DNA of 33,572 nt from NCBI GenBank assembly GCA_949285255.1, contig CASDXV010000020.1, forward strand, positions 1 through 33,572, given 5' to 3'. The notes under the pieces are model-generated. The model was not told the origin of the DNA. It did not search any database and saw only the letters and a program-made list of their open reading frames with translations. Position 1 is the first letter of the stretch, and each line of letters begins with the position of its first letter. The stretch is from an uncultured bacterium. Its GTDB lineage: Bacteria > Cyanobacteriota > Vampirovibrionia > Gastranaerophilales > Gastranaerophilaceae. Below, piece by piece: positions 1 to 33,572 of the stretch. Both the position numbers and the translations under genes were made by a program.

Positions 1-1
1 A

Positions 2-616
2 AGTGCATCAGGCGGTATTGTATCTTTTAATGTTGTTCAAAATCTGTACGATTCAAACATAAATTTAGAATGGAAGCGTGTTGAGAGAAAATCACTGGGC
101 AATTGTCATTTTAATTTTGATAAAATGGGCAGATACTATAGTGCTGAGGTGCAAATTGGCCTCTCTGACGGTATTATCCATCATAAATATATGGATGAAG
201 CAGAGGTTTATCACACAATTGTCCATGAAATAGGCCATGCCTTAGGGCTTGGGCACTCTCCTTTTAAGGGAGATATTATGTATGTACCTCATCAATACGG
301 CGTTACAAATATTTCTCAAAATGATGTTTTGACCCTTTTATGGTTGTATCGTTTTGATATAGGACTTAGTGAAAAAGAAATTTTAGCCAAGTATTCTAAT
401 ATTGCAGTAAGTGATGTTGATGCTTTGGTAGCAGAACTTAGTGCGCAGAAAAGCGGTTTTCAAAATACTTTAGAAAATATCCCGACACTAAATAATAAAG
501 ACTTGATACAGGAAACGCAAAATATAGCAGAACTTAAGAAATATTTGCTTGAACTTAACAATATAAAAATAAACTACAGGGCGCCCGAAAATAAAAATAA
601 ACCCCCTGAAAAATAG
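2..616 (+). CDS. Matrixin-like zinc metalloprotease, C-terminal part (5' end outside window)
   Basis: The frame is open from base 2, so the start lies upstream of the window; the first internal ATG, at 125, is not a natural start because the similarity to the fold begins before it. The zinc-binding motif HEIGHALGLGH is followed by a Met-turn (DIMY), the signature of metzincins of the M10/matrixin type, in which three histidines hold zinc and the glutamate activates water. The segment before it (NINLEWKRV...FNFDK) matches the strand/linker part of such domains. About 100 residues follow the Met-turn, Lys/Asn-rich and without a recognisable domain. Such proteins are usually secreted, but the N-terminus that would show a signal peptide is missing. 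The family call is firm; the substrate is unknown. Confidence 0.8.
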   Translation, partial: SASGGIVSFNVVQNLYDSNINLEWKRVERKSLGNCHFNFDKMGRYYSAEVQIGLSDGIIHHKYMDEAEVYHTIVHEIGHALGLGHSPFKGDIMYVPHQYGVTNISQNDVLTLLWLYRFDIGLSEKEILAKYSNIAVSDVDALVAELSAQKSGFQNTLENIPTLNNKDLIQETQNIAELKKYLLELNNIKINYRAPENKNKPPEK

Positions 617-620
617 GGGG
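602..620 (+). repeat. Small GC hairpin over the stop codon of the protease gene
   Basis: CCCCCT (602-607) and AGGGGG (615-620) form a 6-bp stem with a 7-nt loop, and the TAG stop lies inside it. No T-run follows, so it is a poor intrinsic terminator. It may stabilise the 3' end of the mRNA. Confidence 0.4.
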
Positions 621-741
621 CATAAAGCAATCAGAAGAGTTGAGGATTTACATATATAACTATAGAGCTTTTAAGATTGTATTTAATTAGCATAAAATCT
701 AATATTTTGACGATTTACAAAAAGTTTTTATTACCCTTTTG

Positions 742-750
742 TGCTATAAT
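742..750 (+). promoter_or_regulatory. Extended -10 promoter of rph
   Basis: TGCTATAAT is a perfect -10 hexamer preceded by TGn. No good -35 is present at 16-18 bp, as is common for extended -10 promoters. Transcription would start near 757, about 20 nt before the rph ATG. Confidence 0.55.
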
Positions 751-777
751 TTTTTCTAAAAAGTTGTGAGGTTTAAT

Positions 778-1473
778 ATGAGATTTGACGGCAGGGAAAA
801 TAACCAAATAAGAGAAGTTAAGTTTACAAAAAACTATGTAAAACATGCTAAAGGCTCTGTTTTAGTTGAATTTGGCGACACAAAAGTACTTGTTTGCGCA
901 AGTGTTGAAGAAGGTAAGCCAAAATGGATGCCAAAAGACGAAAAAAGAGGCTGGGTGACGGCAGAATACTCTCTTTTGCCTGCTTCAACAAATGTCAGAT
1001 GTCAAAGAGAACGCACAAAATTATCGGGCAGAACTCAAGAAATTCAAAGGCTTATAGGTAGAAGCTTAAGAGCGTGTGTTGACCTTGAAAAACTTGGCGA
1101 GAGAACGGTAACAATTGACGCTGATGTAATTCAAGCTGACGGCGGCACGAGAGTAGCCTCAATTTGCGGCGGTTATGTTGCACTGTGTGAAATGGTTAAA
1201 AATCTAATGAGCGAGGGCTTGCTTTTAGAAGACCCGATAATTGAGCCTATTGCTGCAATTTCAGCAGGAATTGTAGATAATGAAGTTGTAGTTGACTTGT
1301 GTTATGAAGAAGATTCTAATGCTCAGGCTGATTCAAATATAGTTTTAACAAAAAGCGGTAAGATAATTGAGTTTCAATCAACTGCAGAGGGTGAACCTTT
1401 TGATAAAGAGCAATTGGATAAGATTTTTGCTTATGCAAAAAATGCTATAGATAAAATAATAGCAATGTATTAA
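778..1473 (+). CDS. rph: Ribonuclease PH
   Basis: RNase PH is a phosphorolytic 3'-5' exoribonuclease that trims the 3' ends of tRNA precursors, releasing nucleoside diphosphates. The protein begins MRFDGRENNQIREVKF, close to the family's usual MRxDGRxxDQLRxV. It carries the core GRTQEIQRLIGRSLR segment that binds phosphate and the catalytic region DADVIQADGGTR. The 231-aa length is normal. I chose ATG 778 rather than the in-frame GTG at 766, because the latter overlaps the likely Shine-Dalgarno (TGAGGT, 767-772) and would add four non-conserved residues. The gene has its own extended -10 promoter and meets the convergent kinase gene with a 4-bp overlap of the stops. Since several tRNA genes nearby lack an encoded CCA, 3' end processing by this enzyme plus CCA addition would be needed. 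Confidence 0.95.
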   Translation: MRFDGRENNQIREVKFTKNYVKHAKGSVLVEFGDTKVLVCASVEEGKPKWMPKDEKRGWVTAEYSLLPASTNVRCQRERTKLSGRTQEIQRLIGRSLRACVDLEKLGERTVTIDADVIQADGGTRVASICGGYVALCEMVKNLMSEGLLLEDPIIEPIAAISAGIVDNEVVVDLCYEEDSNAQADSNIVLTKSGKIIEFQSTAEGEPFDKEQLDKIFAYAKNAIDKIIAMY

Positions 1474-2186
1474 ACAGGAATTTTAAAGGTAAAAATTACT
1501 GTTTGATTGTCCGAGTTTTTGGCGCTTATTTTGCCGCCGTGGGTTTCAATTATCTTTTTAGATATGTATAAACCAAGCCCGCTGCCTCTTAGTTTGCGTT
1601 TTTTGCTTTCCGTTTCATACATTTTAAAAACATCATCAGTGTTTTTAAATTCAATTTTTCCCTCGTTTATTATCTCAACGCTTATAAAGTCATTTTCTTT
1701 TTTTATTATTATTTCTATTAAACTGTTTGTGCTTGAGTATTTAGAAGCGTTTGATAGAAGATTTATTAAAACTCTTCTTATTTCAATTTCATCATATGTT
1801 GCAAAAATCTCATTCGGGCATGAAATTTTTAAGGTTTGATTTTTTTCTTTGAACATATAACTAATGCTCTTTATTGCAAAGTCGAGGGTTTCTGCCATGC
1901 TTCGGTTTACTTTTTCAAGTTTTAGTTTGTCATGCTGGATTTTAAAATTTGATAAAACATTTAAAATTACATCTCGCATGTAGATATTTGATGTCATTAA
2001 GTGTTTTAAAATATCCAAGTGCATATCGTCATAGTGGTATTTTTCATCACTTATTATTATGTTTAGCGCATTTATTTGAGAATACACGGATGATTTTAAG
2101 TCATGGGCAAGATTTTCTATAAAATTTTCTCTTTGCGCGATAGATAATGGAGATGTGGAATTTAGCGCATTTTCAGCCGTTGTCAT
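1470..2186 (-). CDS. Orphan cytoplasmic sensor histidine kinase
   Basis: A 238-aa kinase core without a sensor domain or membrane segment. The dimerisation/phosphoacceptor box is FIENLAHDLKSSV with His28; the ATP-binding domain follows with an N box (LINLLSNASKYS), a region replacing the usual DxGxG loop (EGKIEFKNTDDVFKMYETE) and a G2 box (GSGLGLYISKKIIETHGG). The G1 motif is weak: the segment reads VEIINEGK rather than DNGxG, so ATP binding may be atypical. No response regulator is adjacent; it probably signals to a regulator encoded elsewhere, or depends on an upstream sensor protein. It is divergent from the unknown gene at 2366 and convergent with rph. Confidence 0.85.
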   Translation of the reverse strand: MTTAENALNSTSPLSIAQRENFIENLAHDLKSSVYSQINALNIIISDEKYHYDDMHLDILKHLMTSNIYMRDVILNVLSNFKIQHDKLKLEKVNRSMAETLDFAIKSISYMFKEKNQTLKISCPNEIFATYDEIEIRRVLINLLSNASKYSSTNSLIEIIIKKENDFISVEIINEGKIEFKNTDDVFKMYETESKKRKLRGSGLGLYISKKIIETHGGKISAKNSDNQTVIFTFKIPV

Positions 2187-2331
2187 TTATTTTGCTTTCA
2201 TATGTAACTATAATTTATATGTTATCTTTTAACAAAATTAAGCAAATAAGACATTTGGGTTATTTTTATTTTTTAACATTTCTTAACTTGGGGTCAATTT
2301 TTGCAGATAAAAATACTTTAAATATACATAA

Positions 2332-2362
2332 GGTTAGGTTAATTATTGTATTTAGGTTAGGT
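2332..2362 (+). promoter_or_regulatory. Two direct GGTTAGGT repeats just before a start codon
   Basis: GGTTAGGT occurs at 2332-2339 and 2355-2362, 23 bp apart (about two helical turns), ending 3 bp before the ATG at 2366. The second copy also supplies the purine-rich ribosome-binding stretch. It could be a direct-repeat binding site or chance in AT-rich DNA. Confidence 0.3.
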
Positions 2363-2365
2363 AAG

Positions 2366-2851
2366 ATGGGTTTAAAAAGTTTTATTCAACAAGTTTCGAC
2401 ATTGCTTTTTTCTACGGAATGTAATATCAATACGAAGTTTAGATTTAGCCAAAGCGAGATTAATGAAATTTTAGCTAATGCTGATAGTGATAATGTAAAA
2501 TACTTTGAAAGCCTTGCAAAAATCAAGGAACTGAGCGCGTTTGACGTAAGCTATTTAATGTCAAAAGTAAAACTTGACGATAGAAAAATAAGCTTGATTT
2601 CATCAGCGTGCAAAATGTTTGATGAAAAAGAATTTTGCGCTCTGGGTCAAACTTTTAGCGATTTTATTTTTAGAGTCAGCGCAAATATTAACCTTTTAAA
2701 CGAATCAAATCTTGATGTATTTAAAGAATTGGTTCAATGTAAAAATGAACTGTATGATTTTTCAAAAGCGCTTAAAAATCCTGCAAAAGCAAGACACCAA
2801 AGACACAGCAGCAAATGCGCCTATGCTTTTGAAAATGTTTTTGTACAATAA
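2366..2851 (+). CDS. Hypothetical protein
   Basis: The open frame starts at 2147, but the stretch 2147-2365 overlaps the divergent kinase gene, is rich in hydrophobic junk-like codons and contains the intergenic region. The likely start is ATG 2366 (MGLKSFIQQVSTLLF), preceded by an AGGTTAGGT stretch, giving 161 aa. The product looks soluble and mostly helical, with charged repeats such as SQSEINEILANADSDNVK and a Lys/Arg/His-rich C-terminus (KARHQRHSSK). No domain is recognised. A strong terminator follows at 2898. A weak -10 (TATAAT, 2209-2214) lies far upstream. Function unknown; coding potential is supported by length, start signal and terminator only. Confidence 0.55.
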   Translation: MGLKSFIQQVSTLLFSTECNINTKFRFSQSEINEILANADSDNVKYFESLAKIKELSAFDVSYLMSKVKLDDRKISLISSACKMFDEKEFCALGQTFSDFIFRVSANINLLNESNLDVFKELVQCKNELYDFSKALKNPAKARHQRHSSKCAYAFENVFVQ

Positions 2852-2897
2852 TTAGTAAATTTTAAGTTGAATAAAAAAGTCTTTTTGTTATATAATT

Positions 2898-2927
2898 ATC
2901 ACATCGCGTTTTGCGCGGTGTGATTTT
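2898..2927 (+). terminator. Intrinsic terminator after the 2366-2851 gene
   Basis: An 11-bp stem (2898-2908 with 2914-2924, one T-G pair) closes a TTTTG loop and runs into four T's. It separates the hypothetical gene from the tRNA-Pro locus. Confidence 0.75.
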
Positions 2928-2945
2928 GACAGTTAAATAAAATTT

Positions 2946-3100
2946 CGGGATGTAGCGCACCCGAGCAATGCGAATTTTAGTGCGACTGCACTTAAATGAG
3001 CAAAGTGAGGGCTCTGGTGTGTGAAGTGCGATGTCAGCAAAGCGGAGAGCTTTGGTGACAAGCAAGTAACCGTACCTTTTTTGACAGTTAAATATTTTTT
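2946..3100 (+). repeat. tRNA-Pro 5'-fragment unit A1 (155 bp)
   Basis: CGGGATGTAGCGCA (2946-2959) is identical to the first 14 nt of tRNA-Pro(UGG) at 3191. It is preceded by the same 20-bp leader (TTGACAGTTAAATAAAATTT, from 2926) as the intact gene. The tRNA sequence then breaks off into unrelated DNA with small hairpins, among them AGTGC-GACT-GCACT and an AAAGC/GCTTT stem near 3045. An antisense D-arm, seen in the other upstream units, is not evident here. Not a functional tRNA. Confidence 0.8.
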
Positions 3101-3190
3101 CGGGATGTAGCGCACGTTTTGCGCAAAGCGCGAAACAAAAGGTATAAAATACCAAGCTGCGTCCACAACATTGACAGTTAAATAAAATTT
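3101..3190 (+). repeat. tRNA-Pro 5'-fragment/hairpin unit A2 (90 bp)
   Basis: The unit begins with the same 14 nt of tRNA-Pro. A 9-bp hairpin follows (GTTTTGCGC 3116-3124 with GCGCGAAAC 3128-3136), then a second hairpin GGTAT-AAA-ATACC (3141-3153), then CCAAGCTGCG (3152-3161), the reverse complement of the tRNA D-arm. GGATGTAGC (3103-3111) can pair with GCTGCGTCC (3156-3164), closing the whole unit. The leader TTGACAGTTAAATAAAATTT of the intact gene follows at once. The same 90-bp design recurs at 32693-32873. Confidence 0.85.
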
Positions 3191-3267
3191 CGGGATGTAG
3201 CGCAGCTTGGTAGCGCACCTCGCTTGGGACGAGGGGGTCGCAGGTTCAAATCCTGTCATCCCGACCA
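3191..3267 (+). tRNA. tRNA-Pro(UGG), CCA encoded
   Basis: A complete cloverleaf: acceptor CGGGATG/CATCCCG, D-stem GCGC/GCGC, anticodon stem CCTCG/CGAGG with loop CTTGGGA (anticodon TGG at 3225-3227), T-stem GCAGG/CCTGT with TTCAAAT, discriminator A and encoded CCA. It reads CCA and probably other proline codons by wobble. It lies 17 bp before tRNA-Pro(CGG) and is presumably co-transcribed with it. Confidence 0.97.
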
Positions 3268-3284
3268 TTATCAAATACTTTTCT

Positions 3285-3361
3285 CGGGATGTAGCGCAGC
3301 TTGGTAGCGCACCGTGTTCGGGTCGCGGGGGTCGCAAGTTCGAATCTTGTCATCCCGACCA
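3285..3361 (+). tRNA. tRNA-Pro(CGG), CCA encoded
   Basis: A complete cloverleaf with the same acceptor and D-arm as the UGG gene. The anticodon stem is CCGTG/CGCGG with loop TTCGGGT (anticodon CGG at 3319-3321), and the T-arm is GCAAG-TTCGAAT-CTTGT. It decodes CCG. The shared backbone suggests that it arose by duplication of its neighbour. It has no fragment unit or conserved leader of its own. Confidence 0.96.
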
Positions 3362-3376
3362 TTTAATTAATAAAAT

Positions 3377-3410
3377 AAAGAGCCTGCGGGGTTCATTTTG
3401 CAGACTCTTT
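3377..3410 (-). terminator. Terminator of the outer-membrane factor gene
   Basis: AAAGAGCCTGC (3377-3387) pairs with GCAGACTCTTT (3400-3410), with one mismatch. On the minus strand it is followed by a T-rich tract (TTTATTTTATT), as expected at the end of the gene ending at 3439. It may also stop the tRNA transcript from the other side. Confidence 0.65.
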
Positions 3411-3438
3411 GCGGACTTTGGATTGAAAAGGAATTGAA

Positions 3439-4848
3439 TTAAATTTGCGCTCCGCATGCTTTATATAAACCTATGTAATCTACCAGATATTCAACTTTTT
3501 GATTGGCTGCAAGCTGGTTAATACTAAGTAGATTTTCCCTAAATTGGATTAAATCAAGTTTTGAAATAACCCCTTCGTTGTATTTCATTTCATTGTAGTC
3601 AAAGTGTTTTTGCTCAAGTTCTTCTTGTTGCAGTGTTTGTTGCAGCTTGTCCCAATCCATTCTGGCGCTTACCATAGCGTCATTCACTTCTTGCAGAGCT
3701 ACAAGGTTGGTTTTTAAGTAGCTTTGTAAAAGTCTTTCATACTGTGCTTTTTTAAGTCTAAGATTAGCCAGCCTTTGCCCGCCCGTAAATATGGGAAGCA
3801 TAGCACCTGCTCCAAGTGACCAGAGCATGTTTTTTGTTGTCATTAGACTGCCAAAGTCTTTAATACTGTTAAAAAATACCAAGCCTGTAAGGTTTATTGT
3901 CGGTAAAAATTCTTTTTTGGCAACTCTAATATCTATACCCGCCTTTTCAAGCATTTTTTCCGCTTTTAGGTAATCTGGACGGCTTTCAATTACTTGAGAG
4001 GATATTTCAGAGGGAATTTTATTTAAAATAACGAGTTCATCAAGACTTATTCTTTTAAGTGAATCAATATTTTCGGGGCTTTCGCCGATAAGTACCGCCA
4101 GTTGTCTTAGGATTTTTTCACGTTGTTTTTTTAACTCTATTAAATCGCTCTGTCCGTTAACAAGTGCTTGATTTGCCCTTATGGTATCTGAAGTTGAGAC
4201 AAGACCTTCTCTGTTGCTCATTAGCATAAGGTCGTATATTTGTTGTCTTTGTTTGTTTATTTCTTCTTGAAGCTCAATTGCCTTATCTGCTCTAACTGCG
4301 TTAAAATAAGCAGTTCCTACGGCAGAAGCTACTGCAATATAGGCGGCTCTTTCATCAATTATTGAAGCTTCATATTGCTTTTGTACGGATTTTGTTTTAT
4401 CTCTGTTTTTTAAGAATATATCTGCCTCATAGTTTGCAATGCCAGGCAGTGCAAAAGCTCCGACGGAATCAGAAACCCCCGGAAGTTTAACAAGAGCGGG
4501 AGAAAACCCTACGCCTATTTGCGGTAATTCTGCGCCAAATTGAATTCTATAGTTTTGATAGTATTCATTTGTGCTAATTGTTGCAATTTTCATGTCATGG
4601 TTTTTTTGCAGCGCACGGGCTATGTATTCACTTAAGTACGGGTCTTGAAAATCTGCCCACCAGTCGGTGTTAACATATTCTGCCTTAGCTTTAAGCTCGG
4701 GGGTTTTTTCTTTTTTATTTTTACCGAAAAGTTTCTTTTCTTTTTTTGTTTTTGGTTGGTCTTTTACGGTATCATCTATTGCTAAAGCAGGCGCGTTAAA
4801 AACCGTACCAAACATTATAAGTATTGCTAATGCTGTTAATTTTTTCAT
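3439..4848 (-). CDS. TolC/NodT-family outer-membrane efflux channel
   Basis: The 469-aa product opens with a signal peptide (MKKLTALAILIMFGTVFNAPALA), with cleavage likely after ALA and no lipobox cysteine, so it is not lipidated like many NodT/OprM members. A Lys-rich linker follows, then the family motif WWADFQDPYLSEYIARAL and two OMF repeats with long helices; residues such as IESRPDYLKAEKMLEKA and LPTINLTG match the second repeat. It forms the outer-membrane exit duct of a tripartite pump. It is divergently transcribed from the MarR regulator and the EmrA-like adaptor, separated by about 95 bp holding a palindromic operator, so all three are likely controlled together. No inner-membrane transporter is encoded nearby. 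Confidence 0.92.
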   Translation of the reverse strand: MKKLTALAILIMFGTVFNAPALAIDDTVKDQPKTKKEKKLFGKNKKEKTPELKAKAEYVNTDWWADFQDPYLSEYIARALQKNHDMKIATISTNEYYQNYRIQFGAELPQIGVGFSPALVKLPGVSDSVGAFALPGIANYEADIFLKNRDKTKSVQKQYEASIIDERAAYIAVASAVGTAYFNAVRADKAIELQEEINKQRQQIYDLMLMSNREGLVSTSDTIRANQALVNGQSDLIELKKQREKILRQLAVLIGESPENIDSLKRISLDELVILNKIPSEISSQVIESRPDYLKAEKMLEKAGIDIRVAKKEFLPTINLTGLVFFNSIKDFGSLMTTKNMLWSLGAGAMLPIFTGGQRLANLRLKKAQYERLLQSYLKTNLVALQEVNDAMVSARMDWDKLQQTLQQEELEQKHFDYNEMKYNEGVISKLDLIQFRENLLSINQLAANQKVEYLVDYIGLYKACGAQI

Positions 4849-4896
4849 TACTATCCTTTTAGTTGCATTTTTTATAACAGTATGCTAGCATAAGAT

Positions 4897-4912
4897 TGTT
4901 GCATTTGCAACA
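4897..4912. promoter_or_regulatory. Palindromic MarR-type operator between the efflux genes
   Basis: TGTTGCA-TT-TGCAACA contains TTGC-N4-GCAA, a typical MarR/SlyA operator core. A further GTTGCA half-site lies at 4862-4867. Its place between the channel gene and the MarR gene suggests autoregulation and control of the divergent channel gene. Confidence 0.6.
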
Positions 4913-4943
4913 TGTATTTTTTACAACAATATATGAGACATAT

Positions 4944-5423
4944 ATGACGACTAAAGAAAAACATTTAAAAATAATGCACTATACGGATTCTCCATCTTAC
5001 GAGCTGGAGCTGACATCTAAGTATTGCAAAGCATTGTTAATAAAATTGTTTAATCAGGTATGTTCGGAAATTACCCCTGAAGAGTTTGCGGTTTTAGATA
5101 CTGTTTCATGTCACAAGGGTTTTTGTCAGAGAGATTTAGCAAAGCTTATATTAAGAGATAGGGCAAACACAGGCAGAGTCCTTGACTCACTTGAGAAAAA
5201 AGGTTTTATTAAACGCAGTAATGACACAAAGAACAACAGACTTGTAAGAATAGTAAATATAACCCCGTCAGGCGAAGTAGTATTAAAAGAGCTTACTCTT
5301 CGTTTTCAACCAATTCATGAAAAAATGTGTAAAATATTTAGTGAAGAAGATTTACTTATATTACGAGCTTCGCTTAAAAAAGTCAGAGAAGCCATTTCAC
5401 AAATTGTAGATATGCAAATATAG
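4944..5423 (+). CDS. MarR-family transcriptional regulator
   Basis: A 159-aa winged-helix regulator. The recognition region is FAVLDTVSCHKGFCQRDLAKLI, followed by RDRANTGRVLDSLEKKGFIKRSNDTKNNRLVRIVNITPSG, the wing pattern (DxRxxxxxLT) of MarR proteins. I chose ATG 4944 (MTTKEKHLKIM): the open frame reaches 4896, but that start would place the coding region over the operator. The stop codon overlaps the ribosome binding site (AGAGG) of the adaptor gene 8 bp downstream, so the two are one operon. It probably represses both this operon and the divergent channel gene through the palindrome at 4897 and is released by a small ligand. Cysteines in the recognition region (SCHKGFC) could respond to oxidants, which is speculation. 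Confidence 0.88.
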   Translation: MTTKEKHLKIMHYTDSPSYELELTSKYCKALLIKLFNQVCSEITPEEFAVLDTVSCHKGFCQRDLAKLILRDRANTGRVLDSLEKKGFIKRSNDTKNNRLVRIVNITPSGEVVLKELTLRFQPIHEKMCKIFSEEDLLILRASLKKVREAISQIVDMQI

Positions 5424-5431
5424 AGGTATAT

Positions 5432-6430
5432 ATGTCAGAAGAAGCAAAAGAACAAACAGTTAATGAAGAAGTCAAAGAAAAGAAAGTGAATAAAAAAGTA
5501 CTTATAGCTATTTTTGTTGTAGCAGCAATAATTATAGGATTTTTTGTGCACAACTCTCTTAAGTATCAATCAACTGATGACGCTTATGTGGAAACTACAA
5601 CCGTTCAGGTTGCTCCAAGGGTTTCAGGGCAGATAATTGAGGTTTATATTGATGATAACCAAAGAGTTAAAGAGGGCGATTTGGTTGCAAAAATTGACCC
5701 TGCAGACTATGAAATAAAACTTGAGCAAGCTCAAGCAAAGTATGAAAAAGAACTCCTTGACCAAAAAAATGCTCTGGCTGCAAGAAAAGCTGCAAATTCT
5801 GAAATTTCAGCTGCTAAGGCTGATTTAAACAGATATACAAATCTTTATAAGGGTGGTGCGGTTTCAAAACAAATGCTTGATGCTGCACAAACTCGCTACG
5901 ATAATGCCGTTGCAAGACAAACAAGCGCAGAACAAGCCGTTATGTCGGCAGGTAAAAATACTAAGGTGGCTGATGCGGAAATAAAAGAACTCAGAGCGCT
6001 TCGCGACCAAGCAAAATTAAACCTTTCTTATACAAACATCTACGCCCCTCAAAGCGGTACTGTTTCAAGCAGAAAAGTTGAAAAGGGTATGTATGTAAAT
6101 GTGGGTTCACCCTTGTTCACCATAGTTCCTGATGATGTTTGGGTTGTGGCTAACTTTAAAGAAAATCAACTCCGCCATATGCACCCTGGGCAAAGTGTTG
6201 AGATAAAAGTTGATACATATCCAAATAAAAAATTCAAAGGTAAAATCGATTCAATTCAAAGAAGTTCTGGTGCTAAATCCAGCATGTTCCCGCCTGAGAA
6301 CGCTGTAGGTTCGTTTGTAAAAATAGTTCAAAGAATCCCTGTAAAAATAGTTTTTGATGAGCCGATTGATAAGGATGTTTACAATATAGTCCCAGGCATG
6401 TCGGTTGTACCAAAAGTAAAAGTTAAATAA
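5432..6430 (+). CDS. EmrA/HlyD-family membrane fusion protein (efflux adaptor)
   Basis: The 332-aa product has a cytoplasmic charged N-terminus, one membrane segment (about residues 24-42, LIAIFVVAAIIIGFFVH) and the EmrA hallmark STDDAYVETTTVQVAPRVSG. A biotinyl-lipoyl-like half-motif, a coiled-coil hairpin (about residues 90-190) and the second lipoyl half (NIYAPQSGTVSSRKVEKGMYV) follow. The C-terminal beta-barrel ends IVPGMSVVPKVKVK. It links an inner-membrane MFS-type exporter to the outer-membrane channel across the periplasm. EmrA genes normally sit next to emrB; here a terminator follows directly, so the permease must be elsewhere or absent. Confidence 0.92.
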   Translation: MSEEAKEQTVNEEVKEKKVNKKVLIAIFVVAAIIIGFFVHNSLKYQSTDDAYVETTTVQVAPRVSGQIIEVYIDDNQRVKEGDLVAKIDPADYEIKLEQAQAKYEKELLDQKNALAARKAANSEISAAKADLNRYTNLYKGGAVSKQMLDAAQTRYDNAVARQTSAEQAVMSAGKNTKVADAEIKELRALRDQAKLNLSYTNIYAPQSGTVSSRKVEKGMYVNVGSPLFTIVPDDVWVVANFKENQLRHMHPGQSVEIKVDTYPNKKFKGKIDSIQRSSGAKSSMFPPENAVGSFVKIVQRIPVKIVFDEPIDKDVYNIVPGMSVVPKVKVK

Positions 6431-6434
6431 AAAC

Positions 6435-6470
6435 AAAAATGCGGTCTTTAAATTTTGACCGCATTTTTTT
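6435..6470 (+). terminator. Bidirectional intrinsic terminator
   Basis: A 12-bp stem (6435-6446 with 6457-6468, core ATGCGGTC/GACCGCAT) followed by T's. It ends the adaptor gene and, having A's on its left flank, can also serve the minus-strand gene ending at 6469. Confidence 0.85.
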
Positions 6471-7401
6471 AGAATAATTTTGAAATAATTTCGTTTATTG
6501 AGCGCATAACGCTTCTTTGTAGCATAGTGTCTATGTCGTATTTGCCCCATTGCTTTAGCGCTGATATTGTTACATTATAGGCCTCAGCCTCGTTTTTTGC
6601 CTCTTTTGTAATCCAATTTTTTACCATTTTAATAACATCTTCTGTTTTTAGTCCTTTGTCTATATTTTCGCCAAGTTCTCTACTGCTTTTTATAGCTTCT
6701 TTTACAGTTGAATCAATACATTCGGATATAGAATGTTGTGCACCTTTGTTTGCTATGTATTTATCAATTTCTTTTGTATCGGGTATTAAACCTTTTTTAA
6801 TTTGCGATTGAAAATTATTATCATATCTAAGTGTGTCTAGAAATGTTTTTGTAATACCGTTATAAAGAGATTGCGATAGTCTTGCCAGACTTGTAATTTG
6901 TCCAACGTCATTTGTATATGCTTTCATCCCATAATAACTTTTATCTGCTTGGCGCTGAAGCACATGAGTAAATTCATGTGCAGTATTTGCAATTAAATCG
7001 CCGGCCTCTTTTGATGTAGTTGCATCTTTAATGTAGATATTTGCCGCTGCAAGTTCAAGATTGTTGTCGTACAATGGCACCATATGTGCTGCTACGTTTG
7101 GTATGTTTGCTTTTATTTGCTCGGGAATTTGTGATATGTGTGCTACATTTATCGGAACAGGAGAAATGGAATTTAAATATTGTGAAATATTTCCTTGAGT
7201 CAGGGAATTGCTCCTTTGCATTTTCATCAGTTTTTTTGCAACACCAACTCCGTGTTGTTCAAGTGGTGAAAGTTCAGGCCTTACGTTTTTTGCACCAAAA
7301 GTTACAGTGTCTTTTGTGCTATTGTTTATGGCGTTTTTGCTTGTTCTTGTTTGGAATGAATTCTGCGATATGACAAAACTTTGAATGGGGTTTATTTTCA
7401 T
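6469..7401 (-). CDS. HExxH putative metallopeptidase with N-rich leader
   Basis: 310 aa. Residues 138-150 (ANTAHEFTHVLQR) contain HEFTH (142-146), a gluzincin-type zinc site. It resembles the HE[LF]THVxQ motif of DUF4157-like peptidase domains found in toxin and effector proteins. A third zinc ligand is not certain; Glu residues in KEAKNEAEAYNV, about 140 residues later, are candidates. The first 36 residues are polar and N/S/T-rich, start MKI and end in VTFG; the PARP-like gene at 8554 has a similar leader (MKI...LNFG). There is no classical signal peptide. It is 37 bp downstream of a sensor kinase on the same strand and may be co-transcribed with it. Function unknown beyond probable zinc hydrolase. 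Confidence 0.6.
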   Translation of the reverse strand: MKINPIQSFVISQNSFQTRTSKNAINNSTKDTVTFGAKNVRPELSPLEQHGVGVAKKLMKMQRSNSLTQGNISQYLNSISPVPINVAHISQIPEQIKANIPNVAAHMVPLYDNNLELAAANIYIKDATTSKEAGDLIANTAHEFTHVLQRQADKSYYGMKAYTNDVGQITSLARLSQSLYNGITKTFLDTLRYDNNFQSQIKKGLIPDTKEIDKYIANKGAQHSISECIDSTVKEAIKSSRELGENIDKGLKTEDVIKMVKNWITKEAKNEAEAYNVTISALKQWGKYDIDTMLQRSVMRSINEIISKLF

Positions 7402-7438
7402 ATAAATAGCCTTTCTTTACGCAAGACTATAAAACTTG

Positions 7439-8440
7439 TCAAGAGATTGTTTTGCTATCGTTTTTTAATATAATGCTAAATTCGCTGCCTTTATTTTCTT
7501 CACTTGCAACGGTTATCCTGCCATCTAGCGTACCTATTATTTTGTTTGAAAGATAAAGTCCCAACCCCATACTGGCTTTTGAGTACAATTCGGCTGCGCA
7601 GTAGTATTTATTAAAAATTTTATCTATATTTTCTTTAGAGATACCAACCCCGTAGTCTTTTACTCTTATTACACAACTTGTGTCGTTATTCTCAAGAGTA
7701 ATATCTATATATTCTGAGTTTATGCCGTATGAAATAGCGTTTAGTATAAGGTTTTGAATAACTCTTTTTAGCAAGAGTACATCTGTATCAAATGTATAAT
7801 TTGGCTCAAGATGGTCATATAGTCTTATTTTTTTATTGTGCAGGTTAGCTATTGAGCTTGCTTGTAATATTATGTCGTCTATAAAATTTCTTAAACTAAC
7901 ACCTTTTTGTATTTTTGGGATAAATCCCTTTTTCTCAAATTTGTGAGAATCAAGAAGTGATTCAACAAGATGCCTTAGGTCATGGTTTGAGATTTTTATG
8001 TTTTTTATAGCATCTTTTTGTTCGTTGTTTAATTCTCCGAATTTATTGTCCAAAAGCAAATCCAAAGTGTTATCCTGAGCAATTATAGGGACTTTTAGGT
8101 CATGGGTCAGCATTGCTATAAAATCTTCTTTTATTTCATTATTTTCTTTTTCTTTTTCAACATACTCAAGAATCATTTTGTCTCTGTCAAGTACGCTTTC
8201 AAGCAGGCTATTTACACTTTTTGACAAGTCATTTGTCAGGGGTGAATATCCGCCTTGGACTTTTACTTGCAGATTACCCCATCTGGCTGATGATATACAC
8301 TGAGAGAGAGATTTTAAGTATTTTATATTTTGCTGATATTTTGACAACAACTTTGTGTGTTTCGATATAAGCACTGTGAAACTTATTGTAAGTAGCGCTA
8401 TTACAAGACCTGTCGCAAAAATTATAGTTAAGCTAATCAT
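7439..8440 (-). CDS. Membrane-bound sensor histidine kinase, orphan
   Basis: 333 aa. A single N-terminal membrane helix (residues 3-26) has almost no periplasmic part. A HAMP-like linker follows (WGNLQVKVQGGYSPLTNDLSKSVN...), then the HisKA box DFIAMLTHDLKVPI with His113. The HATPase domain carries an N box (QNLILNAISYG), a G1 box (DYGVGIS), an F box (IFNKYY) and a G2 box (SMGLGLYLSNKIIGTLDG). All catalytic motifs look intact. With no sizeable extracytoplasmic domain it probably senses through the membrane or through partner proteins. No response regulator is adjacent; downstream on the same strand is the HExxH gene, and divergently the PARP-like gene. Confidence 0.9.
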   Translation of the reverse strand: MISLTIIFATGLVIALLTISFTVLISKHTKLLSKYQQNIKYLKSLSQCISSARWGNLQVKVQGGYSPLTNDLSKSVNSLLESVLDRDKMILEYVEKEKENNEIKEDFIAMLTHDLKVPIIAQDNTLDLLLDNKFGELNNEQKDAIKNIKISNHDLRHLVESLLDSHKFEKKGFIPKIQKGVSLRNFIDDIILQASSIANLHNKKIRLYDHLEPNYTFDTDVLLLKRVIQNLILNAISYGINSEYIDITLENNDTSCVIRVKDYGVGISKENIDKIFNKYYCAAELYSKASMGLGLYLSNKIIGTLDGRITVASEENKGSEFSIILKNDSKTIS

Positions 8441-8553
8441 TCTGACCTCTTCTTTGCTTTATATTAACATGTTTTTATGATATGGTCTAAATTAGGCAAT
8501 TTTTTGTTTTTAGTTGTTTTATCAATTTAGATTGTGTTGGAAAAGGAAAATTA

Positions 8554-9507
8554 ATGAAAATTCAAGGTGTTATTTCAAATCAAAGACCGGATTATATGGC
8601 AGCTCCATCGTTTTTAAAACAAAAGTCTACTGATAATAGGGCTTTTACTAATTCAAAAGTCGATTTAAATTTTGGTAATAATGATAAGTCTCATTACGTA
8701 TATGTATTTGACCCGGCAAAAGAAGCTATTGAAGAGGAAAAATACAGAAATGAAATGATGGATAGGTTTTTTGTTCCTGTTGCTGATTCAGAAGGAAATA
8801 TTGTGACAGATAAAAATAACAAGCCTGTTACTGAACTTGACCCCAGAATTAAAAATGCTTTGGATTCAATGACCTTTGAATTTCTCGGTCCTGATGGTGA
8901 AAAATTTGAAGGCACAATTGCACAAGCTATTGAAAGATTTGTCATATTTGATGATAATTCTCAAGAAAGCTATAACGGACTTTTGCATGGTACATCGCAA
9001 GATAGTATAAAAAACATTATTGAAAACGGTCCTGATATGCGAAAAGTAAGAACCAGCGCTTTTGGTCCGGGTATGTATTTTGCGCTTACCGAGGGCGATG
9101 CCCAAGACTACTCAAGCGCAAAGCTTCAGGCGGATGTTGTTAAAACTACAAGAGAAAACGGCGAAAAGGGAAAATTTGCAAGATTTAATACAAATTTTTA
9201 TGACAATATTAAAAATTCACAAGTACTGCATGCGCTAAATGAGATTTTGGATATAGAACCTGAGCCAAGCGAGTATAATCCCTTTAGACCGTATTATTTT
9301 TCAAAGGTAAAAAGTGAAATTCCGATGAGAGTTTTTGATGAGTATTGCAGAAATATAATTAAAGACGACCTCGGAATCGATGCTGCCTATGCTTTTACAA
9401 GAGGTTATCATCCTTGTGTTGTGGTGTTTAATCCCGATTCCGTTGTAAATGCCAAGGAATATGGCATATATGGTTCAAGTGATTCAAGTTATTATTACAG
9501 ATATTAA
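8554..9507 (+). CDS. Putative PARP-like ADP-ribosyltransferase
   Basis: 317 aa. The C-terminal half fits the ADP-ribosyltransferase fold of the H-Y-E (diphtheria toxin/PARP) type. GLLHGTSQDSIKNIIENG (His145) corresponds to the NAD-binding LxHGT..xNxxxIL..G strand. SAFGPGMYFALTEGDAQDYSS (Tyr175, Tyr186) corresponds to the GxGIYFA....A..Y element. CVVVFNPDSVV (from 288) corresponds to the last strand (xEYVVYNPxQI). At that strand the usual glutamate position appears to be His286/Pro287, so transferase activity may be mono-ADP-ribosylation or lost. The N-terminus is an N-rich leader (MKI...LNFG, FG at 40-41) without a signal peptide. It could be a toxin or effector that modifies a target protein or nucleic acid. 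mntP follows after 21 bp. Confidence 0.65.
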   Translation: MKIQGVISNQRPDYMAAPSFLKQKSTDNRAFTNSKVDLNFGNNDKSHYVYVFDPAKEAIEEEKYRNEMMDRFFVPVADSEGNIVTDKNNKPVTELDPRIKNALDSMTFEFLGPDGEKFEGTIAQAIERFVIFDDNSQESYNGLLHGTSQDSIKNIIENGPDMRKVRTSAFGPGMYFALTEGDAQDYSSAKLQADVVKTTRENGEKGKFARFNTNFYDNIKNSQVLHALNEILDIEPEPSEYNPFRPYYFSKVKSEIPMRVFDEYCRNIIKDDLGIDAAYAFTRGYHPCVVVFNPDSVVNAKEYGIYGSSDSSYYYRY

Positions 9508-9528
9508 TTTTTAAGTTAAAATAATTCT

Positions 9529-10080
9529 GTGAATAATCTTGAACTTGTAGTTTTAGCGTTGGCATTATCTGTTGATGCAGGGGCGGTTTCGTTCTCGCAT
9601 GGGTTGGTGTTTGTTAAAAACAGGGTAAAAAACTCCTTTTTGCTTGCGTTTTTTACGGGATTTTTCCAGTTTTTAATGCCTGTTTTGGGTTATCTTTTTG
9701 CAGGCATGATATACTCATATGTTAAGCAAATAAGCTCATACATCGCCTTTTTAATATTTTTTGTATTGGGCGTAAAATTTATTTACGATGCAATTTTTGA
9801 TAAAGACAAAAAAACACAAGGTCTGTGCTGTATTTCGCTTACATGTCTTTTGTCCCTTGCAATAGCAACAAGTATAGATGCCCTAGCTGCTGGTGTGAAT
9901 TTATGTTTTCTTGAGGCAAATATAATAAAATCATCAGTTATAATAGGTCTTACTACGTTTTTTGTATCTGTATTTTGTTTTATATTGGGTCAGTTTTTTA
10001 AGAAATTTCCCTCAAAATGTCTTGAAATATTATCGGGTTTGATTTTGATTTTTTTGGCTATAAAAGGGCTTATAAAATAA
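9529..10080 (+). CDS. mntP: MntP-family manganese efflux pump
   Basis: 183 aa with six predicted membrane helices in two related halves. Each half carries the family's acidic motif: LALALSVDAGAVS near the N-terminus (Asp16) and LAIATSIDALAAG in the middle. These aspartates lie in the membrane and are needed for Mn2+ export in characterised MntP proteins. The start is a GTG, with only a weak ribosome binding site, and the gene follows the PARP-like gene by 21 bp, so it is likely translated from a shared transcript. The length is typical. I see no yybP-ykoY manganese riboswitch upstream. Confidence 0.9.
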   Translation: MNNLELVVLALALSVDAGAVSFSHGLVFVKNRVKNSFLLAFFTGFFQFLMPVLGYLFAGMIYSYVKQISSYIAFLIFFVLGVKFIYDAIFDKDKKTQGLCCISLTCLLSLAIATSIDALAAGVNLCFLEANIIKSSVIIGLTTFFVSVFCFILGQFFKKFPSKCLEILSGLILIFLAIKGLIK

Positions 10081-10116
10081 TTTTTTGTAATTATTAATTT
10101 TTTGTTTATTTTTTAA

Positions 10117-12021
<1,905 letters not shown>

Positions 12022-12048
12022 TTTTCTAAAAGTTTCATAAAAGACTAG

Positions 12049-12073
12049 AGCGGCAGTTAACTGCCGCTTTTTT
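12049..12073 (+). terminator. Intrinsic terminator of dnaK
   Basis: A perfect palindrome AGCGGCAG-TTAA-CTGCCGCT followed by six T's. Confidence 0.93.
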
Positions 12074-12150
12074 ATACTTGAGTAATTCAGGTGATTTATT
12101 AATTTAAAAAATATTTTATAATAATTTTAATCGCTTATTTTGGTTTTTTG

Positions 12151-12176
12151 ACCTTTCTTAAAATAGAAAGGTTTTT
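12151..12176 (+). promoter_or_regulatory. Hairpin covering the ribosome binding site of the 12180 gene
   Basis: ACCTTTCT (12151-12158) pairs with AGAAAGGT (12165-12172), followed by TTTTT. The 3' arm is the gene's only Shine-Dalgarno (AGAAAGG), and the stem plus T-run looks like a terminator. It could attenuate transcription or block translation. A -10-like TATAAT lies at 12117-12122. Confidence 0.45.
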
Positions 12177-12179
12177 AAC

Positions 12180-12851
12180 ATGTCAAAATCCGGAAAAGAT
12201 TATGTTTACTACAACCCGTCTTCATCTATTAAGGTAAACGGTCAGGATAAAGCAGGTGTTAACATCACAAACACGGGTACTACCGGCTATTACAATATGG
12301 ATGCGGATGAGAAAAAAGCATACGACTATGCCTCAAAAGAGTTTGCGCTGAATTTGCCTGAGTTAAACGTATTTTCTGCCGATACTCAAAGAGATTTTGA
12401 TAATCAGGTGCAGGCGTTTATTAATCAAGGCGTAGATGAAATAAATGACATCTACACACCCATGCTCCAAGATTTGCAGAACGATATTGCTTCTCGCTTT
12501 GGCAATTTGGATAATTCGGTATTTATGGATAATTTATCTCAAATTGAGGACAAGAGAGCAGAGGCTGTGTCAGATTTAGCGCAGAGCGTGCAGTCTTATA
12601 AGCAGGATTTAATAAATAACGAACTTGCAAATCGTTACGAATATTTAGATTATCTGAATAATTATCGTCAACAAATCATCTCAAATATTCTAAATACGCT
12701 ATCAACGGGTCAAAATCTCTCCAACACCGCTAATTCTTATTATTCTTCACTAAACGGAGTAATAGCAAATAGCAATAAAGGCGGCGGGTACGATTTTTCA
12801 GGCCTTATAGATAACGCCCTGAGTGCAACATTAACAGCATTAACTCTATAA
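12180..12851 (+). CDS. Hypothetical protein, helical, phage-structural-like
   Basis: 223 aa, no signal peptide or membrane segment. The N-terminal 40 residues are Gly/Asn/Ser/Thr-rich. The middle is a long run of amphipathic helix (about residues 45-175: DTQRDFDNQVQAFINQ, NLSQIEDKRAEAVSDLAQ, LANRYEYLDYLNNYRQQ), and the C-terminus is Ser/Asn/Gly-rich, ending in a hydrophobic stretch. Such Gln/Asn-rich helical proteins occur among phage tail and internal-virion proteins, but there are no phage neighbours and I cannot assign a family. It is a monocistronic unit between two terminators, with the start at ATG 12180 preceded by AGAAAGG. Coding is clear; function is not. Confidence 0.7.
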   Translation: MSKSGKDYVYYNPSSSIKVNGQDKAGVNITNTGTTGYYNMDADEKKAYDYASKEFALNLPELNVFSADTQRDFDNQVQAFINQGVDEINDIYTPMLQDLQNDIASRFGNLDNSVFMDNLSQIEDKRAEAVSDLAQSVQSYKQDLINNELANRYEYLDYLNNYRQQIISNILNTLSTGQNLSNTANSYYSSLNGVIANSNKGGGYDFSGLIDNALSATLTALTL

Positions 12852-12867
12852 AAACATTAAGTTTTTG

Positions 12868-12897
12868 GCGGAAATATTAAAATATTTCCGCTTTTTT
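12868..12897 (+). terminator. Intrinsic terminator
   Basis: GCGGAAATAT-TAAA-ATATTTCCGC (12868-12877 with 12882-12891) followed by six T's; ends the 12180 gene. Confidence 0.92.
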
Positions 12898-12942
12898 ATT
12901 TGTGTTGTATTATATGAATAGCAGAAGTTAATGGAGGCACAC

Positions 12943-13803
12943 GTGGGATATAAAATTTTATACAAAAAAGAACTTTGTCAAAATCAATTTGAAATAAGGA
13001 TTAAAGCTCCTTTTATTACAAAAAATGCTCAAGCGGGGCAGTTTATAATCTTAAGAGTTGATAAAAACTCTGAAAGAATTCCTCTTACAATCGCTGATTA
13101 CAACAGAGAAACTGAAGAGTTGACCATTGTTTATATGGCAGTAGGCTACACTACAAAGAAACTTGCAAAACTTGAAGTCGGTGATGAAATTGAAGACATT
13201 GTAGGACCTTTAGGTGTTCCTACTCACATAGAAAAATACGGCACGGTTGTTTGTCTTGCAGGCGGTTACGGTGCTGCGCCATGTTATCTTATAGCAAAAG
13301 CGTTTAAAGATGCGGGTAATAAAGTGTATATGATTATGGGCGCAAGAAACAAAGACCTTATTTTCTGGCAAGATAAGATGAAAAATGCTTGCAGCGAGCT
13401 GTTTATTACAACGGATGACGGTTCACTAGGTACAAAAGGCTTTGTAACAGGCGTTATGCAAGATATCATGAATAAAGAAACAGTAAACTACGCTATTGCA
13501 GTCGGCCCAATGCCCATGATGAAAGCAGTTGCAGATTTAACACGCGACAAGGGCATTAAAACTGAAGCTTCGATGAATCCTATTATGGTTGACGGTACAG
13601 GCATGTGCGGTGCTTGCCGTGTTACAGTCGGCGGTGAAGTTAAATTTGCCTGTGTTGACGGCCCTGACTTTGACGCTCATAAAATCGACTTTGATGAGGT
13701 TATCAACCGTACAAGAATATATAAAGAGCAAGAAAAACGCTGCGATGATACTAACTGCAACATGATTAAACAAGCAGTTGAACTTGAAAAAAGTATGAAA
13801 TAG
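12943..13803 (+). CDS. Ferredoxin:NADP oxidoreductase alpha subunit-like flavoprotein (NfnA/PyrK type)
   Basis: 286 aa. An FAD-binding barrel (AGQFIILRVDKNSERIPLTIADYN) is followed by a NAD(P)-binding fold (VVCLAGGYGAAPCYLIAKAF...AVGPMPMMKAV). A C-terminal [2Fe-2S] region carries GTGMCGACR and FACVDGPDFDAH, with further cysteines near the end. This is the pattern of NfnA/SudB and the related dihydroorotate dehydrogenase electron-transfer subunit PyrK. NfnA works with a GltD-like NfnB in electron bifurcation between NADH, NADPH and ferredoxin; nfnB is not in the window. I prefer the GTG at 12943, because GGAGG at 12933-12937 is ideally placed for it and overlaps the alternative ATG at 12931. 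It leads a tight gene run through dacB. Confidence 0.85.
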   Translation: MGYKILYKKELCQNQFEIRIKAPFITKNAQAGQFIILRVDKNSERIPLTIADYNRETEELTIVYMAVGYTTKKLAKLEVGDEIEDIVGPLGVPTHIEKYGTVVCLAGGYGAAPCYLIAKAFKDAGNKVYMIMGARNKDLIFWQDKMKNACSELFITTDDGSLGTKGFVTGVMQDIMNKETVNYAIAVGPMPMMKAVADLTRDKGIKTEASMNPIMVDGTGMCGACRVTVGGEVKFACVDGPDFDAHKIDFDEVINRTRIYKEQEKRCDDTNCNMIKQAVELEKSMK

Positions 13804-13816
13804 AAAGAGGATTATA

Positions 13817-13987
13817 ATGGCAACAATTCCTATTTGTCCTTTAATGTCAGCTGGTAATGAGTCTACTATCGTTTGCACACAAGAAAGATGTGCTTGGTAT
13901 ATGAACGGTTCAAAAACTTGTGCTATGTATGTGATGGCTCATAAGGCAATTATGGATATTAAAGCAAAACAGGCAGAGAAGAAGTAA
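13817..13987 (+). CDS. Small cysteine-rich protein (56 aa)
   Basis: ATG 13817 to TAA 13985-13987, with a ribosome binding site (AAAGAGG) 13 bp after nfnA and 14 bp before leuC. The product begins MATIPICPLMSAGNESTIVC and holds four cysteines (positions 7, 20, 25 and 34), in the arrangement C-x12-C-x4-C-x8-C, followed by a charged helix rich in Lys. The cysteines could bind zinc or an Fe-S cluster. Its place between two genes for Fe-S enzymes suggests a role with them, but this is inference and I do not recognise the family. It is shorter than usual gene-calling cut-offs. Confidence 0.75.
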   Translation: MATIPICPLMSAGNESTIVCTQERCAWYMNGSKTCAMYVMAHKAIMDIKAKQAEKK

Positions 13988-14001
13988 TATCGGAGTAAAA
14001 T

Positions 14002-15270
14002 ATGTCACACCCTATGACAATAACAGAAAAAATCTTTGCGGCACACTGCGGTAAAGATTATGTTAAAGCAGGCGAATTGATTAGTGCAAAAGTTGATATC
14101 GCCCTTGCTAACGACATAACAGGCCCTATTGCAATTCAGGAATTTAGAAAAATCGGTGTCAAAAATGTTTTTGACAAATCAAGAGTTGTTCTTGTGCCTG
14201 ACCATTTTGTTCCAAACAAAGACATAAAATCAGCCCAGCAGGCAAAAATTGTCCGTGATTTCTCTCGTGAGCAAGGTCTTACAAATTACTTTGAAGTAGG
14301 CAGAATGGGTATCGAACATGCTCTGTTGCCCGACAAAGGTATCGTTACCGCAGGCGATTTAGTCATAGGGGCAGACTCTCATACTTGTACTTACGGTGCG
14401 CTCGGTGCGTTTTCAACAGGTGTCGGCTCAACCGATTTAGGCTGCACTATGGCATCGGGTGAAACTTGGTTTAAAGTTCCGCAGGCGATAAAGGTTGAAT
14501 TTTACGGCAAATTAAACGAGTGGGTAAGTGCAAAAGACCTTATATTGCACTTGATTGGCGACATTGGAGTTGACGGTGCATTATATAAAACCCTTGAAAT
14601 CGGCGGCGAAACTATTGAAAATATGCCAATGGACGGCAGATTTACCATTTGCAATATGGCAATTGAAGCAGGTGCTAAAAACGGTATCATCGTCCCTGAT
14701 AAAATTACAAAGGAATTTCTCAAAGGAAGAAGCTTAAGAGAACCCGTATTTTATAACAGTGATGAAGGCGCAAGCTATGAGCGCATTTTAAGATATGATG
14801 TATCTAAAATTGAGCCTACGGTTGCAAAACCTCATCTGCCTGAAAACACTTGCCCTGTTTCTAAAATCGGTGATATAAAAATTGACCAAGCGGTAATTGG
14901 CAGCTGTACAAACGGACGCCTATCAGACCTTGAAGTAGCGGCTAAAATCCTTGAAGGCAGAAAAATTCACCCTGATGTGCGCTTAATTGTCTTCCCGGGT
15001 ACTCAGGAAATTTATCTTCAAGCGCTTAAAAAAGGCTATATTGAGGCAATTATTGAAGCGGGCGGTGCGGTTTCTACTCCTACTTGCGGCCCGTGTCTTG
15101 GCGGACATTGCGGTATACTTGCAAAAGGAGAAAGAGCAATTTCTACTACAAACCGTAACTTTGTAGGCAGAATGGGGCATCCTGAAAGTGAAGTTTACCT
15201 TGCTTCTCCTGCGGTTGCTGCAGCAAGCGCCATAACCGGTAAAATCTCATCACCCTTGGAGTTAAACTAG
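14002..15270 (+). CDS. leuC: 3-isopropylmalate dehydratase large subunit (LeuC/HacA family)
   Basis: 422 aa, aconitase family. The [4Fe-4S] ligands are Cys302 (IGSCTNGR) and Cys362/Cys365 ([10 protein letters not shown]); the substrate motifs [21 protein letters not shown] and [11 protein letters not shown] are present. The length near 420 is that of the bacterial/archaeal short LeuC group rather than the about 470 aa of E. coli LeuC. It isomerises 2- to 3-isopropylmalate in leucine synthesis together with LeuD, which is not encoded in the window. It overlaps no gene but abuts the nitrilase gene directly. A second paralogue is at 20553. Which of the two is the true LeuC and which might act on homocitrate/homoaconitate or a methylmalate cannot be told from sequence alone. 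Confidence 0.88.
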
Positions 15271-16104
15271 ATGAAAAAAAACATCCTTGCTCTGCAAATT
15301 CCCTCAATTATTGCAAAACCTGAGGAAAATTTTTTAAATCTTGAAAAATATCTTGATGAAATTCTATCAGATAAAAACATCAAGCCCGATTTTTTGTTTT
15401 TGCCTGAAGTGTGGAGTGTGGGCTGGTGTTGTGAGGTTTTTAAAGATTGTGCCGATAACGGTGCAACTTTAGAATTTTTATCAAATGTTGCAAAAAAGTA
15501 CAACCTTAATATTTTTGGTGGTTCATATATCAGATATGACGCCGATAATCTTAAAAACTCCATGCCTGTCATTTTAAAAGACGGCAGCTTGCTTGGTTTT
15601 TATGATAAAATTCACCTTTACACTCCTGATGGCGAGGGTGTAATAGACGAGGGTAAAACGCCTTGTATATTTGAAATTGATGGGCTTAGGGTCGGCGTTT
15701 CAATATGCTATGATATAAGATTTCCTGAACTTTTCAGATGCTATATAAACACAAAAAACCCGCCCCACCTGCTTGTTAATCTTTCCGCTTGGCCGTTAAC
15801 AAGAAAAAATCAATATTCTCAAATGGCTGCCTCTCGTGCCATAGAAAATCAATCGTATTTTTTAGCACTCTCTCAGTGCGGTGAGATTAAAAATGGTGTT
15901 TTTAACTCAGGCTGCTCTTGCGTTTTTGACCCAATGGGTGAGTCGGTTGCGCAATTGGATGAAAATAAAGGATATATCTATTTTTCACTTGATACTGAGC
16001 TTGTTGATACAACAAGAAAAACTTATCCAAACCTTGCTAACAGGAAGGTTTTTGGCTTTGGTTTTGGCGTTTGTGAGTATAAAAACGGGAGCATAGATGT
16101 TTAA
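15271..16104 (+). CDS. Nitrilase-superfamily amidohydrolase, omega-amidase-like
   Basis: 277 aa with the complete nitrilase triad: Glu46 (FLFLPEVW), Lys113 (YDKIHLY) and Cys146 (SICYDIRFPE). The CYDIRFPEL form is that of omega-amidases (Nit2/YafV), which hydrolyse alpha-ketoglutaramate or alpha-ketosuccinamate to the keto acid and ammonia. The ATG follows the leuC stop with no gap, with TTGGAG upstream inside leuC, indicating translational coupling. Its 3' end overlaps dacB by 8 bp. Its cellular site is cytoplasmic. The substrate is an inference from the motif; a related role on other short amides is possible. Confidence 0.88.
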   Translation: MKKNILALQIPSIIAKPEENFLNLEKYLDEILSDKNIKPDFLFLPEVWSVGWCCEVFKDCADNGATLEFLSNVAKKYNLNIFGGSYIRYDADNLKNSMPVILKDGSLLGFYDKIHLYTPDGEGVIDEGKTPCIFEIDGLRVGVSICYDIRFPELFRCYINTKNPPHLLVNLSAWPLTRKNQYSQMAASRAIENQSYFLALSQCGEIKNGVFNSGCSCVFDPMGESVAQLDENKGYIYFSLDTELVDTTRKTYPNLANRKVFGFGFGVCEYKNGSIDV

Positions 16105-17470
16105 GAAAATAATTTTAATTTTATTTTTTGCTTTTCTTTTTTCTATAAACCAAGCATTTGCTTCAGGGTTTTCAAGTGTTATATCAGAGCAAGACTTAAA
16201 TCGCTCATCTTCTGTGGCTATTGTAGTCAAGGATTTAAACACTTCAAAGGTCTTGTATGAAAAAAACGAAAACAAAATGCTAAACACTGCTTCTGCTCTT
16301 AAGCTTTTTACATTTGCTGCAGCTCTTGATACCTTAGGGCAAGACTATAAGTTTGAAACTGCGTTTTATACATATGGCGGCAATTTGTATTTAAAACTTG
16401 GTGCTGACCCGCTTCTGGAGCGTGATGATTTATACGAATTAGTATCCAAGCTAAAGCAAAGTGTGAATTTTAAAACAATTAAATACATCTATATTGACGA
16501 TAAAATAATCAGCCAAAGACCATACCCTGACGGTTGGTGCGTAGATGATTACTGGCCCAATTTTGCGCCCATAAGTCCTTATATTATCGATAGAAACACT
16601 GTTAAAATAAGGCTTATCTTATCTCCAAACAGAGATTCTTTAAATATAGTCCAGCAAGACAGGTATCGTTTTACTTTTATCAATCAGTTAAATATAACAA
16701 AAGATGAAAATGAAATTGATATTATAAAAGACTACTCAGGAATGCAAAATGTTCTTGCGCTGCAAGGTAAAATATCAGATGATACGGATTTGGAACTTCC
16801 TGTTATAAACCCTAAGTATTTATTTATTTCAAGGTTAGAAGATGCCTTTGGCAAGTACTCGATACCTTATAATGATAAATTTTATTTTAAAGAAACTCCT
16901 CAGGGAGCAAAAAAAGTCGCCTCTGTGTCACATAGCATAGATGAGATTTCCCTCCCTGTACTTAAATACTCGGATAATTTTGTATCTGAGGTTTTATTTA
17001 GGGTTGCGGGCAATAAGTATGCAAAAAACAATAACATCAAGCCTGATTCTTTGGGTCAAAGTGTAGGCACAACAAAAAATGCCGTTAAAATGTTTGATGA
17101 TTATTACACTAAAGCGGGACTTGATATGAAAGGTGTAAAAATTGTTGACGGTAGTGGGGTTTCCCGTTACAATGCCGCAAGTCCAAACTGGTTGTGCGAT
17201 GCTATAATTTATCTGAACAAAAAAATAGAATTAAAAAAATACTTGGAAACTGCTGATGAGGGAACTTTAAGAAAACGCCTCAGATATTTAAAGAATAATA
17301 TTTACGCTAAAACCGGTACTCATAAGGGTTTAAGTGCGCTAAGCGGCATTATGAAAACAAGAAAAAATAAAGACGTCGCATTTTCTATAATAATACAGAG
17401 CTTTTCAATGCCTCAGGGCGGCCTAAAAGCATTTGAAGATGACCTTGTGGACTGTATTTTTAGTCTTTAA
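16097..17470 (+). CDS. dacB: D-alanyl-D-alanine carboxypeptidase/endopeptidase, PBP4 type (S13)
   Basis: 457 aa with a signal peptide (MFKKIILILFFAFLFSINQAFA). The active-site motifs of family S13 are present: SxxK as SALK (Ser66, Lys69), SxN as SDN in VLKYSDNFVSE and KTG in IYAKTGTHKGLSALSG. Between the first two lies the long insert typical of the class (about 220 residues). It trims or cuts peptidoglycan peptides in the periplasm and is sensitive to beta-lactams by family. The start overlaps the nitrilase gene by 8 bp and has GGGAG upstream. It is the last gene of the run and meets the minus-strand patatin gene with an 11-bp overlap. Confidence 0.92.
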   Translation: MFKKIILILFFAFLFSINQAFASGFSSVISEQDLNRSSSVAIVVKDLNTSKVLYEKNENKMLNTASALKLFTFAAALDTLGQDYKFETAFYTYGGNLYLKLGADPLLERDDLYELVSKLKQSVNFKTIKYIYIDDKIISQRPYPDGWCVDDYWPNFAPISPYIIDRNTVKIRLILSPNRDSLNIVQQDRYRFTFINQLNITKDENEIDIIKDYSGMQNVLALQGKISDDTDLELPVINPKYLFISRLEDAFGKYSIPYNDKFYFKETPQGAKKVASVSHSIDEISLPVLKYSDNFVSEVLFRVAGNKYAKNNNIKPDSLGQSVGTTKNAVKMFDDYYTKAGLDMKGVKIVDGSGVSRYNAASPNWLCDAIIYLNKKIELKKYLETADEGTLRKRLRYLKNNIYAKTGTHKGLSALSGIMKTRKNKDVAFSIIIQSFSMPQGGLKAFEDDLVDCIFSL

Positions 17471-18653
17471 TTTCCATGGTTTTTAAAGTGACAAGTTTTA
17501 CAATCTCATCAAGATTTTTTTCTATAAGATTTTTATTGAGCAATACACATTCTTTTGAAAAGAAAAATGTGAGTTTTTCATCGAGATTTTGGTCAAATTG
17601 TTTTTTAAATTCAAGAATTTGATTATAGATATCTAAGTCAATGTATTTTTTGTGTTCGCACAAATGTACAAAAAGCTCGCAAGTGGTAAGGTACGCATTT
17701 TTTATTTTGTCACAGGATATTTCTTTTTTTAGTTTTTCAAGAAAAGAACTTATTTGAAGGTAGTTTTTATAAAGTTTCTTGCGCTTTTTGGGGAGTTCTT
17801 GTGCAAAATAATTTGATGTAATTTTATAGCCTGTTTCAATAAGTTCAAGCTTTTTTGCATCTGATATCATAAAATCAACAACAGATGTGTTATCGGTATC
17901 TATTTTTATATAGTCAAATTTGTCTTTTTGTCCGTACAGGTCAATAATGTAGTCTGTCGCAAAGCCTGAGATAGTGTTGTAAACGGCATTTATGTAGTCA
18001 AGTGCCGTGTCAATTTTTCTCTCGCCTTTTGTATCTTCCAACCTAAATTCAAGAATGCGCTCTTTTTTACCGCTTAAAGTTTTACTCAATCTCCAAAGCG
18101 GCCAGCTTTTCATAAGGTCGCCATCAACCACCATATTATCTTCTATTTCAAGCGGCTTAAATAACCCAGGCATACTGACAGAAGCCCTTACAGCAAGAGC
18201 TACCTCAGCATCCGGTGTAACTTGTTTAGAAAATTCATTATACCTGTTATTTGTAAGGTCTGTTGAGTATATGATTAAATCTTTTTTCAGGTCTTTAAAC
18301 CTTACAGGCGGCATTTGACCCTTTTTGTAACTGTCTTTATAAAATCTGGATTCAATTTTTTCTCTCATCCACTCAAGAAAAACTTCACCTTTGGATAGCG
18401 CTATTTGATTTCCGAAGTTAAAATTTATATCTTTAAAAAACTCTACACTTATCCCGCAAAAAAGCTCTTTTATGCGCTCAATGTCGTATCCTGAAGCACA
18501 AAGGGTGGCAAAAACAGAGCCGATAGATGAGCCGCCATAACCTGTTATGTTGACATTATTTTCTATTAAGGTCTGATATGCGCCAACGTAGCTAACCCCT
18601 CTTATGCCGCCTCCGCCAAATATTACAAAATAATCATAAGACTTTGTGCTCAT
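17460..18653 (-). CDS. Patatin-like phospholipase
   Basis: 397 aa. The oxyanion loop FGGGGIRG (12-19), the nucleophile elbow GGSSIG (Ser43) and the DGD dyad (VVDGDL, Asp177) form a complete patatin catalytic set, usually acting on glycerophospholipids. The remaining 200 residues are helical and charged with no known domain. There is no signal peptide, so it acts in the cytoplasm, or is exported by another route as for some bacterial effectors. It starts 3 bp after motB and may be the third gene of a motAB operon, an unusual association. Confidence 0.88.
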   Translation of the reverse strand: MSTKSYDYFVIFGGGGIRGVSYVGAYQTLIENNVNITGYGGSSIGSVFATLCASGYDIERIKELFCGISVEFFKDINFNFGNQIALSKGEVFLEWMREKIESRFYKDSYKKGQMPPVRFKDLKKDLIIYSTDLTNNRYNEFSKQVTPDAEVALAVRASVSMPGLFKPLEIEDNMVVDGDLMKSWPLWRLSKTLSGKKERILEFRLEDTKGERKIDTALDYINAVYNTISGFATDYIIDLYGQKDKFDYIKIDTDNTSVVDFMISDAKKLELIETGYKITSNYFAQELPKKRKKLYKNYLQISSFLEKLKKEISCDKIKNAYLTTCELFVHLCEHKKYIDLDIYNQILEFKKQFDQNLDEKLTFFFSKECVLLNKNLIEKNLDEIVKLVTLKTMEIKD

Positions 18654-18656
18654 TTA

Positions 18657-19616
18657 CTACTCCAGAAAATCGGGCCTTTGCTGCATTCTTCCTGTATTTG
18701 TACTGTTACCCATATTATCTATTCTGTTTGTTTCTTTTTCGTATGTTTGTCTGAAGTCTATGACATTTTTCATAAGTTTTTCATCATTGTCTGTTAAGTT
18801 TTTAACCGCTTGAGAAACTGATGTTTTCTTACCTGAGCTTATAGATGAAAGCGTACTCATATTCTTTGAGTTAGCGTTGCGAAGTTTATTTTTCAATATA
18901 ACTATCTCTACACGCCTGTTTTTTTGCTTGTCTTTTTGTGATGTGCCTTTTGTAACGGGAACAGTGTCGGCGTAACCTGCTGCTATAAATATTGCAGGAT
19001 TGAATTCATAGTTATCTATTAAGTATCTTACAACGCTTGAGGCTCTAGCGCTTGAGAGTTCCCAGTTAGACGGGAAAATAGGGTTGCTTACAGGGTCAGA
19101 GTCGGTATGACCTTCAACTCTTATAATATGAATTGCGAATTTTTCTTTTATGAGTTTGGCTATAGCATTCAGCGGCACTATAGAGTCGCTTGAAATTTGT
19201 GCAGAACCCGACTTAAAGGTAAGAGCATTATCTTCAAGTCTGATTACAAGGCCTCTTTCGTCAATCTCGGCATTTATTCCGTCTAAATCCATTTCGTCTA
19301 TTGATTTTTTAATTTCAGCATACGAATCCGCTTCGTATCTTGGGCTTAAATATTCAAGCATTATGGGGCTTGTTGCACCGTTAGTGCCGTCTAATATTGA
19401 ATTTGAGTTGTCAAGTATACTTTCCTGTCCGTCAAACATATTTGATTGAAATGCTTTTTTAAGGGCTTCTTCAAGTTTGGCAAAGTCGCTAACATCAACT
19501 TGAGAAAGAGCATACAACACAACAAAAGTAGCAAAAAGGAGTGTCATAAAGTCGGCGTATGAAACAAGCCAACGCTCGAGATTTTCGTGGTCTTCGTGTT
19601 TTTTTCTTTTAGCCAT
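18657..19616 (-). CDS. motB: MotB-type stator protein
   Basis: 319 aa. The short cytoplasmic N-terminus and the single helix WLVSYADFMTLLFATFVVLYAL carry the critical aspartate (Asp22) that transfers ions. A plug/linker region and an OmpA-like peptidoglycan-binding domain follow (RVEGHTDSDPVSNPIFPSNWELSSARASSVVRYL...NRRVEIVI). The ion choice (H+ or Na+) cannot be fixed. The start overlaps the motA stop by 1 nt (TAATG). Around 90 residues after the OmpA domain are Ser/Asn-rich, longer than usual. With no other flagellar gene in the window, a flagellar role is likely but not shown. Confidence 0.93.
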   Translation of the reverse strand: MAKRKKHEDHENLERWLVSYADFMTLLFATFVVLYALSQVDVSDFAKLEEALKKAFQSNMFDGQESILDNSNSILDGTNGATSPIMLEYLSPRYEADSYAEIKKSIDEMDLDGINAEIDERGLVIRLEDNALTFKSGSAQISSDSIVPLNAIAKLIKEKFAIHIIRVEGHTDSDPVSNPIFPSNWELSSARASSVVRYLIDNYEFNPAIFIAAGYADTVPVTKGTSQKDKQKNRRVEIVILKNKLRNANSKNMSTLSSISSGKKTSVSQAVKNLTDNDEKLMKNVIDFRQTYEKETNRIDNMGNSTNTGRMQQRPDFLE

Positions 19617-20389
19617 TAAGCCTTAGCCTCTTTTTTTGCAGCTTTCTTTTCTAGCAGATATGTTTCAAGTTTTCTCTCAATTAATGCAGGGCTTTCTCCT
19701 GCCTGAATTGCAAGAACGCCTGAGATGATTATTTCTTTTGCAACAAATATTTTTTGATATTTTTGCTTGATTCTGGTTGAGTATGGGATTGTAATAAGGT
19801 TTGCAAGAAACAGACCATAAATTGTTGCAACGAACGCAACAGCGATACCTGCGCCGAGTTTTGAGGGGTCAGAGAGGTTTTGCATAACCTGAATAAGACC
19901 CATAACCGCACCGATGATACCAAGAGTCGGAGCGTAACCGCCTGCAGATTCGTAAACTTTTGCACCTGTTTGAACTTTATCTTCAAGTCTGGCAAGTTGA
20001 TTTTCCATCATTTCTTTAACTAATGAAGGGTCAGCGCCGTCTGCTACGGCTTCAAGACCGAGTGTTAAAAGTGGGTCAGATGCTTTTTTTGCTTCTTTTT
20101 CAAGAATAATTACACCCTCTTTTCTTGCCTTTTGGCTATAGTCAACAATTTCTGCTATTAACTTTTCCATATCCGGAACTTCGTTAAAATAAACCGTTTT
20201 CAACAGTGAAAACGCTATTTTAAAGTCCGCTATCGGAAAGCTTAAAAAAACCGCGCCCGATGTACCACCGATTACGATAAAAGCTGCAGTTATCTGCAAA
20301 ATCTGTCCTATATTACCGCCTTCCAGAATCATGCCCGCCAAAATAAAGGCAAATCCCAGAAAAGTTCCTATTATTGCTGCAAAATCCAT
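19616..20389 (-). CDS. motA: MotA/PomA-type stator protein
   Basis: 257 aa with four membrane helices: two at the N-terminus (IIGTFLGFAFILAGMI, ITAAFIVIGGTSGAVFLSF) and two in the second half (GGYAPTLGIIGAVMGLIQVM, GAGIAVAFVATIYGLFLANLITIPYS). The cytoplasmic loop in between (RKEGVIILEKEAK..) contacts the rotor in the family. The conserved prolines of the last helices are present. It forms the 5:2 ion-driven stator with MotB and is translationally coupled to it by TAATG. Confidence 0.93.
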   Translation of the reverse strand: MDFAAIIGTFLGFAFILAGMILEGGNIGQILQITAAFIVIGGTSGAVFLSFPIADFKIAFSLLKTVYFNEVPDMEKLIAEIVDYSQKARKEGVIILEKEAKKASDPLLTLGLEAVADGADPSLVKEMMENQLARLEDKVQTGAKVYESAGGYAPTLGIIGAVMGLIQVMQNLSDPSKLGAGIAVAFVATIYGLFLANLITIPYSTRIKQKYQKIFVAKEIIISGVLAIQAGESPALIERKLETYLLEKKAAKKEAKA

Positions 20390-20497
20390 TATTATATTTC
20401 TCCGAATTACATTTTTATTATCCCTAAAAACGCTTGAAATGGTATCAACCGTTCAATTGAATTAATTCTAGCATTTTTAGCGCATTTTATCAAAAAT

Positions 20498-20525
20498 TTT
20501 ACAAATCAGTTTTTTTAACTATAAT
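20498..20525 (+). promoter_or_regulatory. Promoter of the second LeuC-family gene
   Basis: TTTACA (20498-20503) and TATAAT (20520-20525) are 16 bp apart; a strong AGGAGGGGG ribosome binding site follows at about 20540. Confidence 0.6.
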
Positions 20526-20552
20526 TGTTTTATAGTTTTAGGAGGGGGATTT

Positions 20553-21794
20553 ATGTCCGGATTGACACTGGCTCAAAAAATAATTTCAAAACATTGTGAT
20601 AAAACGGTTGCACCTGGAGAGTTAGTCATTGCTCGTGTTGATGTAGCTGCAGTTCAAGACGGTACTGGTCCTCTTACTATCCAAGAGTTTAAAAAACTCG
20701 GTAAGGATAAACTTGCTAACCCTAAACGCACAATACTTTTTATTGACCATGCTGCTCCAAGCCCAAGAAAAGAGCTCTCTAATTCTCATCTTGTAATCAG
20801 AGAATTTGCAAAAGAATATGGTGCGGTTTTATCTGACATTGGCGAGGGTGTTTGCCATCAAAGACTTGTTGAAAGTTTTGTAAACCCCGCTGAAATACTT
20901 GTCGGTGCCGATTCTCATACATGTACTTCAGGTGCTCTGGGTGCTTTTGCAACAGGTATGGGTTCAACTGATATTGCAGTTGCTTTTGCGCTAGGCAAAA
21001 CTTGGCTTAAGGTGCCGTCTTCTTTTAAAATTGTTGTAAACGGTAAATTTAGGGAAAATGTTACTTCAAAAGATTTAATGCTCTATTTGATAGGTAAAAT
21101 AGGAGCAGATGGTGCGACATACCGCGCATTAGAGTTCTGTGGAGAAACTATTAAAAACATGGCTATGGCTGAGCGCTTTACTCTGGCAAATATGGCAGTA
21201 GAAGCTGGCGCTAAGGCGGGTCTTTTTGAAACTGATGAAAAAACACTTGCTTGGCTAAAAGAAAACGGCAGAGAAGATAAGTATGTAGATGTTAAAATTG
21301 ATGAAGATGCTCAATATGAAAGAGTTATTGAAATTGACGCTGCTGAAATTAAGCCTTGTGTGTCTTGCCCTCATACGGTAGATAATGTTAAATGGGCGTC
21401 CGATCTGAACGATGTAAAAGTTAATCAAGTTTTTGTCGGTACTTGTACAAACGGCAGAATTGAAGACTTAAGAGTTGTGGCAAGCGTTCTTAAGGGTAAA
21501 AAGAAGCATCCCGATGTTCGCATGATTATAGTTCCTGCTTCTCCAAAGATTTATCTTCAAGCGGTAAAAGAAGGGTTAATCGAAACCTTTGTTGAAGCGG
21601 GTGCAACATTTTTGCCCGCAGGTTGCGGTCCTTGCGTAGGCGTGCATGGCGGTATACTTGGTGATGGTGAAGTTTGCCTTGCAACGCAAAACAGAAACTT
21701 CCAAGGCAGAATGGGCAACACAAAGGGATTTATTTATCTCTCATCCCCTTATGTTGCCGCAAAATCCGCTATAGCCGGCTATATTACCGATTAA
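20553..21794 (+). CDS. Aconitase-family dehydratase large subunit, LeuC/HacA paralogue
   Basis: 413 aa. Fe-S ligands are Cys298 (VGTCTNGR), Cys358 and Cys361 (PAGCGPCVG). DSHTCTSGALGAFATGMGSTD is conserved, and GEGVCHQRLVE has the HQ form usual in LeuC/HacA, where the first paralogue has EH (GIEHALL). This points to different substrates or different evolutionary groups. Candidates are 3-isopropylmalate, homoaconitate or dimethylmalate; the small subunit that would decide is not adjacent. It is monocistronic, with a good promoter and a very strong Shine-Dalgarno, and ends flush with a convergent gene without a terminator. Confidence 0.85.
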   Translation: MSGLTLAQKIISKHCDKTVAPGELVIARVDVAAVQDGTGPLTIQEFKKLGKDKLANPKRTILFIDHAAPSPRKELSNSHLVIREFAKEYGAVLSDIGEGVCHQRLVESFVNPAEILVGADSHTCTSGALGAFATGMGSTDIAVAFALGKTWLKVPSSFKIVVNGKFRENVTSKDLMLYLIGKIGADGATYRALEFCGETIKNMAMAERFTLANMAVEAGAKAGLFETDEKTLAWLKENGREDKYVDVKIDEDAQYERVIEIDAAEIKPCVSCPHTVDNVKWASDLNDVKVNQVFVGTCTNGRIEDLRVVASVLKGKKKHPDVRMIIVPASPKIYLQAVKEGLIETFVEAGATFLPAGCGPCVGVHGGILGDGEVCLATQNRNFQGRMGNTKGFIYLSSPYVAAKSAIAGYITD

Positions 21795-22538
21795 TTATGC
21801 TTCGTAACCATTTTGGTCGTTTTGCGAGTCTTGCGCTTGTGCGCTTGAATCCATAATTGATGTTGCTGCAAATATTCCGGGAAGTCCAAATAAAGCTCCA
21901 GCGTATGCTGTCGCTGCAGTTTTCTTTGCAGTTTGAGCAAATGATTTAAATTCATCACTCTCAAGTACTCCCGAGTCTTTAATTGCTTCTCCTGCAAGTA
22001 CTCCTGCTGCAGCTCCGGGGGCAAAAATGCTTAGACCTGCAAGAAGAAGATTCTTACTTGTTTCGTTTTGTGCATTGTTTGTATCTTGTGCTATATTTTC
22101 ATTTGTATATACAACTTCTTGCTGCACAGGTTGTTCCGTGCTTGTTTGTTGATATGTAACTTCTTGTTCTTCCACAGGTTGTTCCGCGCTTGTTTGTTGA
22201 TATGTAACTTGTGTATTTTCTGATTCGTAATTTTTTGCACTTGAATCCATAATTGATGTAGCTGCAAATATTCCGGGAAGTCCAAATAAAGCTCCAGCGT
22301 AAGCTGTTACTGCAGTTTTCTTTGCAGTTTGAGCAAATGATTTAAATTCATCGCTCTCAAGTACTCCCGAGTCTTTAATTGCTTCTCCTGCAAGTATTCC
22401 TGCTGCAGCTCCGGGGGCAAAAATACTCAGGCCTGCAAGAAGAAGATTTTTTGTTGATTCATTTTGATTGTTAGTCTGATTTTGCACTACTTTATCATTA
22501 ACGCAGTGTGTTTCTACTCTGTTGATTCCTTCTGTCAT
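21795..22538 (-). CDS. Unknown protein of two near-identical 72-aa hydrophobic units
   Basis: 247 aa. Residues 30-101 and 162-233 are the same unit with two differences (Ile48/Val180, Val77/Ala209). Each has a first hydrophobic part (NLLLAGLSIFAPGAAAG), a charged middle (EAIKDSGVLESDEFKSFAQ) and a second hydrophobic part (TAYAGALFGLPGIFAATSIM). The Gly/Ala spacing in both hydrophobic parts looks like glycine-zipper membrane helices. The linker is Gln/Thr/Glu-rich and itself repeats VTYQQTS[AT]EQPV. The N- and C-termini are polar. No signal peptide; the family is not recognised. A likely topology is two hairpins in a membrane. The ribosome binding site is the GA-rich tract just before ATG 22538. 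Confidence 0.65.
   Translation of the reverse strand: MTEGINRVETHCVNDKVVQNQTNNQNESTKNLLLAGLSIFAPGAAAGILAGEAIKDSGVLESDEFKSFAQTAKKTAVTAYAGALFGLPGIFAATSIMDSSAKNYESENTQVTYQQTSAEQPVEEQEVTYQQTSTEQPVQQEVVYTNENIAQDTNNAQNETSKNLLLAGLSIFAPGAAAGVLAGEAIKDSGVLESDEFKSFAQTAKKTAATAYAGALFGLPGIFAATSIMDSSAQAQDSQNDQNGYEA
21840..22055 (-). repeat. Intragenic direct repeat, second copy
   Basis: 216 bp encoding residues 162-233; nearly identical in DNA to 22236-22451, with only a few changes, some of them silent. Confidence 0.85.
22236..22451 (-). repeat. Intragenic direct repeat, first copy
   Basis: 216 bp encoding residues 30-101; pairs with 21840-22055 at an offset of 396 bp. Confidence 0.85.
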
Positions 22539-22602
22539 TTTCTCTCTCTTTCTCTCTTAAAATTAATATGCTAAATTAATAAAAAAAAATTTCGATAAAA
22601 AA

Positions 22603-22655
22603 TTGACAAAAAAATGATAAAATTTATTTACAAGTATTAAATTAATTTATAAAAT
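22603..22655 (+). promoter_or_regulatory. Candidate promoters for the small membrane protein and helicase genes
   Basis: TTGACA (22603-22608) with TATTTA (22625-22630, 16 bp), and TTTACA (22627-22632) with TAAAAT (22650-22655, 17 bp). Either could drive the operon beginning at 22681. The DNA is very AT-rich, so chance matches are likely. Confidence 0.4.
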
Positions 22656-22680
22656 ATTACTGTTATTTTGGGAGAAAGAT

Positions 22681-22860
22681 ATGCTTAAATACATTTTACT
22701 TGTAATTTTAATAGTATTAGGTTGGCATGCTTATAACACGGTTGATTTTAAAACAGTTGTGCCGGATACCGTTGATGCTATAAAAAATACAAGTTTAATA
22801 AACACGGTAAACACTAAACGCGAAAACAGAAAAAATGAGCTCAACCAACTTGGATACTAA
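22681..22860 (+). CDS. Small single-pass membrane protein (59 aa)
   Basis: ATG 22681 is preceded by GGGAGAAAGAT, a good ribosome binding site. The product has one N-terminal hydrophobic helix (MLKYILLVILIVLGWHAY) and a short polar tail with many Asn, Thr and Lys. Its last 26 bp overlap the start of the helicase gene in another frame, which implies coupled translation. It is too short for standard gene callers. Function unknown; the overlap suggests that it is made together with the helicase. Confidence 0.65.
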   Translation: MLKYILLVILIVLGWHAYNTVDFKTVVPDTVDAIKNTSLINTVNTKRENRKNELNQLGY

Positions 22861-25800
22861 GCCAAAACCTAATGCTAAGCAGCAAGAGTGTATAGACTCT
22901 ATTGACGGCTCAATTATGGTGTTGGCAGGCCCTGGTACGGGTAAGACCTTTACTGTAATTGAGCGCATTAAAAATATGCTTTTAAGAGGCATTGAACCGT
23001 CTAAAATCCTCTGCCTTGCATTTTCTGACGCTGCAGCGTCAGAGATGAAAAAGCGTCTGATTGATAAGATGGGACAAGAGGCGTTGGGTGTAAATATCTA
23101 TACTTATCATAGTTTTTGTTTTGAAATTATTCAGAATAATCCTGATTCATTTGAAGAGTATTCGGGTTTTCAGTTAATAAATGATACTGTTAAAAAATCT
23201 CTCATAAGGCAGTGTATAGAAGAGTTGGATACTGTTTATTATAAAACTTCATCAGGCGATAAATATCATTTTGCGGGTGAAATTTTAACAAGAATTGACG
23301 ATATCAAAAAAAATCTTTTATCAAAAGATGAGTTTTTCTATAACCTTGAAAATCATCCCCAGTGGGGCGGCGCGCTTAGTGAGGTTAAACTTAAGGTCAA
23401 AACTGCTCTTGATGAAGGCAAAAAAGTCTTAAAAAAAGATGAAAAATTAATAGCTGACCTTGAGAAAAAAATTAACCGCTCAAAAGAGTTGTGGAATTTT
23501 TATGAACTGTACAACAAAAAAATGAAAGAGGGCGGCTATATAGATTTTAACGACATGATAGCTCTTGTGCTAGAAAAATTCAGCGACTCTCCTGCTTTTC
23601 TTGAAAGTATTGCTCAAAATTATGATTATTATTTGGTTGATGAATACCAAGATACAAACGCTATGCAAAATAGCGTGATTTTTAACCTGATTGATGTAAA
23701 GTCACAAAAAAATATTTTTGTTGTAGGTGATGATGACCAGATTATTTTTGGTTTTCAGGGTGCACAGACCGATAATATAGAAAGATTTCTAAAAAAATAC
23801 CCCGATACAAAAGTAATTTGCCTTGAAGAAAATATGCGCTCGACTCAATCTATACTTGATTTAAGCGAGCAGGTTGCAAAACAAGATTCAAACAGGCTGG
23901 AGAATAACCCCGAGTTTAAAAGTTATGGTATAAATAAGCACCTTGTTGCAAAGAACGCCTCTTTGTTTGACAAAAATACAAAGCCGATTTTAAGAGTGTA
24001 TGAAGATTTATCCCATGAATACTCATCAATTGCCGATGATATAGAAAAACTCATTAAAAACGACGGTGTTGAGCCAAACGATATTGCAATTTTAGCAAAG
24101 AAAAACAATGAACTTGAAGAGTTTTATGAACTTTTAAAGGCAAGAAATATACCATGTGAGCTAAAAGACGGCAAAAGCATTTTTTCTGTCAGGTCTTCAA
24201 TTTTAACTTATTTTTATTTAAAAATGCTTTTAAACTCGCAGCTTTATGCGGATAAAATCTTTCCGCTTCTTTTGTCCGAGCCGTTTTGTATAGATATTAA
24301 TGATTATAATGACATTTTGGCCAATTCTTATCTGCATAAAAACAGAGATTTTATAGCTGATATTTATGATATGAAAGATAAAGATTGGAAAAATCCCGAC
24401 AGGATAAATAAATTTATCTCGGATTATGAGTATCTGCTTGAGGCTAAAAGCTCGCTAAATCTTTACAGATTGGTACTTGATGTAATAAATAAAACAGGTA
24501 TTCTTGAATATTTCCTAAATTCTCCTGCCGATGTTGAAGAAAATATCTCTGCGCTTAAAAAAATTGCAGATGAAGCAAGGGAATTTTATGCTGCAAATAA
24601 ATCCGCTACACTTCAGAATTTTGTCGAATATTTGGATGATGCGTTTGAAAACGGCTCTGCAATACTTTGTGCAAAGTCTCCCGTGAAACAAAATGCGGTT
24701 AAATTAATCACCCTGCACTCTTCAAAGGGTAGAGAGTTTGAGTATGTTTTTATACCTTCTTTGGAACAGTATGGTTGGGAACGTGCAAAAGATGATACTA
24801 TAACTCCAAAAATCCCTTTATCAAAAGTTATAACGGATGAGCAAAAAGAAATTTTAAAGGATTCCGAGAAAATAAGACTGCTTTTTGTCGGTATTACAAG
24901 AGCTAAGCATAAGTTATTTTTAAGTGTTCCAAAATTTGTCGGAGATAAAGAAAGACGGCTCACAAAATATTTAGAGTTTATTGATGAAAAATATCTTGAA
25001 ACACAAGAAATTTCGTACAATAGCAAAAACTATGTATCTGAGCTTGTTCGTTCAATTAAATACGAACATGACTACAAGAGCGATTTTCAAAACTTTATCC
25101 GCTCTTCTTTTGAATCCCTATCAATAAGCCCAAGTATGTTAAACACTTACCTTAGCTGCCCAAGGCAGTTTTTGTACGGATATATTTTAAGACTTAATTC
25201 AAGAAACTCGGTAAACGACTTACTAAGCTATGGTAATGTTGTGCACAAGTCTATAGAGAATTTTTCCAAAAAATCTAAAATACAGGAAAGCTATTTAACC
25301 TTGGATGAGCTTATAGAAGATTTTAAATTGCAAATGTCCAAAAATCCTTTTTCAGATAGAACTGCAAGAAAAGCATACCTTGAAAAAGGCGAAGAAAATC
25401 TTAGGGTATTTTATAATCAGCTTATTTTAACACCTATAAGCAATATATTTAGTACAGAGCTTAATATTGAATCATCCCTAAATAGTGAAATAAGGATAAA
25501 TGGCAAAATTGACCGTCTGGAAAAAAATGAACAGGGAGATTTTATTATAAAAGATTTTAAAACAGGTGCAGCTAAAACTCCAAGTTCAATTAAAGAGGGC
25601 GGGGCTTATGAGCACTACCTTAATCAGCTAAGATTTTACAAGTACCTTGTGGAGAAAAAATTTGATAAAAAAGTTGCATCTTCTCAGCTTGTATATGTTG
25701 AAGATTGTGATAAAAACTTTACTTACAATATGGATGAGAGCGACAATGTTGCAATAGAAAATAAAATAAAAGAGGTGCACGCAAACATTGCAGCACAAAA

Positions 25801-25876
25801 CTTTGAACCCAAGCCGGATAAAAATAATTGTAAGCGCTGCGATTACAGGGATATGTGCAGTCTTAATCTGCTTTAA
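22835..25876 (+). CDS. UvrD/AddA-type helicase fused to a Cas4/AddB-like Fe-S nuclease
   Basis: 1013 aa. Superfamily 1A helicase motifs: Walker A AGPGTGKT (31-38), motif Ia LAFSDAAASEMKKR, Walker B VDEYQDT (268-274), VVGDDDQIIFGFQGA, ENMRSTQSI, LHSSKGREFEYVFI and FVGITRAKHKL. The C-terminal part is a PD-(D/E)xK nuclease: KIDRL (Asp893), then IIKDFKTG (Asp907, Lys909), then QLRFYKYL. It has the four cysteines of an AddB/Cas4 cluster: Cys775 (LSCPRQF) and Cys999-x2-Cys1002-x5-Cys1008. It probably unwinds and resects DNA ends in recombinational repair as a single chain; RecB, AddA and the mycobacterial AdnA/B are relatives. It overlaps the small membrane protein gene upstream and the YhcH gene (14 bp) downstream. 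Confidence 0.9.
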   Translation: MSSTNLDTKPKPNAKQQECIDSIDGSIMVLAGPGTGKTFTVIERIKNMLLRGIEPSKILCLAFSDAAASEMKKRLIDKMGQEALGVNIYTYHSFCFEIIQNNPDSFEEYSGFQLINDTVKKSLIRQCIEELDTVYYKTSSGDKYHFAGEILTRIDDIKKNLLSKDEFFYNLENHPQWGGALSEVKLKVKTALDEGKKVLKKDEKLIADLEKKINRSKELWNFYELYNKKMKEGGYIDFNDMIALVLEKFSDSPAFLESIAQNYDYYLVDEYQDTNAMQNSVIFNLIDVKSQKNIFVVGDDDQIIFGFQGAQTDNIERFLKKYPDTKVICLEENMRSTQSILDLSEQVAKQDSNRLENNPEFKSYGINKHLVAKNASLFDKNTKPILRVYEDLSHEYSSIADDIEKLIKNDGVEPNDIAILAKKNNELEEFYELLKARNIPCELKDGKSIFSVRSSILTYFYLKMLLNSQLYADKIFPLLLSEPFCIDINDYNDILANSYLHKNRDFIADIYDMKDKDWKNPDRINKFISDYEYLLEAKSSLNLYRLVLDVINKTGILEYFLNSPADVEENISALKKIADEAREFYAANKSATLQNFVEYLDDAFENGSAILCAKSPVKQNAVKLITLHSSKGREFEYVFIPSLEQYGWERAKDDTITPKIPLSKVITDEQKEILKDSEKIRLLFVGITRAKHKLFLSVPKFVGDKERRLTKYLEFIDEKYLETQEISYNSKNYVSELVRSIKYEHDYKSDFQNFIRSSFESLSISPSMLNTYLSCPRQFLYGYILRLNSRNSVNDLLSYGNVVHKSIENFSKKSKIQESYLTLDELIEDFKLQMSKNPFSDRTARKAYLEKGEENLRVFYNQLILTPISNIFSTELNIESSLNSEIRINGKIDRLEKNEQGDFIIKDFKTGAAKTPSSIKEGGAYEHYLNQLRFYKYLVEKKFDKKVASSQLVYVEDCDKNFTYNMDESDNVAIENKIKEVHANIAAQNFEPKPDKNNCKRCDYRDMCSLNLL

Positions 25877-26330
25877 TTTTTACTATTACTTTTTTAATGT
25901 TTTCGCATCCGTCATTACAACTTAGCATTGGAGCATGGGCATCTTGAGGGAAAAATATTGCAAAATCCCCGCTTCTTACATTAATGACATTAGGACAAAG
26001 CGCGCCCTCTTTTAATTTTAAAAACTCGACGTCTTTTTCTTTATCGTATGGGATGTCTTCTAAGAAATTATCAATAAGAGAAAAATCCATTCTCTCGTTG
26101 CCTGAAATAACATATTGTATGTCTATATAGTCCCTGTGTGCCTCAAATTTTGCCATATGGGGAAGCCTTGTTTCAAGCTCCTGCACATTTGCAAATATCC
26201 CCTCTTCTATTTCATATCTGCCTGCAGGCATGGATTTTAAGTCGTTATTTATTATAAACTCAAAACCTTTTTTAATTTTATCGCCTAAACCGTAGTATTT
26301 GCTTGCGTTTTCAATATTATCAAAAATCAT
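25863..26330 (-). CDS. YhcH/YjgK/YiaL family (cupin-like) protein
   Basis: 155 aa, the full family length. The signature FEAHRDYIDIQYVISGNERMDFS contains the histidine and acidic residues that bind metal in family structures; NVRSGDFAIFFPQDAHAP holds the second set. Members occur in sialic-acid and beta-galactoside operons and may act as sugar mutarotases or hydrolases; the exact reaction is unsettled. It lies 8 bp after the glycosyltransferase gene on the same strand, pointing to a role in sugar or glycan metabolism. Confidence 0.88.
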   Translation of the reverse strand: MIFDNIENASKYYGLGDKIKKGFEFIINNDLKSMPAGRYEIEEGIFANVQELETRLPHMAKFEAHRDYIDIQYVISGNERMDFSLIDNFLEDIPYDKEKDVEFLKLKEGALCPNVINVRSGDFAIFFPQDAHAPMLSCNDGCENIKKVIVKIKAD

Positions 26331-26338
26331 AATTACCT

Positions 26339-27130
26339 CTAGTATTTTAAATCTTTATTGTTTTGGACAAATTCGTATTCATAAAGCTTTGCCCATTGCA
26401 AAAATTTGTAATACGCCATAATAACGGCAAAAATAAAACCGTGTATACCGTCTTTGTAGCCGCCTTTCATAATATAGAGTTTAAAAAATTCATACGGAGG
26501 GCGCAAAATGAGCTTTGAGAGTTTGAATTTTTTATTTTTCATTAAAAATCTTTTTAGTTCAAAGTCTGTATAGTTGTTTAATCTTACTCCAAAGTGGTTA
26601 AGGGAGGGTATGTGATAGTGAATAAGTGCTACGTTTGGTAACTTGCCTTTTTTATTTATCCAAAAATCTTTACCCTCGCGCGTTACGGGCATTTTATGGA
26701 TTTCATTTGTATAGTAGCAATTGCCTCTTTTCCAAAATCTTTTTATGCCTGATTGACGCCATGAGTGGACGTGTTTACCTAAAAGATAGGTTTCTCTTGG
26801 AATATAGCAGGCGTTTCTGTTTTTCTTTGGGTTATTTGCGTACTCTCTTAAATATTTCCAAAGCTCAGGGGTTACAATTTCATCGGCATCAAGAACAAGT
26901 ATCCAATCTCCGCTTGCCTGTTCCATTGCCCAGTTTCTTGCAAGCTCAACAATTCCTGTGCGCTCATGGTAGAAAATTTTACACTTGTGTCTTTGAGCTA
27001 TCTCTATTGTTTCATCTTCAGAGTGCATATCGCAGATGATTATCTCATCAGCGTCTTTTACGCTTTCAAGAACATCATCCAAAAGTCTTTGGGCGTTTAG
27101 TGTGTTTATAACGACAGAAATTGTAGCCAT
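26339..27130 (-). CDS. Family 2 glycosyltransferase, LPS-core (WaaE/KdtX) type
   Basis: 263 aa. The GT-A fold begins ISVVINTLNAQRLLDDVLESV. The nucleotide-sugar/metal motif is LVLDADE, preceded by VELARNWAMEQASGDW. The C-terminal part (NEIHKMPV..., FKLYIMKGGYKDGIHGFIFAVIMAYYKFLQWAKLYE) matches the glucosyl/heptosyl-type transferases of LPS core such as WaaE, which act at the inner membrane face. It likely adds a hexose to a core or capsule glycan. The Shine-Dalgarno AAGGAG lies in a small TCCTT/AAGGA hairpin. It is followed by the YhcH gene. Confidence 0.88.
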   Translation of the reverse strand: MATISVVINTLNAQRLLDDVLESVKDADEIIICDMHSEDETIEIAQRHKCKIFYHERTGIVELARNWAMEQASGDWILVLDADEIVTPELWKYLREYANNPKKNRNACYIPRETYLLGKHVHSWRQSGIKRFWKRGNCYYTNEIHKMPVTREGKDFWINKKGKLPNVALIHYHIPSLNHFGVRLNNYTDFELKRFLMKNKKFKLSKLILRPPYEFFKLYIMKGGYKDGIHGFIFAVIMAYYKFLQWAKLYEYEFVQNNKDLKY

Positions 27131-27182
27131 ATTCTTAAAACTCCTTGTAATAAGGAAATTGTAATACAGCTTAAACTAAATC

Positions 27183-28871
27183 TCAAGACTTAAGGTATTT
27201 TGACTGTGGGGTTGTTTCTTTTGTTTGATTATTTTCACTGTAGTCAACAAAGTTTCTGACATCTTCAAGTTCTTTAAGGGCAAGCATATCTGCAACACGA
27301 GAGGCATTTTTCTGTTCTTTAGTTATAAAGGCGTTAGCCAGAATAATTGGAACAAAGGCTATAAAGCTTGATATTCCTGCTTTTTTCATAATAGATGTTT
27401 CAATATTTATATTTTTTAAACTTTTTGTAATTGTTGCAATCGGTATAATGCTTGCAAAAATACTTATTATGCCAAGCGCTCCTTCTCCTATAAGCTCGGT
27501 ACTTTCAGAGTATTTTTGTGACTTATCGTCAACCGTGTTAAATGTTTTAAATATGTTATTTTGAAGTTGTTTTGCTCTTTTTTCCTGCTCGGGAGTTAAC
27601 TCTATTTGCTCTTGCGCAAGTCGTTTTTGTTTTTCTTTAACATTGTTTTCTTTTAAATATTGTTTGTATTCTTTGTGGTCTTTTAATGCTTGAGGAATAA
27701 ATTTAAAGATGTTCAAAGCCTTATGCGTACTTTTGTGTTTGCTGCCGTCTTCATTTTTTGCCTTTTCATTATCAACATAATATAACTTTTCCGGGTTATT
27801 TAAAAAGTCTTGTTTGACTTTAAAGCGTGCAACCCTTGAGCCGTCTTTTTGCAGTTTTACGCCAATTAGCGAAAGAGCACAAGTGGCTGCAAAACCAATA
27901 CCAAACGGCAGGGCTTTTTTTATGTTGGGGTTTTTAAAGTTTATATTTTTTACTATTTTGTTTGTAATAAAACCGAGCAACCCGCCGCTGCCAAGTGCAA
28001 TTGTTGAAATTGTGCTTGTTGCAAGTTCTATATTTTCTGCGTAGTCTTGAGATGCTATATCAATTTTCTCCACCACATTTGAAATTAGCTGTTGGTCTTT
28101 CTTGGCTTCAAGCAGTTGTTCTTCACTGACTTTTACTGTGTCAAATTTTGCCTTGTCCTCTTGGAGTTTTTTGTTGAACTCTTCTTTACTTTTTTCGTAT
28201 TCTTTATTTTTCACAACAAGATTTTTGAGGGATTTTAGCATTGAATCAAAACCGCCAACATGCGCTGTAGCTTTTTTAGCTTCTTTTTCATCGATTTTTA
28301 TTGTTTTTGAAATTTCATCCCTTTTTGCTTCCTGCTCGTCACTTAATACTGCAAACTGCTTAAGAGAAGCTAAATCCTTATTCATCGCCTCATGACGGCC
28401 TATTCTTGAAGCTTCAATTTCTTTTTTTGTTCCCCAGATGTATGAAGCTAACATTGCAGGTAGTGAAAATAATGCTGCGGTGAGAACCGTTGCTCCCATA
28501 TACAGTGTGTTTTTGTCAATATTTTTTTGTATCGAGAGATTGTCGAAAATTTTTCCTATTTTTTTTCTTGATACTAATAAACATCCAAGCCCCATGCCAA
28601 TGGTAGATGCAATGCTTCCAATGCTCTGCATTATCGGCTGAGTAAGCATTTCTGTTTCTTCGGCGCGGCTTTGAGAGTACTCATCCATAATGTCAACTGC
28701 GTTTAATACTGCCTTTGCGCGCTTTATATCCTCTTGTTTTTGCTCTTCGCTAATGCCGTATTTTTCAATATAAGCAAGTCTTTTTGCCTCTTTTTCGTCT
28801 TGAGAATTTTTCCAAGGTTCATAAGAGGGTTTATTTTTTCTATAATCAATATAGTTTGTAAGCGCTTCCAT
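27183..28871 (-). CDS. Three-repeat membrane protein of unknown function
   Basis: 562 aa from ATG 28871 (MEALTNYIDYR), preceded by AGAAGG; a longer frame to 28898 has no such site. Three copies of a module are visible: a [VI]D..SQ.Y.E..EL helix, two membrane helices, and then K..SR[IV]A/G.... They begin at about residues 65, 274 and 451 and reach the SR motif at about 155, 345 and 524. Modules are joined by long Lys/Glu-rich coiled-coil linkers (residues about 180-265 and 370-445). No signal peptide and no family recognised. About six membrane helices with large cytoplasmic or periplasmic coils suggest a scaffold or envelope spacer; this is inference. Confidence 0.7.
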   Translation of the reverse strand: MEALTNYIDYRKNKPSYEPWKNSQDEKEAKRLAYIEKYGISEEQKQEDIKRAKAVLNAVDIMDEYSQSRAEETEMLTQPIMQSIGSIASTIGMGLGCLLVSRKKIGKIFDNLSIQKNIDKNTLYMGATVLTAALFSLPAMLASYIWGTKKEIEASRIGRHEAMNKDLASLKQFAVLSDEQEAKRDEISKTIKIDEKEAKKATAHVGGFDSMLKSLKNLVVKNKEYEKSKEEFNKKLQEDKAKFDTVKVSEEQLLEAKKDQQLISNVVEKIDIASQDYAENIELATSTISTIALGSGGLLGFITNKIVKNINFKNPNIKKALPFGIGFAATCALSLIGVKLQKDGSRVARFKVKQDFLNNPEKLYYVDNEKAKNEDGSKHKSTHKALNIFKFIPQALKDHKEYKQYLKENNVKEKQKRLAQEQIELTPEQEKRAKQLQNNIFKTFNTVDDKSQKYSESTELIGEGALGIISIFASIIPIATITKSLKNINIETSIMKKAGISSFIAFVPIILANAFITKEQKNASRVADMLALKELEDVRNFVDYSENNQTKETTPQSKYLKS

Positions 28872-28961
28872 AATAACCTTCTGGAATAATAAAAACATTT
28901 AGCATAAAAGAATTGCTATTTTTCTTTTATCTTGTATACTTACTTATATATTCTATATCTT

Positions 28962-29034
28962 GGGCTCGTAGCGCAGTTGGTAGCGCAGGAGACTCTTAAT
29001 CTTTTGGTCGTGGGTTCGAGTCCCACCGGGCCCA
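28962..29034 (+). tRNA. tRNA-Lys(CUU), CCA not encoded
   Basis: Acceptor GGGCTCG/CGGGCCC, D-stem GCGC/GCGC, anticodon stem GGAGA/TCTTT with loop CTCTTAA (anticodon CTT), T-arm GTGGG-TTCGAGT-CCCAC, discriminator A. Unlike the proline tRNAs here it has no encoded CCA and no fragment units. Confidence 0.96.
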
Positions 29035-29054
29035 TTTTATTTAGTTAAGTTATA

Positions 29055-29063
29055 TGTTATAAT
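29055..29063 (+). promoter_or_regulatory. Extended -10 promoter placed for a leaderless mRNA
   Basis: TGTTATAAT (-10 at 29058-29063, with TG one base upstream). The expected start of transcription is at or next to the ATG of the 29070 gene, which has no Shine-Dalgarno. Confidence 0.5.
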
Positions 29064-29069
29064 GCCATT

Positions 29070-29312
29070 ATGAGTTATTCAGAAGAGTGCAATAAATTAG
29101 TAAAAAAACTTTTAAAAGAGCGCCTTACTATTGATGAGATAAAGAAGCTTACAGATAGTGAGTTTGTAGCAAGCGTTACAAAAGATGATGACTATGCAAA
29201 ATCTGGTGATTTCCCCAGATATACCGTAAAACTTGAAGACGGCAGAGTCTACTATATATTTGAAAAACAAGAAAAATCAGGTTCGTTCTTAGATTTTTTC
29301 AAGTTTTGGTAA
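29070..29312 (+). CDS. Small hypothetical protein (80 aa)
   Basis: 80 aa, with Lys/Glu-rich helices in the first half (ECNKLVKKLLKERLTIDEIKKL) and then a predicted beta-type part (RYTVKLEDGRVYYIFEKQ). The C-terminus is aromatic (FLDFFKFW). It has no signal peptide or known domain. It sits between tRNA-Lys and a strong terminator and appears to be transcribed on its own from an extended -10 right at the ATG. Confidence 0.65.
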   Translation: MSYSEECNKLVKKLLKERLTIDEIKKLTDSEFVASVTKDDDYAKSGDFPRYTVKLEDGRVYYIFEKQEKSGSFLDFFKFW

Positions 29313-29340
29313 AAAACAATTATTATTTTTGCATTAAAAT

Positions 29341-29364
29341 GAGCCTCTTAGTGAGGCTCTTTTT
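29341..29364 (+). terminator. Intrinsic terminator between convergent units
   Basis: GAGCCTC-TTAGT-GAGGCTC followed by T's on the plus strand; on the minus strand the flank is ATTTTAA. It ends the 29070 gene and probably the CAU tRNA. Confidence 0.85.
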
Positions 29365-29370
29365 AAAATT

Positions 29371-29442
<72 letters not shown>

Positions 29443-29560
29443 GTGACGACTTAAACTTTTGTTATTTGATTATCAATCGGGCTTGCGGTAGCTGCGCTAC
29501 CTTTCCTCTTGAAAAACGTGACATTTAGTCACCTTTTTCTCGGCAGAGTGCCACAGGCCC
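29443..29560 (-). repeat. CAU-tRNA 5'-fragment/hairpin unit (118 bp)
   Basis: Read on the minus strand, the unit begins with GGGCCTGTGGC, the first 11 nt of the CAU tRNA. The upstream leader is shared too: 21 bp at 29550-29570 equal 29432-29452. A hairpin follows (GTGAC-TAAAT-GTCAC with A/T flanks), then a direct D-arm piece GGTAGCGCAG, and then an inverted piece CTACCGCAAGCCCG. CGGGC...GTGGC can pair with GCTAC...GCCCG. The intact tRNA with its leader follows. The design matches the units at the proline tRNAs, although the inner sequence differs. Confidence 0.8.
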
Positions 29561-29626
29561 GTGACGACTTGGTTAAAAAATACCAGAAAAAAATATAAAA
29601 ATCAAGAGATATTTACTTTCTTAAAT

Positions 29627-29655
29627 TTTACAAATGCCCAATCTTGTGCTTTAAT
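29627..29655 (+). promoter_or_regulatory. Candidate promoter of ndk-tgt
   Basis: TTTACA (29627-29632) and TTTAAT (29650-29655), spacing 17 bp; GGGGGA follows at about 29676 as ribosome binding site. Confidence 0.4.
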
Positions 29656-29687
29656 TGTTGTATTCATTAGTTTATGGGGGACAAACC

Positions 29688-31656
<1,969 letters not shown>

Positions 31657-31718
31657 AAAATGTAAATACTTAGAATGGTTTAAAATTCACCTATTGCTAA
31701 AATTTCTTAATATTTTCG

Positions 31719-31747
31719 TTGACTTTAGTTTATGTTTGTTGTGAAAT
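31719..31747 (+). promoter_or_regulatory. Candidate promoter of rpsL-rpsG
   Basis: TTGACT (31719-31724) and TGAAAT (31742-31747), spacing 17 bp. The -35 is good, the -10 poor. Confidence 0.4.
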
Positions 31748-31779
31748 ATATGTTACAAATACTTAAACAAGGGGAAACT

Positions 31780-32154
31780 ATGCCAACTATTAATCAATTA
31801 GTTAAAAAAGAAAGAAAGAAAATTATAGACAAAACTAAATCACCTGCGCTGACAAACTGCCCGCAAAGACGTGGTGTTTGCACAAGGGTGTACACAACCA
31901 CACCTAAAAAACCGAACTCAGCAATGAGAAAAGTTGCTCGTGTAAGATTAACTAACGGTTTTGAGGTTACTTCATATATTCCGGGTATCGGACATAACCT
32001 TCAAGAACACTCTGTTGTGCTGATCAGAGGCGGTAGGGTTAAAGACCTCCCCGGTGTGAGATATCACATTATCCGTGGTACATTGGATACTGCTGGTGTT
32101 GCAAACAGAACGCAAAGCAGGTCTAAATACGGCGCAAAGAGAGCTAAAAAGTAA
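31780..32154 (+). CDS. rpsL: 30S ribosomal protein S12
   Basis: 124 aa from ATG 31780 ([14 protein letters not shown]), preceded by AGGGGAA; the frame extends upstream to 31732, but that part is leader. The decoding-centre loop [12 protein letters not shown] has lysines at positions 43 and 44, the streptomycin-sensitive form. [25 protein letters not shown] is near-universal. S12 monitors codon-anticodon pairing in the small subunit. rpsG follows 19 bp later. Confidence 0.98.
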
Positions 32155-32173
32155 GAAAGGTTAAGTAAAGTAA

Positions 32174-32644
32174 ATGTCAAGACGTTCTAAACCGGCAAAA
32201 AGAATACCATCGCCGGATCCTATATATAACAGTGTAGATATAGCAAAATTTATAAACCGCCTTATGAAAAAAGGCAAAAAGTCAATTGCTCAAAAGATTT
32301 TTTATTCTACAATGAGCAAAGTTGAAGAAAAAACAAAATCAGAACCGATGGAAGTGTTTAAGAAGGCACTTACAAACGCTACTCCTTTAATTGAAGTTAA
32401 GGCAAGACGTATCGGTGGTTCTACATATCAAGTTCCTATCGAAGTAAAGGCTGACAGGGGTCAAGCCCTTGGTTCTTGCTGGATTATTGAAGCTGCAAGA
32501 AAAAGAGGCGGAAAATCAATGGTTGAAAAACTTACAAACGAAATTGTTGATGCTTCTAACGGTATTGGTGCAGCTTGCAAAAAACGTGAAGATACTCACA
32601 AAATGGCTGAAGCAAACAAGGCTTTTGCTCATTACAGATATTAA
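32174..32644 (+). CDS. rpsG: 30S ribosomal protein S7
   Basis: 156 aa, full length. MSRRSKPAKR...PDPIYNS, VKARRIGGSTYQVPIEV and KREDTHKMAEANKAFAHYRY are typical. S7 nucleates assembly of the 30S head and contacts the E-site tRNA. The gene is followed by a terminator, whereas fusA and tuf follow rpsG in most bacteria. Confidence 0.98.
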   Translation: MSRRSKPAKRIPSPDPIYNSVDIAKFINRLMKKGKKSIAQKIFYSTMSKVEEKTKSEPMEVFKKALTNATPLIEVKARRIGGSTYQVPIEVKADRGQALGSCWIIEAARKRGGKSMVEKLTNEIVDASNGIGAACKKREDTHKMAEANKAFAHYRY

Positions 32645-32650
32645 TCTAAA

Positions 32651-32674
32651 AAAGCCTCTTTATAGAGGCTTTTT
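32651..32674 (+). terminator. Intrinsic terminator after rpsG
   Basis: AAAGCCTCT-TTAT-AGAGGCTTT followed by T's. Confidence 0.93.
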
Positions 32675-32692
32675 GTGTGCATTTAAAAGTGT

Positions 32693-32782
32693 CGGGCTGT
32701 AGCGCACGTTTTGCACATTGTGCGAAACAAAAATATATATTCCAAGCTGCGCCCAAAGTGATTGAAAATTTAATAATTGTGT
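32693..32782 (+). repeat. tRNA-Pro(GGG) 5'-fragment/hairpin unit C1 (90 bp)
   Basis: It begins CGGGCTGTAGCGCA, the first 14 nt of tRNA-Pro(GGG). The hairpin GTTTTGCAC-ATT-GTGCGAAAC (32708-32728) follows, then an AT-rich piece and CCAAGCTGCG, the inverse of the tRNA D-arm. GGGC/GTAGC (32694-32703, one bulged T) can pair with GCTGCGCCC (32746-32754). The last part repeats the tRNA leader. Confidence 0.85.
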
Positions 32783-32873
32783 CGGGCTGTAGCGCACGTT
32801 TTGCACATTGTGCGAAACAAAAAATATATATTCCAAGCTGCGCCCAAAGAGATTGAAAATTTAATAATTGTGT
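32783..32873 (+). repeat. tRNA-Pro(GGG) 5'-fragment/hairpin unit C2 (91 bp)
   Basis: A tandem copy of C1 with one inserted A and one T-to-A change. The intact tRNA gene begins at the next base. Confidence 0.85.
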
Positions 32874-32950
32874 CGGGCTGTAGCGCAGCTTGGTAGCGCA
32901 CCACCTTGGGGTGGTGGGGGTCGCAGGTTCAAATCCTGTCAGTCCGACCA
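32874..32950 (+). tRNA. tRNA-Pro(GGG), CCA encoded
   Basis: Acceptor CGGGCTG/CAGTCCG, D-stem GCGC/GCGC, anticodon stem CCACC/GGTGG with loop TTGGGGT (anticodon GGG at 32908-32910), T-arm GCAGG-TTCAAAT-CCTGT, discriminator A and CCA. With the UGG and CGG genes near 3.2 kb it completes the proline set in this window. Confidence 0.97.
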
Positions 32951-32957
32951 TTTAATT

Positions 32958-32982
32958 ACCTCCTTATAAAAGGAGGTTTTTT
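32958..32982 (+). terminator. Intrinsic terminator of tRNA-Pro(GGG)
   Basis: ACCTCCTT-ATAA-AAGGAGGT followed by six T's. Confidence 0.92.
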
Positions 32983-32984
32983 GT

Positions 32985-33090
32985 TGACAGGATTTGAACA
33001 ATGTGCAAAGTCTTGCTTTGCTCACAAGTTCGCAAACGTCCTGTCAGTCCGACCATTTAATTACCTCCTTATAAAAGGAGGTTTTTTGTT
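32985..33090 (+). repeat. tRNA-Pro(GGG) 3'-fragment/hairpin unit
   Basis: TGACAGGATTTGAAC (32985-32999) is the exact inverse of the tRNA T-arm (32927-32941). It leads into an imperfect long hairpin (GCAAAG-TCTTG-CTTTGC in the centre, closed by TGACAGGA/TCCTGTCA). From 33039 to 33090 there is a perfect 52-bp copy of the tRNA 3' end with its CCA and terminator (the original is at 32934-32985). Confidence 0.88.
33063..33087 (+). terminator. Duplicated copy of the tRNA-Pro(GGG) terminator
   Basis: Same sequence as 32958-32982, part of the 52-bp duplication 105 bp downstream. Confidence 0.85.
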
Positions 33091-33093
33091 AAA

Positions 33094-33143
33094 TAAAAAA
33101 AGAGGCGTGAAAATTGATATTGATATTACCTGGAGCACGCCTC
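33094..33143 (-). terminator. Intrinsic terminator of the glycine-rich protein gene
   Basis: On the minus strand GAGGCGTG (complement of 33136-33143) pairs with CACGCCTC (complement of 33102-33109) around a 26-nt loop and is followed by seven T's. Confidence 0.8.
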
Positions 33144-33173
33144 AAATGATACGAAACCTGTGAAGTTTAACCG

Positions 33174-33572
33174 CTACTCCTGCTCTGATAAGTCCCACCT
33201 TATCCTTAAATAACCACTGGAGCCATTACCACCTGAACCTTGTTCAAAGGAGTCACCTACTACACCTGCGCCTCCGCCTCCGCTTCCTCCAAATTCATTG
33301 TTAACAGGGTCATGACTTCTTGCATCATTTCCTTTAATATTACCTGATGTACAAAGATATTTAATACTTGTCATCTGACCTAATGTTCCATATATACCGC
33401 CTGAGCATGTTATACTTGCACCAATCTTAGAACTCTCAACATTAAAAGGACTACCTCCCATACCGCCTGAGAACCCGTATGCAAATACGGTATTATTTAT
33501 ACTATATCCGCTTTGTATATCAGAACTACTTGGCACTCCTCCTCTTCTTCCTGCTTGTCCTTTAAAACTTCC
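33174..33572 (-). CDS. Glycine-rich protein, C-terminal part (5' end outside window)
   Basis: The frame is open to the window edge; a GTG at 33536 lies within continuing coding sequence (GSFKGQAGRRGG) and is not the start. The product is rich in Gly, Ser and Asn, with GGSGGGGAGVVGDSFEQGSGG leading to the last strand SSGYLRIRW. This type of end (Gly-rich loop, then a [YVI]xIRW strand) occurs in phage tail fibre tips and in some prepilin-like surface proteins. Two cysteines (ITCSGG, KYLCTSG) could form a disulfide outside the cell. A surface or tail-tip protein is likely, but the N-terminal part that would decide is missing. Confidence 0.65.
   Translation of the reverse strand, partial: GSFKGQAGRRGGVPSSSDIQSGYSINNTVFAYGFSGGMGGSPFNVESSKIGASITCSGGIYGTLGQMTSIKYLCTSGNIKGNDARSHDPVNNEFGGSGGGGAGVVGDSFEQGSGGNGSSGYLRIRWDLSEQE

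What the first reader, a model, noticed from the sequence alone, without database searches (positions are those of the whole stretch)
32693..32873. Same 90-bp unit at tRNA-Pro(GGG), in tandem, with compensatory changes
Units C1 and C2 share the design and length of unit A2, 29.6 kb away, but carry the 5' end of their own tRNA (CGGGCTG, not CGGGATG). Where the tRNA fragment differs, the antisense arm differs to match: GGAT/GTCC against GGGC/GCCC. In the inner hairpin GCGC/GCGC becomes GCAC/GTGC. Such covariation suggests that the paired structure is kept, or that the antisense arm is repeatedly regenerated from the adjacent tRNA.
Basis: seen in the sequence. Interest (0 to 1): 0.8.

Follow-up and report, generated by a model that had tools for sequence, protein, structure and literature searches.

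The report
tRNA-matched tandem hairpins beside tRNA genes
Next to this tRNA gene sit two ~90-letter repeats built from a piece of the tRNA and a mirror-image piece of the same tRNA; similar repeats flank many tRNA genes in this gut-bacterial genus, and their predicted folding competes with the tRNA's own, so they may affect how the tRNA is made.

Summary
C1 (32693-32782) and C2 (32783-32873) each hold tRNA-Pro nt 1-14, a hairpin, the reverse complement of tRNA nt 10-20, and a boxA-like motif. They are not special to proline. In six genomes of this genus (Cand. Gastranaerophilales), 59 of 191 tRNA genes examined have both an own-tRNA 5' copy and an own-tRNA antisense stretch within 250 nt upstream; mismatched tRNA/flank pairs give 13 of 5642. 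Mirrored 3' units exist, one here at 32985-33055. Pairing is kept: 17 Pro units show compensatory changes in the inner hairpin, and stems of 5' units favour G.T over A.C (28:8, as tRNAs 34:8; shuffles 397:427). But 599 of 1057 antisense bases lie beyond the sense copy, so the arm matches the tRNA itself. In predicted folds the unit offers a rival 5' half that displaces the native acceptor stem (0.91 alone, 0.002 with own unit, 0.64 with another tRNA's unit). The closest known thing is the E. coli tyrT repeat, whose repeats also carry an antisense arm. Best reading: tRNA-end repeats that multiply at DNA level and, on the 5' side, are constrained as RNA. Function is not shown.

The parts
32693..32782 (+). 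Unit C1, 90 nt
   Evidence: Direct repeat with C2; start equals tRNA nt 1
32693..32706 (+). C1 sense copy of tRNA-Pro(GGG) nt 1-14
   Evidence: Exact match
32708..32728 (+). C1 inner hairpin H1
   Evidence: Folds; covaries across 17 units
32742..32752 (+). C1 antisense arm, complement of tRNA nt 10-20
   Evidence: Exact
32762..32775 (+). boxA-like motif in C1
   Evidence: Pattern TTGAMARTTNAATA: 26 in the genome against 3 for the reversed pattern
32783..32873 (+). Unit C2, 91 nt, directly before the tRNA
32783..32796 (+). C2 sense copy of tRNA nt 1-14
32798..32818 (+). C2 inner hairpin H1
32833..32843 (+). C2 antisense arm, complement of tRNA nt 10-20
32853..32866 (+). boxA-like motif in C2
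32874..32950 (+). tRNA-Pro(GGG)
   Evidence: ARAGORN; Rfam RF00005
32985..33055 (+). Mirrored 3' unit: antisense of tRNA nt 54-68 (32985-32999), hairpin, sense copy of nt 61-77 (33039-33055)
33063..33082 (+). Second copy of the tRNA terminator (first copy 32958-32977)
   Evidence: direct repeat of 52 nt
2946..3100 (+). Unit A1, long type (155 nt), before A2 at tRNA-Pro(TGG)
   Evidence: same type read in L008, L009, L015, L058, L061, L062
3101..3190 (+). Unit A2, 90 nt, before tRNA-Pro(TGG)
2867..2896 (+). Promoter-like site upstream of A1 and A2 (10 of 12 matches)
   Evidence: consensus match only

Best explanation
C1 and C2 are 5' tRNA-end repeats. Each copies the tRNA from nt 1 into the D-loop (nt 14), inserts a hairpin, and then runs back as the reverse complement of the D-arm before a fresh boxA-like leader and the next copy or the intact tRNA. 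Inferred origin: a DNA-level event that turns back at the D-loop (5' side) or T-loop (3' side) of the tRNA gene. Arrays then grow by slippage or unequal crossing-over between the direct repeats, and cassettes sometimes move to another tRNA gene and take on that tRNA's letters. Shown: the architecture, own-tRNA specificity, mirrored 3' units, presence/absence between species, and one cross-locus copy (in assemblies). Because the 5' units mostly lie in the tRNA's leader, they are also constrained as RNA. Shown: stem covariation and G.T over A.C bias in 5' units, a bias not seen in the few 3' units (10 of 16 of which lie behind a terminator-like hairpin). Inferred: in the transcript the antisense arm has two partners, its own sense arm (fold A) or the tRNA D-arm (fold B); in fold B the unit's nt 1-7 replace the tRNA's own 5' strand in the acceptor stem, so the units affect tRNA maturation at least as something to be tolerated.
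For: Own-tRNA sense plus antisense upstream: 60 of 191 tRNAs in six genus genomes, 59 when the upstream stretch is cut at a neighbouring tRNA, against 13 of 5642 mismatched pairs; downstream both: 15 of 191 against 0 of 5642. 91 unit entries at 21 kinds of tRNA, 82 distinct, 81 of 91 between 87 and 101 nt. Breakpoints sit in the D-loop (sense copy mostly ends near nt 14) and at nt 60-70 on the 3' side in 16 of 16 distinct 3' units. Occupied against empty site at tRNA-Asn: similar promoter-proximal leader, unit added. In G000 the 84 nt before tRNA-Ala(GGC) are identical to those before tRNA-Val(GAC) and belong to a unit with a Val 5' copy; G008 Ala(GGC) has none. G.T:A.C in stems 28:8 in 77 distinct 5' units, 34:8 in tRNAs, 397:427 in shuffles, 25:25 in empty leaders. 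Promoter-like score of 9 or more in the 80 nt before the first unit 28 of 63, in the 80 nt before the tRNA 11 of 69, control 34 of 276. E. coli tyrT repeats have the same 3' design. Fold competition.
Against: By tRNA kind rather than by unit the RNA-level signals weaken: sense strand more stable in 15 of 21 kinds, p = 0.08; G.T over A.C in 9 kinds, the reverse in 4. The 3' set is too small (2 G.T, 5 A.C) for a firm contrast. The third helix of the Pro units pairs in only 75% of cells, and 3 of 17 units break P1 pairs 8-65 and 9-64. Some units have lost nt 1-7 identity with their tRNA, so fold B is not strictly kept. At this very locus no convincing promoter lies between the rpsG hairpin and C1; the only promoter-like site is inside C1 and at chance level. 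No transcript data. The founding event was not observed, and no enzyme is known.
Confidence: 0.5

Rival explanations
1. The 5' units are selected bistable switches of tRNA maturation. Fold A (unit closed on itself) lets the native tRNA form; fold B (antisense on the D-arm, unit nt 1-7 on the tRNA 3' strand) holds it back, and some signal or the Nus factors at boxA shift the balance.
For: Two competing partners for the same arm, both kept: P1 outer pairs out of register with the tRNA, and antisense letters beyond the sense copy. Native acceptor stem 0.91 for tRNA alone, 0.002 with own unit, 0.64 with another tRNA's unit, 0.75 with a foreign empty leader, n = 61 each, one random partner drawn per tRNA. 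Fold B more stable than A by more than 3 kcal/mol in 60 of 61, mean 11.5. boxA-like motif near 60 of 65 unit-bearing tRNAs against 49 of 126 others in the genus, 7 of 37 in G020 and 3 of 35 in G045.
Against: Fold B is predicted to win almost always, so nothing balances the switch in the model. Mirrored 3' units, 10 of 16 of them behind a terminator-like hairpin (read), have the same design without such a role. G020 and G045 live without units at the tRNAs examined (0 of 37, 0 of 35). Energy models ignore tRNA tertiary structure and folding during transcription.
Confidence: 0.22
2. A miniature mobile palindromic element inserts at the D-loop and T-loop of tRNA genes and duplicates the tRNA end as its target site; some enzyme recognises the folded single strand.
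For: The hairpin CTCTGCCGA(22-50)GAGAGG occurs in 34 of 58 relatives (reversed-pattern control 0 in all 58), up to 43 in one genome. It sits in D-loops of truncated tRNA copies and, in four of the 30 loci fetched (L386, L387, L390, L399), where I saw no tRNA-like flank. In three 3' units that I read with it (G016 Lys, G019 Phe and Met) it is inverted, so that it points towards the tRNA as it does in 5' units. Cassette copy between Val and Ala loci.
Against: Y1 transposase found in 1 of 15 genus genomes, not in this one. IS110 Transposase_20 in 1 of 15, not in this one. The strict hairpin pattern has 0 hits in this genome, though a degenerate copy is at tRNA-Met. A moving element would not be expected to carry arms that match each new host tRNA.
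Confidence: 0.2
3. Pure mutational by-product: quasi-palindrome correction at tRNA hairpins makes and perfects the stems, with no selection on the RNA.
For: Template correction produces paired changes without selection (recalled); 3' units show no bias to G.T; copy number and presence vary between species.
Against: G.T over A.C bias in the 5' units is not expected from strand-symmetric correction; P1 outer pairs are out of register with the tRNA.
Confidence: 0.15
4. Assembly artefact of metagenome-assembled genomes.
For: At least 8 of 30 tRNAs of this assembly lie within 300 bp of a contig end, 0.48 expected; the Gastranaerophilales records named are MAGs or bins.
Against: Same units at the same tRNAs in several MAGs and inside contigs; related but diverged units in other genera.
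Confidence: 0.02

Closest known systems
E. coli tyrT/tyrV 178-bp repeats (rttR small RNA)
   Same: Tandem repeats next to a tRNA; three copies of period 178, each ending in the last 19 nt of the tRNA and each also holding a 10-nt antisense of tRNA nt 68-77 before hairpins. This is the design of the 3' units here.
   Different: Only this one E. coli locus was looked at; its units are on the 3' side (upstream of tyrT the test gave one 10-nt sense match and no antisense). Here 5' units predominate, they occur at many tRNAs, mostly carry boxA-like motifs, and are mostly about 90 nt. No Rfam match of the window to any such RNA.
REP / REPIN / BIME palindromic repeats
   Same: Short imperfect palindromes, tandem or dispersed, hairpin-forming (recalled).
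   Different: Arms here match the neighbouring tRNA, which REPs do not do (recalled). No Y1/RAYT-type transposase found in this genome.
rRNA-type leader with boxA
   Same: The motif TTGAAAATTGAATA stands in the 16S rRNA leader of the related genome G045; most unit-bearing tRNAs have a boxA-like motif just before the tRNA.
   Different: Here it is repeated once per unit in tRNA leaders; Nus-factor binding was not tested and the name boxA is recalled.

Membership tests
E. coli tyrT-type tRNA-end repeats | Repeat contains the 3' terminal part of the adjacent tRNA | tested here: met
   3' unit 33039-33055 = tRNA nt 61-77. For C1 and C2 it is the 5' end instead (not met for them).
E. coli tyrT-type tRNA-end repeats | Antisense arm to the same tRNA inside the repeat | tested here: met
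   E. coli repeats: nt 68-77; here nt 54-68 in the 3' unit and nt 10-20 in C1 and C2
E. coli tyrT-type tRNA-end repeats | Tandem array next to the tRNA | tested here: met
   C1-C2 in tandem on the 5' side; the 3' side has one unit here
E. coli tyrT-type tRNA-end repeats | Stable RNA released from the repeat | not testable with these tools
   No transcript data. [quoted passage not shown]
REP/RAYT elements | Y1 (HUH) transposase in the genome | tested here: not met
   PF01797: 0 matches in G000, 1 of 15 genus genomes; the assembly is 92% complete
IS110 with bridge RNA | IS110 transposase in the genome | tested here: not met
   PF02371: 0 in G000, 1 of 15 genus genomes
Known Rfam RNA family | Match at gathering score over the units | tested here: not met
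   Only the five tRNAs in the window; lax search of 32660-33100 gave no family over its gathering score other than tRNA

The most novel reading that the evidence does not exclude
A genome-scale set of cis-acting pre-tRNA folding switches: many tRNA genes carry in their leader one or more tRNA-matched units that can supply a rival acceptor 5' strand and an antisense clamp on the D-arm, so that each tRNA's maturation is gated by its own leader. E. coli tyrT would be a relict or parallel case on the 3' side.
Probability: 0.2. Interest if true: 0.92.

Novelty: new variant of a known kind. Interest (0 to 1): 0.72.

Why it matters
tRNA genes are usually taken as compact and static. Here, in at least one genus of gut bacteria, about a third of the tRNA genes examined (59 of 191) carry upstream cassettes that contain both a copy and a mirror copy of their own tRNA, and some carry them downstream. 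That gives many parallel natural experiments on how tRNA-derived repeats arise, spread and stay matched to their tRNA. It puts the E. coli tyrT repeats (described decades ago; recalled) into a wider class with a testable rule: antisense arm, hairpin, tRNA end. If the predicted fold competition is real in cells, it would be a new way of controlling tRNA supply. It also suggests that short-read MAGs of this group break at tRNA genes.

Tried and rejected
Self-lock idea: I supposed that selection keeps the unit closed so that its antisense arm cannot trap the tRNA. In predicted ensembles the arm pairs with the tRNA at 0.95 with the real unit head and 0.97 with a shuffled head, so the self-lock does not work in the model. 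Rejected as stated.

IS110 bridge-RNA idea (sense of left target, antisense of right target): IS110 transposase was not found in 14 of 15 genus genomes including this one. Rejected.

Y1/RAYT mobilisation: not found in 14 of 15 genus genomes including this one; the one G019 Y1 locus that was fetched (L257) has no exact CTCTGCCGA hairpin. Not supported.

Known RNA family: none. tRNA-like mini-tRNA cleaved by RNase P: considered because some second hairpins look like a T-arm; not tested.

Consensus fold without G.U pairs was of little use: forbidding G.U selects invariant pairs. It gave 10 of 240 pairs with a Watson-Crick double change.

Literature: searches showed no paper on such units in their listings; one search returned none. 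Seen: search listings with the starts of abstracts, plus two passages (one of them the reference list) of PMC2965389. Only open-licence papers are held, so absence is weak evidence.

Power limits: the tRNA D-arm hardly varies within the genus. Only tRNA-Ala(TGC) offers a clear tRNA change followed by the antisense arm (GCACC to GCATC). Of 103 positions where the unit's sense letter differs from the tRNA, the antisense letter follows the tRNA in 78, the unit in 11 and neither in 14, but most of the 78 are the first letter after the sense copy ends. Rows dropped: units with N or outside length limits were left out; not every tRNA of each genome was fetched (see full report). Double count mended: A2 serves as an upstream hit for two neighbouring tRNAs in G000, so 60 of 191 becomes 59 and the 91 unit entries hold A2 twice.

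Full report
What is in the window. The window is contig C20 of a 1.6-Mb, 43-contig genome whose close relatives are Candidatus Gastranaerophilales MAGs, one named Galligastranaerophilus. Units C1 (32693-32782) and C2 (32783-32873) stand directly before tRNA-Pro(GGG) at 32874-32950. Each has the tRNA's nt 1-14, a 9-bp hairpin H1, an A/T-rich stretch, the exact reverse complement of tRNA nt 10-20, and TTGAAAATTTAATA. A2 (3101-3190), before tRNA-Pro(TGG), has the same plan; A1 (2946-3100) is a longer type. Behind tRNA-Pro(GGG) lies a mirrored unit: antisense of nt 54-68, a hairpin, the last 17 nt of the tRNA, and a second copy of the terminator.

It is not about proline. I took the tRNA genes of this genome and of several relatives and asked whether the 250 nt upstream hold at least 10 exact letters of the tRNA's own 5' end and at least 10 of its own antisense. 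Genus genomes: G000 13 of 30, G014 13 of 33, G008 11 of 35, G010 9 of 31, G005 6 of 31, G004 8 of 31; in all 60 of 191, or 59 when the stretch is cut at a neighbouring tRNA. The same tRNAs against the flanks of tRNAs for other amino acids: 13 of 5642. Downstream, sense 3' end plus antisense: 15 of 191 against 0 of 5642. Another genus of the family (G034) gives 3 of 30 upstream; G020 0 of 37; G045, another family, 0 of 35. The numbers of tRNAs that Rfam found in these genomes were 30, 34, 36, 32, 39 and 34 (genus, same order), 34, 43 and 43, so some tRNAs were not fetched. In partial samples of three more genera, upstream both: G016 1 of 11, G019 0 of 16 (but 7 of 16 with a sense copy, and 4 of 16 with both downstream), G022 0 of 11.

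Anatomy. One search lists 91 unit entries (82 distinct) at 21 tRNA kinds from seven genomes; 81 of 91 are 87-101 nt long. The sense copy usually ends in the D-loop near nt 14, the antisense arm lies within about nt 5-34, and 82 of 91 hold a boxA-like motif with up to two mismatches, 79 of them within 14 nt of the end of the unit. In the 16 distinct 3' units found, the sense copy starts at nt 60-70, in the T-loop region. The inserted hairpins differ between tRNAs. In other genera the place in the D-loop is often taken by a hairpin with fixed ends, CTCTGCCGA...GAGAGG, present in 34 of 58 relatives with no reversed-pattern hit.

Leader or not. The 80 nt before the first unit contain a promoter-like pair scoring 9 or more in 28 of 63 cases; the 80 nt before the tRNA in 11 of 69; control sequence 34 of 276; leaders of the unit-free genomes 49 of 72. 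So as a rule the promoter seems to lie outside the array and the units in the transcript. Locus A fits this, with a 10-of-12 site at 2867-2896. At the C locus it is not clear: C1 starts 18 nt after the T-run of the hairpin that follows the rpsG-like ORF (read; the gene name is recalled), and the only promoter-like site is inside C1 at chance level. A boxA-like match stands within 60 nt of 60 of 65 unit-bearing tRNAs, 49 of 126 others in the genus, 7 of 37 in G020, 3 of 35 in G045 and 34 of 822 control windows. The same motif is in the 16S rRNA leader of G045, which is why I call it boxA-like; binding of Nus factors is inference.

Is the structure kept? Seventeen distinct Pro units from fetched loci were aligned (A1) and my structure counted: 95.3% of cells paired (slid controls 33-50%), 4 pairs and 12 cells changed on both sides (shuffled means 1.5 and 3.5; reached in 2 and 0 of 500 shuffles), covariation score 0.184 against 0.130 (0 of 500). 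The number of further pair types was not raised (10 against 10.6). H1: 9 pairs, 100% of cells paired, 3 pairs changed on both sides. P1: 94.9%. Third helix: 75%, so weakly supported. Three of 17 units break two P1 pairs. As a test between RNA and DNA, stems were called with G.T and A.C mismatches treated alike: 77 distinct 5' units have 28 G.T and 8 A.C, tRNAs 34 and 8, shuffled units 397 and 427, unit-free leaders 25 and 25. The 16 3' units have 2 and 5; in 10 of the 16, by my reading of that output, a hairpin plus T-run lies between tRNA and unit. Predicted stability favours the transcribed strand (48 against 29 units, p = 4e-4), but by tRNA kind only 15 of 21, p = 0.08; G.T exceeds A.C in 9 kinds and falls short in 4. 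Units are not independent, so I take this as moderate support for RNA-level constraint on the 5' side.

Copy or selection? Of 1057 letters in antisense cores, 599 answer to tRNA positions beyond the end of the sense copy. Pairing with the sense copy cannot explain these. On the other hand the outer P1 letters of the Pro units (such as GCCC, GTCC, GCTC, CTCC, ACCC) pair with the unit's own nt 2-6 in a register that is not that of the tRNA complement, which plain copying cannot explain. Both partners seem to matter.

What folding predicts. In the ensemble of unit plus adjacent tRNA (61 last units), the antisense arm pairs with the tRNA at 0.95, the unit's first nt pair with the tRNA's 3' acceptor strand at 0.885, and the native acceptor stem drops to 0.002. 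It is 0.910 for the tRNA alone, 0.636 with a unit of another tRNA and 0.748 behind a foreign empty leader, one random partner each. Fold B is more stable than the two parts apart by more than 3 kcal/mol in 60 of 61, mean 11.5. In fold B of a C unit the anticodon and T arms are native, H1 stands where the D-arm would be, and the old 5' end is looped out. My earlier idea that the unit locks itself is not borne out. The model ignores tertiary contacts and folding during transcription, so this is a prediction, not a finding.

How units arise and move (inferred). tRNA-Asn is empty in G008 and occupied in G000 and G014 behind similar promoter-proximal letters. In G000 the 84 nt before tRNA-Ala(GGC) are identical to those before tRNA-Val(GAC) and belong to a Val unit; in G008 the Ala gene has none. 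Arrays probably break assemblies: at least 8 of 30 tRNAs lie within 300 bp of a contig end, 0.48 expected (the high end was checked only for contigs of known length). No Y1 or IS110 transposase was found in this genome.

Compared with what is known. E. coli MG1655 tyrV is followed by three repeats of period 178, each ending in tRNA nt 67-85 and each holding GGGGAAGGAT, the reverse complement of nt 68-77. For scale, a 10-letter antisense match downstream of a tRNA occurred in 0 to 1.4% of mismatched pairs. That is the plan of the 3' units here. [quoted passage not shown] So the class is known from one locus; the 5' version, the many tRNAs, the boxA-like motif and the predicted fold competition are what seems new here. 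No paper on this was seen in the listings, over an open-licence library only.

Verdict. Real, widespread in one genus, clearly tied to each gene's own tRNA, with kept pairing. Origin by DNA-level repeats with RNA-level constraint on the 5' side is my best reading (0.5). A regulatory switch is possible (about 0.2) and would be very interesting.

Noticed in passing
G019, G034, G025, G023 and others; loci L370-L399: A hairpin family CTCTGCCGA - variable, well-paired arms - GAGAGG in 34 of 58 relatives, often in the D-loop of truncated tRNA copies and in a few fetched loci with no tRNA-like flank; GA on both sides of the stem recalls a kink-turn (recalled motif), and several copies share a G.G mismatch.
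   Followed up: partly
L080 and L086 (G000 contigs C10 and C11): tRNA-Ala(GGC) is preceded by units that belong to tRNA-Val(GAC), 84 of 84 nt identical before the two genes; absent at Ala(GGC) of G008.
   Followed up: partly
window 2946-3100; L008, L009, L015, L058, L061, L062: Long-type unit (about 155 nt) with the same 5' tRNA copy but a different, larger body; in L008 the body is itself duplicated.
   Followed up: no
L091 (tRNA-His, G000): The upstream unit holds a sense piece of tRNA nt 37-47, no antisense match of 10 nt, and a short extra copy of nt 1-13.
   Followed up: no
L400 (E. coli MG1655 1286000-1288200): Each of the three tyrT-type repeats carries a 10-nt antisense of its tRNA 3' arm.
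   Followed up: yes
window 31732-32644: The C array directly follows ORFs that look like rpsL and rpsG (recalled) and a terminator-like hairpin, with no clear promoter between; the tRNA may depend on read-through.
   Followed up: partly
contig ends of G000: At least 8 of 30 tRNA genes lie within 300 bp of a contig end against 0.48 expected, so these arrays probably break short-read assemblies.
   Followed up: yes
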